Shown: in pieces, positions 1 through 64,000 of the stretch | Position numbering within the stretch: the first letter of the stretch is position 1 | Layout: each line of letters begins with the position of its first letter | Source: Dyella terrae | GTDB taxonomy: Bacteria > Pseudomonadota > Gammaproteobacteria > Xanthomonadales > Rhodanobacteraceae | Assembly: GCF_004322705.1 (NCBI RefSeq) | Contig: NZ_SIZZ01000001.1 | Span: forward strand, 1,240,001 to 1,304,000 | Length of the DNA: 64,000 nucleotides | Direction: 5' to 3' | Notes under the pieces: generated by a model | Told to the model about the DNA's origin: nothing | What the model saw: the letters and a program-made list of their open reading frames with translations, nothing else | Databases searched by the model: none | Made by a program: the position numbers and the translations under genes

Positions 1-7
1 CGGACGC

Positions 8-36
8 TTGACGAAATGGCGATCCCTATCTATTCT
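8..36 (+). promoter_or_regulatory. sigma-70 promoter of the Ala-Glu-Asp tRNA operon
   Basis: A -35 box TTGACG at 8-13 and a -10 box TATTCT at 31-36 are separated by exactly 17 nt. Transcription would begin near 43, about 13 nt before tRNA-Ala. No other promoter-like pair lies between the three tRNAs, so it probably drives all of them up to the terminator at 331-355. Confidence 0.75.
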
Positions 37-55
37 TTCGGGCTCCACAGGACGT

Positions 56-131
56 GGGGCCATAGCTCAGCTGGGAGAGCGCCTGCATGGCATGCAGGAG
101 GTCGGCGGTTCGATCCCGCCTGGCTCCACCA
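56..131 (+). tRNA. tRNA-Ala (anticodon GGC)
   Basis: A complete 76-nt cloverleaf with encoded CCA. The acceptor stem pairs GGGGCCA with TGGCTCC through one G-U pair. The anticodon stem CCTGC/GCAGG closes a 7-nt loop with GGC at its centre, which reads GCC and GCU. The T arm carries GGTTCGATCC. It is the first gene of a three-tRNA operon. Confidence 0.97.
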
Positions 132-146
132 ATCAAATTTGGAAAT

Positions 147-222
147 GTCCCCATCGTCTAGAGGCCTAGGACATCACCCTTTCACGGTGGCGACCGGGGT
201 TCGAATCCCCGTGGGGACGCCA
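147..222 (+). tRNA. tRNA-Glu (anticodon TTC)
   Basis: A complete 76-nt tRNA with encoded CCA. The acceptor stem pairs GTCCCCA with TGGGGAC. The anticodon loop CTTTCAC has TTC at its centre, reading GAA and GAG. It lies 15 nt after tRNA-Ala and 23 nt before tRNA-Asp and has no promoter of its own. Confidence 0.97.
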
Positions 223-245
223 GATTTGAAGCTTGTTGGGAACGC

Positions 246-322
246 GGAGCGGTAGTTCAGTCGGTTAGAATGCTGGCCTGTCACGCCGGAGGTCGCGGGT
301 TCGAGTCCCGTCCGCTCCGCCA
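246..322 (+). tRNA. tRNA-Asp (anticodon GTC), copy 1
   Basis: A complete 77-nt tRNA with encoded CCA. The acceptor stem pairs GGAGCGG with CCGCTCC and the anticodon loop is CTGTCAC. It appears identical over all 77 nt to the tRNA-Asp on the minus strand at 15469-15545, so this isoacceptor has at least two gene copies. A terminator follows 9 nt later. Confidence 0.97.
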
Positions 323-330
323 TTATACGG

Positions 331-355
331 AAAGCCCGCCTAGCGCGGGTTTTTT
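331..355 (+). terminator. rho-independent terminator of the tRNA operon
   Basis: CCCGC at 335-339 pairs with GCGGG at 345-349 over a 5-nt loop, followed by six T residues at 350-355. It sits 12 nt after tRNA-Asp and ends the tRNA operon. Confidence 0.9.
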
Positions 356-411
356 GTTGCCTGTCGCCTGACCAGGCCCTGCTTCGGCCACTATCGCTCG
401 CCTGCATCCCG

Positions 412-909
412 TTACGACGCCGGATCGCCCGCCTGCTCTTCCCTGCGCTTTTCCAGCGGTTCCAGCGTACCGAGCGAATGCCCCTGCTCGGCGAGATATT
501 CCAGCCAGCGCGAAAGAAACCCGTTCATGCGCAAACGATGCTGAAGGACGGTATGTGCCGGCGGAAACGGCCCGAGCACCTGCCAAAGGTGCCGTCCCGG
601 ATGGCAATGCAATGCTTCGGCAACATGCGCATCCATGTACATCCGCAGCTGCGCCGATGGCGACGGATGCCCGGTATGGTCGTCGAGGAAGTCGTAGGTG
701 AGCTCCAGCTCCAGCGTGTAGGGATGCTTCTCCTGCACCTGCAGGCGCACATCCAGGCCATCGTCCACGCTGGAAACATAAAAGCCAGGCTTCAGGCTGG
801 CGGGATCGAACAACCTCACCAGCCGGTGGTAGTTCTCCGCGTACAACCCCATCAGGAATCCGAAGCGTCCCGGTAGCAAGGCATTGCGGCTGTCGAGCAC
901 GGCACTCAT
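412..909 (-). CDS. DUF1249 (YqiB-like) family protein
   Basis: A 165-residue cytosolic protein of the DUF1249 family, related to E. coli YqiB, whose function is not established. Family features include the N-terminal segment LMGLYAENYHRLVRLF, a central stretch rich in Tyr and acidic residues (around LELELTYDF), and the alternating HCHPGRHLWQVLGPF region. No catalytic motif, signal peptide or membrane segment is visible. The start at 909 (MSAVLDSRN) is chosen because longer forms run into ppsR. It lies 19 nt downstream of ppsR on the same strand and is very likely cotranscribed with it. A role in carbon metabolism is only suggested by this linkage. Confidence 0.85.
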   Translation of the reverse strand: MSAVLDSRNALLPGRFGFLMGLYAENYHRLVRLFDPASLKPGFYVSSVDDGLDVRLQVQEKHPYTLELELTYDFLDDHTGHPSPSAQLRMYMDAHVAEALHCHPGRHLWQVLGPFPPAHTVLQHRLRMNGFLSRWLEYLAEQGHSLGTLEPLEKRREEQAGDPAS

Positions 910-928
910 GGGGTACGGCAACTCCTGA

Positions 929-1744
929 TCAGAACATGGTCCGCTCGATACCGAAGCGGTCGAAGATCTTGCTGGCAATCTCCTCGATGGAGACGTGGGT
1001 GGTGTTCAAATTCGGGATCCCTTCCCGACGCATCAGCTTGTCGGCCTGCTCCAGCTCCCAGCGGCACTGCTGCAAGGTGGCATAGCGGCTGCCGGCGCGG
1101 CGCTGTTCGCGAATCTGCGCCAGACGCTGGGGATCGATGGTGAGCCCAAAAAGACGATCGCGGTAGGGGCGAAGTCGCGCCGGGAGTTCGAGCTTGTCCA
1201 GGTCGTCGTCAGTGAGGGGGTAATTGGCGGCACTGACACCGTAATGCAAGGCCATGTACAGACAGGTCGGCGTCTTGCCGGAGCGGGAGACGCCCACCAG
1301 GATCAGGTCGGCCTGGGCATAGTCCACATCGATGCCATCGTCATGGGACAACGCGTAGTTGGTGGCGTTGATGCGCGCTTCGTACTTGTCGAAATCCACC
1401 AGGCCATGCGAGCGATTCACCGCGCCGGAACGCTTGGCGCCCAGTTCGTCTTCCAACGGGCCGATGAACGGCGCGAAGACATCGAGCATCAGGCCACCGC
1501 TGGTCGCCACAATGTCACAAAGATCCCGCGAGGCCATGGTGTTGACGACGATGGGACGTTCACCGGTCTGGGCGTAGCGTGTCTTGATGCGCAGCGCCGC
1601 GGCTTCGGCCTTGTGGGCATCATCGATGAACGGGAGGCGATGCTTGTCGAACTGCACCCCTTCGAACTGGGCCAGGATGCTGTTTCCGATGGTCTCCGCC
1701 GTAATACCAGTGGAGTCGGAGATGAAGAAAACGGTTCGGCGCAT
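929..1744 (-). CDS. ppsR: PEP synthase regulatory kinase/pyrophosphorylase
   Basis: A 271-residue member of the DUF299 family. These bifunctional enzymes inactivate PEP synthase by ADP-dependent threonine phosphorylation and reactivate it by phosphate-dependent dephosphorylation. The N-terminal MRRTVFFISDSTGITAE and the P-loop GVSRSGKT at residues 151-158 are diagnostic, and the length is normal for the family. The start at 1744 is chosen because MRRTVFF is the conserved N terminus; an upstream GTG/ATG extension is not. It is divergent from ppsA, its presumed target, across a 223-bp region, so enzyme and regulator share one control region. Confidence 0.95.
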   Translation of the reverse strand: MRRTVFFISDSTGITAETIGNSILAQFEGVQFDKHRLPFIDDAHKAEAAALRIKTRYAQTGERPIVVNTMASRDLCDIVATSGGLMLDVFAPFIGPLEDELGAKRSGAVNRSHGLVDFDKYEARINATNYALSHDDGIDVDYAQADLILVGVSRSGKTPTCLYMALHYGVSAANYPLTDDDLDKLELPARLRPYRDRLFGLTIDPQRLAQIREQRRAGSRYATLQQCRWELEQADKLMRREGIPNLNTTHVSIEEIASKIFDRFGIERTMF

Positions 1745-1908
1745 GGCAATCCAAAGGGTTTCCGATGATGTCGGCGAACACCTTAGCGCATGCGTCAATG
1801 CCTGTCTTTGCTTGACCCTTGGCTGACTGGTATGCAGTTGGCGCGGCAGTGGTTGGCAATGGTCTTCTTGTGCCGCGCAGCAAAGCCGGGGGACAATACC
1901 AGTTCTTT

Positions 1909-1929
1909 GCGGCCGGATTATCCGGCCGC
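1909..1929 (+). promoter_or_regulatory. perfect 21-nt palindrome upstream of ppsA
   Basis: The arms GCGGCCGGAT and ATCCGGCCGC at 1909-1918 and 1920-1929 are exact reverse complements around a single T. The site lies 38 nt before the ppsA start, in the divergent ppsR-ppsA region. The near-zero spacer disfavours an RNA hairpin and favours a dimeric repressor or activator site. The binding protein is unknown. Confidence 0.6.
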
Positions 1930-1967
1930 GACCGCATTATCCCTGAAGAGCTCTTGAGGAGACTCCC

Positions 1968-4340
<2,373 letters not shown>

Positions 4341-4358
4341 TCAGGCTGAGGCAGAGCG

Positions 4359-4390
4359 AAAAAGGGCGATGGCAACATCGCCCTTTTTTT
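4359..4390 (+). terminator. rho-independent terminator of ppsA
   Basis: The left arm AAAGGGCGATG and right arm CATCGCCCTTT enclose a 4-nt loop, followed by a run of seven T residues ending at 4390. It lies about 20 nt after the ppsA stop. Confidence 0.93.
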
Positions 4391-4495
4391 GTGCGCTGGT
4401 CGACAGCATGACCGATGGCATCTCACGGGAACTGCGCATTTGCTCCCGTAGTCTGTGACCTGAGCGGCATCCCCTGCCCGCCCAAGGAACAGGAC

Positions 4496-5164
4496 ATGCG
4501 CGCCATTTACGCCACGCTCGCCCGCAACAAGGGCTTCATCGCTTTTCTCTTCGGCATGCTGGTGCTGCGCAGCGCCATCGCCGACTGGAACGTGGTGCCC
4601 ACAGGCTCCATGCAGCCGACGATCCGTATCGGCGACCGCATCATGGTCGACAAGCTCGCTTACGACCTGCGCCTGCCCTTCACGCATGTCTCCCTCGTGC
4701 ACTTGTCCGATCCGAAACGCGGAGACATCGTGGTGCTGGATTCGTCGGCCGCCAACGAAAAGCTGGTGAAGCGCGTCGTCGGTGTGCCAGGTGATGTGGT
4801 CATGCTGCGCAACAACCGGCTGATCGTCGATGCGCAACCGGCCCGCTATCACCCCGTGGTCGTACAAGGCATTCGCGACGACACGCAGGAGCCGGCGCAT
4901 TACGAAATGGAATCGCTCGCCGGGGAAAAGCACCTGATCCGCTTGTCATCGCTGCTTCGCGCCCAGGACTTCGGGCCGGTCATCGTGCCGCCCGGGCATT
5001 ACCTTCTCCTCGGAGACAATCGCGACAACAGCGCAGATTCACGTTACTACGGCTTTTTTCCGCGCAACGAAATCACCGGGCGCGCCACGCGCGTAGCCGT
5101 GTCGCTGGATCCTTCCAATCACTATCTGCCCCGTCGTGACAGGACCGGCCTGAAACTGCAGTAA
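4496..5164 (+). CDS. signal peptidase I (LepB family)
   Basis: A 222-residue membrane serine protease of family S26 that cleaves signal peptides at the outer face of the inner membrane. One hydrophobic segment at about residues 13-30 precedes the catalytic box PTGSMQPT with Ser38. The general base is Lys92 in EKLVKRVVGVPGD, and the box GDNRDNSADSR is intact. It has one N-terminal membrane segment rather than the two of E. coli LepB. The ATG at 4496 follows AAGGAACAGG at good spacing. It is not next to lepA or rnc, the usual partners of the housekeeping lepB, so it may be a second copy. That is inference; the rest of the genome is not seen. Confidence 0.9.
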   Translation: MRAIYATLARNKGFIAFLFGMLVLRSAIADWNVVPTGSMQPTIRIGDRIMVDKLAYDLRLPFTHVSLVHLSDPKRGDIVVLDSSAANEKLVKRVVGVPGDVVMLRNNRLIVDAQPARYHPVVVQGIRDDTQEPAHYEMESLAGEKHLIRLSSLLRAQDFGPVIVPPGHYLLLGDNRDNSADSRYYGFFPRNEITGRATRVAVSLDPSNHYLPRRDRTGLKLQ

Positions 5165-5172
5165 AGGGGCGA

Positions 5173-6963
5173 TCACTCAAGCGCGGTCGTCGCCGCCTGG
5201 TTTCCCGGAACGAAGCGCGCGACTTCCATCCGATTCCGGCCACCCTCTTTCGCCTCGTACATTAGCCGGTCGGCCTCGCGCAGCATGTCACGCAAGCCCA
5301 GTTCCTCAAGCGCGCCGGCGTCGAGATAGGTCACGCCAAAACTGACCGTCATGGCAAAGCGCGTTCCGTCGACCGCCGTCTGGTGATCGGCGCGCAACGC
5401 GTCCATCAATCGCTGCGCCGATTCGGTCACATGGTCCTCGCTAGCCACGCAGCTGAGCACGGCGAACTCCTCGCCCCCGACGCGAGCGACGACATCCTCC
5501 TCGCGCCAGGTCTCTCGACACAGTTCGGCCAGTCGCTTGAGCGCGACGTCGCCCGTTTCATGACCGTAGGTGTCATTGATCCGCTTGAAGTGATCGATAT
5601 CGAACATCACCAGCACGATGGTCGACGGAGGCACCGATCGCCGCAAAAGCCCGGCGGAAAGCGACAGGAATGCGCGGCGGTTGTACAGGCCAGTGAGAGG
5701 GTCGGTTTCGGCCATGCTGCGCAGATCGGCAATCAGCTGGCCGCGTTCCTTCTGCAGGGCAAGCCGCTGCACCAGATCGTCCTTGAGGACATCCAGAGAC
5801 CGGAACAGCTCAGCAATCTCGCCGTGGTAGCGGTGCCGCGTGGGCGTTGCGTCCAGTTTTCCGGCCGCCAGGGCCAGGATGTAGCGACCGGCTTCCACAA
5901 ACGGCCTCACGATCGTGCGGTGAAACATCATGGCGGCCATCAGGAGAGCGGCGGTGAGCAACAGGGCGATCACCAGGAATCCCGCGAGGGCATGGCGTTC
6001 GCGTTCGAGCTTCGCCGTAAGGTCGCCGCGAACGAGGGCCATGGACTCGTCGCGCAGGGAATAAACCGACTGCAAATAGCCGTGGAACCGACTGTGAAAG
6101 ACAGACACGGTGACGGCATTCCGGGGATCCTGCTGCAGTGTCGCCATGGTCTTGTCCACGAACGCGGGCATTTCCTGGAAGAAACGCACCTGCACGGCAG
6201 CGACAACCGGGTCGGACAGGCGCGGCAGGCCACGCGCGGCCGTGATCAGCATTTCCTGGAGGAACACCAGCCCGCCGAGCATGCGCTGAATTCGATGGTC
6301 CTCCTCGGCCGAAAGCGGACGTCGCGAAATCAATGCCGGAGACAACTGGGACTCGAGCAATCCTGCCTCCCGGCGCAGATTGGCGGCAAATCCCGCCATG
6401 TACAGCATGCCCTGCGCGGAGCGATCGGCGTCCATGATCGCGACCGCACTGGTCTGGTCGATGGGCGTGACATGAAGTGGCACCTTGGCTAGTTTCCGGA
6501 TCGAATCGGCGACCGCATCCGCGCTTCGCTCGGCCACCGGCGTGCTGACCAGCACATCCACCTGACGTCGGGCGTCATTCAACGCCACTTCGGCATTAGC
6601 CAGATGCTGTCGCAGCAAGGCGCACGTGTCGCAACGATCCGGCGCGAGGAAAGGCCTGAGGGCTGACAGCCGATGATCGGTCGTCTGTCGTCGCGCTTCC
6701 AGTTCGCGCTGAACCGGAGCCGGAGGCAGTGCACCTTCCAGCAAAAGAATGACCGGCTCACGCTCGTCCACGATGGCATCGAATACCGCGAGACCCGCAT
6801 CGAGCTGGCGGGCCTGGGCCACGGCTTGCCGCGCGGTCGTGTAGGCCTCCCACCGATGGAACAACTGCCAGGCAAGCAAACACAGGACAATCGCGTAGAT
6901 CACCCCCAGCACCCACTGGAAGCGCCGATCGATGGAAGATCGCGACATCGATGGAACGGACAT
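5173..6963 (-). CDS. membrane-anchored diguanylate cyclase (sensor-HAMP-like-GGDEF)
   Basis: A 596-residue protein predicted to make cyclic di-GMP from two GTP. A membrane helix at about residues 17-35 and a second at about 330-352 flank a periplasmic, largely helical sensor region of about 290 residues with no recognised family. A HAMP-like linker follows the second helix. The C-terminal GGDEF domain has an intact active site GGEEF at 496-500 and an RxxD inhibitory site at 487-490, so product inhibition is expected. Metal ligands appear in FDIDHFKRIND. It converges on the signal peptidase gene with an 8-bp gap. No ligand can be predicted. Confidence 0.92.
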   Translation of the reverse strand: MSVPSMSRSSIDRRFQWVLGVIYAIVLCLLAWQLFHRWEAYTTARQAVAQARQLDAGLAVFDAIVDEREPVILLLEGALPPAPVQRELEARRQTTDHRLSALRPFLAPDRCDTCALLRQHLANAEVALNDARRQVDVLVSTPVAERSADAVADSIRKLAKVPLHVTPIDQTSAVAIMDADRSAQGMLYMAGFAANLRREAGLLESQLSPALISRRPLSAEEDHRIQRMLGGLVFLQEMLITAARGLPRLSDPVVAAVQVRFFQEMPAFVDKTMATLQQDPRNAVTVSVFHSRFHGYLQSVYSLRDESMALVRGDLTAKLERERHALAGFLVIALLLTAALLMAAMMFHRTIVRPFVEAGRYILALAAGKLDATPTRHRYHGEIAELFRSLDVLKDDLVQRLALQKERGQLIADLRSMAETDPLTGLYNRRAFLSLSAGLLRRSVPPSTIVLVMFDIDHFKRINDTYGHETGDVALKRLAELCRETWREEDVVARVGGEEFAVLSCVASEDHVTESAQRLMDALRADHQTAVDGTRFAMTVSFGVTYLDAGALEELGLRDMLREADRLMYEAKEGGRNRMEVARFVPGNQAATTALE

Positions 6964-7145
6964 GCGAACGCCCCAGGCTCATCCAGGACGTCGCAAGCTT
7001 CAGCCAACACGCGAACGCAGGCAATTGGGGGTGTACGCGATTTGGGTAGGTAAAATTACTGGGGACACGCCGCGTGACGCTTCGCGGCCCATGCCGCAGC
7101 ACGGCCCGGCGGCGGGCACCTACCCCACCCGGTGATCCGGCCCGC

Positions 7146-7850
7146 TCAGTTCACCCGGGCAAGGACCACGGAAACGTTGTCGCTGCCACCACCTTCCAGC
7201 GCCGCCAGCAGCAGGTGATCCACGCACTCCTGCGCTGACAGGTCGCGACGCTCGACGATGCCACTGATCACGGCGTCGCTGACTTCCTCGGTCAGGCCGT
7301 CGCTGCACAGGAGAAAGGCCATACCCGGCTCAACCCGCCCGCGTGCCATGCCGATGTGGAGCTGGTCGAGTGCCGTGATGCCCAGGGCCTGGGTGATCAC
7401 GTTGCGCTGTGGATGTCGTGAAGCGAGGGCCGGATCGAGCGTCCCGGCGGCGACCAGTTCCTGGACCAGCGAATGATCGTGGCTGATCTGCCTGAGCTTG
7501 CCGCCCTGCCAGACATAGATGCGGCTATCGCCGACCCAGGCCACTTCGTAACCTTGTGGCTCCAGCTTGAGCGCGGCAATGGTGGTCCCCATGGGCAGGG
7601 CATCCTGGTAGCCACGCGCCTTGGCGATCAGTCGCTCATCGGCCGCGCGCACCGCCTCGACCAGGCCATGACCACGGGTGACGAGATCGGCCATCGCATC
7701 GCGGACCAATGCCGAGGCCACTTCGCCATGCTGGTGCCCGCCCATGCCATCGGCGACCAGATAGAGGCCCAGGCCCGGATCGGCGTAGTAAGTGTCTTCA
7801 TTCCGCGTACGGCGAAGGCCGACGTGGGTACCGTGTCCGAATTCGATCAT
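7146..7850 (-). CDS. PP2C-family serine/threonine phosphatase (Stp-like)
   Basis: A 234-residue cytosolic PPM/PP2C phosphatase, the bacterial Stp1/PrpC type that removes phosphate from Ser and Thr. The metal-binding motifs are all present: RRTRNEDTYY, VADGMGGH, GDSRIYV, CSDGLTEEV and the final GGGSDNVSVVLARV. Length is typical. No Ser/Thr kinase gene lies nearby. In other bacteria such phosphatases pair with Hanks-type kinases or act in type VI secretion control, but nothing here decides the role. It stands alone between the diguanylate cyclase and tRNA-Ser. Confidence 0.93.
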   Translation of the reverse strand: MIEFGHGTHVGLRRTRNEDTYYADPGLGLYLVADGMGGHQHGEVASALVRDAMADLVTRGHGLVEAVRAADERLIAKARGYQDALPMGTTIAALKLEPQGYEVAWVGDSRIYVWQGGKLRQISHDHSLVQELVAAGTLDPALASRHPQRNVITQALGITALDQLHIGMARGRVEPGMAFLLCSDGLTEEVSDAVISGIVERRDLSAQECVDHLLLAALEGGGSDNVSVVLARVN

Positions 7851-7900
7851 GGGCTACCGGGGAAATACGTTTGCGCGGAGCATGCCCCATGTCAGGGGTG

Positions 7901-7929
7901 TTGTCACGACGATCCGTCCCGCGTATGAT
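7901..7929 (+). promoter_or_regulatory. sigma-70 promoter of tRNA-Ser
   Basis: A -35 box TTGTCA at 7901-7906 and a -10 box TATGAT at 7924-7929 are spaced by exactly 17 nt. The predicted start is about 28 nt before the mature tRNA-Ser. Confidence 0.75.
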
Positions 7930-7964
7930 TGCCGGCTCGCGTGGACCACCATGTGAAACCTTAT

Positions 7965-8058
<94 letters not shown>

Positions 8059-8061
8059 CGC

Positions 8062-8089
8062 AAAAGGGCTCCCGATGGGGGCCCTTTTT
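8062..8089 (+). terminator. rho-independent terminator of tRNA-Ser
   Basis: AGGGCTCCC pairs with GGGGGCCCT through one G-U pair over a 3-nt GAT loop, then TTTTT. It begins 7 nt after the tRNA. Confidence 0.88.
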
Positions 8090-8150
8090 GCGTGGGTCGG
8101 ACGTGCGCATCGCGGCTCGACACGATTGACTACATCGGCGGGCGTGCCAG

Positions 8151-8180
8151 AGGGTTGGACGCAACGGCGCATCCAACCCT
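8151..8180 (-). other. stem-loop after dnaQ
   Basis: A perfect 9-bp stem (AGGGTTGGA with TCCAACCCT) and a 12-nt loop lie between the tRNA-Ser terminator and the dnaQ stop. On the minus strand it follows dnaQ, but no U-run comes after it. It may be a transcript-end stabiliser or an atypical terminator. Confidence 0.5.
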
Positions 8181-8196
8181 TCATGAACCCATCGAG

Positions 8197-8940
8197 TCAC
8201 TGCACCGTTTCAGGCGCCTCGACCACGGCAGGCGCATCTTCCTTGCGCCACACACTCAGGCCACCCGCACTCTTGTCCAGGCCGTCCAGGCGACGTTCGT
8301 GCACGACGATCTCGTCGGCACTGGCACGCAAAATGCGCGGACGGCGATCGAGCACGACCGGCATCATCACCGCAGCGGGGCCCTGCTCCTGCGCGCCCTC
8401 GAACCCCAGGTCCAGCACGACCTGGCCCGAGGTCATGGCGATGTAGACCTCGGCCAGAAGCTGGCAGTCGATCAGGCCGCCGTGAAGGTCACGGGCGGAG
8501 TTGTCCACGCCGAGGCGTTTGCACAATGCGTCGAGGCTGTTGCGCTGCCCCGGATAACGCTCACGCGCCATCATCAGCGTATCGAGGATGCTGCAGCGAT
8601 CGGACAAACGACCGTAATGCTGGCCGGCGCGCGCCAGTTCCGCGTCGATAAAGCCGACGTCGAACGTCGCGTTGTGGATGATCAGTTCGGCACCGTCGAC
8701 GAAGGCCAGAAACTCGTCCACCACGTCCGGAAAATGCGGTTTGTCGAGCAGGAACTCGTCCTCAATGCCGGTGACCTGCCGCGCGCCTTCATCGATCTGG
8801 CGATCGGGATTGAGATAGGTCTGGTAGTTCCGACCGGAAGGACGACGCTCGATCAACTCCACGCAGGCTATTTCGATCAGGCGATGCCCCTGGCGCACTT
8901 CCAGGCCGGTGGTTTCCGTATCGAGAACGATCTGCCTCAT
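8197..8940 (-). CDS. dnaQ: DNA polymerase III epsilon subunit (3'-5' proofreading exonuclease)
   Basis: A 247-residue DEDDh exonuclease that proofreads for the replicative polymerase. Exo I is LDTETTGLE (Asp7, Glu9), Exo II is [11 protein letters not shown], and Exo III is [12 protein letters not shown] with His and Asp four residues apart. The C-terminal tail, which in E. coli binds the alpha subunit, is present and divergent. Its start overlaps the rnhA stop by 4 nt (ATGA), indicating translational coupling. The order methyltransferase, rnhA, dnaQ, opposite gloB-mltD, is the same as in E. coli. Confidence 0.96.
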
Positions 8941-9380
8941 GCCTTGCTCCGATGCAGTTCCGCCTGCTCACGCGCGGCAACGTCCACACGCTCGTTTTCC
9001 ACATGACCGTTATGGCCGCGCACCCATGCCCAACGCACCTGGTGCTTGCCGACTGCGTTGGACAGGCGCTCCCACAAATCCTGGTTCTTCACCGGCTTCT
9101 TGTCGGCGGTTTTCCAACCATTGGCGCGCCACTTCGGCACCCATTGCTCGATGCCCTGCATGACGTATTTCGAATCCGTCGTCACCGTCACCTTGCAGGC
9201 TCGCGTGAGCGCCTCGAGCGCAGCGATCGCGCCCATCAGTTCCATACGGTTGTTGGTGGTATCCGGCTCGCCGCCCGAGAGCAGCCGTTCGGTACCCTTT
9301 GAGCGCAGCAGCGCGGCCCATCCGCCCGGTCCGGGATTGCCGAGGCAAGCGCCGTCGGTAAATGCTTCCACTTCAGTCAT
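8937..9380 (-). CDS. rnhA: ribonuclease HI
   Basis: A 147-residue enzyme that cleaves the RNA strand of RNA-DNA hybrids. The metal-binding acidic residues Asp9 ([15 protein letters not shown]), Glu47 (NNRMELMGA) and Asp69 ([10 protein letters not shown]) are present, with the late Asp in NERVDVAAR. The basic handle region [15 protein letters not shown] is also present, as in E. coli. The start at 9380 gives the usual N terminus; upstream codons are not conserved. It is coupled to dnaQ by an ATGA overlap. Confidence 0.96.
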
Positions 9381-9411
9381 CGTTACCTGCTTATTGAACT
9401 CACTTTCGGCA

Positions 9412-10098
9412 TCAGGACGAAGCATGTCGCCTCGCTCCCGGCGCCAGATTCACATTGACCGGTGCGCGCACCAGCTTGGGCTGCAACCGCGTCGGTATCG
9501 CCGCACGCCGCTGCTTGCGCGCGACAAGCACGAAGGCACCGCCACCAGGCTGTTCACCGCGATGCGCACCGGTCGCGTTGGGCAACATGTGCCCTACCCG
9601 AATGACCCGTTCGATATCGAGCCTGCTGTCGCGCACCCAACGCTCCAGCGTCATCGGCGACCGCAACAGCGGCTTGCCCTGCCCTCGCGTATGCCAATAG
9701 ATCCACGGCGCCCAGGCGCTGAGCGGATGCACGCCGGTCAGGACCAGGGTGCCGCCGGGAGCGAGGACGCGACAAGCCTCGGCCAGGAACGGCTGCGGCG
9801 CGGGCGAAGTCTCGATCGCGTGACGCAGCAGTACCAGATCGAACGCGTCATCGGCAAAGGGTAAGGGCTCATCGGCTCGCGCCCTGAGATCGCCGCGAAA
9901 GCGATCACCGGTCGCCCTCAGCCGCACCCAGTGGCCCAGCAACGGCAAGACGGGCGGGTGATCATGCGGCAACGCCGACACCAGCAAGGCGTGCTCGCCT
10001 GCACAGCGCTGCAGCTCGGGCAACAGCACCGCTGTGGCCTCCGCCTGCAGTCGGCGCAGGTGCGCTCCCGCGTAGATGTCTTTGTCGCGCTGCGGCAT
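9412..10098 (-). CDS. class I SAM-dependent methyltransferase (YafS-like)
   Basis: A 228-residue protein with a methyltransferase type 11 core. [18 protein letters not shown] and [21 protein letters not shown] match motifs II to IV of the fold. The glycine-rich SAM motif I is degenerate in the N-terminal part (around [15 protein letters not shown]), as in the YafS group. It is the first gene of the operon with rnhA and dnaQ, 31 nt before rnhA. The E. coli counterpart yafS is in the same position. The substrate is unknown. Confidence 0.85.
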
Positions 10099-10354
10099 GC
10101 GTCAACGGCCCGGAATTACTTCCGCACAGTGTACCGGCTGGCGCCTTGCCCGGAGACCTTTCCTCAACGCGTTCACGCTCGCCGCGCATGACGGGGCGCA
10201 CAGGGACCGGGCCAAGGCGGGCACAAGTCTGAACGCCCGAACTTGCGATTAACGACCTGCTAACAAGCCCACCGTCGCGCCCGTTTTATAGTTTCCGGCC
10301 TCGCGCAAGCCGGATGCCTGCGCCAGTCGATACGAAACAGCAGCGGAGAACTCC

Positions 10355-11122
10355 TTGCACGTCGTACCGTTACCGGCGCTAGCCGACAACTACATCTGGA
10401 TGCTGCACGACGACGACGGCAACGCGCTGGTGGTCGACCCAGGCGACGCCGCTCCTGTCGAAGCGGCGCTTTCCGCGCACCGGCTCTCGCTGCGTGGCAT
10501 CTTGCTGACGCACCACCACCATGACCACATCGGCGGTGTCGTTGATTTGCTGCGACATCATGTGGTGCCGGTGATCGCACCGCATGATGGACGCATCGAG
10601 CATGCCACGCGGCGCGTCGCTGACGGCGACGCCGTTGCGTTCGATGCACCGGCGGCCGCGTTCCGGGTCATCGCGATTCCGGGACACACCAGCAGCCATA
10701 TCGCCTACCTCGGCGAAGGGCTGATGCTCTGCGGCGACACCCTATTCAGCATGGGCTGCGGCCGCCTCTTCGAAGGTACACCATCGCAGATGCTTGCCTC
10801 GCTGGATCGACTGGCGATGTTGCCGGATGAAACGCTGGTGTGCTGCGCGCACGAGTACACCGCGGCAAATGGCCGATTCGCGAAAACCGTCGAACCGGCC
10901 AACGCCGCTCTGGATTCGCGACTGATCGACGTTGCACGCCTTCGCGAAGCGAACCAGCCGACCCTGCCGGTCACGCTCGCCACCGAACGCAAGACCAACC
11001 CTTTTCTGCGCGTCGACAACGACGACGTGATCGCCTGGTGCGCCACGCACGCTTCCGACGCGGGCAATCGCACGGCACGCTTTGCGGCGCTGCGCTCGGC
11101 CAAGGACGGATTTCGCGGATGA
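10355..11122 (+). CDS. gloB: hydroxyacylglutathione hydrolase (glyoxalase II)
   Basis: A 255-residue metallo-beta-lactamase fold enzyme that hydrolyses S-lactoylglutathione to lactate and glutathione, the second step of methylglyoxal detoxification. The two-metal site motif LTHHHHDHIGG is complete. GHTSSHIAY, CGDTLFSMGCGRLFEGT and CCAHEYTAANGRF supply further ligands and glutathione contacts. The start is a TTG at 10355 with GGAG upstream. The stop overlaps the mltD start (ATGA), so the two are translationally coupled. The methyltransferase-rnhA-dnaQ operon diverges from it across 256 bp. Confidence 0.96.
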   Translation: MHVVPLPALADNYIWMLHDDDGNALVVDPGDAAPVEAALSAHRLSLRGILLTHHHHDHIGGVVDLLRHHVVPVIAPHDGRIEHATRRVADGDAVAFDAPAAAFRVIAIPGHTSSHIAYLGEGLMLCGDTLFSMGCGRLFEGTPSQMLASLDRLAMLPDETLVCCAHEYTAANGRFAKTVEPANAALDSRLIDVARLREANQPTLPVTLATERKTNPFLRVDNDDVIAWCATHASDAGNRTARFAALRSAKDGFRG

Positions 11123-12375
11123 AGCGACTTTGCCAACGTGTCCTGCCGATGGCGCTGACCAGTTTGCTCGCCGCCTGCGCGACAACACCGCAACCGTCCA
11201 TACCCAAGGGCGGCACGACCATTGCGCCGCCCCGGACATCCATTCGCGATGTCGACCACGGCATCCATGGCGCAGCCAAACCACTCGCCCAGGGCAATGT
11301 CTGGGATGATTTGCGCAGCAGCTTCGCCATGGCGGACTGCGATGCCGATCCGGTAATCATGAGCTGGGCGCGCAGTTACACGCGCAATCCCGATCGATTC
11401 GAAGCCCAGATGCGCGATGCGTTGCCGCGCTTGATGTACGTGCAGAAAGTTGCCGCGCAACATGGCGTCGCTGGTGAGTTTGCGCTGTTGCCATGGGTCG
11501 AAAGCCGGTATCGCCCCATCCCCAGCAGCAAGGGTAATCCTGCGGGCATGTGGCAGATCATGCCGGTCACCGCCAATGCGCTGGGCATGCGCGTGGACAA
11601 GAACTACGACGGTCGCCTCGATGTGCCCGCGGCCACCGACGCGATCATGTCCTTGCTGAGCCGATATCACGAAGACCTCGGTGACTGGCGTCTAGTGGCC
11701 TACGCCTACAACGCCGGTGAGTTTGCCGTACGCAAGATGGTGAATCAGCGCGGCGCCCCTCCGGCCGAACCCATCATTCCAAAGCTGCCCGTCAAGCCGG
11801 TAACGCGTGAGCATCTGGCCAAGTTGCTGGCTATCGCCTGCGTTGTACGGGAACCACAACGATTCAACGTGGAATTGCCACAGCTTCCTGTCGACCAACA
11901 GCTGGTATCCGTCGATGTGGATCGCTCCATGCCACTGGCGCAAGCCGCCGATCACGCCGGCATGTCGGTCGATGACATGAAGAATCTCAATGCGGGATTC
12001 CGCAATGGTTACTTCGACAAGAGCGCGGCAACTTACCTGCTTGTCCCTAGCAACCGCGCCGAGCAGTTTCGCAATGCGCTGGTCAGCGACGCGACGGCAG
12101 GTAAAGCGGACGATGCGCCACCGATGGCACCCGCCGAAGCCGCTGCGGCCAGCGACAGGCCGGCGACCAGCAAGAAGTCAGCCAAGTCCGCCCCCAAAAC
12201 CGTTGCCAAAGCCGGCACGGGAGGTGTCCGTACGCATACCGTCAAGGCGGGCGACACGCTCTGGACCATTGCGCGGCGCTATTCGGTGGACGTGGAGCAG
12301 CTCAAGCGCGTCAACCATCTCAACGGCAAGACATTGCGGCTGGGCCAGGTGCTGACGGTGGACGCAACGCGCTGA
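11119..12375 (+). CDS. mltD: membrane-bound lytic murein transglycosylase D
   Basis: A 418-residue outer-membrane lipoprotein that cleaves peptidoglycan glycan strands to 1,6-anhydro products. The signal peptide ends in a lipobox SLLAAC with Cys20 as the lipidated residue. The SLT domain has the catalytic Glu128 in LLPWVESRY, followed by GMWQIMPVTANALG and YAYNAGEFAV. An Ala/Lys-rich linker leads to one C-terminal LysM domain at about residues 372-415. E. coli MltD has two LysM repeats, so this one is shorter. The start overlaps the gloB stop by 4 nt. Confidence 0.95.
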   Translation: MKRLCQRVLPMALTSLLAACATTPQPSIPKGGTTIAPPRTSIRDVDHGIHGAAKPLAQGNVWDDLRSSFAMADCDADPVIMSWARSYTRNPDRFEAQMRDALPRLMYVQKVAAQHGVAGEFALLPWVESRYRPIPSSKGNPAGMWQIMPVTANALGMRVDKNYDGRLDVPAATDAIMSLLSRYHEDLGDWRLVAYAYNAGEFAVRKMVNQRGAPPAEPIIPKLPVKPVTREHLAKLLAIACVVREPQRFNVELPQLPVDQQLVSVDVDRSMPLAQAADHAGMSVDDMKNLNAGFRNGYFDKSAATYLLVPSNRAEQFRNALVSDATAGKADDAPPMAPAEAAAASDRPATSKKSAKSAPKTVAKAGTGGVRTHTVKAGDTLWTIARRYSVDVEQLKRVNHLNGKTLRLGQVLTVDATR

Positions 12376-12414
12376 GCCTTCAAGGGCGTGGTCCTGACGG
12401 CGCCCGGATGCATT

Positions 12415-12445
12415 CCCGCATGGTGGAATCGCGCAGCCATGCGGG
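12415..12445 (+). other. stem-loop between mltD and fabI
   Basis: CCCGCATGG at 12415-12423 and CCATGCGGG at 12437-12445 form a perfect 9-bp stem with a 13-nt loop, 40 nt after the mltD stop. No T-run follows. It may act as a weak terminator or 3'-end stabiliser. Confidence 0.5.
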
Positions 12446-12508
12446 TTCCCGCCTGCTAAACTCCCGCCGCTGCGCCGGTACGGCGCGCCAATGGTCACTG
12501 GAGGACGC

Positions 12509-13291
12509 ATGGGATTCCTGCACGGCAAGCGTGCGCTGATCGTCGGCATCGCCAGCCAGCGTTCGATCGCCTGGGGTATTGCCAACGCAATGCACCGAGA
12601 AGGCGCACAACTCGCCTTCACCTACCAGAATGATCGCCTGAAGGATCGCGTCGAAGAGGCAGCCAATGCCTTCTCCTCCAACATCGTGCTTCCGTGCGAT
12701 GTGGCCGACGACGCTCAGATCGACGACCTGTTCACCGCCCTGGGCAAGCACTGGGACGGTTTCGACATCCTTGTGCATTCCGTCGGTTTCGCGCCGCGCG
12801 AAGCGCTGCAAGGCGAGTACCTGGACAACCTCACGCGCGAAAGCTTCAACATCGCCCATGACATTTCCAGCTACAGCCTGGCTGCACTCGCCAAGGCGGC
12901 TCGTCCGCTGATGGCCGGCCGGGGTGGCTCGATCCTCACGCTCACCTACCTTGGTGCCGAGCGTGCGCTGTCGAACTACAACGTCATGGGCCTGGCCAAG
13001 GCCAGCCTGGAGGCCAATGTGCGCTATCTGGCCTTCAATCTCGGCCCGGAAGGAACGCGCGTCAATGCCATCTCGGCCGGCCCCATCAAGACGCTGGCGG
13101 CGGCGGGCATCTCCAACTTTCGCAAGATGCTTGACCACGTGGACGAAAACGCACCGCTCCGCCGCAGCGTCACCATCGACGAAGTAGGCAATGTCGGTGC
13201 GTTCCTGTGCTCTGACCTCGCCTCGGGCGTGACCGGTGAAATCACCTATGTCGACGCGGGCTACAACATCCTGGGCATGACCGGCATCTGA
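12509..13291 (+). CDS. fabI: enoyl-[acyl-carrier-protein] reductase (NADH)
   Basis: A 260-residue SDR-fold enzyme that performs the last reduction in each cycle of fatty-acid elongation. The nucleotide motif is [13 protein letters not shown]. The catalytic pair Tyr157 and Lys164 has the FabI spacing (YxxxxxxK, not the YxxxK of ordinary SDRs), and Tyr147 is also present. Numbering is one ahead of E. coli FabI. The start at 12509 follows GGAGG closely; an upstream in-frame ATG lacks support. It is monocistronic, with its own terminator. FabI is the target of triclosan and isoniazid-like inhibitors. Confidence 0.97.
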
Positions 13292-13316
13292 TCGGCTACT
13301 GCCGCATGACGTTGGT

Positions 13317-13345
13317 GGAAAAGGCGCCCCTGGGCGCCTTTTCAT
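13317..13345 (+). terminator. rho-independent terminator of fabI
   Basis: AAAGGCGCCC pairs with GGGCGCCTTT over a 2-nt gap, followed by TTCATT. It lies about 28 nt after the fabI stop. Confidence 0.85.
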
Positions 13346-13419
13346 TGGCCGCAAACCCGGGCCGCCGGCTCTTTCGGCTGGCCGAATGCACTCTCTTAGC
13401 GACATCCGGCCTTAGGTAC

Positions 13420-13452
13420 ACAAAAAGAAAGGGCGACCTCAGGCCGCCCTTT
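13420..13452 (-). terminator. rho-independent terminator of ppiD
   Basis: On the minus strand AAAGGGCG and CGCCCTTT form an 8-bp stem about 25 nt after the ppiD stop, followed by TTTCTTTTTG. It is back to back with the fabI terminator, as expected for converging genes. Confidence 0.85.
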
Positions 13453-13477
13453 CCAGACTTCAACGTGCCGGGCCGCC

Positions 13478-15382
13478 TTACATGCGGTCCTTGGCGATCT
13501 TGATCTCGGTCTTCGCCTTCAGGAGGCCGATGTATTCCTGGGTAGCGAGCTGGCCGTAGGCCTGCGCCATCTGCTGACGCAACGCCGAGCGAATTTCCGG
13601 CGTGAGCTGGGACAGATCAGCACCCTGCACCTTGTCGACAGTGACGACGGCGTACGCACCACCGTCTTCAGGCACGGCGGCGAACGAGGACTTGCCGGCT
13701 TCCGGATGCGGAAGCTTGAATGCGCTGTCCAGCAGGCTGGGCGGCAGCTGGTTCTGGTTACGCGTCACGTCCGCAGCTGTCTGCAAAGCTGCACCCACCG
13801 ACGCCGCTACGGCAGTGATGTCCTCACCCTTTTGCAGGCGAGCCACCAGCGCGTCGGCCTTGGCCTTGGCTTCATTGGCAATGCGCTCGTCGAGGATCTT
13901 TTGACGCACGTCAGCCGCCACCTCCGCCAGCGGACGCGCCGCGGCCGGAACGTGCTTGTCGACGCGAATCACCACGGCGTGGTTCGGGCTGATTTCCACC
14001 AGACCTGAGTTGTTGCCCTGCGCCAGCACGTCGTCGGCAAACGCCGCCTGCACCACCTTCGGGTTGGCGGCGATACCCTGACCACCCTGACGGCTGAACA
14101 GCTCGGAAGACTTGATCGGCAGGCCCAGTGCCTGTGATGCCGGCTCCAGCGACGAGGGGTTCTGGTAAACGCTGTCGGTCAGCTTGCCGGCAAATTCGTT
14201 GTACTTGCGCTCGTGCGCGCCGCTCGTGGCCTCCTTGGCCAGCTGGTCGCGCACTTCCTCGAAGGGCTTGGCCTGGCCACTGCGCACATCGCGCAGGTAC
14301 AGGATGTGGTAACCCTCGTCGGACAGAACCGGCTTGGAGACCTGGCCCTTCTGCATGGCGAACAGGGCATCATCGAATGCCGCGTTGGCCACGCCCTTCT
14401 CGAGCCAGCCAAGATCACCGCCGGTGCGCTTGGAGCCCAGGTCGTCCGAGGACTGCTCGGCCAGCTTGGCAAAATTGTCCGGCTTGGCCTCACCCGCCAG
14501 CTGCTCCGCCTTGGCCAGCGCGGCCTTCTGCTGCTCAGGAGACGCATTCTTGGGCACATTGACCAGGATATGCGACACGAGGCGCTGCTCCGGCATCACG
14601 AAACGCTGCTTCTCCTGGTCGTAGCGCTTCCTGAGGTCTTCGTCCGACGGCTGCTCGTCCGTCTTCAGCTCGTCGCCGTTGATTTCGACGTACTTGAGCG
14701 AGACCTGCTCAGGATTCATGAAATCAGCCTGGTGCGCCTTGTAGTAGGCGTCCACCTCGGCGTCATCGACGTGCGTATCGGTCAGCGCGGGGCGCGGCAC
14801 GTTGAAGTAGCGCAGGTCACGGCGCTGCATGCTGATATTGAGGTAGCCGTCGATGTCGGCATCGGTGATCAGCGTGGTCGCGGCAATCGAGTCCGGCACC
14901 TGCGCGATGTTCATCTCGCTGCGCACTTCGCCCTCGAACTGCCCCGGCGACTTGCCCTGCCCGGCCAGCCAGGCGCGATACATGGAGGCATTGAACTTGC
15001 CATCCACCTGTACGCCGGGAATGCCCATGATGAAGTCGCGAATCGCCTGGTCGCTGACGCGCATGCCCAGGGTCTCGGCATTCTGGATCAGAAGCTGCTG
15101 GTCGATCATCGAATCGAGCACGCGCTGCTTCGTTTCCGGCTTGTCGAGGTAGGTCGGATCGAAGCGATCGCCCTGCTGCTCGCTCATCTGCTGGCGAAGC
15201 TGATTAAGGCGATTCTGAAAATCCTGCTGGGAAATTTCATGCTTGCCGACCTTCGCGACAAAGGTCTCGGTGTTCGACATGAAGTAAGACTCAATGCCGA
15301 AGAACGAGATCGCGAAAACGCAAACGCCCAGAATGACGATGGATGGCCATCCGTGAAGCTTGGTACGTAGTGCCTGCAACAT
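13478..15382 (-). CDS. ppiD: periplasmic folding chaperone PpiD (SurA_N/PPIC domains)
   Basis: A 634-residue inner-membrane protein with its bulk in the periplasm, helping newly exported proteins fold near the Sec translocon. The N terminus MLQALRTKLHGWPS is followed by one membrane helix at about residues 14-32, then a SurA_N-like domain (KVGKHEISQQDFQNRLNQ). A parvulin domain at about 265-370 contains HILVNVP, GGDLGWLEKG and FEEVRDQL. A second rotamase-like domain and an Ala/Lys-rich C terminus follow. The start at 15382 fits the family N terminus. It is preceded by two tRNAs and hupB on the same strand, as in related genomes. Confidence 0.93.
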   Translation of the reverse strand: MLQALRTKLHGWPSIVILGVCVFAISFFGIESYFMSNTETFVAKVGKHEISQQDFQNRLNQLRQQMSEQQGDRFDPTYLDKPETKQRVLDSMIDQQLLIQNAETLGMRVSDQAIRDFIMGIPGVQVDGKFNASMYRAWLAGQGKSPGQFEGEVRSEMNIAQVPDSIAATTLITDADIDGYLNISMQRRDLRYFNVPRPALTDTHVDDAEVDAYYKAHQADFMNPEQVSLKYVEINGDELKTDEQPSDEDLRKRYDQEKQRFVMPEQRLVSHILVNVPKNASPEQQKAALAKAEQLAGEAKPDNFAKLAEQSSDDLGSKRTGGDLGWLEKGVANAAFDDALFAMQKGQVSKPVLSDEGYHILYLRDVRSGQAKPFEEVRDQLAKEATSGAHERKYNEFAGKLTDSVYQNPSSLEPASQALGLPIKSSELFSRQGGQGIAANPKVVQAAFADDVLAQGNNSGLVEISPNHAVVIRVDKHVPAAARPLAEVAADVRQKILDERIANEAKAKADALVARLQKGEDITAVAASVGAALQTAADVTRNQNQLPPSLLDSAFKLPHPEAGKSSFAAVPEDGGAYAVVTVDKVQGADLSQLTPEIRSALRQQMAQAYGQLATQEYIGLLKAKTEIKIAKDRM

Positions 15383-15437
15383 GGGAATCTTCCCAACCCG
15401 GGTTGATCGATGCGCGCTTACGCGCTCCATATATGAC

Positions 15438-15460
15438 AAGGGCGCCACACGGGCGCCCTT
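15438..15460 (-). other. stem-loop between tRNA-Asp and ppiD
   Basis: AAGGGCGCC and GGCGCCCTT form a perfect 9-bp stem with a 5-nt loop. On the minus strand it lies 8 nt after tRNA-Asp and about 55 nt before ppiD. The bases after it (GTCATATATGG) are not a U-run. It could partially terminate transcription or mark where RNases separate the tRNAs from the ppiD mRNA. Confidence 0.5.
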
Positions 15461-15468
15461 GCGAACTG

Positions 15469-15545
15469 TGGCGGAGCGGACGGGACTCGAACCCGCGACC
15501 TCCGGCGTGACAGGCCAGCATTCTAACCGACTGAACTACCGCTCC
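15469..15545 (-). tRNA. tRNA-Asp (anticodon GTC), copy 2
   Basis: A complete 77-nt tRNA with encoded CCA on the minus strand. It appears identical in sequence to the tRNA-Asp at 246-322. It lies 9 nt after tRNA-Val in the direction of transcription. Confidence 0.97.
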
Positions 15546-15554
15546 GCATTTTAC

Positions 15555-15629
15555 TGGTGGGTGCTGTAGGGATCGAACCTACGACCCTCGCCTTGTAAGG
15601 GCGACGCTCTACCGCTGAGCTAAGCACCC
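15555..15629 (-). tRNA. tRNA-Val (anticodon TAC)
   Basis: A complete 75-nt tRNA with encoded CCA. The acceptor stem pairs GGGTGCT with AGCACCC. The anticodon stem TCGCC/GGCGA closes the loop CTTACAA. It starts only 18 nt after the hupB stop, which leaves no room for a separate promoter outside hupB. Confidence 0.97.
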
Positions 15630-15647
15630 GAACTAAGCGCGAGCCGC

Positions 15648-15920
15648 TTAGTTTAGGGCATCCTTGAGCGTCTTGCCAGCCTTGAAGGCAGGAACCTTCG
15701 AAGCCTTGATCTTGATCGTCTCATTGGTGCGCGGGTTGCGACCGGTACGAGCGGCGCGCTTGCGCACGGTGAAAGTACCAAAGCCGACAACGGAAACGTC
15801 GTCACCCTTCTTCAGCGCCTTCTGCACGGTCTCGAAGAAAGCTTCGAGTGCACGGCCGGCATCGGCCTTGGTCAGCTCGGCCTTTTCGGCAATGGCGTTG
15901 ATCAGATCGGTTTTATTCAT
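15648..15920 (-). CDS. hupB: DNA-binding protein HU-beta
   Basis: A 90-residue nucleoid protein that bends and compacts DNA as a dimer. The sequence is close to canonical HU. It begins [21 protein letters not shown], keeps the saddle motif [18 protein letters not shown], and has a basic DNA-binding arm with the conserved Arg-Asn-Pro tip. It lies downstream of lon, with a 348-bp region between them. tRNA-Val and tRNA-Asp follow within 18 nt, suggesting a mixed mRNA-tRNA transcript. Confidence 0.98.
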
Positions 15921-16070
15921 TGAGACACTCCCTTAAACAAAAAATGCGGCCCGCGTGGTCAACATGGGACGAGACGACGCCGACTTGGAATGGTTGGCTA
16001 CCTGAAGGTGCCGTCCCGCGACCCCGCATCGCTGCGCTTTCCAACTTCGCGCGAGGATTGCGGTGCCGCC

Positions 16071-16099
16071 TTTATACCAGTGGCCTATAGGGTCCGCAA
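16071..16099 (-). promoter_or_regulatory. candidate hupB promoter with extended -10
   Basis: On the minus strand the -35 is TTGCGG (16094-16099) and the -10 is TATAAA (16071-16076), separated by 17 nt. A TG precedes the -10 by one base (TGGTATAAA), the extended form. The predicted 5' leader is about 145 nt. The remainder of the 348-bp gap at 15921-16268 holds the lon terminator at 16205-16240. No gene is supported there. Confidence 0.6.
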
Positions 16100-16204
16100 T
16101 ACAAGCAATACCAAGGCTTTCAGCGTTTTTGCGGTTTTGTGCGAAGCACTTGCATTGCATTCCATGAAGCGTTATCGCCGTCCATTTTTCTCACTACTGC
16201 AATG

Positions 16205-16240
16205 CAAAATAAAGGCGCCATGCCGATCGACATGGCGCCT
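16205..16240 (-). terminator. rho-independent terminator of lon
   Basis: On the minus strand AGGCGCCATG pairs with CATGGCGCCT over an 8-nt loop, followed by TTATTTT. It begins 28 nt after the lon stop. Confidence 0.85.
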
Positions 16241-16268
16241 CTTTCGACATCTTACTTTTCCGATCCAC

Positions 16269-18770
16269 TCAGTGCGGTCGTACCGGCGTCTCAGAGGATT
16301 CGTCCTCACGCGCAGGCTTGGCCGCCGGCTCCCCGTCCTTCTTCGCCAGGGGCTGTAGCGGGCGTTCCAGCGCGATATCCAGCACCTCGTCGATCCAGCG
16401 CACCGGATGGATATCCAGGGAGCTGGTGATGTTGGACGGGATGTCGGCCAGGTCCTTCTTGTTCTCGTCCGGGATGATCACCGTAGTGATACCGCCGCGA
16501 TGGGCCGCCAGCAGCTTCTCCTTGAGACCACCGATCGGGAGCACGCGGCCGCGCAGGGTGATTTCGCCCGTCATGGCCACTTCGGATCGCACCGGCACCT
16601 TGGTCAGGGCCGACACCAGCGCCGTGCACATGGCGATACCCGCGCTCGGACCGTCCTTGGGCGTAGCGCCTTCCGGCACGTGGATGTGGATATCCAGCTT
16701 TTCGTGGAAATCCGGCTCGATCCCGAGGCGCTCGGCACGAGCGCGCACCACCGACAAGGCGGCCTGGATCGACTCCTTCATGACGTCACCGAGCTGGCCG
16801 GTATGCACCAACCTGCCCTTACCTGACACGACGGACGCCTCGATGCTCAGCAGATCGCCGCCCACCTGGGTCCAGGCCAGGCCGGTCACCAGGCCCACCT
16901 CGTTCTGCTGTTCCTTGCGGCCGAAATCGAAACGACGCACGCCCAGGTACTGATCAAGGTTGGCCGAATTGACCACCACCTTGCCCGGCGTCTTGGTTTT
17001 CGCTTTGGACGTCTTTACGGCTGCGGACTTGGCCACTGCCTTGCTCGAAACCTTCGCGGCGCCCAGCGTGATTTCCTTGACCACCTTGCGGCAGATCTTG
17101 GAGATTTCGCGCTCGAGGTTGCGCACGCCCGATTCGCGCGTGTAGTAACGCACGATGTCGCGCACGGCCTCTTCGGCAACACTCAGTTCCTCGGGCTTCA
17201 GGCCGTTCGCCTTGAGCTGCTTGGGCAACAGGTACCTCAGGGCGATCGCCAGTTTCTCGTCCTCGGTGTAACCGGGGATGCGAATGACTTCCATACGATC
17301 CAGCAGCGGGCCGGGAATGTTCAACGAGTTCGCAGTGGCGATCCACATCACCTCGGACAGGTCCAGGTCGACCTCGAGGTAATGATCGTTGAACGAATGG
17401 TTCTGCTCGGGATCGAGTACTTCGAGCAAAGCCGACGACGGGTCGCCACGGAAGTCCATGGACATCTTGTCGATTTCGTCCAGCACGAACAGCGGATTGC
17501 GCGTGCCAATCTTGTTGAGGTTCTGCACGATGCGGCCCGGCATGGAGCCGATGTAGGTGCGACGGTGACCGCGGATTTCGGCCTCGTCGCGCACGCCGCC
17601 CAGGCTCATGCGAACGAACTTGCGGTTGGTTGCCTTGGCGATCGACTGGCCCAGCGACGTCTTGCCCACGCCCGGCGGACCGACGAGGCACAGGATCGGG
17701 CCCTTCATGGTGTTCACGCGCTGCTGCACGGCGAGGTATTCAAGGATGCGTTCCTTGACCTTCTCCAGGCCAAAGTGATCGGCGTCGAGCACTTCCTGGG
17801 CCAGCTGCAGGTCTTTGCGCACCTTGCTGCGCTTTTTCCAGGGCACGCCGACCAGCCAGTCGAGGTAGTTTCGTACGACCGTGGCCTCGGCCGACATGGG
17901 CGACATCTGGCGCAGCTTGGAGAACTCCTGGCGCGCCTTGGCCAACACGGCCTTGGGCATGCCGGCCGCGTCGATCTTCTTTTGCAGCTCTTCGATTTCG
18001 TTCGGACCATCCTCGCTCTCGCCGAGCTCCTTCTGGATGGCCTTCATCTGTTCGTTGAGGTAGTACTCGCGCTGGCTCTTTTCCATCTGCGACTTCACGC
18101 GGCCGCGGATGCGCTTTTCAACCTGCTGAAGATCCATCTCGCCGTCGACCAGTCCGATCAGCAGCTCAAGGCGCTGACCCACATCGGCCGTTTCGAGAAC
18201 GCGCTGCTTGTCCGCCATGCGGACCGAAAGATGCGCGGCGATGGAGTCGGCCACGCGCGACGGATCGTCGATACCCGACAAGGTGGCCAACACTTCCGGC
18301 GGCAACTTGCGGCTTTGCTTTACCAACTGTTCGAACAACGAGATGAGCGTGCGCGACACGACGTCGAGCTCGCGCTCCTTGTTGCTGTAGACCGGCTCGA
18401 TGATGCGCGAGGTCGCCAGCAGCATGCCGCCGTCTTCCTGGTACTTCTCGACGGACACGCGTGCCTGACCTTCGACCAACACCTTCACGGTGCCGTCGGG
18501 CAGCTTGAGCAACTGCAGCACACCTGCAAGGGTGCCGACCTCGTGCAGATCGCCGACGGCCGGATCATCGATATCCGGGCTCTTCTGCGCGACCAGGAGG
18601 ATCTGCCGCTCACCTTCCATGGCCCGTTCGAGCGCGCGCATGGACTTGTCCCGACCGACGAACAGCGGGATGACCATGTGTGGATAGACCACCACGTCGC
18701 GCAATGGCAGGACCGGCAAGGCTTCCAGCTCGGCGCCGGCAGCAGCGGGGATCGGGGCATTTTTTGCCAT
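16269..18770 (-). CDS. lon: ATP-dependent protease Lon
   Basis: An 833-residue cytosolic AAA+ serine protease that degrades misfolded and regulatory proteins. The N-terminal substrate-binding domain opens with [22 protein letters not shown]. The AAA+ module has GPPGVGKT at 364-371. The protease domain has the catalytic dyad Ser709 (GPSAG) and Lys752 ([10 protein letters not shown]). Between the AAA+ and protease domains, at about residues 567-602, lies a Lys/Ala/Ser-rich low-complexity insert longer than the E. coli linker. The start at 18770 (MAKNAPIP) is chosen over a longer, unconserved form. It lies downstream of clpX behind a terminator, so it probably has its own promoter. Confidence 0.97.
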
Positions 18771-18881
18771 GTAAAGGTTTCCCTCAGGGGAGTAATGCGA
18801 CTTCGCCTCGACACTGCGCCGGAGGCATCTTTCCGTCAAGTGGAGGTTGGCGGCGTCTCACACAAGTGCATGCCACGCAAC

Positions 18882-18917
18882 GAAAACAAAAACGGCCCCG
18901 GTGTTTGCCGGAGCCGT
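18882..18917 (-). terminator. rho-independent terminator of clpX
   Basis: On the minus strand ACGGCTCCGG pairs with CCGGGGCCGT over a 6-nt loop, with one G-U pair, followed by TTTTGTTTTCG. It separates clpX from lon. Confidence 0.87.
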
Positions 18918-18942
18918 CCTGTTCAGGCAAACGGGCGAACGA

Positions 18943-20235
<1,293 letters not shown>

Positions 20236-20282
20236 GCTGTAACCCTGCTGTAAATCGGTTGCGACCCGAGAATAGCACAGGG

Positions 20283-20308
20283 CTCCGCGTCTGTTTCCAG
20301 ACGCGGAG
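20283..20308 (-). other. GAAA-tetraloop hairpin between clpP and clpX
   Basis: CTCCGCGTCTG and CAGACGCGGAG form a perfect 11-bp stem closed by a 4-nt loop that reads GAAA on the minus strand, a stable GNRA tetraloop. It follows the clpP stop by about 30 nt. The bases after it (CCCTGTGCTATT) are not a U-run, so it is more likely a processing or stability element that sets the clpP:clpX ratio than a full terminator. Confidence 0.65.
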
Positions 20309-20339
20309 TCCCATTCTCAAGCACTGTAACAAGCCCGAA

Positions 20340-20969
20340 TCAGGCCGATTTCACCGTCTCAACGGCGCGGCGATCCAGGACCTGGTCGATCAGACCATAC
20401 TCCCGGGCAGCCTCGGCGCTCATGAAGCGATCGCGCTCCATATCACGCTCGATCTTGTCGAGCGGCTGGCCGGTGTGCTGGACGTAGATGTCGTTCAGGC
20501 GGCGACGCAGGTACAGGATTTCCTGGGCCTGGATCTCGATGTCCGTCGCCTGGCCGCGGGCGCCGCCCGACGGCTGGTGGATCATCACGCGCGAATTCGG
20601 CAACGAATAACGCTTGCCCTTGGCACCAGCCATGAGCAGGAGCGAGGCCGCACTGCAGGCCTGGCCAATGCACATGGTGCTGACATCGGGCTTGATGAAC
20701 TGCATGGTGTCGTAGATCGCCAGCCCGGCAGTGACGGCACCGCCCGGGCTATTGATGTACAGATGAATGTCCTTGTCGGGGTTTTCCGACTCGAGGAACA
20801 GCATCTGCGCGACCAGCAGGTTGGCAACCTGATCGTTCACTTCGCCGACAAGGAAAATCACTCGTTCCTTCAGCAGACGCGAGTAAATGTCGTACGAACG
20901 CTCACCGCGAGCCGTCTGCTCGACGACGATCGGTACCAGGTTGAGGTTCTGGATCGGGTCCATGGCCAT
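20340..20969 (-). CDS. clpP: ATP-dependent Clp protease proteolytic subunit
   Basis: A 209-residue serine protease that forms the two-ring barrel of ClpXP. The catalytic triad is Ser106, His131 (MIHQPSGG) and probably Asp180. The Ser box reads [13 protein letters not shown], where most ClpP have GQAASMGA, so the residues around the nucleophile differ although the nucleophile is kept. [19 protein letters not shown] is canonical. It is preceded by tig (42-bp gap) and followed by clpX, the usual operon. Confidence 0.96.
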
Positions 20970-21011
20970 GCTTGTCGCTCTCTCCGGTTGTTGGGCCTGA
21001 TCTTATATGTC

Positions 21012-22304
21012 TCAGGCGCTGACCGGGCGCATCACCTCATCGAAACTCAGGTTGTCGTCGGTGGTCTTGGCATTTTCAGCCACCCACACGGCCACCTGGT
21101 CTTCCATCACGCGGTTCTGCAGCCCGGACATCAACTGGGGGTCACCGTTGTAGAGTTCAATGACCTTCTCCGGCTCCTCGTACGTGGAGGCGATGGCAGC
21201 CAGCTGTTCGGCGACGCGAGTGCGGTCCAGCTTCAGTTCCTGCTTGCGTGCGATCTCATTCATCAGGAGACCGGCGATGACGCGCTTGCGAGCCATCGGC
21301 GTGGCAGCCTCGATCAGCTGCACCGGCGGCTGCTGGCCACGCGGCACGCTGTTGGCGGCCATGGCCTGGGCTTCGGACTGGACCATGATCTTGGGCACTT
21401 CGAGGTCGCCGTGGGCGTCGGCCAGCTTCTCGGCCACCTCAGACTTCAGACGGGCCATCAGGGTAGCCTTCAGCTCACGCTCGAGGTTGGAGCGGACTTC
21501 CGTCTTGAAGTTGTCCAGGTTGCCATCGGCGATGCCGAACAGCTTGATGAACTCTTCGTTCACTTCCGGCAGCTTCGGCTCCTGGACCTTGACGATCTTG
21601 AAGTCGACCTTGGCGGTCTTGCCGGCGAGGCTCTCATTGCGGAAATCGGCCGGGAAGTCGATGTCGGCGATGAACGTATCGTCCGCCTTGCGGCCGGTCA
21701 GGGCCTCGTCGAGGGCCTTAAACAGGGTGCCCGAGCCGATGACGCTACCCGCACGCTCCTGGCCCTCGGCCGGGAAGCGGTAGTCGCCGGCTTCGGCGCT
21801 GTATTCGAACATCACGAAGTCGCCTTCGGCCGAGGCGCGCTCGACCGGATCGAAGCTGCGGCGCTGGGCGCGCAGGGTTTCGATCATCTTCTCGATGTCG
21901 GCGTCGTTCACTTCAGCGACCGGACGCTTGATTTCCAGCGCGGACACATCGACGGCCGGGAATTCCGGCATGATCTCGAAGGTGGCGGTATAGGTGATTT
22001 CGCCGTTTTCCGGACGACCCGTGGTGTCGACCGACGGGTTGGCGACCGGACGCAGGTTTTCCTTCTCCACGGCCTCACGCAGGGTCGTGCCGATCAGGTC
22101 GGACAGCACTTCGCCACGCACCTGCGCGCCAAAGCGCTGCTGGATGACCGTGGTGGGCACCTTGCCCGGACGGAAGCCCTTGAGACGCACCGTGCGGCCC
22201 ATCTCGGCGATGCGCGCGGTGACCTGGCTCTCGAAACGCTCCGCGGGGAACTTCACCGTGAGCTTGCGCTCGAGCTTGCCGACGTTTTCAACCGAAACCT
22301 GCAT
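21012..22304 (-). CDS. tig: trigger factor
   Basis: A 430-residue ribosome-associated chaperone and prolyl isomerase that meets nascent chains at the exit tunnel. The N-terminal ribosome-binding domain has the signature GFRPGKVP. A central FKBP-like domain (about residues 155-240) and a long helical C-terminal domain follow. The start at 22304 (MQVSVENVGKLERKLTV) follows GGAG; a 37-codon upstream extension is not conserved. It heads the tig-clpP-clpX set, and tRNA-Leu lies 81 nt upstream on the same strand. Confidence 0.97.
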   Translation of the reverse strand: MQVSVENVGKLERKLTVKFPAERFESQVTARIAEMGRTVRLKGFRPGKVPTTVIQQRFGAQVRGEVLSDLIGTTLREAVEKENLRPVANPSVDTTGRPENGEITYTATFEIMPEFPAVDVSALEIKRPVAEVNDADIEKMIETLRAQRRSFDPVERASAEGDFVMFEYSAEAGDYRFPAEGQERAGSVIGSGTLFKALDEALTGRKADDTFIADIDFPADFRNESLAGKTAKVDFKIVKVQEPKLPEVNEEFIKLFGIADGNLDNFKTEVRSNLERELKATLMARLKSEVAEKLADAHGDLEVPKIMVQSEAQAMAANSVPRGQQPPVQLIEAATPMARKRVIAGLLMNEIARKQELKLDRTRVAEQLAAIASTYEEPEKVIELYNGDPQLMSGLQNRVMEDQVAVWVAENAKTTDDNLSFDEVMRPVSA

Positions 22305-22385
22305 GACGTCTCCTGGATACCTGATAGTGCGCCCGTCACAGGCGCCGGCGGCTTCTGGGCCGCCTGCAACAAAAATCGAAGGGAA

Positions 22386-22470
22386 TGGTGCGAAAGGAGG
22401 GACTCGAACCCTCACGGGGTTACCCGCTGGAACCTAAATCCAGTGCGTCTACCAATTCCGCCACTTTCGC
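22386..22470 (-). tRNA. tRNA-Leu (anticodon TAG)
   Basis: An 85-nt class II tRNA with encoded CCA and a variable arm. The acceptor stem pairs GCGAAAG with CTTTCGC. The anticodon stem CTGGA/TCCAG closes the loop TTTAGGT, giving TAG, which reads CUA and CUG. It lies just upstream of tig in the same orientation and has no visible terminator. Confidence 0.96.
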
Positions 22471-22737
22471 TCAGCCCGCTCGCAAGAAAGGCGCGTAACC
22501 CACGGATTTCACGGAACTATCGACTGGGCAATGCCCAGCATGACTCCCCGCTACGCCCGGGACACCCCTCCCTAAGTGGATGATTCCCATACACGAAAGC
22601 GGGCCATTTTACGGTTGTGTCGGGGACCAGCACAAGCGAGCCGCATACCCGATGTGACGGGCGCTTTGGCCGGTTTCGGGCGCGGGCGGCACGCCCAGAC
22701 CCGGCGCGTGCCATCGAACGCCCCGAACGCGGCTGGA

Positions 22738-24690
22738 TCAGAGTTCCCGCACGACGCGGAAACCGACGCGACCGGTGCGCAAGCTGCCGTCGGCCCCTTG
22801 CCTGTAAGCGGAACGCACCTGTTCGGGAGAACTACCCCAGGACCCGCCGCGCACCACCCTGACGCCACAACCGGGATTCACCCAGGCACCGCCATCCACC
22901 GGGGCACGCACGTAGTTGTCGTGCCAGCAGTCCTGCATCCACTCGGATACGTTGCCGTTGATGTCGTAAAGGCCGTACGGGTTGGCCTGGAACGACATCA
23001 CGGGTGCCGGGCCCCAGTAGCCGTCGCGATAGTTCGCAAAGGCGTTGCTCCAGCGCCGGCCGCTCTGGGACCGGTCCCCCGAACCGGTGAGATTCTCGGG
23101 CTTGCCCGTAGGCGGACCGGAGCCCCACCAGTACCGCGTCGTCGTGCCACCACGCAGGGCGTACTCGAATTCCGATTCGCTTGGCAGGCGGTATGTCTTG
23201 CCCGTGCGCTGGCTCAGCCAGTCCACGTAGGCCTTGGCGTCAGACCAGGAAATGTTCACGACGGGGAGTTTGTCGTCGCTGGCGGGGCGGCCGGCATAGT
23301 CGCTCTGCCACGATGCGTCAGGGTCATCACGCAGGGCACCGGTGCGTTCGTCATACACGCTCGCGCCACCCATTTTCACGGAGTCCGGCACATAGCCACT
23401 GGCTCGCACGAACTCCCTGAACTGACCGATGGTAATTTCCGAACGAGCCATCGCAAAGCCCCGGGAAATCTTCACTTCATGTTGGGGCGCCTCGGCATCG
23501 GTGCGCCCCGATTCGTCGTCCGGGGCGCCCATCAGAAAGCTGCCGGTGGGGATGACCACCATGGCCGGGGCTTGTCCGGGAATATCCACGAACCGATCGG
23601 AAAACACCTGGCCCGGCTTGAAGTTGGCGTACAGGCGCGCATTGGTCATGCGCTCCTGGAATTCCTCCAGACCCTGCGTATCGGCCGCAATGTCACGCGC
23701 CTGGCCCGCCAACTGCTGCGCCAGGCTTGAATTGCCCGAGTCGAGTGCCGAACGCGCCTGCGCCAGGAGACCGCTGGCACGCTGATGCCGGATACCGTCC
23801 ACGCGCCCCTGTACGTCAGCCAGGGGTTGCGAGCCCGGCAGGATCGCACCGGCTTCGGTCAGCGCATCCTCAGCACCCTTGAAATCGTTCTGCGCCACGG
23901 CGGCCAGCGCGCGATCCAGCACCGCACGCTGAACTTGCGAAATACCCTGCCCGGCCACGGCGTTTTCCGCATCGAGCTGCTGAACCTGTCTATACAGTTC
24001 CAGGGCGTTATCACCCTTGGGCTGGTCAACTTTCCCTTGCCGCAAAAGCTGGGCGGCCCGGGCCAGCATGGGACGCACCTGCTCCAGCGTCTTGAGCTTG
24101 ACCTCCAACTGGACAACGTCGTCCTTGCTGTCGGGCACGGACTTGAGCGCCTCCATCAGGTCGCTGGCTGCATCGGCGTCGCCCACCGCAATGTCCTGAC
24201 CGATCTCGGCCACCAGACGCGCGCGCACCTCATACATGCCCTGCACAGCGCGGCGACTGTCGGGCTTCAGGGAAAGTGCCGCGGCGAACAGCGCGGCCGC
24301 CCCATCCTTGTCGCCGACCAGTTGCCCGGCCTTGAGCGCCTTGCCGGCGCGATCGAGTATGGCTTCGACCTCCGGCGTGTCGGCTGTCTTCTGCTCCGGC
24401 AAGGTGACATCCTTATGGGATTGTCGCGCCACGATCACTTCGGTTGGCGCCAGGGTCAGCGGCGGACCCGCATCAATTTCCGCCACGCCCGGCACCGACT
24501 GGGCCGTTGGACGTGCAGGCCCCAGTGAGGTCGCCGGCCCCAAATTCATGGCGCGCTGGGTCGACACCCGCGTCGGGTCCACATGAAAGACCCGCGGAAA
24601 GAAGTGATACACCAGGGCCATGGCGAGCACGACAACACCCAACGCACCACCCATGGCGCGCTGACGTCGTACGGTTTCCTTGCTCGGCAT
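22738..24690 (-). CDS. membrane-anchored TPR-like/FGE-sulfatase-fold protein
   Basis: A 650-residue protein with one N-terminal membrane helix at about residues 13-30. A long helical region with tetratricopeptide-like repeats (about 100-390) leads to a C-terminal formylglycine-generating-enzyme fold (about 400-650). Fold signatures are IPTGSFLMGAPDDE, NISWSDAKAYVDWLS, RLPSESEFEYALRGG, NGNVSEWMQDCW and VVRGGSW. The two copper-binding cysteines of true FGEs, which flank RGGS, are absent, so it probably does not make formylglycine. Such variants often bind ligands or act in surface assembly. No sulfatase gene is nearby. The real role is unknown. Confidence 0.85.
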   Translation of the reverse strand: MPSKETVRRQRAMGGALGVVVLAMALVYHFFPRVFHVDPTRVSTQRAMNLGPATSLGPARPTAQSVPGVAEIDAGPPLTLAPTEVIVARQSHKDVTLPEQKTADTPEVEAILDRAGKALKAGQLVGDKDGAAALFAAALSLKPDSRRAVQGMYEVRARLVAEIGQDIAVGDADAASDLMEALKSVPDSKDDVVQLEVKLKTLEQVRPMLARAAQLLRQGKVDQPKGDNALELYRQVQQLDAENAVAGQGISQVQRAVLDRALAAVAQNDFKGAEDALTEAGAILPGSQPLADVQGRVDGIRHQRASGLLAQARSALDSGNSSLAQQLAGQARDIAADTQGLEEFQERMTNARLYANFKPGQVFSDRFVDIPGQAPAMVVIPTGSFLMGAPDDESGRTDAEAPQHEVKISRGFAMARSEITIGQFREFVRASGYVPDSVKMGGASVYDERTGALRDDPDASWQSDYAGRPASDDKLPVVNISWSDAKAYVDWLSQRTGKTYRLPSESEFEYALRGGTTTRYWWGSGPPTGKPENLTGSGDRSQSGRRWSNAFANYRDGYWGPAPVMSFQANPYGLYDINGNVSEWMQDCWHDNYVRAPVDGGAWVNPGCGVRVVRGGSWGSSPEQVRSAYRQGADGSLRTGRVGFRVVREL

Positions 24691-24797
24691 GGTTGGGCGT
24701 CCCTGTTCGGCCTGCTAAGGTGCGCCGCTAACCATAGGCACAATCCGCTGACAGGACAATGAGCGACATCACCTGTCCGCATCCCAAGGACGTTTCA

Positions 24798-25913
24798 ATG
24801 CAGCTCCCCGTCACGCCCGCTGCCGACTGGATCACCAGCCGCGCCGCGCTCGATCAATGGCTTGCCGCCGTGCCCGCCGATGCGGCGCTCGATCTCGACA
24901 CCGAGTTCATGCGCCGCAATACGTTCTATCCCCAACTGGCGCTATTGCAGCTGGGCTGGAACGACCGCTACGCACTGGTCGATCCACTGGCGTTCTCCAT
25001 CGGTGACGCCTTGCGCCCCCTGCTGGGCGACATTCGGGCCATGACGGTGATGCACAGCGCCAGCGAAGACCTGGAATCGCTGGCTCCCTTGCTCCCGCAA
25101 GGTCCCGCCACGCTATTCGACACACAGATCGCCGCGGCTTTCGTTGGCCTGGGCCTGGGGTTGAGCTACCGCGCGCTCGTCGCGGAATTCGTCGGCGTTG
25201 AACTGGACAAGGGCGAAACGCGCTCGGACTGGCTGCAGCGCCCCCTTACCGAATCCCAGCGCGCCTACGCCACACTTGATGTGGTCTATCTCACGCCGAT
25301 TCGCGAGCAGCTCGCCGAGCGGCTCTTGCAGCGTGGCCGCGCGGCCTGGCACCACGAAGATTGCGAGCGACTGAAGCGTCGCTCCTGCGGTCGCGAAAGC
25401 GACCCCCAGCCCCAGGAAAATTTCCGCGGCGCCGCTGAGTGGAAGCCCGGCCAGCAGGCCTTGCTCCGCCGCATCTTGCTTTGGCGCGACCGCACCGCAC
25501 GTACGCTGGATCGTCCGCGCCCCTGGCTGCTCGAAGACGCGCTGGTGATGAATCTGGCGCAGCAACCGCCCCGGCTCGCCAGCGATCTGGAGCAGCGAAC
25601 GCGCGGCCAGCGCGCCCTGCGCGGCCCCCAACGCCACGAGCTGTTCGACCTGATCGCCGCTCCGGTGTCCGACCAGGAAATCGCCGAAACGACGTCCATC
25701 GCCGGCTCACCCCAGGGCGATGAGAAGAAGTCCCTGGCCGCCATGAAGGACGTGGTGGACCGCACCGCCCAGGAGCTGGATCTCCCGCCCGGGCTGCTTT
25801 GCGCTCGCAAGACGCTGGAGGAATTCGTGGTGACCCGCCGCTGGCCCACCGCACTCGAGGGCTGGCGCGACGGCATCCTGCGCCAGCCCCTCACCAGCCT
25901 GCTTTCGGGCTGA
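24798..25913 (+). CDS. rnd: ribonuclease D
   Basis: A 371-residue 3'-5' exoribonuclease of the DEDDy group that trims tRNA precursors. Exo I is LDLDTEFMRRNTFYPQL, Exo II HSASEDLESL and Exo III YATLDVVYL. HRDC domains follow at about residues 190-280 and in the C-terminal third. The start at 24798 is preferred because AAGGA sits about 8 nt upstream. An in-frame ATG at 24759 would add 13 residues but has a poorly placed AGGA. It is divergent from the FGE-fold gene. A tRNA-Ala follows 49 nt downstream behind its own promoter. Confidence 0.94.
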   Translation: MQLPVTPAADWITSRAALDQWLAAVPADAALDLDTEFMRRNTFYPQLALLQLGWNDRYALVDPLAFSIGDALRPLLGDIRAMTVMHSASEDLESLAPLLPQGPATLFDTQIAAAFVGLGLGLSYRALVAEFVGVELDKGETRSDWLQRPLTESQRAYATLDVVYLTPIREQLAERLLQRGRAAWHHEDCERLKRRSCGRESDPQPQENFRGAAEWKPGQQALLRRILLWRDRTARTLDRPRPWLLEDALVMNLAQQPPRLASDLEQRTRGQRALRGPQRHELFDLIAAPVSDQEIAETTSIAGSPQGDEKKSLAAMKDVVDRTAQELDLPPGLLCARKTLEEFVVTRRWPTALEGWRDGILRQPLTSLLSG

Positions 25914-25920
25914 CAGGGAC

Positions 25921-25949
25921 TTGGCGACCCCGCGAGCCGCTGCTAACAT
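25921..25949 (+). promoter_or_regulatory. sigma-70 promoter of tRNA-Ala(CGC)
   Basis: A -35 box TTGGCG at 25921-25926 and a -10 box TAACAT at 25944-25949 have a 17-nt spacer. The -35 begins 7 nt after the rnd stop, and the predicted start lies just before the tRNA. Confidence 0.68.
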
Positions 25950-25962
25950 TCGCGGCTCACGT

Positions 25963-26038
<76 letters not shown>

Positions 26039-26051
26039 ATCATTCCAGATC

Positions 26052-26092
26052 AAACAGCGCTTTATGCCTCCGGCGTAGGGCGCTGTTTTTTT
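26052..26092 (+). terminator. rho-independent terminator of tRNA-Ala(CGC)
   Basis: ACAGCGC pairs with GCGCTGT over a 19-nt loop and is followed by TTTTTTT. The bases TTTTTTTATGGCG are then repeated directly (26086-26098 and 26101-26113), a 15-bp tandem duplication. Read on the other strand, the same hairpin could help stop transcription of the M23 peptidase gene. Confidence 0.85.
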
Positions 26093-26118
26093 ATGGCGCG
26101 TTTTTTTATGGCGTGTCT

Positions 26119-27243
26119 TCAGGGCGTGTCGAACTGCACGACGTCAAACGAACCGGGGAGTTCTCCGCGGCGTAACTGACTCCCCTCGCGAATCCATGCC
26201 TGCGACTCTCCGAAAGCTCTGGCATCGCTGAAGCGCCCGAGCCGCTCGAATTGCCCGAAAGCATACGGAACCCCTTCCGCGTCGAGCGGCGTCGTTCCGT
26301 CACTGACATGCAGATGCAGGTGCGGCCCCGTGGTGCTGCCGGTGTATCCCAGCAACGCGATCACCTGGCCACGCTTCACGCGATCACCCGCGTGAACCTT
26401 GATGCTGCCGGGCTTGAGATGTTCGTAGAACACGTGGCGCCCTTGCCCCAGGTCCAGCGCGACGTAGTTGCCGGCCGCATCTTGCATGGCAACGCGGCGG
26501 TCGGCGCGTACATCCGTCGGCTCGGGCAGGTCGTCCATGGCTGCGGAAACCACGGCATCGGCGACCGCGAGCACGGGCTCGCCATATCCGAGCCACTGAG
26601 CGGGTCGGCTGCCGTCGCCGTGCGCATGCTTGCCGGCGTTGTCGACCTTGATCCAGTCGATGGCGAAACGTCCGGGAATCCGTACCTTTCCCGCCACCGT
26701 GTAGAGCACGCGCCGATGCCCCCGCGTCCACTGCGCACTGTAGACCGCCACCCAGGGACCGCCCTTCAGCGGCGCCCCCAGGATCACCGGGTCGCTTGAT
26801 GCAACGTCGAAGCCACCACCCTGGGCGGTGGCTTCACTGCCATCCTCGCGACTGAAACGGATGACTTGCGAGATGTGCCGATGCGCGAGGTCGGGCGCGT
26901 CCACCGCAAGGTAGACCACGGCACGTACCCCCGCAGGGATCAGCAAGGGATCGCTCCCTTTTGCCGGCAGATCGGGGCGACCCATGGCCCTCGTCAGCGC
27001 ATCGCCGCTCAGCTCAAGCAGCGTTCCTGCTTCGCCGACGACTTGCAGATCCTGCAATCGCAGAGGGGCGGCACTGAAGTTGGTGAGGTGCAATTCGTAC
27101 ACAAGCATCGACTTCCCCGACACAACGGCCGGCGCGGGAATGTAGGTGACCTGCATATCGAATGCGTCATCGAGTGGCGACCTACCTTCGGCCCATGCCG
27201 ATACGGACATCAACCACAGCAGACAGACGATCCAGCGGCACAT
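26119..27243 (-). CDS. secreted M23-family metallopeptidase (LytM domain)
   Basis: A 374-residue exported protein with a signal peptide MCRWIVCLLWLMSVSAWA. A beta-rich N-terminal half precedes a C-terminal M23 domain. The zinc-ligand region is recognisable as HAHGDGS and the final motif as GPHLHLHVSDG. LGYTGSTTGPHLH is typical of the family, whose members cut peptidoglycan peptide bridges. The ATG at 27243 has GAGGG 8 nt upstream; an in-frame GTG at 27273 would add 10 residues. It is divergent from the TonB receptor and not obviously related to it. Confidence 0.88.
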   Translation of the reverse strand: MCRWIVCLLWLMSVSAWAEGRSPLDDAFDMQVTYIPAPAVVSGKSMLVYELHLTNFSAAPLRLQDLQVVGEAGTLLELSGDALTRAMGRPDLPAKGSDPLLIPAGVRAVVYLAVDAPDLAHRHISQVIRFSREDGSEATAQGGGFDVASSDPVILGAPLKGGPWVAVYSAQWTRGHRRVLYTVAGKVRIPGRFAIDWIKVDNAGKHAHGDGSRPAQWLGYGEPVLAVADAVVSAAMDDLPEPTDVRADRRVAMQDAAGNYVALDLGQGRHVFYEHLKPGSIKVHAGDRVKRGQVIALLGYTGSTTGPHLHLHVSDGTTPLDAEGVPYAFGQFERLGRFSDARAFGESQAWIREGSQLRRGELPGSFDVVQFDTP

Positions 27244-27405
27244 GGGGCAAACCCTCAAGAAAGCTCGCCGCACCCTGCCATGCCCCGGCGGCCTCCGAAT
27301 GGGCCGTATGTCATTTCATCCGGGGCTGGAGACGGGAAAATGAGAGGGCGCCGCGCAAAAGAGCGCGGGACGCCTTTGAGGGGAACCCAACCGAAGCCGA
27401 ATGCT

Positions 27406-27437
27406 GCATCTGCCACTCTTGTCGCAAATGCAGATGC
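27406..27437 (+). promoter_or_regulatory. 8-bp inverted repeat around the -35 of the TonB receptor promoter
   Basis: GCATCTGC at 27406-27413 and GCAGATGC at 27430-27437 are exact reverse complements. They flank the proposed -35 (27419-27424) and end where the larger palindrome begins. It may be a second operator or be chance symmetry. Confidence 0.4.
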
Positions 27438-27447
27438 GACTTATTAT
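27419..27447 (+). promoter_or_regulatory. sigma-70 promoter of the TonB receptor operon
   Basis: A -35 box TTGTCG at 27419-27424 and a -10 box TATTAT at 27442-27447 have a 17-nt spacer. The -10 lies inside the left arm of a 27-bp near-perfect palindrome, so a protein bound there would block RNA polymerase. Confidence 0.65.
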
Positions 27448-27464
27448 CGTTTCGATAATTAGTC
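27438..27464 (+). promoter_or_regulatory. 27-bp operator-like palindrome upstream of the TonB receptor
   Basis: The left arm GACTTATTATCG and the right arm CGATAATTAGTC match as reverse complements at 11 of 12 positions around a TTT centre. It overlaps the -10 box and lies 54 nt before the start codon. It is AT-rich and sits before an iron-uptake gene, so Fur is the first candidate. However, its hexamers face outward (ATTATC then GATAAT), unlike the classical Fur box, so another metal or heme regulator is possible. Confidence 0.7.
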
Positions 27465-27518
27465 ATTGTCGTCCGCCTCCGGACGCCGCTCCCTTCGCCT
27501 GCCCCACAGGAATCGCCC

Positions 27519-29978
27519 GTGCCCCTCACCCGGATGACCGCCCTCGTCCCGTCGCATGTCGATGGCAACGCCGTCGCACACCCCTTCATCGCGCGTCGCC
27601 TGCTCGCAGCCGCCTGCGCGCTGGCTGTCAGCCTGCCCGCCCTTGCCCTGGAACCCACGCCTGCTCCGGCAGCGGCACCGGCGGATCGCGCCTACAGCAT
27701 CCCGGCAGGTTCGCTTGCACAGGCCCTGGCGCAATGGAGTCGACAAAGCGGCGCGCGCCTCGACGACATGACCCTGGCGACAACCGACAAGCAGACCACG
27801 GGCCTCAGCGGGCGCCATACTCCTGCCGAAGCCTTGCGCACCCTGCTCCAGGGTAGTGGTCTCGATGCAGCGCGCGTCGCCTCCAACCACTACCGACTGG
27901 TGCCGATGGGCTCGCCAGATGGACTCAGCGTCGCCAATCTGGAAGGCGTGGTGACCACGGCGAAAGTCAGTGGAGACGCCACCGAAGGCACGGGTTCTTA
28001 CACGACCCGCTCCACCAGCGGCGCAACGCGCCTGGACTTGTCGCTGCGTGACACGCCGCAGTCCATCAGCGTCATCACGCGACAGCAGCTCGACGACTTC
28101 GGACTGAACAACATCAACGACGTGCTCTCCCGCACGACGGGCATCAATGTCGAAAAGATCGAAACCGATCGCACTTACTACAGCGCGCGCGGCTTCGACA
28201 TCACCCAATTCCTCACCGACGGCCTGGGCCTGCCCTTCACCAACGGCGAGCAGGAAGGCGATGTCGATACGGCGATTTACGACCATATCGAAGTGCTGCG
28301 CGGTGCCAACGGACTGCTGTCCTTCACCGGCAATCCATCGGCCACGGTCAACTTCGTGCGCAAGCGCCCGACGGCGGATTTCCAGGGCAGCGCCGCAGTA
28401 ACGATCGGCAGCTGGAACAACCGTCGCCTCGACGTCGATCTCTCCGGAGGCCTCAATGCATCCGGCAGCGTCCGCGGCCGCGTCGTCGCCGCCGATCAGG
28501 ATACGGAGAGCTATCTCGATCGCTACGAACTGCGCAAGAAGATCGTGTCCGGCATCCTGGAAGCCGACCTTGGCGAAAACACGCTGATCACCACGGGTGT
28601 AACCTGGCAGAAGAATTCCCCGAAGAGCCCCATGTGGGGGGCGCTGCCGCTCTACAACACCGATGGCACGCCGACCGACTACCCGCGCTCGACCAGCACC
28701 GCTTCGGACTGGTCTTACTGGGACACCGCCACCACGCAGGCTTTCGCGCAGGTCGATCACGACTTCGGCGGCGGCTGGAAACTCAAGGGTGCGCTGAACT
28801 ATCGCCGCATCGCCCAGCAGGGCGACCTCTTCTACATTTACGGTACGCCGGATGCGACGACGGGCGAAGGTCTCTACAGCTATCCGTCACGCTATACCAG
28901 CGCGGAAAAGCAGTACTTCGCCGACCTATATGCCAGTGGTCCCTTCACGCTGGGGCGCGAGCATGAACTCGTTGTGGGCATCAACGCCGCCAGGAACGAC
29001 GTCAACCAGTTTTCGCTCTACAGCGCTGACATCGGCACGCCGCTGCCGCCCCTGACCGAATGGAACGGCACCTACCCCAAGCCACCCTTCACTGCCTCGT
29101 CGGATGGGGCCGAATTCCACATGCGTCGCCAGAGCGCCTATGCCACGGTACGCTGGAACCTCGCCGACGAGTTGAAGCTGATCACCGGCCTGAGCACAAC
29201 GCACTACAAGAGTTCGGGCCAGAACTACGGCATTCCGAACGCCTTCAACGAGACCCGTACTTCGCCCTTCGCCGGCCTGGTCTACGATCTCAATGCCCAC
29301 TATTCGCTCTACACGAGCTACGCGAAGATCTACAACCCGCAGACGCAGACCGACATCGATCATCACCTGCTCGACCCGGTCAACGGCGACAATCTGGAAG
29401 CGGGCATCAAGGCCGCGTGGATGGACAACCGCCTGAACGCCTCCTTCGCGCTGTTCCGTTCACGCCAGAACAACTACGCCGAAGTCGCCGGCTATGACCT
29501 CACCACGGGCCAGAACTACTACCGCGGGATCAATGCCACCTCCAAAGGCTACGAGCTGGACGTGGCCGGCGCGCTGACCGATCGCTGGGAGCTGAGCGCT
29601 GGCTTCACCCAATTGCAGATCCACGGCGATGACGGCGCCCATGTGCGCACCTACGTACCGCGCCAGACGTTCCGCCTGTCGACCACGTACCGCCTTCCCT
29701 GGCTTCAGGGCCTGCGCGTCGGCGGAACGCTTCGCTGGCAGGATGCCATCGTGCGCGACCAGGAAAGCGTCGATACGCTCGGTCGCCCCATCTTCACGCA
29801 CCAGGGCAGTTATGCCCTCCTCGGCGCCATGGCAAGTTACGATTTCAGCCCGTCCTGGCGCGCCACGCTCAACGTGGACAACCTGACCAACCGCAAGTAC
29901 ATCTCCAGCCTGTACTGGGCGCAAGGCTTCTATGGCGCACCCACCAACTGGCAACTGAACGTGAGCTACAAGTTCTGA
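27519..29978 (+). CDS. TonB-dependent siderophore receptor with STN signalling domain
   Basis: An 819-residue outer-membrane transporter of the FecA/FpvA type. After a signal peptide (LLAAACALAVSLPALA) comes an STN domain at about residues 57-110 (YSIPAGSLAQALAQWSRQSG). A plug domain follows (TPQSISVITRQQLDDFG, then IEVLRGANGLLSFTGNPSATVNFVRKRP), then a 22-strand barrel ending in VSYKF. The STN domain in this family contacts an anti-sigma factor, but none is encoded nearby. The start is GTG at 27519 with AGGA upstream. It is the first gene of an operon with two small membrane proteins and a PepSY protein. The ligand is probably a ferric siderophore. Confidence 0.94.
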   Translation: MPLTRMTALVPSHVDGNAVAHPFIARRLLAAACALAVSLPALALEPTPAPAAAPADRAYSIPAGSLAQALAQWSRQSGARLDDMTLATTDKQTTGLSGRHTPAEALRTLLQGSGLDAARVASNHYRLVPMGSPDGLSVANLEGVVTTAKVSGDATEGTGSYTTRSTSGATRLDLSLRDTPQSISVITRQQLDDFGLNNINDVLSRTTGINVEKIETDRTYYSARGFDITQFLTDGLGLPFTNGEQEGDVDTAIYDHIEVLRGANGLLSFTGNPSATVNFVRKRPTADFQGSAAVTIGSWNNRRLDVDLSGGLNASGSVRGRVVAADQDTESYLDRYELRKKIVSGILEADLGENTLITTGVTWQKNSPKSPMWGALPLYNTDGTPTDYPRSTSTASDWSYWDTATTQAFAQVDHDFGGGWKLKGALNYRRIAQQGDLFYIYGTPDATTGEGLYSYPSRYTSAEKQYFADLYASGPFTLGREHELVVGINAARNDVNQFSLYSADIGTPLPPLTEWNGTYPKPPFTASSDGAEFHMRRQSAYATVRWNLADELKLITGLSTTHYKSSGQNYGIPNAFNETRTSPFAGLVYDLNAHYSLYTSYAKIYNPQTQTDIDHHLLDPVNGDNLEAGIKAAWMDNRLNASFALFRSRQNNYAEVAGYDLTTGQNYYRGINATSKGYELDVAGALTDRWELSAGFTQLQIHGDDGAHVRTYVPRQTFRLSTTYRLPWLQGLRVGGTLRWQDAIVRDQESVDTLGRPIFTHQGSYALLGAMASYDFSPSWRATLNVDNLTNRKYISSLYWAQGFYGAPTNWQLNVSYKF

Positions 29979-30021
29979 TGACGTACCCACCCTGCTTCAG
30001 CCAGACGACGGTGCCCGCGCC

Positions 30022-30291
30022 ATGATGGTGCTGATCGCACTCGTGCTCGGTTTCGGCTGCACGGCGCTCTGGTACCTGTGCAGCACGCAACAGCGCCTGC
30101 GCAGCAACGCCCTGTCCGCGCCCTGGCGCGTGCTTGCGTGGCTGCTCGCCGTTGGCAGCCTGGCTGCCTGGATCGAAGCGGCCGGTACGGGCGCCGGCAT
30201 CGCGGCAGCACTCACCACCTGGATGCTTGGCTGCGTGGTGCTGCCTTACATGGCGTGGTGGCGGCAAGTAAAGGCGGAGCAATCACCATGA
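30022..30291 (+). CDS. small membrane protein of an iron-uptake operon (DUF3325-like?)
   Basis: An 89-residue protein that is almost wholly hydrophobic, with about three membrane helices (residues 2-20, 36-56 and 62-81). It ends in a short charged tail. It lies 43 nt after the TonB receptor gene, and its stop overlaps the next start (ATGA). Small proteins of families DUF3325 and DUF3649 are commonly found between such receptors and PepSY proteins. The family assignment here is from context and size, not from a clear motif. Confidence 0.75.
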   Translation: MMVLIALVLGFGCTALWYLCSTQQRLRSNALSAPWRVLAWLLAVGSLAAWIEAAGTGAGIAAALTTWMLGCVVLPYMAWWRQVKAEQSP

Positions 30292-30545
30292 TTTCCCGCT
30301 GCCTCGCCGGCGTGCTGCTTGGCATCCCGCTCGCTGCGTGCACCCTCGCGCTGGCCCTGCACTGGATGCCCAACCGCGGACAGGACTGGCTCATACCGGT
30401 GCTGATCCTGTTCTTCCCACTCTGGACGACGGTGATGATCGCCAGCTACATGTTCCGCTCGGGCCTGCGCGCCTGGGTCGTGCTGGGCTCCTCCAACATC
30501 GCCGTCTTTGCCCTGCTGTGGCTGTCGCGCCACCTGGCCGGATGA
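30288..30545 (+). CDS. small membrane protein of an iron-uptake operon (DUF3649-like?)
   Basis: An 85-residue protein with three predicted membrane helices (about residues 5-25, 35-53 and 62-80). It starts at the ATG that overlaps the previous stop by 4 nt and ends 7 nt before the PepSY gene, so it is translationally linked to both. Assignment to DUF3649 rests on operon position and size. A role in iron release or in supporting the PepSY reductase is inferred. Confidence 0.75.
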   Translation: MISRCLAGVLLGIPLAACTLALALHWMPNRGQDWLIPVLILFFPLWTTVMIASYMFRSGLRAWVVLGSSNIAVFALLWLSRHLAG

Positions 30546-30552
30546 TTCGACC

Positions 30553-32127
30553 ATGAAATCCTCCACCGTCCGCACTTACACCACGGTCCACACCTGGACC
30601 GGACTGATCGCCGGCTTCGGCCTGTTCATCGCCTTCTTCGCCGGCGCCCTGACGGTGTTCCACCACGACATCGCCACCTGGCAGTCGCCACCCTGGCGCA
30701 TGACCGCCGATGCCGACGTCACGCCGGATCAACTGGCGCAGCGCCTGCTCCAGGCCCACCCCGACGCGCGCAAGGACTTCGGCATCGTGCTGGCTCCGCC
30801 TGGCGTCGCCCGGCCGCCGTACGCCTACTGGCCCGAGGGTGGCGAGGAACGCTTCGCGACGGCGAGCGCGATCGACCAGCCCACCGAAGATGCGACGCGC
30901 GGCAACCTCGCCGACTTTGTCTATGCGCTGCACGATTCGCTGGGTTTCCCCACCGTCGGCATGTATTTCATGGGCATCGTCAGCATCCTCTACGGACTGG
31001 CGCTGTTCTCGGGCCTGATCATCCATCTGCCGCATCTGGTCCGGGATCTGTTTGCCATGCGTTCGGGCAAGAACCTGAAGCGCCTGTGGCAGGACGCCCA
31101 CAACGTGATCGGCGTGCTCAGCCTCCCGTTCCATCTGATCTTCGCCATGACCGGCGCCCTGCTTTGCCTGTTTGCGATCACCTTCGCCACCCTCAACGTG
31201 GTGGCGTTCGACGGCAAGTTGTTCGATGCCTTCGGCAAAGCCATCGCCACTGCGCCGGTGATTGCACCGAGCGGTGAGGCGGCGCCCATGCTGACGCTGG
31301 ACGAACTCATGCAGCGGGCCCGTGTGCAGGCGCTGAAGCAAGGCGTGACCAGCTTCGAGCCGGACTATGTGCACTTCAGCAACTACGGCGACCGCAAGGC
31401 CGTCGTCGAGGTGCGCGGCCTGTCGCAGCACACGTTGGGCACCTACGGCACGGTCGCCATGAACGCCGTTGACGGCAGCGTGCTTGAGACGCACGTCGGC
31501 AAGGCCCAGAACACCAATGGCATCACCAATTCGGCGATGTACTCGCTGCATTTCGGTTCGTTCGGCGGCCGTACGGTGCAGTGGCTGTACTTCGTGCTCG
31601 GGCTGATGGGCGCATTCCTGTTCTATTCGGGCAACCTCCTGTGGATCGAGTCGCGTCGCAAGCGGCGCATGGAGGATCAGCCGATGAAAACGCGCATCAT
31701 GGCCAGCGCCACGGTGGGCGTCTGCATCGGCAGTTGCCTGGGCATCGCGGCATCGTTTGGCGCCACCATGCTGGCCGACGTTTACGGTGCGGATGCCGGT
31801 CTGTGGCAACGCGTCGCCTGCTACGGATTCGTCATCGCCTCGGCCATCTATGCATGGTTCCGACCGCTACCCCGGGCGACCCGCGATCTGCTCTGGCTGA
31901 ATGCCGTGCTCTACGTGGCGCTAGGCGCCATCGATCTCGTCCGAAACCTCCAGGTCTGGACGCAGCCCTGGACGCCACAGGCATCGGCGGTGCTCGGGGT
32001 TGACCTCACGGGGATCGCCATGGGCATCGGCTTCGCGTTCCTTGCTCGCGCCAGCTGGCGGCGCGCCACGCAGGGCGATCCCAACAGTGTGTGGTCACTG
32101 GACGCAACGACGGCGCCCGCGACGTGA
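30553..32127 (+). CDS. PepSY-associated transmembrane protein (putative ferric-siderophore reductase)
   Basis: A 524-residue inner-membrane protein with the PepSY_TM layout. The first helix (VHTWTGLIAGFGLFIAFFAG, about 13-35) precedes a periplasmic region. Two or more central helices and a second PepSY-like periplasmic domain come next. A helix around LYFVLGLMGAFLFYSGNLLW and a C-terminal group of three to four helices end the protein. Relatives beside siderophore receptors reduce or release iron from the imported complex at the inner membrane, using His-coordinated heme or flavin cofactors. Here HTW, HHD, HDSLGF and LHFGSFGG are candidate His positions. It is last in the operon. Confidence 0.88.
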   Translation: MKSSTVRTYTTVHTWTGLIAGFGLFIAFFAGALTVFHHDIATWQSPPWRMTADADVTPDQLAQRLLQAHPDARKDFGIVLAPPGVARPPYAYWPEGGEERFATASAIDQPTEDATRGNLADFVYALHDSLGFPTVGMYFMGIVSILYGLALFSGLIIHLPHLVRDLFAMRSGKNLKRLWQDAHNVIGVLSLPFHLIFAMTGALLCLFAITFATLNVVAFDGKLFDAFGKAIATAPVIAPSGEAAPMLTLDELMQRARVQALKQGVTSFEPDYVHFSNYGDRKAVVEVRGLSQHTLGTYGTVAMNAVDGSVLETHVGKAQNTNGITNSAMYSLHFGSFGGRTVQWLYFVLGLMGAFLFYSGNLLWIESRRKRRMEDQPMKTRIMASATVGVCIGSCLGIAASFGATMLADVYGADAGLWQRVACYGFVIASAIYAWFRPLPRATRDLLWLNAVLYVALGAIDLVRNLQVWTQPWTPQASAVLGVDLTGIAMGIGFAFLARASWRRATQGDPNSVWSLDATTAPAT

Positions 32128-32239
32128 TGCGAATACGAAAGGCCAGCTCAGCCTGCCCTTCCATTTCAGGGGCGGGTCCACTGACGCAGTCGTAACAAAG
32201 TCGGGTGTTGAATGCGATCTTCCCCCAGGAGAACGCCTC

Positions 32240-32761
32240 ATGAATATGCGCACCCTTTCGACGTCCTGCCTCGCGCTGGCCCTTGCGGCCGCGGCAACTT
32301 CGACAACCGCACAGGATCTGGGCAAACTGGGCAGCATGATTCCCGGTGGCGGATCGATGACGTCCGGCAGCATGGGTAACGTGGCGGGACTTCTGCAGTA
32401 CTGCGTGAAAAACAACTTTCTCGGCGGCGACTCCGGGGCAGCGGGCGTCAAGGATCAGCTGCTCGGCAAGCTCGGCACGGGAACCGGCACCGAATCCAAA
32501 GCGTCGTCCAACAGCAGCAATCCGAGTGACATGATGAACTCGATGCTCGGCAGCAAACACAAAACCGGCAGCACCACGTCCAGCGACCCCACCAGCGACG
32601 CCGGTTATCTCAGTGGCGCCAAGGGCATTCTGCAGGGCAGCAACGGCAAGTCCGTGGATCTGAATACGTTAGGCGGCGGGTCCAGCGACCTGAAATCGGA
32701 GCTGACGCACAAAGCCTGCGATACCGTGCTCAAGCAGGGTAAGTCCCTCATCGGCATGTAG
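32240..32761 (+). CDS. exported DUF2501-family protein (YjjA-like)
   Basis: A 173-residue secreted protein with a signal peptide MNMRTLSTSCLALALAAAAT. The mature part is rich in Gly and Ser. It contains GNVAGLLQYCVKNNFLGG and, near the C terminus, LTHKACDTVLKQGKSLIGM, each with one Cys, which probably form a disulfide. These are the family marks of DUF2501 (E. coli YjjA). Function is unknown. The ATG follows CAGGAG. It converges on the EAL-GGDEF gene with only 7 bp between stops. Confidence 0.85.
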   Translation: MNMRTLSTSCLALALAAAATSTTAQDLGKLGSMIPGGGSMTSGSMGNVAGLLQYCVKNNFLGGDSGAAGVKDQLLGKLGTGTGTESKASSNSSNPSDMMNSMLGSKHKTGSTTSSDPTSDAGYLSGAKGILQGSNGKSVDLNTLGGGSSDLKSELTHKACDTVLKQGKSLIGM

Positions 32762-32768
32762 TCGCCGG

Positions 32769-34568
32769 TCAGGCCGACAGCGGGGAACGAACCGCTCGCG
32801 ATACGACGTGCAGGCCAAGCTCGTTGCGCTTGGCCTGACGCTTCGCCCTCGCGGCCAGCGCGGCGATGGTCTGCGCACGCTGGCGCATCGGCGGCACCAC
32901 GTTCACTCCGCCCACCACCAGCGTGGTAAAGCGATAGAACTGGGGCTCGCCATGGCGGTCCTTGCCATGGAGCCCGCCGCGCGCCACATCGGCCGGATCG
33001 AATAATGCCGTGGCACGCGCGTTGAATGTCTCGATGATGCAACGGCATCGCTCCGTCCAATCGATACTCTGGAACAGCACCACGAAGTCGTCGCCGCCAA
33101 TGTGCCCGATGAAGTCCAGCGTCGGATCGACGAACTCGCCCAGGATGGTGGAGACCAGCCGGATCATTTCGTCCCCGCGAAAATAGCCGTAGTGATCGTT
33201 GAAGGGCTTGAAGTCCGTCAGGTCGACGTGCGCGACCGCGAACATTTCACTGCCGCCAAGCAAACGTTCCAGATGTTCGGTGGTCGGCACATTGCCCGGC
33301 AAGAAGGTCAACGGATTGGCGTGCCGCGCCGCATCGATGCGCAGCTCGCTGACCCGGCGCACCAGCGCTTCGCCCGTGCCCAGCCCACGATACAGGCCGC
33401 CGCTCGTCACGATGAAACCGTCGCTGAGATAGCGCTGGTCTTCGCCGCGCAAAACGTCGGCGAGGCTTTCCAGTCGTCGCGATTCATCGCACAACAAGGG
33501 GGCGGCATTCATCAGCGCCGTGCAGGATTTTCGCGCCAGCAGCTCACGCGCAAAGGGCTGCGCCATCCGCTCGTTCGCCAACCGGCGGTTGATCAGCCCG
33601 ATGGGACGGCCCTGCTGCACAACGGCAATCGCATGAAGCTCCGGATGCGCCACGAACAGCGCCATGACTTCTTCATTTGTCTGAGCCGGCACCACGAAAG
33701 GCGCTTCGATCATCAGGTGCCCGACCTGCGTCGGACGCTGCGTCACCGGCGAGCGTCGTGTGGGCAGCACCGACACCGACAGCGCACTCAAGGCGCGCCG
33801 CGCCTCGCTGGCTGGCTCCCTGACCGGCATCGGCGCGGGGTGTCCGATGAGAAACCCTTGCGCGTAGGGAATGCCCAGTTCGCGCATCAGGCGAAGATCG
33901 GCCGGGTCCTCCACGCCTTCACCCACCAGCTCAGCGCCCAGGGTTTCCGCCACCTGGCAAAGGGCCCGCACAATGGCGAGGCGTTCGGCGCTGCGTGATA
34001 AACCGTTGATGAGATAACGATCGATCTTCACCACGTCGGGGTGTATCTCGTTCCACATCTCGAAGTTGGAATGCCCGTTGCCAAAGTCGTCCAGTGCGAC
34101 GCGCATGCCATGCGCGCGCAGGTAGCCAAGGGCATGCGCGAGCCGCGACGGGCTTTCCACCACATCGCGCTCGGTCACCTCGATGGTGATGCGGGCGGGA
34201 TCCAGTCCGCTGCCTGCCAACGTCAGCAGCAACTCGTCGGGGCGGAGGGTGTCCTGCAGGATCGCCTGCGCGCTCAGGTTGAGCAGCAGCCGTCCTTCGT
34301 CGGCGATCGCCGCAAATCGCGAACTGATGATGTTCGCCGCGTGCAATTCCACGTCGACGAGGCGCCGCTCCATGCGAGCGAAGTCCAGCAGATCAAGGAT
34401 CGAGAAATCGTCGGGCGCGAACGCGCAGCGACTCAACCCTTCATGCGCCACGATTTCCAGCGTGTCCAGCCGCATCAACGGCTGGAACACGGGCACGAGC
34501 CCGTCCGGCGCCAAGGTGCGCTCGACGACTTGCTGACGAAGGCTCGGACGAGTCGGTAGTTGCGGCAT
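32769..34568 (-). CDS. EAL-CBS-GGDEF cyclic-di-GMP protein
   Basis: A 599-residue soluble protein. The N-terminal EAL phosphodiesterase domain has the signature as HEGLSR (Glu43), plus NLSAQ, EVTERD, DDFGNGHSN, KIDRYLI, GEGVED and QGF. All catalytic and metal-binding positions are therefore kept. A central pair of CBS-like modules (about residues 285-400) may bind a nucleotide. The C-terminal GGDEF domain reads GGDDF at 491-495, a conservative but unusual change that may weaken or abolish cyclase activity. The start overlaps the MCP stop by one base (TGATG). The net activity is probably c-di-GMP breakdown, regulated by the CBS pair. Confidence 0.9.
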   Translation of the reverse strand: MPQLPTRPSLRQQVVERTLAPDGLVPVFQPLMRLDTLEIVAHEGLSRCAFAPDDFSILDLLDFARMERRLVDVELHAANIISSRFAAIADEGRLLLNLSAQAILQDTLRPDELLLTLAGSGLDPARITIEVTERDVVESPSRLAHALGYLRAHGMRVALDDFGNGHSNFEMWNEIHPDVVKIDRYLINGLSRSAERLAIVRALCQVAETLGAELVGEGVEDPADLRLMRELGIPYAQGFLIGHPAPMPVREPASEARRALSALSVSVLPTRRSPVTQRPTQVGHLMIEAPFVVPAQTNEEVMALFVAHPELHAIAVVQQGRPIGLINRRLANERMAQPFARELLARKSCTALMNAAPLLCDESRRLESLADVLRGEDQRYLSDGFIVTSGGLYRGLGTGEALVRRVSELRIDAARHANPLTFLPGNVPTTEHLERLLGGSEMFAVAHVDLTDFKPFNDHYGYFRGDEMIRLVSTILGEFVDPTLDFIGHIGGDDFVVLFQSIDWTERCRCIIETFNARATALFDPADVARGGLHGKDRHGEPQFYRFTTLVVGGVNVVPPMRQRAQTIAALAARAKRQAKRNELGLHVVSRAVRSPLSA

Positions 34569-36205
34569 CAGGCTGGCGCAGGCACTCCGTCCCTGATCAG
34601 TTCATGCGACGGCGCCTCATGCACCGTCGTTCCGGCATCCCCCGGTCCGGACAGGCGGAAGAATGCCACCTGCCGCATCAGCCTGTCTGCATCCCGCGCC
34701 AGTGCAGCGCCGGTTTCATTGATGCGTTCCACGAGCCCGGTGTTGGCCCGGGTGATCTGGTCCAGGCGTTCGACCGCTGCCGACATCTGTCCCACGCCCT
34801 CGACTTGCTCGCCGGTCGCCGCGTCGATGCGCGCCAGCTGTCCCGTCACGCCCAGCATTCGCCGCGCAATGGCATCCAGCGCCTCGCCGGATGCGTGGAC
34901 CCGTTCGCGAGCGGCATCGGCAGCCGCACTCGTCGACTCGATCATCTGGCGAATCTGGCGACCCGCCTCCTGGCAGCGTTGCGCAAGCTGGCGCACCTCG
35001 CCGGCAACGACGGCGAAACCCCGGCCGTTGTCGCCCGCGTGAGCCGCTTCGATGGCGGCGTTGAGCGCCAGGAGGTTGGTCTGGAACGCGATGCTGTCGA
35101 CCAGGTCGACGATGGCCGCGATGCGCTGACCCGAGGCGATCACGTCCGACATCGACGACTGCGCGTCCCCCGCAATGGCATGCGCTCCGGCGACGTCCTG
35201 CTCCGCGTCCTTCGCCGCGTGGCCGGCATGGCGCGCATGGTCGGCGCCGCGACCGGCGAGTGCACCGAGTTGGCCCATCGCGTCGGCGGTCGCCTGCACG
35301 CTGACGGACTGCGCACGCGTACGTTCGCTCAATGCCAGATTGTCATGAGCCAGCTGATGGGCACGCTGATCGACCGAGCGCGCGCCTTCGCGCACCTGCC
35401 CGATGACGCGAAGCAGCTGCGCATCCATGGCGGCCAGTGCGCGCAGCAAGTCGCCAAGCTCATCCCGGGCACCGGGTTCAAAAGGCACGCCGATGTCGCC
35501 TTCGGCAATGCGCGATGCCGCCGAGCGCGCGAGCGCGAGTCGTCCAAGCAGCGATCGCATGAACAGGCCATCCATCACAAGGGTCGCGCACAAGGCGAGC
35601 AGCATGCCGGCGATGAGCATGATCACACCACGACGATCAGCGTCACGCTGTGCCTTCACCTGTTCCTTGCCGTGATTGAGCGCACTCTCGAAGAGATTGG
35701 CGAAATCCGACTGAAGTGGTTGATAGGCCGGCTGGACTTCGGTACTGAGCTTCAGCGATGCCAGCTCAAATTGCCCGGCATCAAGCAGCTGCAGCGTTTC
35801 ATCCACCGCTTTGTCAGCATCGTCGCGATGACGGGCGGCAAGCTTCAGCGATGGGGCCTCCTGTTGCGCGAGCGCACTGGCCAGCAGGGGTTTCCAGTGA
35901 CGCTCAACATCGAAGCGGTCGGCGTGGATCCGCGTATGGGCTTCTTCGACCGCCGACGGGAGCTGAGAAAGCACCGCGTGCGTGAGAACCTGCAGGCTAC
36001 TGTTGTAGTCGTTCTGGATCCGTCCCGCGTCCGCCGCCGGGCCCAGCGATCCGTCGACCAGATTGACGATACGACTGTCCGCATGCCGCAGGTTGACGAT
36101 ACCGACGGCACCCATCGCGAGGAGGAACACGAGCATGGCGACGAGACGCAGCAGCAGTCGCGCGCGCAGATTCAGAGCAAAGGAAGGCCGAAGGAGCTTT
36201 GACAT
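34568..36205 (-). CDS. methyl-accepting chemotaxis protein
   Basis: A 545-residue chemoreceptor. A membrane helix at about residues 16-38, a periplasmic four-helix-bundle-like sensor and a second helix at about 190-213 lead to a HAMP region. The signalling hairpin contains the invariant tip [20 protein letters not shown] and [15 protein letters not shown]. There is no C-terminal CheR pentapeptide. The start at 36205 is chosen because a sigma-28-like promoter lies at 36234-36260, upstream of it but inside the longer TTG-initiated reading frame. It is coupled to the EAL-CBS-GGDEF gene through a one-base TGATG overlap. Confidence 0.93.
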
Positions 36206-36233
36206 GGGGATGCCTGTAAGGGGATCGCCAGTG

Positions 36234-36260
36234 CTATCGACCGGAGCGCGAAGCGCTTTA
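36234..36260 (-). promoter_or_regulatory. sigma-28 (FliA) type promoter of the MCP operon
   Basis: On the minus strand a -35 element TAAAGCGC (36253-36260) and a -10 element GTCGATAG (36234-36241) are separated by 11 nt. The sigma-28 consensus is TAAAGTTT, 11 nt, GCCGATAA. The conserved TAAAG and CGATA parts match, and the predicted start lies about 20 nt before the MCP ATG. It places this receptor in the flagellar class III regulon. Confidence 0.65.
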
Positions 36261-36393
36261 GTCAAACTCGCGAAGTTTTCCCTTTATTTCTCAATGGTTA
36301 CAGGACAATCCCCCAGGCACAATGGTCACAAGGATCGCAAACCAATATGTCCGATATGTGAAAGGCCGGCGTCCGTTTGGACGTCCATCCGCC

Positions 36394-38508
36394 TCAGGTG
36401 CCTGGAAGTGGCAGCGTGTAGGCCATGACGACCTGCCCAGGCTCGCCTTCGCCTGACGTATCACCCGCCGTGACAACGACAAGGTACTGATGCCCGTTGC
36501 GATCGGAGATGAAACTGATCGGCGTGGCCTGCAAGGGTGAAGGCAACGCGGCTTTCCACAACATGTCACCCGTGCGTACGTCGAAGGCACGAACGCTGGC
36601 ATCCAGCGTGCCGCCCAGGAAGGCAACACCACCGCCGGTGGTCGACATGCCACCGATACTTGGCACTCCCAGCGGCAGGGAAAGACGCCAGGGCAAGCGA
36701 TCGGTCATGACGCCGTTGCGTCGCATCCATATCCTCGTCTTGTTCACCAGATCGACGGCGGCGACATAACCCCAGGGCGGCTGCTGGCAGGGTAACCCCA
36801 GGACCGAGCGCAGCGGCCGCAGCCGGCCGCCATGCTCCGTGTCGCGCACGAAGGCGATGTAGCTGGGATCACCCACCCATACGCTTCGCGCCGGGTCGAC
36901 CGCGATGCCGCCGGTATCGAACACGCCATCATGACCTGGGAATACGAGCGATCCGTTTGCGCTGTGTTGCCTGAACCGGATCCGGCACATCAACTGATCG
37001 TAGGGCGTGATGCCCCAGAGCTGGCGCTCCTGCAAAGCCTGGCCGGGGGCGAAGCTGAGGGCATCCGTGTCCGAAGGCGTCGTCAGTGCCTTGCCATTGC
37101 GCCGATCCAGCACGACCAGCTCGCCTCCACGGGTCGCAACCATCAAGGCTGGCACTTCCTGACCGCCCTCTCCCGACGCGTACAGCACTGGCTGTCCCCG
37201 CAACGCATCCGTCGCCTGGTACACCCAGTGCTGTTCGCCAGTGGCCACGTTCAGGGCAACGATCGCACCCGGCGCGATGGCGTCGTCACCTTCCGCGCGA
37301 GCCACGAGATAAACGAGCCCCAGCTTTTCATCGACGCTGGCCACGCCCCAGGACCGCAGATTGCCACTGGCTGGCCACTGCCAGACGCGACGTCCCTGAT
37401 CGATATCGAAGCCAGCAACCACGCCGGCACTCACGATCAGCACCTGGCGGGTGACAACGGGCGGCACCGGCGCGCGGGCTTCAACGGCACGCGGATCGAG
37501 GTCGATCGACATCTCGCCGTCCTGCCCGATCTCATGGCAGCGCTCTCCGTTGTCGGCATTCAGTGTCATGACCCGACCGCCCATCTCCGGCACGAAAATG
37601 CGCCGCGGACAACTCTCGAAGTGGATCGATTCGGCGGCCACCGCACCCTTGGGTGTCGGTCGATTGACCACGACGGTCGATGACGGCGCGTCGCGGGCAG
37701 CCGTTGCCGAGTCGTAGTAGGCAAGGCCGAGGCAATCGGTCGCCGACTGGCGATTGGCTGGGTTGTAACGCCAGCGCTCTGCACCGGAGTCGGTGTCGAG
37801 CGCCACGACCGCGCCGCCGCGTGCGCAAACGTAGAGCAAGCCATTGACTGCAAGCGGCGTCTGCCCACTGGTATCGACCCGATGGTCCGCACCGGCCGGC
37901 GCATCGACACGATACGTCCACGCCAGTTTCAGGCGAGCGACATTGCCCGGTGTGATCTGCGCTGCTGGCGCATAGCGGTCACCGAAAGCCGAACGGCCAT
38001 ACGCCACCCAATCGTGCGGTGGCGCAGCGGCGTGGTCCGGTGCGGCCAGCGCATCGGCGCGATCGTCGGCCAGTCGACCCTTTAGTTCGACGGGCTGGCG
38101 CGTCAGTGAAAACAAGCCCAGCAATGCCACGATCAGCAAAGCCCCGGGCACGCACCAGCGGCGCGGGGAAGCAGCGTCGTGTCGCCATAGCCAGGGCATC
38201 ACCCACCACCAACCCAGCAACCACCACCATCCCACGCGCGGCAACCACCACCAGCCGGTCAGACCGGTTTCCAGTGTCGCCCAGGCAGCGAGCGACAAAA
38301 GGTATACCGCGTAGGCCACGGCAGCCCAACCGGGTCGGGCCCATGCCAACCACGCGACCCCTACCAGCGCGCACCCGGCGACCAGAAACCAGGGCGCGCC
38401 TCCTACGCCAAGCAGCCATGCGCCGCCGACGAGCATCGGGAGGCCGAAGAGCAGCATCAGGATGACGGTCGCGATCGATCTCGCGCTTTGCTTGGCCGGC
38501 GTGGTCAT
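36394..38508 (-). CDS. divergent membrane-bound PQQ-dependent dehydrogenase (GCD-like)
   Basis: A 704-residue protein. Five N-terminal membrane helices (about residues 10-145) precede a periplasmic eight-bladed propeller of the quinoprotein glucose/quinate dehydrogenase family. Family landmarks seen are LDTDSGAERWRYNP, LGLPCQQPPWGYVAAVDL, TTGGGVAFLGGTLDASVRAFD and the final QYLVVVTAGD. It is about 90 residues shorter than typical GCD. The usual HHDLWDYD-type motif of the middle propeller is not seen, and the GFDIDQGRRVWQW region stands in its place. It may therefore use another substrate or be inactive. It has a good ribosome site (GAGGAA). Confidence 0.85.
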   Translation of the reverse strand: MTTPAKQSARSIATVILMLLFGLPMLVGGAWLLGVGGAPWFLVAGCALVGVAWLAWARPGWAAVAYAVYLLSLAAWATLETGLTGWWWLPRVGWWWLLGWWWVMPWLWRHDAASPRRWCVPGALLIVALLGLFSLTRQPVELKGRLADDRADALAAPDHAAAPPHDWVAYGRSAFGDRYAPAAQITPGNVARLKLAWTYRVDAPAGADHRVDTSGQTPLAVNGLLYVCARGGAVVALDTDSGAERWRYNPANRQSATDCLGLAYYDSATAARDAPSSTVVVNRPTPKGAVAAESIHFESCPRRIFVPEMGGRVMTLNADNGERCHEIGQDGEMSIDLDPRAVEARAPVPPVVTRQVLIVSAGVVAGFDIDQGRRVWQWPASGNLRSWGVASVDEKLGLVYLVARAEGDDAIAPGAIVALNVATGEQHWVYQATDALRGQPVLYASGEGGQEVPALMVATRGGELVVLDRRNGKALTTPSDTDALSFAPGQALQERQLWGITPYDQLMCRIRFRQHSANGSLVFPGHDGVFDTGGIAVDPARSVWVGDPSYIAFVRDTEHGGRLRPLRSVLGLPCQQPPWGYVAAVDLVNKTRIWMRRNGVMTDRLPWRLSLPLGVPSIGGMSTTGGGVAFLGGTLDASVRAFDVRTGDMLWKAALPSPLQATPISFISDRNGHQYLVVVTAGDTSGEGEPGQVVMAYTLPLPGT

Positions 38509-38639
38509 AACTTCCTCACGGCAAAATGGGTCCGCGGCGATGGGAAGTGCGCATGGTTGTCGAGCATGGCTGCCAAAAGGGTGACGGCAGTCTTATCGCC
38601 GGATGGACACATCGTGAAGCCTGATGCCACGCCGCGCCT

Positions 38640-38867
38640 TCAGATCTGATCGGCTGGCGGCACCAGATGGCTTCGCTCCAGCAAGGCATCGAGCCGGTCG
38701 CATACCCAGCCATGGTCCGTGTCGGCGGCCCGATCCTGGATCTGTTGCGCGCGTGCGTTGAATGCCTGCCAAAACGCATCCGGCGCCGGATGCGTGCGCA
38801 ACAGTTCGGGCACATCGGCGTCGAGCGTGGAAATGAGGCGCTGGAGTTCAACGTGGGTCGCGACCAT
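38640..38867 (-). CDS. small hypothetical protein
   Basis: A 75-residue acidic, helix-rich protein of unknown function. It begins MVATHVELQRLISTLDADV and contains HPAPDAFWQAFNARAQQIQ. Residue composition looks natural, while the other frames here read as Arg/Pro-rich shadow. GGTGG precedes the ATG at 38867; an upstream in-frame start would add 23 unlikely residues. It lies between the PQQ dehydrogenase promoter region and tRNA-Arg. No signal peptide or membrane segment is seen. Confidence 0.5.
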   Translation of the reverse strand: MVATHVELQRLISTLDADVPELLRTHPAPDAFWQAFNARAQQIQDRAADTDHGWVCDRLDALLERSHLVPPADQI

Positions 38868-38942
38868 GCCCCACCATACATCCCGCCGATGCCGAGAAAC
38901 GGTGAATTTGCTGCCACGCAGCACCGGATCTCGCACGGGATT

Positions 38943-39019
38943 TGGTGACCCCGGCCCGATTCGAACGGGCGACCTACGCCTTAGGAGGGCGTCGCTCTAT
39001 CCAGCTGAGCTACGGGGCC
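38943..39019 (-). tRNA. tRNA-Arg (anticodon CCT)
   Basis: A complete 77-nt tRNA with encoded CCA. The acceptor stem pairs GGCCCCG with CGGGGTC through one G-U pair. The anticodon stem ACGCC/GGCGT closes the loop CTCCTAA, giving CCT, which reads the rare codon AGG. It is alone on the minus strand; no clear promoter was found. Confidence 0.95.
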
Positions 39020-39230
39020 AACCCCGCAAGGATAACGGGGCATCGCGCCGGACGGAACCCGCGCTGGCCCGACTCGGGTTTATCCGAGTGCGTGAACGAT
39101 CACCGTTTGCTGCGCTGCTCCGCCATTGCGCCCCTCCCCTAACAAGACCTAACCGGCGACCATTGACCCGCCTGCTAGAATTGTCCTTTTCACCCAGGTC
39201 GCCACGCGGCGAAACGGCTCAGGAGCACGC

Positions 39231-40766
39231 ATGTCCCACGAAATCCTCAAGGCGCTCGGACTTGGCAACGAGCATTCCGGTACGTATCTCGGTCAGGGCG
39301 AATGGTCCGCGACCAAGGACGCCGGCAGCTTGCAGCCGATCAACCCGGCTACGGGCGACGTCATCGGCACCGTGTTCGCCTCCAGCGCGACCGACTACGA
39401 AACCATCGTCAAGCGCGCCCAGGACGCATTCAAGATCTGGCGCACCACGCCGGCCCCGCAGCGCGGCGAAGCCGTGCGCCTGTGCGGTGAAGCGCTGCGC
39501 AAGCACAAGGATGCCCTCGGCTCTCTGGTCGCCCTGGAAATGGGCAAGATCAAGCCCGAAGGCGACGGCGAAGTGCAGGAAATGATCGACATCGCCGATT
39601 TTGCCGTGGGCCAGAGCCGCATGCTCTACGGCTACACGATGCACTCGGAGCGTCCGGGCCATCGCATGTATGAGCAGTATCAGCCGCTCGGCCTGGTCGG
39701 CATCATCAGTGCATTCAACTTCCCCGTGGCCGTTTGGTCGTGGAATGCCTTCCTCGCCGCCATTTGCGGCGACATCTGCATCTGGAAGCCGTCGCCCAAG
39801 ACGCCGCTGTCGGCCATCGCAACGATGAAGATCTGCAACGAAGCACTGAAGGCCGCCGGTTTCCCCGACATCTTCTTCCTGTTCAACGATGCCGGCACCG
39901 ATCTCTCGCAGGCGTTTGTCGACGACCACCGCATTCCGCTGATCAGCTTCACCGGTTCCACCAAGGTTGGCCGCCATGTCGGCGAGCGCGTCGCCAAGCG
40001 CATGGGTCGCTCGCTGCTCGAACTGGGCGGCAACAACGCCATCATCCTGGACGAAAGCGCCGATCTTAAGCTCGCCATTCCGGCCATCGTGTTTGGTGCC
40101 GTGGGTACGGCCGGCCAGCGTTGCACCACGACGCGTCGCCTGTTCGTCCATGAGTCTCTGGTGGCCGAAGTCACCGACAAGCTGGTCGCCGCATACAAGC
40201 AGGTCGAAGGCAAGATCGGCGATCCGACCCAGGCCACCACCCTGATGGGCCCGCTCAACAGCCAGGACGCCGTGAAGGCCTACCTGGCCGCCGTCGAAAA
40301 GGCCAAAGCCAGCGGCGGCACGATCCTGACCGGTGGCGCTGCCCTTACGGATCGCAAGGGCAACTTCGTCCTGCCGACCATCGTCAGCGGCGTAAAGAAC
40401 AGCGATGAAGTCGTGCAGACCGAAACCTTCGCCCCGATCCTCTACGTCATGCCGTTCAAGACCCTGGACGAAGCCATCGATATGCAGAACGCCGTGCCGC
40501 AGGGCTTGTCCTCGGCGATCTTCACGCAGAACCTGAAGTCGGCGGAGCAGTATCTGTCGGCAGCCGGTTCGGACTGCGGTATCGCCAACGTCAACATCGG
40601 CACCTCGGGAGCGGAGATTGGCGGTGCGTTCGGCGGTGAGAAGGAGACGGGCGGTGGTCGCGAGTCGGGTTCGGACGCATGGAAGGTATACATGCGCCGC
40701 CAGACCAACACCATCAACTACTCCAACTCGTTGCCGCTGGCCCAGGGCATCAAGTTCGACCTGTAA
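39231..40766 (+). CDS. amaB: aldehyde dehydrogenase, ALDH7 type (piperideine-6-carboxylate/aminoadipate semialdehyde dehydrogenase)
   Basis: A 511-residue NAD-dependent enzyme of the antiquitin group. It oxidises alpha-aminoadipate semialdehyde, the open form of piperideine-6-carboxylate, to alpha-aminoadipate in lysine breakdown. The catalytic Cys298 is in [12 protein letters not shown] and Glu264 in LLELGGNNA. The NAD-binding motif is [11 protein letters not shown]. The segments [19 protein letters not shown] and [20 protein letters not shown] are characteristic of ALDH7. It is monocistronic, followed by a GC-rich hairpin. gcdH at 56222 may act in a related lysine or glutarate route, but the two are unlinked. 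Confidence 0.9.
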
Positions 40767-40776
40767 GACCGCAAGG

Positions 40777-40802
40777 CGCGCCCTGGTCAACACCGGGGCG
40801 CG
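40777..40802 (+). other. stem-loop after amaB
   Basis: CGCGCCC at 40777-40783 pairs with GGGCGCG at 40796-40802, and the inner bases GGT/ACC extend the stem. It begins 11 nt after the amaB stop. No T-run follows, so its strength as a terminator is uncertain. Confidence 0.55.
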
Positions 40803-40850
40803 TGCTGCCACCTGACTGCCGGGTCAGCCGGCGCCTGCCAGAGGCTGTAC

Positions 40851-41615
40851 ATGAGCGACTGCCCCCTTCCCCTTCCCGGTTATCGCGTCGTGATCGCCGG
40901 AGGCAGCAAGGGCATCGGTCGCAGCATGGCGCTCGCGTTCGCGCAGGCCGGTGCGGCCGTATCGATTTGCGCACGCGGCGAAACCGCGCTTGAGGCTACC
41001 CGCGAAGCCATTGCCGCCATGGATGTCACGGCTCATGCGCAGCGCTGCGATCTGGCCGACGCCACCGATATCGCCCGCTACATTGAGGCAGCCGCACAGA
41101 CGCTCGGCGGCATCGACGTGCTTATCAACAATGCCAGTGGCTACGGCTTCTCCGATGACGACGCAGGCTGGGAAGCCGGCTTCCAGATAGACCTGATGGC
41201 TGCCGTGCGCGCCTCGCGCGAGGCCTTGCCTCATCTGAAGGCATCCGGTCGCGCCAGCATCATCCACACCAGTTCCATCGCCGCCTTTCATCCGCGCCGG
41301 CACGGCGCCGCTTACGCCGCGGTCAAAGCCGCGCTGAGCCACTACACCACGTCGCAGGCGCTTCAACTGGCTGACGCGGGCATTCGCGTCAACGCCATCG
41401 CCCCAGGCTCCATCGAGTTCGCCGATGGACTTTGGGATCGCCGTCGCGTGGAAGCTCCCGACATGTATCGCAACACCCTGGCCAAGATTCCCTTTGGCCG
41501 TTTTGGCACGCCCGAAGAAATCGCGCACGCCGCACTTTTCCTTGCATCGCCGTTGGCCGGTTGGATCACCGGCCAGACGCTCAGCGTCGACGGCGGTCAA
41601 TCGCTGATGGGGTGA
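40851..41615 (+). CDS. short-chain dehydrogenase/reductase
   Basis: A 254-residue classical SDR. The cofactor motif is GGSKGIGRSMA (NADP or NAD), then NNASGYG, the catalytic Ser in HTSSIAAFH, and Tyr-x3-Lys in AYAAVKAALSHY. PGSIEFADGLW and the end ITGQTLSVDGGQSL are typical. The substrate cannot be predicted. It starts with AGAGG upstream and lies 4 nt before the methyltransferase gene, heading the SDR, methyltransferase, pyrD and murB gene group. Confidence 0.9.
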   Translation: MSDCPLPLPGYRVVIAGGSKGIGRSMALAFAQAGAAVSICARGETALEATREAIAAMDVTAHAQRCDLADATDIARYIEAAAQTLGGIDVLINNASGYGFSDDDAGWEAGFQIDLMAAVRASREALPHLKASGRASIIHTSSIAAFHPRRHGAAYAAVKAALSHYTTSQALQLADAGIRVNAIAPGSIEFADGLWDRRRVEAPDMYRNTLAKIPFGRFGTPEEIAHAALFLASPLAGWITGQTLSVDGGQSLMG

Positions 41616-41619
41616 CGTC

Positions 41620-42387
41620 ATGACCGACCTGCAGTCCACCGAGCGTTTCAGCAATCGCGTCGACAACTACGTGCGCTATCGACCTGACTATCCGCGCGCG
41701 ATGCTCCAGTGGCTCGAGCACGAACACGGTGTCAATCCGCGCTGGCTGGTGGCCGACATCGGCGCCGGCACAGGCATCTCCAGCAAGCTGTTCCTCGATG
41801 GCGACTACAAGGTCATTGCCATCGAACCCAACGCAGCGATGCGCGGGGCCGCCGAACGCTGGCTGGGCCACGACGAACATTTCCGCTCGCTGGATGGCCG
41901 TGCCGATGCAACGGGCCTCGCGGCGGCCAGCGTGGACCTGGTCTCCGTGGCGCAGGCGTTCCACTGGTTCGATCAGGACGCGGCACGCCACGAGTTTCAC
42001 CGCATCCTGCGCCCCCATGGCCTGGCCGCCATCTACTGGAACACGCGGCGCCTGGTGGGCACGCCTTTCCTGGAAGGTTACGAAGCGCTATTGGTCGAAT
42101 ACGGCATCGATTACACCAGCGTTGCCGAACGCTACGGCGACGACGACATGATGCGTCAGTGGTTCGGTGATGGCTTCCGTGGTTCGGCATCGTTCGATCA
42201 CCGCCAACTGCTGGACTACGACGCACTGAAGGGCCGCCTGCTGTCTTCGTCGTACATGCCGACCGAAGGCCATCCGAATCACGAACCGATGCTCGTCGCC
42301 TTGCGCAAACTCTTCGACGCGACAGCCCAGGACGGGCACATCAGCTTCGACTACGACACCCGAATTTTCGTGGGATATCCCGGCTAA
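41620..42387 (+). CDS. class I SAM-dependent methyltransferase
   Basis: A 255-residue methyltransferase type 11/25 protein. The SAM motif I is [15 protein letters not shown], with an acidic residue after strand 2 in [12 protein letters not shown]. The motif IV region is [18 protein letters not shown]. The segment AQAFHWF is common in small-molecule methyltransferases of the UbiE/Tam type. The target is unknown. It is spaced 4 nt from the SDR gene and 2 nt from pyrD, so the three are cotranscribed. Confidence 0.88.
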
Positions 42388-42389
42388 CC

Positions 42390-43427
42390 ATGTACTCCTT
42401 CCTACGCCCCTTGCTGTTCACCCTGGACGCCGAGTCTGCGCATCGCGCCACGCTCTACGGCCTGGACGTCGCCCATCGCAGCAACCTGATGTCGCTGGTG
42501 GCGCGCCCGCCGGAAGACCTGCCCGTGGACGTCTTCGGCATTCGATTCCCGAATCCCGTGGGCCTCGCTGCCGGCCTGGACAAGAACGCGGACCATCTCG
42601 ACGCACTGGGCGCTCTCGGTTTTGGTTTCGTGGAGGTGGGCACGACTACGCCACGTCCGCAGCCGGGCAATGACAAGCCGCGCATGTTTCGTCTGCCGAA
42701 GTACGAAGCGGTGATCAATCGCCTTGGCTTCAACAATGCCGGCGTCGATGCACTGGTGCGCAATGTGCAGAAGTCGAGCTTCCGCGGCGTGCTTGGCATC
42801 AACATTGGCAAGAACAAGGACACGCCCAATGACAAGGCGGTCGACGATTACCTGTTCTGCCTGGAGCGCGTGTACGCGCACGCCAGCTATGTCACGGTGA
42901 ATATTTCCTCGCCGAACACACAGGGACTGCGCGACCTTCAGGAAGAGGCGACCCTTCGCCGCTTCATCGAAACGTTGCGCGAAGCGCAGGAACGTCTTGG
43001 CTCGCAGTCGGGCAAGCGCAAGCCGATGTTGCTGAAGATTGCACCGGACCTGAGCGAGATCGAACTCGACGCCATCGCTGAAGTGCTGCTCGCCGCACGC
43101 GTCGATGGGGTGATCTGCACCAACACGACCATCGATCACTCGTCGGTCGCCAGCGATCCGCACGGCAACGAGATGGGAGGCCTTTCCGGCAAGCCCTTGT
43201 TCGCGCGCTCCACCGCCGTGCTGCATGGCATGCGCCAGCGGCTCGGCGAGCAAGTCGGGATCATTGGCGTCGGCGGCATCCTCGATGGAAGCAATGCCGT
43301 CGAGAAGCTGGATGCCGGCGCCCGCCTGGTGCAGATCTATTCGGGCATGGTGTATCGCGGCCCTGCCCTGGTGGCCGAATGCGTGGAAGAAATTCGCCGT
43401 CAGCGCGGAGCCTCGTATGGGTTTTGA
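42390..43427 (+). CDS. pyrD: quinone-dependent dihydroorotate dehydrogenase (class 2)
   Basis: A 345-residue peripheral membrane flavoenzyme that oxidises dihydroorotate to orotate in pyrimidine synthesis and passes electrons to quinone. The N-terminal helix [18 protein letters not shown] is the class 2 membrane and quinone-entry segment. FMN and substrate motifs are [41 protein letters not shown] (with the catalytic Ser) and [17 protein letters not shown]. The stop overlaps murB by 11 bp. Confidence 0.97.
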
Positions 43428-44457
43428 GCGCGTGGATATGGGCGGCTACTCGTTGATCGAAAATGCTCCACTGGGTCAGCGCAACACGCTGCGCGTCAAT
43501 GCGCGTGCGCGCTTGCTGGCCGAGATCAGGGAATCGGCGAAGCTGCCGGAAATCCTGGATTTCCCCGCGGTTCGCCAGGGCAAGCTGCTGGTCCTTGGCG
43601 AAGGCAGCAACATGTTGTTCACCGGCGACTTTGACGGCACCGTCCTCGCCATGGCGACGCGTGGCGTGCATGTCGAGGAAGATGGCGACATCGCGCGTAT
43701 TGCCGTAGCCGCCGGCGAGCGTTGGGATGATTTTGTCCGGTGGACGCTGGGCCAGGGCTTTGCGGGCCTGGAGAATCTCATTCTGATTCCCGGCACCGTG
43801 GGTGCGGCACCGATCCAGAACATCGGCGCCTATGGCACTGAGGTCGCGGAGTTCATCGAGAGTGTTGAAGCCTGGGACACGAAGGAGCGCCGCGTTGCCG
43901 TGCTCGATCGCCAGGCGTGCGCCTTTGCATACCGGGACTCCGTGTTCAAGCACGAGCCGGGGCGCTATATCGTCACCGCCGTGAAGTTCGCGCTGCCGCG
44001 TTCGCGCGAGCTGCGACTGGACTACGCGGGCATTCGTGAAGAACTGGCGCGCATGGGCATCGAGCGGCCGGCGCCGTTCCACGTTGCCGAAGCCGTCGTG
44101 CATTTGCGGACGCGCAAGTTGCCGGACCCGGCCGTGATTGGCAATGCCGGTAGCTTTTTCAAGAATCCCATCGTCGATGCCAGCGTGGGCGAGGCTTTGA
44201 AGGCCGCGCATCCGGAGTTGGTGTCGTGGGTGGGATCGGATGGACGCTGGAAGCTGTCGGCCGCATGGTTGATCGAACAGGCCGGATTCAAGGGTGACCG
44301 CGACGGCGATGCGGGGATTTCGAATCGTCATGCGCTGGTGCTGGTCAATCACGGCCAGGCGACAGGGCCGCAGCTTTGGGGCTTTGCACAGCGTGTGATT
44401 GAAGGCGTGCGCGGAAAGTTTGGCGTGACGCTGGAACCGGAGCCGGTGGTGGTTTGA
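43417..44457 (+). CDS. murB: UDP-N-acetylenolpyruvoylglucosamine reductase
   Basis: A 346-residue FAD enzyme that reduces the enolpyruvyl group to make UDP-MurNAc for peptidoglycan. FAD-binding features are [17 protein letters not shown] and [20 protein letters not shown]. The catalytic set is Arg in [10 protein letters not shown], Ser in NAGSFFKNP and the C-terminal Glu in LEPEPVVV, as in type I MurB of E. coli. The start at 43417 has GGAG at good spacing and overlaps pyrD; an ATG at 43438 would remove seven residues. The stop codon TGA is also part of the first copy of the downstream tandem repeat. Confidence 0.96.
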
Positions 44458-44873
44458 GGCTTGGCTCATGCGTGGTCGCCGATGGATTCCGGCTTTCGCC
44501 GGAATGACATCGAGATGAGAGTCTTTGCCTACCTAGTGCAGCTACCGCGTCTGATGGTGCGTTTCCGTCGCAGCTTGAGGCTTGGCTCATACGTGGTCGC
44601 CGTGGATTCCGGCTTTCGCCGGAATGACGTCGAGATGAGAGTCTTTGCCTACCTAGTACAGCTACCGCGTCTGATGGTGCGTTTCCGTCGCAGCTTGAGG
44701 CTTGGCTCATACGTGGTCGCCCGTGGATTCCGGCTTTCGCCGGAATGACGTCAAGATGAGAGTCTTTGCCTACCTAGTGCAGCTACCGCGTCTGAGGGCG
44801 CGTTTCCGCCGCAGCTTGAGGCTTGGCACATGCGTGGTTGCCGATGGATTCCGGCTTTCGCCGGAATGACGTC
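44454..44873. repeat. tandem array of a ~121-bp unit, about 3.5 copies
   Basis: Units begin at 44454 (121 nt), 44575 (120 nt), 44695 (121 nt) and 44816 (partial, about 58 nt). Each starts TTGAGGCTTGGC and carries a 20-nt palindrome about 32 nt in. The rest, with GTCTTTGCCTACCTAGT and GTCTGATGGTGCGTTTCCG, is nearly identical between full units, with only a few base differences. The array begins on the murB stop codon. The units are too long and lack the spacer/repeat structure of CRISPR. They look like recent duplications of a palindrome-bearing interspersed element. Confidence 0.9.
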
Positions 44874-45231
44874 CAGTTGAAAACCAACATTACTCCTGAA
44901 CGCTGTTCACTCCGATAGCGCGACCGGTCAGTCGAGGTCACTCTTCATGTCGTCATTCCGGCGAAAGCCGGAATCCACTGGCGACAAGGCACATCCGAAC
45001 GAAAAATCACACCCTGCGTCTACATTCACGCGGAAAGTCTGAGGTGATACCGGAGTCTGAGTTGGCAGTAGATTGAGGCGACCTTTCAGCGCGGTCGCCC
45101 CTGGATTCCGGCTTTCGCCGGAATGACGTCGCGTTGAGGATCGGCCTTACTCCTGAACGCAGTTCACGCCGATAGCGCGACTTTTCAGCCGGCGTCACGC
45201 TTCATGTCGTCATTCCGGCGAAAGCCGGAAT
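44486..45231. repeat. seven copies of a 20-nt REP-like palindrome
   Basis: Copies with arms ATTCCGGC and GCCGGAAT lie at 44486-44505, 44606-44625, 44727-44746, 44848-44867, 44955-44974, 45105-45124 and 45212-45231. The loop is TTTC in five copies and GAAA in the fifth and seventh, so those two are inverted. Flanking bases are conserved too (GG before and GAC after in the forward copies). This is the REP-like element often seen scattered through proteobacterial genomes. All arms appear perfect, which suggests selection or recent spread. Confidence 0.93.
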
Positions 45232-45289
45232 CCACTGGCGACAAGGCATGTCCAAGCGAAAAATCACCCCCTGCGTCTACATGCTTGCA
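44846..45289. repeat. two copies of a paired inverted-palindrome module, 257 bp apart
   Basis: Module 1 has palindromes at 44848 (forward) and 44955 (inverted); module 2 at 45105 and 45212. In both the spacer between palindromes is 87 nt and shares TTACTCCTGAACGC and CCGATAGCGCGAC. After the inverted copy both read CCACTGGCGACAAGGCA and then the first codons of a GIY-YIG gene. Module 2 leads into the intact gene at 45248, and module 1 into a decayed copy. This is a REPIN-like composite joined to a gene. Confidence 0.85.
44991..45027 (+). pseudogene. 5' remnant of a second GIY-YIG gene
   Basis: About 37 bases align with the first 12 codons of the GIY-YIG gene at 45248-45284. Shared stretches are GAAAAATCAC and CCCTGCGTCTACAT. 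The start codon is changed from ATG to ACA. After CTACAT the sequence no longer resembles the gene and runs into the next palindrome at 45105. It is a truncated, untranslated relic. Confidence 0.7.
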
Positions 45290-45559
45290 AGTCGGCCCCA
45301 AGGCACGCTTTACATTGGCGTGACCGGCAATCTTCTGAGGCGCGTATGGGAGCACCGGACATACGTCGCTGACGGCTTCACAAAGCGGTACAACATCCAC
45401 CAACTCGTGTGGTTCGAAGAACACCCCATCATGATGTCCGCCATCAAACGCGAGACGAACCTCAAGGACTGGCGCCGTGCTTGGAAGTTTCAACTGATCC
45501 AGGCTGAGAATCCCCATTGGGAGGATCTCTACCCTCGCCTGCTGGATGATTCCCGTTGA
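45248..45559 (+). CDS. small GIY-YIG domain nuclease
   Basis: A 103-residue single-domain GIY-YIG protein (UvrC N-terminal-like, the UPF0213/YhbQ neighbourhood). The motif reads as CVYMLAS then GTLYIGVTGNLLRRVWEHR, with the catalytic-type Tyr residues and Arg. The segment GFTKRYNIHQLVWFEEHP and the later Glu in AIKRETNLKDWRR are as in the family. It directly abuts palindromic repeats: the last palindrome ends 16 nt before the ATG. Its stop is adjacent to the convergent MFS gene stop. The cellular role is unknown; a link to the repeats is a hypothesis. Confidence 0.9.
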   Translation: MSKRKITPCVYMLASRPQGTLYIGVTGNLLRRVWEHRTYVADGFTKRYNIHQLVWFEEHPIMMSAIKRETNLKDWRRAWKFQLIQAENPHWEDLYPRLLDDSR

Positions 45560-46789
45560 TCACGCCCTCTTTCGCCTCCCCTCTACATCCGGCAAAAACA
45601 CCGTCGCCACGCCAATCAACGGCAGATACGCACAAATCTGATACACGTAATCGATGCCCTGTGCATCCGCGATCCGCCCCAGCACCGCGGCACCGATGCC
45701 GCCCATGCCGAACGCAAATCCGAAGAACAAGCCTGAGATCATCCCCACGCGCCCCGGGATCAACTCCTGCGCGTAGACGAGGATGGCCGAGAAAGCCGAT
45801 GACAGGATCAGGCCGATAATCACCGTAAGCACACCGGTCCACATCAGGCTGGCATGCGGCAGCAGCATCGAGAACGGCGCCACGCCCAGGATCGACACCC
45901 AGATCACCCACTTGCGCCCCACGCGATCGCCCACGGGCCCGCCGATCAGCGAACCGGCCGCCACCGCAAACAGGAACACGAACAAATGCGTCTGCGCGTT
46001 CTGCACGGACACGCCGAATTTATGGATCAGGTAGAACGTGTAATAGCTGCTGAGGCTGGCCAGGTAGAAGTACTTGGAGAAGATCAACAACCCGAGAATC
46101 GCCAGGGACCACGCCACCTGCGACTTCGTCAGCGAGACATCCAACGCATGCCGCGCCCTGGGCTTGCCGCGCACCGCATGATGCGCCGCATACCATTTGC
46201 TCACCTGCACCAGCACCACGATGGCCAGCAAGGCGGCAAGGGAGAACCACGCCACGCTACCCCGCCCATGCGGCACGATGATCCATGCCGCCAGCAACGG
46301 CCCCAACGACGCCCCCGTATTGCCGCCCACCTGGAAGAGCGACTGTGCAAGGCCATGCTTGCCGCCTGAAGCCATGCGCGCCACTCGCGACGATTCCGGA
46401 TGGAACACCGAGGAACCGGTGCCGACGAGTGCCGCAGCCACCAGCAACACCGTGAAGTTCGGCGCCGTCGCCAACAGCAGCAATCCGCACAGCGTGAACC
46501 CCATGCCAATGGGCAGTGAATACGGCATCGGCTTGCGATCGGTCACCATGCCGACCAGCGGCTGCAGCAACGACGCCGTGATCTGGTAGGTCAGCGTGAT
46601 CAGGCCCACCTGGGCAAAGCTCAGGTGGAAGCCGTCCTTGAGGATCGGGTAGATCGCCAGGATCAACGACTGGATCATGTCGTTGAGCAGATGCGAGAAG
46701 CTGATCGCCCCAATGATCCCGTATTCGGTGGCGTGTTCCTGCCGGGCGGCCGGAGCGGAAAGCTGCACTTCTTCGACGCGGGTTTGCAT
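45560..46789 (-). CDS. MFS transporter (Fsr/fosmidomycin-resistance type)
   Basis: A 409-residue, 12-helix drug exporter of the major facilitator superfamily. It resembles E. coli Fsr: ISFSHLLNDMIQSLILAIYPILK in helix 1, PLVGMVTDRKP in the loop 2-3 motif, and VGTGSSVFHPESSRVARMASGG in helices 4-5. GGPVGDRVGRKWVIW is the second-half loop motif. The start at 46789 removes a 39-residue N-terminal run that looks non-coding. It is divergent from an AraC regulator, which probably controls it. The substrate is not known. Confidence 0.92.
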   Translation of the reverse strand: MQTRVEEVQLSAPAARQEHATEYGIIGAISFSHLLNDMIQSLILAIYPILKDGFHLSFAQVGLITLTYQITASLLQPLVGMVTDRKPMPYSLPIGMGFTLCGLLLLATAPNFTVLLVAAALVGTGSSVFHPESSRVARMASGGKHGLAQSLFQVGGNTGASLGPLLAAWIIVPHGRGSVAWFSLAALLAIVVLVQVSKWYAAHHAVRGKPRARHALDVSLTKSQVAWSLAILGLLIFSKYFYLASLSSYYTFYLIHKFGVSVQNAQTHLFVFLFAVAAGSLIGGPVGDRVGRKWVIWVSILGVAPFSMLLPHASLMWTGVLTVIIGLILSSAFSAILVYAQELIPGRVGMISGLFFGFAFGMGGIGAAVLGRIADAQGIDYVYQICAYLPLIGVATVFLPDVEGRRKRA

Positions 46790-46908
46790 GGGGGCCTGGA
46801 TGCTTGATCGGGGAAAGCCGGTGCGGGCCGGCAAGGCGTGAACGTTAATGCCGCGGCGGGCGGCCCGCGCGCGCCAAAGGGTCAATTTCTGTAGAATTTG
46901 GGCCAATC

Positions 46909-47730
46909 ATGAGACAAACCCGCATTACCGGCTACGAGGACACCCCGCGCGACGTCGTCGCGACGGGCAACGACTATCCCTCGCACTTCGTCCTTCCGGC
47001 CCATCACCACAAGCGGAATCAGTTGCTTTACGCGGCCACGGGCGTATTCAAGGCGATCACCTCTGAAGGCACCTGGGTCGTGCCTCCCCGCCGCGCACTA
47101 TGGATTCCCTCGGGCGTGACGCACGAGGTGCACATGGATGGCGCGGTCAGCACCCGCAGCGCCTATGTCAGCCCGGAGGCTGCCCAGGCGCGCCAGCTTT
47201 GGCAGCGCTGTGAGGTCATCACCGTGTCGCCCCTGCTCCATGAATTGCTGCAGGTGGCCGTCGATCTTCCGGCCCTGTACGACACCACCGGTCGCGATGG
47301 CCGGGTGATGAACCTGCTGCTCGACGAAATCTGCACCATGCCCACCATGGCGCTTAACACGCCGCTGCCGGCAGACAAGCGTCTTTACGCGTTATGTCGG
47401 GCGATGCTCGATGCACCATCACTCGACGTGGACATCGACGCGATGGCGCTCAAGGCCGGCATGAGCCGGCGCAACTTCACCCGCCTGTTCCGCGAACAGA
47501 CGGGCATGAGTTTCGCCGCGTGGCGACAGCAGGCGTGCCTGTTGGCGGCTTTGACGCGACTCGCGCGCGGTGAGTCGATCACGCAGGTGGCCTTCGACCT
47601 CGGATATGGCAGCGCCAGCGCGTTCAGTGCGGCCTTCAGGCGGGTGTTGGGGGCGCCGCCCAGCCGCTTCCTCGAAGGCGACCAGCCGGCACCCGCCTCC
47701 TCGCCCGACACACAACCCCTGATCTACTGA
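46909..47730 (+). CDS. AraC-family transcriptional regulator (cupin sensor + HTH)
   Basis: A 273-residue regulator. The N-terminal AraC_binding cupin (about 25-110) contains LPAHHHKRNQLLYAATG and PPRRALWIPSGVTHEV. The C-terminal double helix-turn-helix contains MALKAGMSRRNFTRLFREQTGMSF and ITQVAFDLGYGSASAFSAAFRRVLG. It has the layout of NimR/YeaM regulators, which sit divergent from an MFS exporter and control it. Here it is likewise divergent from an Fsr-type exporter across 119 bp. Imperfect symmetry around AATTTCTGTAGAATTT at 46881-46896 may be its operator. Confidence 0.92.
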   Translation: MRQTRITGYEDTPRDVVATGNDYPSHFVLPAHHHKRNQLLYAATGVFKAITSEGTWVVPPRRALWIPSGVTHEVHMDGAVSTRSAYVSPEAAQARQLWQRCEVITVSPLLHELLQVAVDLPALYDTTGRDGRVMNLLLDEICTMPTMALNTPLPADKRLYALCRAMLDAPSLDVDIDAMALKAGMSRRNFTRLFREQTGMSFAAWRQQACLLAALTRLARGESITQVAFDLGYGSASAFSAAFRRVLGAPPSRFLEGDQPAPASSPDTQPLIY

Positions 47731-47759
47731 ATGTCGCGACGGAACACCGACCAAGGAAT

Positions 47760-47777
47760 GTGTCATTTCTGTGTCAA
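47760..47777 (+). promoter_or_regulatory. Pho box upstream of ppk1
   Basis: Two 7-bp direct repeats, GTGTCAT (47760-47766) and GTGTCAA (47771-47777), are separated by 4 bp. This is the 11-bp period and spacing of PhoB sites (consensus CTGTCAT, 4 bp, CTGTCAT). The site lies about 127 nt before the ppk1 start codon. Induction under phosphate starvation is expected, as for ppk in E. coli. Confidence 0.65.
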
Positions 47778-47903
47778 AACCATATCGCATCATGAGTGCA
47801 CTTCCTTCGTCGCGTGGACGAAGTCTGAACATGCACGCGCCGGCGACGGGGTAGCATGGTAGTTCTCCATGCGACTAGTCCGAGCCAGGAGCCAAGGTCC
47901 GAC

Positions 47904-50090
47904 ATGACGTCCCGCAGCGATGCCCGCCCCGCCCCGATCAGCGACATCATCGACGACGCCTCCGTCGAAACCGACAGCGCTCCCGCGGTCGCGCCACTCG
48001 TCGGCGCTCAGGACCTCAATGAAAGCAGCCTGTACATCCACCGCGAGCTGTCGCAGCTGCAGTTCAATATCCGTGTGCTGGAACAGGCCCTGGACGAAAC
48101 CAAGCCCATTCTGGAGCGTCTGAAGTTCCTGCTGATTTTCTCCAGCAACATGGACGAGTTCTTCGAGATCCGCGTCGCGGGGCTCAAGAGCCAGATCGCC
48201 TTCGATCACGAAATCGTCGGACCGGATGGCATTCCACCGAAACGCGCGCTGGCCGAAATCAGCGAGATCACCCACAAGCAGATAGAACGCCAGTACGCGA
48301 TCCTCAACGAACGCATCCTGCCGGAGCTCGATCGCCAGGGCATCCGCATCGTTCGCCGAAATGAGTGGTCGCACAAGCAAAAAATGTGGGTGCGACGCTA
48401 TTTCCGGCATGAAGTGGCGCCGCTCGTGACGCCGATCGGCCTCGATCCGACGCATCCGTTCCCACTACTGGTGAACAAGAGCCTCAATTTCATCGTGCAA
48501 CTGGAAGGCGTCGACGCCTTCGGCCGTGATTCGGGCCTCGCCGTGGTTCCGGCACCGCGCGTGCTGCCGCGACTGATCCGCTTGCCGGATGAAGTCTGCG
48601 AAGGCGGTGACAACTTCGTCCTGCTGTCGTCGATCATCCACGCGCATGCCGACGAACTGTTCCCGGGCATGTCGGTGAAGGGCTGCTACCAGTTCCGCCT
48701 GACACGCAACGCCGACCTCACCATCGACCCGGAAGACGTCGAAGACCTCGCCCGTGCGCTGCGCGGCGAACTGTATTCGCGCCGTTTCGGCGATGCCGTC
48801 CGCCTGGAAGTGGCCGACAACTGCCCGAAGGAACTCACCGATTACCTGCTGCGTCAGTTCGGTTTGACGGCGGCAGAAATGTACGAGGTCAATGGCCCGG
48901 TCAACCTTGCGCGCCTGTTCGGGCTCGCCAGCAAAACGCATGCGCCGCAGCTGCTCTATCCGCCCTTTACGCCGTCGATTCCCAAATCGCTGAAAAAAGC
49001 CGAGGATCTGTTCCAGGTGATCAACAAGCAGGATGTGCTCCTGCTGCACCCGTATGAATCGTTTGCGCCGGTGGTGGACCTCCTGCACCAGGCAGCGAAA
49101 GATCCGAACGTTCTGGCGATCAAGCAGACGCTTTATCGCAGCGGTGCCAACTCGGAAATCGTCGACGCACTCGTCGATGCGGCGCGGGCGGGCAAGGAAG
49201 TCACCGTCGTGGTGGAGCTGCGCGCGCGATTCGACGAAGAGTCAAATCTTTCGCTTGCCTCACGACTGCAGCAAGCAGGCGCCATGGTCATCTACGGCGT
49301 GGTGGGCGTGAAAACGCACGCCAAGCTGATGCTGATTCAGCGACGCGAAGGCGAAGAGCTTGTCCGCTACGCCCATCTGGGCACCGGCAACTACCACACC
49401 GGCAACGCGCGCCTGTATACCGACTACAGCCTGCTCACCTCCGACCAGGCGCTGTGCGAAGACGTCCACAAGCTTTTTAGCCAGCTCACCGGCATGGGCA
49501 AGATCCTGCGCATGAAGAAGCTGCTGCATGCTCCCTTCACGCTCAAGAAAACCCTGCTCGAACTAATCACGCGCGAAACGGCGCATGCCTCAGCGGGCCG
49601 CGCCGCCCACATTCTCATCAAGATCAATGCCCTCACCGATCCGAAGATGATCCGCGCGCTTTACAAAGCCAGCATGGCCGGCGTGCGCGTGGACCTGATC
49701 GTGCGCGGCATGTGCTGCCTGCGCCCAGGCGTGCCCGGCGTCTCGCACAACATCGTCGTCCGCTCGATCGTGGGCCGCTTCCTCGAACACAGTCGCGTCT
49801 ACTACTTCGCCAACAACGGCGACGAGCAGTACTACCTTGCCAGTGCTGACCTGATGGAACGCAACCTCGATCGTCGCGTCGAGACCGGCTTCCCGATCGA
49901 CAGCAAGAAGCTGCAGCAGCGACTGAAGAAGGAGCTGGAGCTGTATCTCACCGACAATTGCAGTGCGTGGGAACTCCAGCCCGACAGCAACTACACGCGC
50001 TTGCTGCCGACGCCGGGCCAGATGAGCCGCAATGTGCAATCGCAGCTGCTGGAAAAGCTGTGCGGCGTGGGCGCACAGACCGAGGTGTGA
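47904..50090 (+). CDS. ppk: polyphosphate kinase 1
   Basis: A 728-residue enzyme that reversibly makes polyphosphate from ATP. The N-terminal domain has [21 protein letters not shown] and [20 protein letters not shown]. The catalytic domain has the autophosphorylated His472 in [12 protein letters not shown], then [22 protein letters not shown], and a C-terminal PLD-like half with [13 protein letters not shown]. The start at 47904 follows AAGG; an ATG at 47856 would add 16 residues. The usual partner ppx does not follow. Instead an FMN reductase gene converges on it. Confidence 0.96.
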
Positions 50091-50118
50091 TCGACACACC
50101 CCGGCATGTGACGCCGCG

Positions 50119-50667
50119 CTAGCCGAGCCGCTTCACCCACGCGACATATTTGTCCACGAAGCCCTGCAGGAATTTCTGCGTGCCTTCGTTGGCGATATGG
50201 CCCTCGCCGTCGATCAGTTCATCCTTGAAATGGATGAATACTTCGGGCTGGCCCAGTACGGCGACATCGAGATAGGCCAGCACGTTGCGCAGATGTTGCT
50301 GGGACAGCGCCGTGCCTGTCGATCCGATCGACGCGCCAATCACGGCTCCTGGCTTGCCGGCGAACGAATTCGTACCCCAGGGGCGCGAGGCGATATCGAT
50401 GGCGTTCTTCAGTACGCCCGGAATGGAGCGGTTGTATTCCGGCGTCACGAATAACAGCGCGTCGGCCGCCTCGATGGTTTGCTTGAGGTGCTTGCAGGCC
50501 AGTGGATAATCGGCGTCAAAGTCCTGGTTGTAGAGCGGGAGGCCGTCGATGGCCACATGCTCGAACGTGAACTCCTTGGGGGCCAGCCGCTCAACGGCCA
50601 GCGCCAGGCGCTTGTTGATCGATTCCTTGCGCAGGCTACCCACGAAAACAGCAATCTTGGTGCTCAT
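50119..50667 (-). CDS. NADPH-dependent FMN reductase family protein
   Basis: A 182-residue flavodoxin-like oxidoreductase, the ChrR/YieF type that reduces quinones, chromate or azo compounds. The FMN phosphate loop is FVGSLRKESINKRLA. LFVTPEYNRSIPGVLKNAIDIASRP and the GKPGAVIGASIGSTG loop are highly characteristic. It is a soluble enzyme and alone on its strand. It may serve in protection against oxidative or metal stress. Confidence 0.93.
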   Translation of the reverse strand: MSTKIAVFVGSLRKESINKRLALAVERLAPKEFTFEHVAIDGLPLYNQDFDADYPLACKHLKQTIEAADALLFVTPEYNRSIPGVLKNAIDIASRPWGTNSFAGKPGAVIGASIGSTGTALSQQHLRNVLAYLDVAVLGQPEVFIHFKDELIDGEGHIANEGTQKFLQGFVDKYVAWVKRLG

Positions 50668-50965
50668 CTAGCGGCTCTCCGTCATGGATTGGCAACATGG
50701 CGCCCTGGCGCCAGCGACCTCGACGAGGATGCCGATGACCGGGAAAAGGCCATGTGATTTCTCCGGGCCACCTGCCCCTAGGCCTTTTGTGGGATTGGGT
50801 GCGGGGACAGGCCTGCGCAAGAATCGACCCTCACCAACATGATCGGCCCAACCATCGCGTTCCCCCACCGCCCATCCGGCGACGCGACAGGACTGGCGAC
50901 CGATGACCGGATCCGTCCGCCTTTTGCGCATTGATGGGTAGAAGGCGATTTGGCAGGGGTAGTCG

Positions 50966-52702
50966 ATGAACAGGCTGACAGGGCAGCGTGTTAACAACGC
51001 CTGGCGGCGCATGCTCGGCATGCTGCTGGCCTTGCTGCTGCCCATGCCGCTGATAGCCGCCAATGCACCCCTGGGCGCGGGTTGGCGGGATGTGCGGCCC
51101 GGCGACTCCCCGGATCGCGTCCTCGAGGCCTACCGCCGCAACGAACTCAACAGCTTCGACCCCAACCTGCTGCATCAGGTGCCCCGGGCCGGGCTGGGCA
51201 CCTGGGTAGTGATCCAGCCGCAGGCGCCGCTGCTGCGCGAAGAGCGCGTGCTTTCGATCACGCCGCCGCCGCTGTCGTCCGTCTCGTTGTATCGCGCCGA
51301 CGGTAGCGTGGAGACCCTCGCGCTGGACGACTTTTCCGCGCCGGCCCACGGACATGGTCGGCTGTCCTTTCGCCTTACCGATGACCAACCCGCCAATGCC
51401 GCCGTCCTGCTGAAATTCGAGCCGGCACTGTCGGCGGCACCCGTGCGATTCGAACTCCAGTCCTGGAGCGACTACCTGCACAGCGACGCCAGGTGGCTCG
51501 TGTTTTCCAGCGCGTGCTTTGCCATCATGGCCGCCATGGCGCTGATGGCCCTGTGCCTCGCGCTGATGCTGCGAGATGCCACCTTTGGCTGGTACGCCGG
51601 TTACATCCTCTGCTACAGCCTGATCCAGGGCATGCGCAGTGGCTTCCTTTTCCATCCCCTCGAGATCGAGTGGCTTGCCGGCACGGCCGGACTGATCGCG
51701 CCCACCGCCGCGGCCCTTTCGGTGGCCTTCGCGGCGGTATTCGTCACCCGCTTCTGCGAATTGCCACGCTTCGCCCCTCTCCTGCATGCACCGACGCTCG
51801 CACTGGCCGTGGGCATGCCGCTGGTCGTGCTGCTGCGTAGCAGTCATATCGACGTGCTCGAACAGGCGGGACAGGCGCTGCTCAACCCCTTGATGATCCT
51901 GGGCGCCGCCCTGCTCCTGCTCGCGGGTGGCCTGTCGGGCGCACGCGGGTCGCGCCGTGCCTGGTATTTCCTGGTGGGCTGGACGCCCCTGCTTGGCCTT
52001 ACCGCCATGACCAGCGCCCAAAACAGCGGAGCCATGCCTGACGTCGAGTGGCTGGGCGATGCCTGTCTCGCCGCCGGCGCGTTCCAGGCGATTGTGCTGT
52101 CGCTGGGCCTCGCCGATCGCGCCCTGGCCATGCGCCACGACAGCAACGTCGTGCGTGAACTGGCCGACGTCGACGCGCTGACCCAGGTGCTCAACCGCCG
52201 CGCATGGAGCGAACGCCTGGAGCACCTGCTCGGCCAGCATGATGGCCAGCCCATGGCGTTGCTGTTCCTCGATCTCGATTACTTCAAGACGCTCAACGAT
52301 CGCCAGGGGCATGCAGCGGGCGACCGCGCGCTGGTGGCCGTCGCCGACTCACTGCGCCACGAATTGCGACCGCAGGATGCACTGGGCCGATGGGGTGGCG
52401 AAGAGTTCGTCGCCATGCTGCGCGGCGTCGACCAGCAACAGGCCATGCAGATCGCTATCCGCCTGTGCCGACGAGTGCATCGCCTGGAGATTCCGGTCAA
52501 TGAAGAACAGCTGCTGCTGAGCATCAGCATCGGTGTTGCCATGCGCCAGGCGGACGATACCGTGGAGTCGCTCGTCGAGCGCGCCGATCACGCGATGTAT
52601 CGCGCCAAACTGCAGGGACGAAACCGCGTCCGGCTGGACGAAAAGCTCGAAGATCGCATGGTGCGGGAATGGCCGCGCGCGGTGGAACGCGGCCACGAGT
52701 AA
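50966..52702 (+). CDS. 7TM-DISM diguanylate cyclase
   Basis: A 578-residue membrane protein. A signal or first helix (about residues 14-32) leads to a periplasmic 7TMR-DISMED2-like beta domain (about 40-170). Seven membrane helices (about 178-375) and a GGDEF domain follow. The active site is GGEEF at 477-481, the inhibitory RxxD is at 468-471 and FLDLDYFKTLNDRQGH binds metal, so it should make c-di-GMP with feedback control. DISMED2 domains are thought to bind carbohydrates. The 298-bp region before it shows only an 8-bp AAAAGGCC inverted repeat near 50753-50797 and no clear promoter. Confidence 0.92.
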   Translation: MNRLTGQRVNNAWRRMLGMLLALLLPMPLIAANAPLGAGWRDVRPGDSPDRVLEAYRRNELNSFDPNLLHQVPRAGLGTWVVIQPQAPLLREERVLSITPPPLSSVSLYRADGSVETLALDDFSAPAHGHGRLSFRLTDDQPANAAVLLKFEPALSAAPVRFELQSWSDYLHSDARWLVFSSACFAIMAAMALMALCLALMLRDATFGWYAGYILCYSLIQGMRSGFLFHPLEIEWLAGTAGLIAPTAAALSVAFAAVFVTRFCELPRFAPLLHAPTLALAVGMPLVVLLRSSHIDVLEQAGQALLNPLMILGAALLLLAGGLSGARGSRRAWYFLVGWTPLLGLTAMTSAQNSGAMPDVEWLGDACLAAGAFQAIVLSLGLADRALAMRHDSNVVRELADVDALTQVLNRRAWSERLEHLLGQHDGQPMALLFLDLDYFKTLNDRQGHAAGDRALVAVADSLRHELRPQDALGRWGGEEFVAMLRGVDQQQAMQIAIRLCRRVHRLEIPVNEEQLLLSISIGVAMRQADDTVESLVERADHAMYRAKLQGRNRVRLDEKLEDRMVREWPRAVERGHE

Positions 52703-52739
52703 CCCTGCCAGGTCGCTTTGCGCGACCCGGCTACCCCGG

Positions 52740-55013
52740 TCATGAAGACGCCAGGGCGTCCGCGGCAGCCACGACCTCTGCCTCACCCGGCAATACCAGC
52801 AAGGCGGCGCCCGCGAGCGGCGTATATGTATCCGCACCCACCACGCGACGCATCGGCGTCGCACCGCTGCCGCCTTCGGTAATCGCCGTGATGATGCCCT
52901 CGCCGACACCTGCGCTCTTGCGTCCTTCGTCGAGCACGATGATGCGTTTGGCCGTCCGCGCCTGCCCGGCGATGAAGCCATCATTGAGCGGTGCGAGCCA
53001 GCGCAGGTCGACCACGCGCGTCTGCCAGCCGTGCTTCGCTTCGATTTCGCGAGCCGCGCGCAGTGCCATCGGCACGCCATTGCCGAAGGTGAAAACCACC
53101 AGGTCCTTCGCGTCTTCGTTGTAGATGCGGCCTTCGCCCAGCGTCATGGCTTCGCCCGGCGCCGGATAGCTGAACTGCCACATTCCGTCGCCGGCTTCGT
53201 ACAGGTCCTTGGTCATGTACTGCGCGATCGGTTCGAGGAACGCGCAAACGCGACCGTCGACCTTCGCCAGCGCCGTGAGCGTGCGCAGCATGTTGGCCGC
53301 ATCATCGCCACGGCTCGGGCAGCCCACGACGAGACCCGGGATGTCGCGCAAAGCGGCAATCGAATTGTCGTTGTGGAAGTGACCGCCGAAACCCTTCTGG
53401 TAGCCCAGCGACGCGACACGCATGACCAGCGGATTGCGATACTGGTCGTTGGAGAAGAACTGCAGGCTGGCCGCTTCACCGCGAATTTGATCGCAAGCGT
53501 TGTGGAAATAGGCCAGGTACTGGATCTCGGGAATGGGCAGCATGCCCATGTTGGCGTATCCCTGCGCCAGGCCAAGGATCACCGTCTCGTCGAGCAAGGT
53601 GTTGAATACCCGATTGCCCTTGAAGGTCTTGAACAGGCCCTTGGTGACCGTATACACGCCGCCCTTCTGCGCGACGTCTTCGCCGAACAGCAGGGATTGC
53701 GGGTACTTGGCCATCACATCGTGCAGGGCCTGGCCAATCTGGATGGCCAAATGGCGTGGCGGCTGGTTTTCCGGCAGCTTTTCTTCGCTGCCAAAGACGG
53801 CCAGGCGGCGTTCGGCGTAATCATTGCGCTCGGCTTCGGCGCGCACGGCATCGGGGGAGTACGGTGCCAGCGGTTTCATGACGTCGGACAGCGACGTCAG
53901 GCGCGGGCGACGATCGGCGTCTTCCGCCGCTTCAAAGCAGCGGGCGCGCGTGGCCTCATAAAGCGCCAGCAAGCTCTCTTTGGTGTACAGGCCCGACTCT
54001 AGCGCAATGCCCGCGGAACGCAGCAGCGGATCGGTGGCTTCGACGGCGAAGAGTTCTTCGACGCTGCGCCACTCGATTTCGAAGTCGGTGCCCGCGTGGC
54101 CCATGACGCGGGTGGTACGCAGGTGCAGGAACGTCGGCCGGCGCGTCGTGCGGCAATGATCCACCGCGCGCTGGACCTGTCCATAGCCTTCGGCCAGGTC
54201 GAGGCCGTCGGCAAAGAAGTAGTCGAGGTCCGGGCGGTGGCGGAAATTGTTCTCGACCCAGCCACCGGGCGTCTTCACCGAGATTCCGATGCCGTTGTCT
54301 TCGCACACGAACAGCACCGGTGCCGGGAGTTTCTGATAGGCCGTCCAACCGGCGGCATTGAAGGCCGTTTGCGCAGTGGCGTGATTCGACGATGCATCGC
54401 CGAACGAGCAGATGGCGATACTGTCCTGCGGAACAGGCAACGTGTGCCCGATGCGGCGCGCCTGCTCGATAGCGACGGCGGTTCCAAGTGCCTTGGGCAG
54501 GTGCGAAGCGATCGTCGAAGTCTGCGGGAGCACCCACAAGGGCTTGCTACCCCAGACTTTGTGGCGTCCTCCAGAAGCCGGGTCGTCCTTGCTTGCGGCA
54601 AAGGACAACGCCGAATCCATGACCGGATCCATGCCGGGCAGTTTGCGGAACCGCTCGGCCATGAAGCCGCCCGAGCGGTAATGCAGGAAGGCCGGATCCG
54701 TATGTCGCGTCAGCCTCGCCACCATGGCGTTGCCTTCATGACCACTGGAGCCGATGGTGTAGAACACCTTGTTCTGCACGCGGAGCACGCGCGCCATCAG
54801 GTCCAGGTGGCGCGAGATCAGTTGCGATTCGAGCAACTCGCGGAATCCGCGAGCATCCAGGGCACTACCCGGCTTGACCGGCTCGCCGTCGGTCGGCGCC
54901 GGACGCGCCTCGCCCTGCCAGAGCTGGACGAACTCGGTGAAATTCTGGTCGACGATTTCGGCGCGGTTGAAGCCCTTGTGGCGGGCGCTGATGGCGAACG
55001 GAAGTGCGGACAT
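52740..55013 (-). CDS. fused alpha/beta E1 component of a 2-oxoacid dehydrogenase
   Basis: A 757-residue thiamine-diphosphate enzyme that joins both E1 chains in one protein. The alpha half (about 50-390) has YRSGGFMAERF and the ThDP motif CSFGDASSNHATAQTAFN. The beta half (about 430-750) has FGEDVAQKGGVYTVTKGL, QYLAYFHNACDQIRGEAA and VVDLRWLAPLND, matching branched-chain or pyruvate E1 beta. It is well conserved and seems active. No E2 or E3 gene is next to it, so it may share another complex's E2. Its substrate (branched-chain oxoacid or other) is not settled by the sequence. Confidence 0.9.
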   Translation of the reverse strand: MSALPFAISARHKGFNRAEIVDQNFTEFVQLWQGEARPAPTDGEPVKPGSALDARGFRELLESQLISRHLDLMARVLRVQNKVFYTIGSSGHEGNAMVARLTRHTDPAFLHYRSGGFMAERFRKLPGMDPVMDSALSFAASKDDPASGGRHKVWGSKPLWVLPQTSTIASHLPKALGTAVAIEQARRIGHTLPVPQDSIAICSFGDASSNHATAQTAFNAAGWTAYQKLPAPVLFVCEDNGIGISVKTPGGWVENNFRHRPDLDYFFADGLDLAEGYGQVQRAVDHCRTTRRPTFLHLRTTRVMGHAGTDFEIEWRSVEELFAVEATDPLLRSAGIALESGLYTKESLLALYEATRARCFEAAEDADRRPRLTSLSDVMKPLAPYSPDAVRAEAERNDYAERRLAVFGSEEKLPENQPPRHLAIQIGQALHDVMAKYPQSLLFGEDVAQKGGVYTVTKGLFKTFKGNRVFNTLLDETVILGLAQGYANMGMLPIPEIQYLAYFHNACDQIRGEAASLQFFSNDQYRNPLVMRVASLGYQKGFGGHFHNDNSIAALRDIPGLVVGCPSRGDDAANMLRTLTALAKVDGRVCAFLEPIAQYMTKDLYEAGDGMWQFSYPAPGEAMTLGEGRIYNEDAKDLVVFTFGNGVPMALRAAREIEAKHGWQTRVVDLRWLAPLNDGFIAGQARTAKRIIVLDEGRKSAGVGEGIITAITEGGSGATPMRRVVGADTYTPLAGAALLVLPGEAEVVAAADALASS

Positions 55014-55124
55014 GGTGGCTACAGTTTCTCGTCGACAAGGGCCGCGGGGACGGCCGGAAGTGGGTGATTATCGATGGCCGGCAAACGCACGCGCCAGTAC
55101 GGAGCGGCGTGCGGGGCGGCGCAT

Positions 55125-55619
55125 TCAGTCATGCAATAGATTGCGCAGGAGGCCCGCACGATAGAGGTCTTTCGGGCGACCAAAACTTTCCAGAATGCGT
55201 AGCTGTTCGTCGAACGACGGGATGGGCACGATGACGTCGGCAAAAAGCACTTCGATGGTTTCACGCACTTCGACCGAATGCCACTCGCCGCGCACGTTCA
55301 ACTCGAGCCCGCCCATCACCTCAACCGGCATGTCCGCAAACGCATAGCGACTGAAGCGCGAACGAAAGCGTTCGGACCCCTCTGGCTCATACGTCTCCTC
55401 GCGCAAAGGCGACCAATGGCCTTCCAGGCGATCGGCATCGTCGGCGGACGTGAGCAAGTCGATGTCGGCAACGGTGACATGGGCGCCCGTCAGCCACGCC
55501 GCGGCGCTGCCGATAACGCACCAAGGATCGCGACATACGGTGCGCAGTTCCGGGACCACCGTGCGCAACGTCGCTTCGAGCGCCGGATGCGGGCGATTTA
55601 CGTATGTCGGTTGCGCCAT
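55125..55619 (-). CDS. minimal nucleotidyltransferase-fold protein
   Basis: A 164-residue protein with the core nucleotidyltransferase signature VIGSAAAWLTGAHVTVADIDLL. This is a G-S pair and, 14 residues later, a D-x-D, the usual metal ligands. FRSRFSRYAFADMPVEVMGGLELN supplies a third strand. It resembles single-domain antitoxin-like or aminoglycoside-type nucleotidyltransferases. Its start lies inside the end of the GNAT gene (22-nt overlap), so the two are translationally linked. No HEPN partner is seen. Substrate and role are unknown. Confidence 0.8.
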   Translation of the reverse strand: MAQPTYVNRPHPALEATLRTVVPELRTVCRDPWCVIGSAAAWLTGAHVTVADIDLLTSADDADRLEGHWSPLREETYEPEGSERFRSRFSRYAFADMPVEVMGGLELNVRGEWHSVEVRETIEVLFADVIVPIPSFDEQLRILESFGRPKDLYRAGLLRNLLHD

Positions 55620-56140
55620 TGCTCTTTGCTCTGACCCCAGATGTCGATCTGAACGTCTTCGAACGGCGCCGGGAGTTTCCCGCGACCACGGTTGACTGAA
55701 CCCAGACGCATGGCCAGCGCTTGCGACGGGCGGTTATCGAGATCAATGCTGTGGATCACGTCGGTCCAGCCCAGGTGATCGAAGGCCCAGTCGATGCACG
55801 CCACCGCGCCTTCGTAAGCGTAACCCTTGCCCCACGCCGCGCGAGCCAGACCCCAGCCCACTTCCGGTCCCGGCCAGCCATCCGGCTGCCACGGACCCAT
55901 GCGACCGATCCACAAGCCGGTGCTCTTTTCGATCACGGAGAACATGCCGAAACCCTGGATTTCCCAGGCGCCCACCATGGTCAAAAAGCCGCGCCAGGCC
56001 GCGGCGCGCGGTAAGGGCCCGCCTATGAAGCGGGCCGACTCGGTGTCGGCCATGTTCGCCGCCCACGCGTCGAAATCCTCAGCGCGCGGCGGCCGGAGGA
56101 CCAGGCGATCCGTTTCGATACGAATGTCTTGCCAGCGCAT
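55598..56140 (-). CDS. GNAT-family N-acetyltransferase (RimJ/RimL type)
   Basis: A 180-residue acetyltransferase. IETDRLVLRPPRAEDFDAWA is the standard opening. IGRMGPWQPDGWPGPEVGWGL, AWGKGYAYEGAVACIDWAFD (acetyl-CoA pyrophosphate loop) and IHSIDLDNRPSQALAMRLG (motif B) follow. The group acetylates ribosomal proteins or small amines. Its last 22 nt overlap the nucleotidyltransferase gene. Confidence 0.9.
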   Translation of the reverse strand: MRWQDIRIETDRLVLRPPRAEDFDAWAANMADTESARFIGGPLPRAAAWRGFLTMVGAWEIQGFGMFSVIEKSTGLWIGRMGPWQPDGWPGPEVGWGLARAAWGKGYAYEGAVACIDWAFDHLGWTDVIHSIDLDNRPSQALAMRLGSVNRGRGKLPAPFEDVQIDIWGQSKEQWRNRHT

Positions 56141-56160
56141 TCGACCTTTCCCTGAATCAT

Positions 56161-56212
56161 GGCCCGCCGTCGCTGGCGGGCCGTGGTTACACCGCGCCCA
56201 TCCGGCGCGGTG
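56161..56212 (-). other. twin perfect hairpins after gcdH
   Basis: CACCGCGCC and GGCGCGGTG (56190-56212, 5-nt loop) and GGCCCGCC and GGCGGGCC (56161-56182, 6-nt loop) form two adjacent perfect stems of 9 and 8 bp, separated by 7 nt. On the minus strand they follow the gcdH stop by 10 nt. There is no U-run. They probably form a 3'-end structure; the region before the GNAT gene holds nothing else. Confidence 0.6.
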
Positions 56213-56221
56213 CGATCTGGA

Positions 56222-57391
56222 TCAGAACGCGTTGATGCCGGTCAGCTCGCGACCCACCACGAGCTGATGCACGGTTTCGGTGCCCTCGTAGGTGATCACG
56301 GATTCCAGATTCAACGCATGACGGATCGCCACGTGCTCGGTGGTGATGCCGGCGCCGCCCAGGATGTCGCGGCATTCACGCGCGATATCGATGGCCATGC
56401 GGCAGTTGTTCCACTTGGCCAGCGAGACCTGCGTCGGCTGCATGTTGCCGGCGTCTTTCAGGCGACCGAGCTGCAGCGACAGCAGTTGCGCCATGGTGAT
56501 GCGACGGGCCATTTCGGCCATCTTCACCTGCACGGCCTGGTTCGACGCGAGCGGGCGACCGAACAGAATGCGATCCTGCGTGTAGTCGAGCACTTCCTTG
56601 AGGCAGGCCTGCGCGGCACCAATGGGACCCCAGGTGATGCCGTAGCGCGCCTGCGTCAGGCAGCCCAGCGGACCCTTCAGACCCTTCACGTTGGGCAGGC
56701 GGTTGGCCTCCGGCACGCGCACATTGTCGAAGAACAGCGCGGAGGTGACCGAGGCGCGCAGGCTCATCTTCTTGTGCACTTCCTGGGCGGTGAACCCGGG
56801 CGTATCGGTGGGGACGATGAAGCCCTGGATGCCGTCTTCGGTCTGCGCCCACACGATGGCGATGTGCGCGACGTTGCCGTTGGTGATCCACATCTTGGCG
56901 CCGTTGATGACCCAGTCGCCGCCGTCCTTCTTGGCGTTCGTCTTCATGTTGGCCGGATCCGAACCGCCGTGCGGCTCGGTCAGGCCGAAGCAGCCAATGA
57001 TTTCACCCGCCGCCATCTGCGGCAGGTAATGCATCTTCTGTTCTTCGGTGCCGTAGGCGTAGATCGGGTACATGCACAGCGAGCTCTGCACCGAGGCAAA
57101 GCTGCGCAGGCCCGAATCGCCGCGCTCCAGCTCCTGGCAGATCAGGCCGTAGCTGACGCCATTCATGCCCGCGCAACCGTACTTTTCCGGAATCGTCGCG
57201 CCGAGCAGGCCCAGACTGGCGATCTCGGGAACGAGCTCCTTCGGGAAGCGGCCCTGGTCAAAGGCGTCGCCGATGATCGGCAGCACTTTTTCGTCGACGA
57301 AACGGCCGACGGTGTCCTGCACCATGCGCTCCTCGTCGGAGAGCAGCGAACGAACGTCGTACAGGTCAAGCGGGTTAAGGCGAGCAGACAT
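56222..57391 (-). CDS. gcdH: glutaryl-CoA dehydrogenase
   Basis: A 389-residue acyl-CoA dehydrogenase that oxidises and decarboxylates glutaryl-CoA to crotonyl-CoA in lysine and tryptophan breakdown. FAD-binding motifs are GCFGLTEPHGGSDPANM and MWITNGNVAHIAIVWA. The glutaryl-CoA specific segment RSFASVQSSL provides Arg and Ser contacts to the substrate carboxylate. The catalytic base is Glu369 in TYEGTETVHQL. It starts MSARLNPLDLYD and ends in two hairpins. No CoA transferase or regulator is next to it. Confidence 0.95.
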   Translation of the reverse strand: MSARLNPLDLYDVRSLLSDEERMVQDTVGRFVDEKVLPIIGDAFDQGRFPKELVPEIASLGLLGATIPEKYGCAGMNGVSYGLICQELERGDSGLRSFASVQSSLCMYPIYAYGTEEQKMHYLPQMAAGEIIGCFGLTEPHGGSDPANMKTNAKKDGGDWVINGAKMWITNGNVAHIAIVWAQTEDGIQGFIVPTDTPGFTAQEVHKKMSLRASVTSALFFDNVRVPEANRLPNVKGLKGPLGCLTQARYGITWGPIGAAQACLKEVLDYTQDRILFGRPLASNQAVQVKMAEMARRITMAQLLSLQLGRLKDAGNMQPTQVSLAKWNNCRMAIDIARECRDILGGAGITTEHVAIRHALNLESVITYEGTETVHQLVVGRELTGINAF

Positions 57392-57486
57392 GCAAGGGTT
57401 CCATGGCGGGGCTGTGGGACAAGCTCTCGATTCTAGCCCCGCCGAACCGCCCCGGTCATGAGCCAGTGCAACAGGCCGGTGGGCTT

Positions 57487-58431
57487 ATGAAGACCAGTGT
57501 GGGACCATTTGCCCATGGCGACGGCGCTCGCCTGCCCCACCCCGCTGGAATCCCCATGCTAAAAGGTGTCCTTCTGGGCTTCGCCTGCTACGCGGCCTAC
57601 GCGATCAGCGATGCCTTCGTAAAGTCGCTGCACGGCAGCCTGCCCGCCTACGAGGCGGTGTTTTTCGGCGCCGTGCTGATGCTTCTGGCCATCCCGCTGA
57701 TCCGGCAGCCGGGTGACCGCTGGATCGAGGTTTTCCGGGCCAGGCGACCCAGCCTGTGGTGGATCCGGGCGATTTCGGGCGCCATCTGCAACGTCTCAGC
57801 CGTCGTGGCGTTCACGCACCTGCCCATGGCAGAGGCCTTCGCACTGATCTTTCTGCTTCCCATCTTCGTCACCGTGCTGTCCGTGATTTTCCTCAAGGAG
57901 CACGTGCACTGGCGCCGCTGGTCAGCCGTGATCGCCGGGTTCATCGGCGTGCTGGTGGTGCTCCGTCCGGGATTTCGTGCCCTGGGTGTCGGCCATCTGG
58001 CCGCCATGACCTGCGGTCTTTCAGGCGCGGTGTCGGTCGTCGCCTTGCGCATGGCCGGCGCACACGAAAAGCGCATCAGCCTCTATGGCGCCGGCGTGAT
58101 AGGCCCACTGGTTGTCGGACTCGTCTTCATGCTGCCCGGCTTCGTCTGGCCGTCGGCGCACCAGTGGTTCCTGCTGTCTGGCTACGGCCTGCTGGCGGGT
58201 GCAGGTGGCGTACTGCTGATGCTTGCCACGCAGAACGCCCCGGCCAACCGCGTCGCGCCCACGCAATACAGCCAGATGCTCTGGGCCATCGGTTTCGGTT
58301 ATTGGCTTTTCGGCGACCACCTGGACTGGCCGATGCTCATCGGCATCGTGCTGATCCTGGGCTCGGGGCTGTTCACGCTGGTGCGCGAAGACAAGGTGAC
58401 ACCCTGGGTGCGCCGGACAAAGCTGGTGTGA
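57487..58431 (+). CDS. EamA/DMT-family transporter
   Basis: A 314-residue inner-membrane protein with ten predicted helices in two EamA repeats. Repeat 1 includes LGFACYAAYAISDAFVKSLHG and AFTHLPMAEAFALIFLLPIFV. Repeat 2 includes LMLATQNAPANRVAPTQYSQM and the final IGIVLILGSGLFTLVRE. The family exports metabolites or drugs, and the substrate is unknown. The start at 57487 is provisional. An ATG at 57556, just before the first helix, would shorten it by 23 residues and is also reasonable. Confidence 0.88.
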   Translation: MKTSVGPFAHGDGARLPHPAGIPMLKGVLLGFACYAAYAISDAFVKSLHGSLPAYEAVFFGAVLMLLAIPLIRQPGDRWIEVFRARRPSLWWIRAISGAICNVSAVVAFTHLPMAEAFALIFLLPIFVTVLSVIFLKEHVHWRRWSAVIAGFIGVLVVLRPGFRALGVGHLAAMTCGLSGAVSVVALRMAGAHEKRISLYGAGVIGPLVVGLVFMLPGFVWPSAHQWFLLSGYGLLAGAGGVLLMLATQNAPANRVAPTQYSQMLWAIGFGYWLFGDHLDWPMLIGIVLILGSGLFTLVREDKVTPWVRRTKLV

Positions 58432-58589
58432 CGTGTGTGGTCGTGCGCCACGCCGCTGACATCGGGCCCTGACCTGACCCGGGAAACCGCGCACGATTCT
58501 TGGTGGCGGCCGCCTCTGCCATCGAGGCATCGGCAAGCATCCAATACAGCGGCGTCGTGCGACGCCCCTGTCTAACTGGAGCTTGTTTG

Positions 58590-59108
58590 ATGGACCGAGC
58601 CATTTCCCGCCCGATCACCCTGTTGGGTGCTGCCCTGGTGCTCATGCTGGCGGGTGTCAGCGCCCATGCCTCCCACGCGCAGCTCACCCCAACACCTGCG
58701 ACCGGCAACTACATCGATCTTGAGCGCTATATCGGCGATGCGGATCATGACCGCTGGGTCGACGCGCGCTATTACCTCAAGCAGAACTTCGACGATATCT
58801 GCGGCGACACCATCTGCGAGGGCGAGTACCCCAACATCGAAGCCCTGGGCTATCGCTGCTCTGTCGACAAGACGACCGGGCTCATGGGCGAATGCAGCTG
58901 GGTCTTCACCGCCAGCGATGAACATGTCCGCGCATCCGACGGCAGGATCATGGCCAACGTTCACACCTGGCACTGCAAGACGCCACTGGCGCCGATGACC
59001 CACGCGAGCGATTTCGTCCAGTCCCTGCAGGGCTCGCGGCCGCTATGGGCCAGGTTGCCCAATACGAATGCCACGATCTGGGATGGCCTGATCACCAACT
59101 GCCTGTAA
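58590..59108 (+). CDS. exported Cys-rich protein of unknown function
   Basis: A 172-residue secreted protein. The signal peptide has a hydrophobic core TLLGAALVLMLAGVSA and a likely cut after AHA. The mature part has about six Cys (CGDTICEGEYPN, YRCSVDK, GECSWVF, HTWHCKTP and the final NCL), suggesting disulfides. No known domain was recognised. The GDADHDRWVDARYYLKQNFD segment looks like a metal- or cell-wall-related surface, which is only a guess. It has its own terminator and no partner gene. Confidence 0.75.
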   Translation: MDRAISRPITLLGAALVLMLAGVSAHASHAQLTPTPATGNYIDLERYIGDADHDRWVDARYYLKQNFDDICGDTICEGEYPNIEALGYRCSVDKTTGLMGECSWVFTASDEHVRASDGRIMANVHTWHCKTPLAPMTHASDFVQSLQGSRPLWARLPNTNATIWDGLITNCL

Positions 59109-59133
59109 GCACGCCCTTACCTTTGCCGAGGTG

Positions 59134-59171
59134 ACGAAGCCGTCGGGTAACCCACCGGCGGCTTCGTTTTT
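59134..59171 (+). terminator. rho-independent terminator of the secreted Cys-rich protein gene
   Basis: ACGAAGCCG and CGGCTTCGT pair over an inner region that itself can pair GGGT with ACCC, followed by TTTTT. It begins 26 nt after the stop and ends just before the convergent 5'-nucleotidase gene. Confidence 0.88.
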
Positions 59172-59172
59172 A

Positions 59173-60096
59173 TCAGCGGTTGCTTACACCGTGTGGCACA
59201 TGACCGGTTGCCACGTGCTTGCGCGCGGATTCCACGTTGGCCGGTGAGTCGTCGAAAAAGATGTCGGCACCGAAGGCGTCAAGGAAAGGCCCCTTGTCGC
59301 GCCCACCGAGGAACAGGGCTTCGTCGATACGCACACCCCAGCGACGCAAGGTGAGGATGACGCGCTTGTGCGCCGGAGCGGAACGCGCCGTCACCAGGGC
59401 GGTCCGGATGGGCGAGTCTTCGGCGGGAAATGCTGCCTGGAGGCGATGCACGGCGCTGAGAAAGCCCCGGAACGGGCCCACGGAAAGCGGCTCCTCCGCA
59501 CGCTCGCGCTCGTTGCGATGGAACGCCTCCAGGCCCTCCTCGCGCGATACCCGTTCCCCTTCATCGCCAAAGATCACTGCATCGCCGTCGAATGCAATGC
59601 GCAGTTGCTCGGTGGCGCGCGGCGGCGCAACCGACGGCAGGATCGTGGCGGCGGCCACGCCGGCAGACAAGGCACGCCCGACGTCTTCGGCATTGGCAGA
59701 AAGAAACAGATCCGCCTTGAACGGCCCGATGTAATCCGACGTCGGCGCGCCACTCGTGAAGGCGGCGCGACTGATCTCAAGCCCGTAATGCTGGATCGCG
59801 TTGAAGATGCGCAACCCGGTATCCCCGGAATTGCGCGACAGCAAGATCACTTCCACGGGCGGCACGTCACCGGCCAGCTTGTTCAACCCGAGCAGCTTCT
59901 GCACCAGCGGGAAGGCCACGCCCGGCTTCAGGATCTCGTTCTCGTGATCGATCTGGAAGGATCGATAGGCGTCCAGGCCGTCGCGCTCGAACAGTTCGTG
60001 GCTATCGCCAAGGTCGAACAGGGCGCGCGACGAGATGGCAACCACCAGACGGTTGTCGATCGCGGCGGAAGGGTCATGGACATCTTTGTTCGACAT
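59173..60096 (-). CDS. 5'-nucleotidase (cytosolic NT5C1-like)
   Basis: A 307-residue HAD-related enzyme of the 5'-nucleotidase family first described as vertebrate cN-I. Matching segments are LVVAISSRALFDLGDSHELFE, GVAFPLVQKLLGLN, VILLSRNSGDTGLRIFNAI, RIAFDGDAVIFGDEGE and LGGRDKGPFLDAFGADIFFDD. The DGDAV region stands at the metal-binding position and AISSRALFD is the first motif. It would remove phosphate from nucleoside 5'-monophosphates. The start at 60096 (MSNKDVHDP) fits the family; an in-frame ATG at 60156 would add 20 residues. Bacterial members are not rare but are poorly studied. Confidence 0.88.
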   Translation of the reverse strand: MSNKDVHDPSAAIDNRLVVAISSRALFDLGDSHELFERDGLDAYRSFQIDHENEILKPGVAFPLVQKLLGLNKLAGDVPPVEVILLSRNSGDTGLRIFNAIQHYGLEISRAAFTSGAPTSDYIGPFKADLFLSANAEDVGRALSAGVAAATILPSVAPPRATEQLRIAFDGDAVIFGDEGERVSREEGLEAFHRNERERAEEPLSVGPFRGFLSAVHRLQAAFPAEDSPIRTALVTARSAPAHKRVILTLRRWGVRIDEALFLGGRDKGPFLDAFGADIFFDDSPANVESARKHVATGHVPHGVSNR

Positions 60097-60226
60097 GGCT
60101 GGGAGCGTCAGGAATGAAGAGTGGACTGGCATCGGCGCGGGGTTCGCCATGGCCATGCGTCATCGCATCGCCGACAGGAACTCCGTGCATCTTCTCACTT
60201 CTCGCGTGAAGACTTGCATGCCCGGC

Positions 60227-60988
60227 TCAATCTTGCGCGAACTGCTCATCCAGGATGCGCTGCTCCAGATTGTGCTCCGGATCGAACAGGAGGCGCACGG
60301 CCGGCCCTTCGGATTGCCTGACCGTCACTTCCTTCACATCGCGCACTTCATGGAAATCCGCGGTGGCGCTGACCGGCCTTTTGCCCGGATCGATCACCCG
60401 CAACGTCACCTGGGTGCGATGCGGAAGAATGGCGCCGCGCCAGCGCCGGGGACGAAACGGACTGATCGGCGTCAGCGCCAGCACGTTGGCATCCAGCGGC
60501 AGGATCGGCCCATGGGCGGAAAGGTTGTACGCCGTCGATCCTGCGGGCGTGGATACCAGGATCCCGTCGCAGACGAGCGATTCGAGCTTCACGGCCTCGT
60601 TGAGTTTCACTTCGAGATGCGCGGCCTGGTTGCTCTGCCGAAGGAGGGAAACTTCATTGAACGCCAGAGCCTCGTGCATATGTCCGCTCGCGTCGGTCAC
60701 CTGCATTTCCAGCGGGAAAAGCGACGCGGTGTGCGCCCGCTCGATGCGTCGCGGCAAATCGTCGATGCGATGCTTGTTCATCAGGAAGCCGACCCGTCCA
60801 AGCTTCATGCCATACACCGGCACACCCAGCGAGCGATACGCATGCAGGGTACGCAACATGAAACCATCGCCTCCCAGGGCGACAATCGCTTCGGCTTGCT
60901 CTGGCGACACCTCGCCATAACGCTCCACCAGTTTCTTGCGCGCCTGTTGCGCAATGCTGGTATCACTGGCGACGAAGCTGTAGGCCAT
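60227..60988 (-). CDS. nadK: NAD kinase
   Basis: A 253-residue cytosolic enzyme that phosphorylates NAD to NADP. The conserved GGDG motif is at residues 39-42 in [15 protein letters not shown]. It is followed by [27 protein letters not shown], and [24 protein letters not shown], which binds NAD and ATP. It belongs to the short bacterial class without an N-terminal regulatory extension. The start at 60988 (MAYSFVASD) is chosen over a long upstream run that overlaps the NAD-GDH terminator region. Confidence 0.96.
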
Positions 60989-61082
60989 GGCAGAGGGTGT
61001 GTCCGTGGAATGGGGGCAGTTGAGCTTAGAACGGCGGCGAGCGCAAGAAGCGTGACGCTGCGACCGCATGCCTGGCCCATCC

Positions 61083-61118
61083 AAACAAAAAGGGCGCCAC
61101 CCGAAGGTCGCGCCCTTT
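61083..61118 (-). terminator. rho-independent terminator of NAD-GDH
   Basis: On the minus strand AAAGGGCGC and GCGCCCTTT form a 9-bp stem over a 14-nt loop, followed by TTGTTTGG. It lies about 46 nt after the glutamate dehydrogenase stop. Confidence 0.85.
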
Positions 61119-61163
61119 CGATCAGGAAGGGCCCCAGTCGGCACCCTCCCTGAGATCAGCCCA

Positions 61164-64000
61164 TCACACCGGCACGGCCGCCAGCTGAGCCAGACGACGA
61201 ACGGCGACCGAAGCAATCGGGTAGTCGGCGTTCTGCGTCAGGATCTCCGCCAGCATGGCGCGGGTGTACTTGAGCGTGGCGTCATCGCGCTGCAACCAGG
61301 CCTGCACCGGCGACTGCTCCTTGCTGTCGCCCGACAAGGCGAGAACCTGCGAAGCCAGCGCACGATGCTGGTGATTGAGCTCGTCCAGCAGCGAACCGCG
61401 CGCCTGGGCATGCCAGTGACCTTCCACCGGCAGCGCTTCGATCTGGTTGCGCAGCCATTCCAGGTCGAGCACGCCGCCCAGCTCGTAGAACACGCCGGCA
61501 ACGCGAGCCACTGGCTGACCGGTCTGCTGAGCCACTTCGACGATGTCGAGCATGGCGCGCATCTCCGGAATCCGGGCCAGACGCACGGCCAGCGCGGACG
61601 GGAGGCCAAGGCCGTCCCACTTCTCCTGGCTGGTCGAGAAATCGGCACGACCGGTATCGGTCAGCGCATCCGGCAGGGCTTCGCGCAGCGCATTGACGCC
61701 AGCCTGGTAACGCTCCACGTTGGCGGCGATATCCAGCGTGCCACCCGGGCGATTGAGCAACCAGCGCGTGAGGTGACGCAACAGCGACCAGATCTGCATG
61801 ATCGCGTCGATCTGCGTCTCCTCGGCCACCTTGCTGTCCAGCGCCTCAATCTCCGCCCACAGCTCGCGCGCACCCAGGATTTCACGGGCGGCGGTGTAAG
61901 CCTTGGCGATCGCCGCCGGCCCCTGCCCCGTGTCTTCCTGCATGCGCATCATGAAGGTGGCGCCCATGCGGTTGATGGTGGAGTTGGTGACGGCCGTGGC
62001 GATGATCTCGCGCTTCAGGCGGTGACGCTGCATGTGGGCGGCGTACTTGTCGTGCAGCGGCTCCGGGAAGTAGCGCACCAGTTCCTTGGACAGGTACGGA
62101 TCTTCTGGCACGTCCGAATCGAGCAGCTGCTGGTACAGCTTGATCTTGTCGTAAGACAGCAGCACCGACAGCTCCGGACGCGTCATGCCCATGCCGCGCG
62201 TCTTGCGCTCGGTGAGCTCCGCTTCGCTCGGCAGGTTCTCGACCTGGCGGTCGAGCAGGCCTTCGCTTTCCAGGCTGCGGATGAAGTGGGCCATGGAACC
62301 CAGACGACGCACCGACTGGCGCTCCATCAGGGTGATGGCCTGGTTCTGGCGATAGTTGTCCCACAGCACGAGTTGGCCGACTTCGTCGGTCATGGCTGCC
62401 AGCTGCGTGTTGCGTGCTTCCACCGTCAGCTCGCCGCGCTGCACGGCATCGTTGAGCAGGATCTTGATGTTCACCTCATGGTCGGAGGTGTCCACGCCGG
62501 CGGAGTTGTCGATGAAGTCGGTATTGAGCAGCACGCCGTGCTGCGCCGCCTCGATACGACCCTTCTGGGTCATGCCCAGGTTGCCGCCCTCGCCCACGAT
62601 CTTGCAGCGCAGCTCGCCACCATTGACGCGCAGGCCGTTGTTGGCGCGGTCGCCCACGTCGGCGTGCGATTCGCTGCTCGCCTTCACGTAGGTGCCGATG
62701 CCGCCATTCCACAGCAGGTCTACCGGCGCCTTGAGGATGGCGTTGAGCAGGTCCATCGGCGCCATGTGCGTGACGTCGGTCTTCAGGCCCAGCGAAGCGC
62801 GCACTTCCGGCGTGATCGGAATCGATTTCAGCGAACGCGAGAACACGCCACCGCCGGCCGAGATCAGCGACTTGTCGTAATCATCCCAGCTCGAACGCGG
62901 CACCTTGAACATGCGCTCGCGCTCAATGAACGAACGCGCGGCATCCGGGTTCGGGTCGAGGAACACATGGCGATGGTCAAACGCGGCCACGAGGCGGATG
63001 TGCTTCGAAAGCAGCATGCCGTTGCCGAACACGTCACCGGACATGTCGCCCACGCCCGCGCAGGTGAAGTCCTGCGACTGGCTGTCGCGACCCAGCGCAC
63101 GGAAGTGACGCTTGACCGATTCCCACGCACCCTTGGCCGTGATGCCCATGCCCTTGTGGTCGTAGCCGTTCGAACCGCCCGACGCGAACGCGTCACCCAG
63201 CCAGAAACCGTGCTCGACCGAAATGGCGTTGGCGATGTCCGAGAACGTAGCCGTGCCCTTGTCGGCAGCGACGACCAGGTACGGATCATCCGGGTCGTGA
63301 CGCACGACATCGTGCGGCGCAACGACCTTGCCATCGACGAGGTTGTCGGTGATGTCCAGCAGGCCGCTGATGAACATGCGGTAGCAGGCGATGCCCTCAG
63401 CCAGCTGCGCATCGCGGTCGCCGGCCACCGGCGGACGCTTGACCACGAAGCCACCCTTCGAACCCACTGGCACAATGACGGTGTTCTTCACCATCTGCGC
63501 CTTCACCAGGCCCAGCACTTCGGTACGGAAGTCTTCGCGACGATCCGACCAGCGCAGGCCACCACGCGCCACCGCGCCAAAGCGCAGGTGGATGCCTTCG
63601 ACGCGCGGTGCGCACACGAAGATTTCGCGGTACGGCACCGGCTTGGGCAGCTCGGGCACCAGGTGCGAATCGAACTTGAAACTGATGTACGGACGGAACG
63701 CACCATCCCACTGCTGGAAGAAGCTCGTACGCAGCGTGCCGCGCATCAGCGACATGAAGCTGCGCAGGATGCGGTCGTCGTCCAGGCTGGAGACGCTCTC
63801 CAGCAGTACGCCGATGGTCTCTTCGATCGCGGCAAACTGCTCGTTGCGCGACTTGGCCAGCGAAGCGACGAGATCATCGATCAGCGCCGGCTGCGCCGTG
63901 CGCACGGCTTCCGGAATCAGCGCGCGCATCTCACCCTGCAACGCCAGGCCTGCCTTCTTGAGCTCTTCGGCGTTGAGGCTTTCGCGGCTGGGGTCGAACT
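61164..64000 (-). CDS. NAD-specific glutamate dehydrogenase, large (L_180-type) form, 3' part
   Basis: The last 945 codons of a very large enzyme; the reading frame is open to the window edge at 64000, so the 5' end is outside. It catalyses oxidative deamination of glutamate to 2-oxoglutarate. Motifs are [53 protein letters not shown] and [17 protein letters not shown], typical of the about 180-kDa class found in Streptomyces, Pseudomonas and Xanthomonadales. The C-terminal helical domain ends in [14 protein letters not shown]. The N-terminal ACT-like regulatory domains should lie beyond the window. Confidence 0.95.

Follow-up and report, generated by a model that had tools for sequence, protein, structure and literature searches.

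At the 3′ part of the region considered here, the window (the whole 64-kb stretch of DNA that was analysed) carries a gene for a small GIY-YIG nuclease, its end bordering on the 3′ terminus of an MFS gene. Seven perfect palindromes of the form ATTCCGGC-TTTC/GAAA-GCCGGAAT lie between 44486 and 45231, all of them upstream of this open reading frame. No other perfect hairpin (stem of at least 8, loop of 3-6) in the window has the sequence of these seven, making chance an unlikely explanation, and a degenerate form of the pattern (up to two mismatches) occurs at 102 sites in the window's own genome as against 0 for the reversed control. With its flanks the palindrome reads CGTC-ATTCCGGC-loop-GCCGGAAT-CCA. 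The features are the following.

45248-45559, forward strand: GIY-YIG nuclease gene, 103 residues, Pfam PF01541
45208-45231, forward strand: 5′ CGTC-tagged REP of the gene-bearing unit (CGTC and palindrome, then the CCA tail), 16 bp before the ATG
45208-45559, forward strand: gene-bearing unit as present, 5′ REP and gene, without a 3′ REP
44951-45128, forward strand: outward-tagged REP dimer, CGTC[pal]CCA..TGG[pal]GACG, with 5′ UTR and about 35 nt of the gene start
44951-44974, forward strand: REP, CGTC tag on the left
45105-45128, reverse strand: REP, GACG tag on the right
44848-44871, reverse strand: REP, GACG tag on the right
44727-44750, reverse strand: REP, GACG tag on the right
44606-44629, reverse strand: REP, GACG tag on the right
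44486-44509, reverse strand: REP, GACA tag on the right
44454-44843, no strand: tandem array of three repeats of about 120 bp, each with one right-hand REP end (D1)
44832-45282, no strand: 257-bp tandem duplication of REP, 87-nt gap, REP, 17-nt stretch and gene start (D2)

A preliminary description of this DNA had reported two modules, each made of a forward and an inverted palindrome, a common 17-nt stretch and the start of a GIY-YIG gene. Read directly and recomputed, the palindromes concerned are located at 44848-44867 and 44955-44974, and at 45105-45124 and 45212-45231; the reported spacing of 87 nt inside each pair and the module offset of 257 bp are exact, and the 17-nt stretch CCACTGGCGACAAGGCA follows both inverted copies identically. 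Three further perfect palindromes, at 44486, 44606 and 44727, are located upstream of these modules. The duplication itself is borne out (a direct repeat of 194 nt, 44832-45025 and 45089-45282, with 87% identity), but not a nuclease gene in both modules: the whole gene is present in the second only, and the first retains approximately the first 35 nt with an altered ATG, after which the sequences diverge. Nor does the 87-nt pair hold as the unit. Its CGTC tags face inwards, whereas in the relatives (80 loci, the best of at least 586) the nearest tags most often point outwards on both sides of the gene (30 of 80), and inward tags on both sides come next (14 of 80), the gene then often lying between two dimers. 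Since a gene inside an outward-tagged pair is the commonest layout, the inward pair was rejected as the functional unit and is read as the gap between units within a local tandem duplication. The dimer at 44951-45128 seems, from its sequence, to be an internally deleted gene-bearing unit. Around and behind the gene end, the 460 nt scanned (45541-46000) contain no tagged palindrome.

The palindromes of the window are CGTC-1 REPs of Di Nocera, De Gregorio and Rocco 2013 (PMC3733652), as this class is defined in the available part of that paper: they have the CGTC (or TGTC/CCTC) tag, the 8-bp stem starting with AT, the 4-nt loop and the CCA-like tail, and the head-head dimers with outside tags that prevail in the class are found in 9 of 20 own-genome regions. 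These 20 REP regions were fetched and counted by hand. The nine contain 11 dimers in total of the form CGTC[pal]CCA-spacer-TGG[pal]GACG; six regions hold solo palindromes with a tag on each side, CGTC[pal]GACG (one of them mismatched), and the remaining five show other arrangements, such as lone single-tagged, tandem or inward copies. Six dimers out of the 11, among them three near-copies of one another, carry the motif GTCGCC at the inner right end, as does the window dimer 44951-45128. In the text available to us, PMC3733652 equates Neisseria dRS3 and Rickettsia RPE-6 with CGTC-1, treats the CGTC REPs as one of the two major superfamilies among the palindromic repeats of bacteria, places REPs mainly between and behind genes, and states that CGTC elements "seem lacking a dedicated transposase", no RAYT being flanked by CGTC units. 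Outward dimers are thus common there as here; the difference is that no dedicated enzyme is reported in that part of the paper, whereas here a gene lies inside dimers. The hosts it names include Neisseria, Azospirillum lipoferum, Sinorhizobium meliloti and Novosphingobium aromaticivorans, and all four recur among the plasmid-collection homologues of the nuclease. The term GIY-YIG has 0 occurrences in its text.

The assignment of the 103-residue protein to the GIY-YIG nucleases is secure, with a PF01541 match at E 5.1e-11 and 43.1 bits (cut-off 22.6). Other Pfam domains were absent at E up to 1; there is no match to an HUH tyrosine transposase (IS200/IS605-like) and no C-terminal DNA-binding domain (NUMOD), leaving a single-domain protein. 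Tyr11, Tyr22, Arg32 and Glu69 are invariant in 18 of 18 aligned homologues, and we take these to be the residues with catalytic roles in GIY-YIG nucleases. Sequence matches in the PDB are weak, the UPF0213 protein (1zg2) at E 0.26 and an SLX1 homologue at E 0.36. Purifying selection is indicated by dN/dS values of 0.08, 0.10, 0.20 and 0.08 in four gene pairs, which are rough because dS is at least 1.6 in three of the four; a fifth pair is nearly identical. Besides this gene, the 4.22-Mb own genome contains one more with PF01541, which is UvrC-like and lies in a 621-residue open frame. Broken copies occur as well, with a premature stop in G012 (L011) and a one-base gap in TYG73 (L218). Carriage by phages was considered and dropped, no match being found in phages.

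Among 61 genomes of relatives, 26 match the protein, 19 of them with a single match. Hairpins lie close to many of these homologues, and their arms vary between genomes; one genome has three gene copies with palindromes unlike in arm or loop. No perfect stem of 8 was seen at four of these loci (L004, L016, L023 and L024), and none at the weak matches L025-L028. The 80 loci mentioned above, the best 80 of at least 586 relatives in a species-genome collection, were chosen by a protein scan and therefore represent the nearest relatives by protein, picked regardless of REPs. In them, perfect hairpins (stem of at least 8, loop of 3-7) crowd around the gene: the first 100 bp on its two sides have 7.05 and 7.54 per kb, and stretches at a distance of 1-10 kb have 0.28-0.44 per kb. 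A tagged palindrome is present within 250 bp in 76 of the 80, on both sides in 57; a contig end truncates three of the four exceptions (L042, L097 and L098), and L090, with full flanks, is a true miss. The preliminary description had named enrichment near homologues as a check of its proposal, and this enrichment is found: once the six loci with less than 250 bp of flank on a side are omitted, a tagged palindrome is present in 73 of 74 loci and on both sides in 57 of them, compared with 12.2% and 0.66%, respectively, of 7300 random places drawn from these loci. The chance floor of the definition is given by 593 matches in the loci and 253 in the reversed sequence. Flanking by the REP type that the enzyme would serve, as in RAYT and the REPtron, is thereby observed for the nuclease gene.

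A second set, 29 loci from a sample of Pseudomonadota, gave a lower rate, with the tag rule satisfied in 20 and on both sides in 12. The nine untagged loci comprise two with an offset tag (L211, L216), two with a different palindrome (L202, L208) and five where no palindrome was seen (L196, L201, L207, L210 and L215). In L202 and L208 (family code f58) the GIY-YIG copies are flanked by ACCCGGAATC-tcga/tcta-GATTCCGGGT without a CGTC tag, which is perhaps a second REP type served by this gene family. That the association might be common to any GIY-YIG gene was rejected on the controls from the same genomes: none of the 19 other small GIY-YIG genes, and none of the 17 uvrC genes, has a tagged hairpin (stem of at least 7) within 250 bp. 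These 36 controls were picked from a longer list with REP-bearing genomes preferred. Two doubtful members, L167 (38% identity) and L184, were set aside and have no tagged palindrome; the clade copies L182 and L183 have one on both sides.

The arms of the palindromes follow the gene. Beside it, 25 arm types occur in 76 rows, and on the gene tree the arm type changes 35 times, compared with a mean of 53.3 and a minimum of 48 in 300 shuffles, a signal that includes a contribution from host relatedness. Taken alone, the 20 rows from other phyla than Pseudomonadota give a weak signal, with 9 changes as against 10.7 in shuffles. The 80 loci, best of at least 586, carry 13 phylum labels, which follow the record titles, and many of them are on MAG contigs. 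Common arms and spacing are shared by L058, L061 and L112, labelled Thermodesulfobacteriota, Myxococcota and Nitrospirota. Transfer of the gene between phyla is suggested by these sequences, and no more than suggested since the gene tree (93 columns) is poorly resolved.

The preliminary description further asked whether palindrome numbers depend on the presence of the gene, and this holds as a tendency. At E 1e-10 the gene is present in 102 of 398 Pseudomonadota genomes. When genomes are called REP-rich if matches to the 8-4-8 pattern outnumber those to its control by 8 or more (both strands summed, lists read by eye), the gene is found in 45 of 74 REP-rich and 57 of 324 other genomes (Fisher p 5e-13, uncorrected for kinship). 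On the other side, 29 of the 74 REP-rich genomes have no match to the gene at E 1e-10, and in 25 of the 29 a profile at E 1e-5 likewise finds none. Of the 102 genomes with the gene, 57 fall short of the REP-rich threshold for the 8-4-8 palindrome, which other REP types explain in part. The proposed likeness to REPINs and their RAYT, with a GIY-YIG enzyme in the place of the transposase, accordingly stands as regards both the palindromes beside homologues and the higher frequency of the gene in palindrome-rich genomes, but the dependence is not strict.

On these sequence comparisons, the GIY-YIG protein is probably (we would put it at about 0.7) a dedicated partner nuclease of CGTC-tagged REPs and a functional counterpart of RAYT. 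The natural unit takes the form CGTC[pal]CCA-gene-TGG[pal]GACG; its tags point outwards and its ends are those of gene-free REP dimers with a short spacer. We infer that this unit is a minimal mobile element or a domesticated form of one. By analogy with RAYT and REPIN, the most likely mechanism is that the nuclease would recognise a CGTC-tagged palindrome that is folded or cruciform and cut there, after which host repair would rejoin the ends; cutting and repair could then copy gene-free dimers (CGTC REPINs) in trans. Such dimers may arise from a gene-bearing unit by internal deletion, as the dimer at 44951-45128 would illustrate, and solo palindromes may arise when the interior between two palindromes is lost. 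The further step, an undescribed class of mobile element in which a nuclease of about 100 residues is the sole protein, CGTC palindromes serve as both ends and target, and its own movement as well as the spread of gene-free dimers comes from cuts in folded palindromes that host repair joins, is more tentative, and we hold it somewhat short of even odds.

Sites at which the gene is present in some genomes and absent from others bear on this. In Sphingobium plasmids, the site from fnrL to a response regulator has the gene in 7 and lacks it in 4 of 11 records (at least 80% query coverage), of which TYG46, TYG71 and TYG73 with the gene and the four without it were aligned. The filled alleles read CGTC ACCCCGGG..CCCGGGGT CCCGCT-gene-AGCGGG ACCCCGGG..CCCGGGGT GACG (GACA in TYG46). 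A gene-free allele with one double-tagged palindrome is found in TYG64 and, mutated, in TYG74; in the aligned alleles of TYG72 and TYG65 no palindrome was seen. A clean insertion polymorphism of a dimer was also sought in Sphingobium plasmids, and its one candidate was discarded, as two gene-free alleles have another repeat and the fifth aligns poorly. At L247 (near 41,700) and L249 (near 41,100), both on such plasmids, a GGCCCTGAGCCTGTCGAAGGGC-type repeat occupies the place where relatives have a CGTC dimer. The S. meliloti and Rhizobium sites offered no clean empty site, their differences lying within REP arrays, and neither a target-site duplication nor a clean empty junction was established in the Sphingobium plasmids or at the family site described next.

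At this family site, termed site A, the gene is present within the window's genus in G001, G003 and G004, and it was also found in G459, G454, G025, G014 and two Dyella strains (L048, left flank only, and L070) when 61 genomes of the family were compared (59 plus G002 and G005). The 5′ REP of G004 is interrupted, another repeat of about 60 bp lying inside its right arm (L252, L276), and it may be remarked in passing that REPs may themselves be insertion targets. Where the gene is absent, G000 has a decayed REP and a solo palindrome, G002 a solo whose tags are changed yet symmetrical, and G005 a decayed solo; G018, G467 and G469, for example, have 47-49 nt only and no REP. The decayed solos of G002 (L253) and G005 (L255) keep symmetrical arms (CGGC/GCCG and CGCC/GGCG), which suggests that one arm is corrected against the other or that the hairpin is under selection. 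Frequencies are not given for site A because in 30 of the 61 genomes the downstream flank could not be matched automatically (mismatch of at least 6, or contig end). Site A holds 9 of the 10 rows of one unstarred clade of the gene tree, and grouping the seven first-named site-A rows together is not rejected (p 0.08). The gene at site A is therefore probably old and vertically inherited, as judged from its sequences, and for this reason its solos are more likely losses than targets and the evidence for recent mobility is only indirect.

The unit of the window is private. Behind murB, none of the other five genomes in the genus has a ATTCCGGC-type REP within about 1.5 kb, where three loose matches with a mismatch occur, and their gene copies, where present, sit elsewhere. 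Among the five, G001 was seen to keep the MFS neighbour close behind murB. In its murB-MFS gap (L261) there is an inverted repeat, TAGGAGCGCACAGGGTGCGCTCCTAC, where the window has the REP unit.

Could the gene instead move by homing? The nuclease would then cut the double-tagged solo CGTC[pal]GACG, and repair would copy the gene in, using the end palindromes as homology; the filled site, having single-tagged palindromes only, would be immune. The filled and solo Sphingobium alleles do have the same outer tag and palindrome, GIY-YIG enzymes include homing endonucleases (PMC1564403, in the part available), and double-tagged palindromes account for 2 of 210 beside the gene, a lower share than the 14 of 341 more than 1 kb away (Fisher p 0.036), although the latter set contains many chance matches. 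However, the direction between the Sphingobium alleles is unsettled, no DNA-binding domain beyond the GIY-YIG match was found, and the site-A copies of several genera look like one old lineage, so that solos there are more simply losses. The solo palindrome as ancestral target was favoured at first and was weakened by the site-A gene clade; homing is regarded as unlikely, though the best of the alternatives to a RAYT-like partner nuclease. It is improbable, to a clearly greater degree, that the nuclease merely resolves hairpins or cruciforms of CGTC REPs and is kept because REPs harm replication, with no spreading involved. The single match in 19 of the 26 matching relatives, the purifying selection together with long residence at site A, and the two weak PDB matches, one of them (SLX1) to a structure-specific nuclease, are consistent with such a role; a host repair gene, however, would have no need to lie within the repeats or to have matching arms, nor to be multicopy or missing from many REP-rich genomes. 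Finally, a gene functionally unlinked to the REPs, whose intergenic ends attract repeats spread by another enzyme, would accord with the mainly intergenic position of REPs in the available part of PMC3733652 and with the 12.2% of random places already positive, but it is strongly disfavoured by the both-sided layout, by arm types that follow the gene and by the lack of tagged REPs at all 36 control genes (small GIY-YIG and uvrC) from these genomes.

The unit proposed for the partner nuclease shares traits with several known systems. Like REPIN/RAYT (the REPtron with GTAG REPs), it has short tagged palindromes, often as inverted dimers, with an enzyme gene between copies, but the enzyme is a GIY-YIG nuclease without a Pfam transposase match and the tag is CGTC rather than GTAG. 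GIY-YIG homing endonucleases of the I-TevI type belong to the same catalytic superfamily and are likewise present or absent at one site; here, in contrast, no intron or intein is seen around the gene, there is no NUMOD and the ends are REPs. Proteins like UPF0213/YhbQ are also single-domain GIY-YIG proteins of about 100 residues, whereas no tagged REP adjoins any of the 19 small GIY-YIG control genes. MITEs and their parent insertion sequences similarly comprise a long form with the gene and shorter derivatives that keep its inverted ends, but here the end is itself palindromic and there is no transposase. A link between GIY-YIG proteins and REPs was not found in the open-licence PMC literature, as judged from joint mention of the two in one paper and from titles and the openings of abstracts, and none is mentioned in the available parts of PMC1564403 (where "palindrom" occurs 0 times), PMC12306157 and PMC6006769.

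The nuclease is a strong candidate for the missing partner enzyme of the CGTC REPs, which have been described without a dedicated transposase since 2013, as far as the accessible text of PMC3733652 goes. With a candidate enzyme named, the origin and spread of these repeats become testable. If the partnership is real, REP systems had at least two origins, based on unrelated enzymes, and a function would be gained for many genes annotated only as "GIY-YIG nuclease family protein"; were the mobile-element class real as well, it would explain CGTC REPs across phyla, dRS3 of Neisseria included.

Two minor observations concern replicons with homologues. NZ_CP119140.1 and NZ_CP119142.1, of about 2.17 Mb and filed as plasmids of N. 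gonorrhoeae, look chromosomal from their size alone. On pSymB of S. meliloti (L113, 2359-3360) a GIY-YIG gene lies among units that have 9-bp CTC-tagged palindromes and an inner palindrome, GCGCCGC-gtct-GCGGCGC; by megablast there are 27 such places on the replicon, the one at the gene among them.
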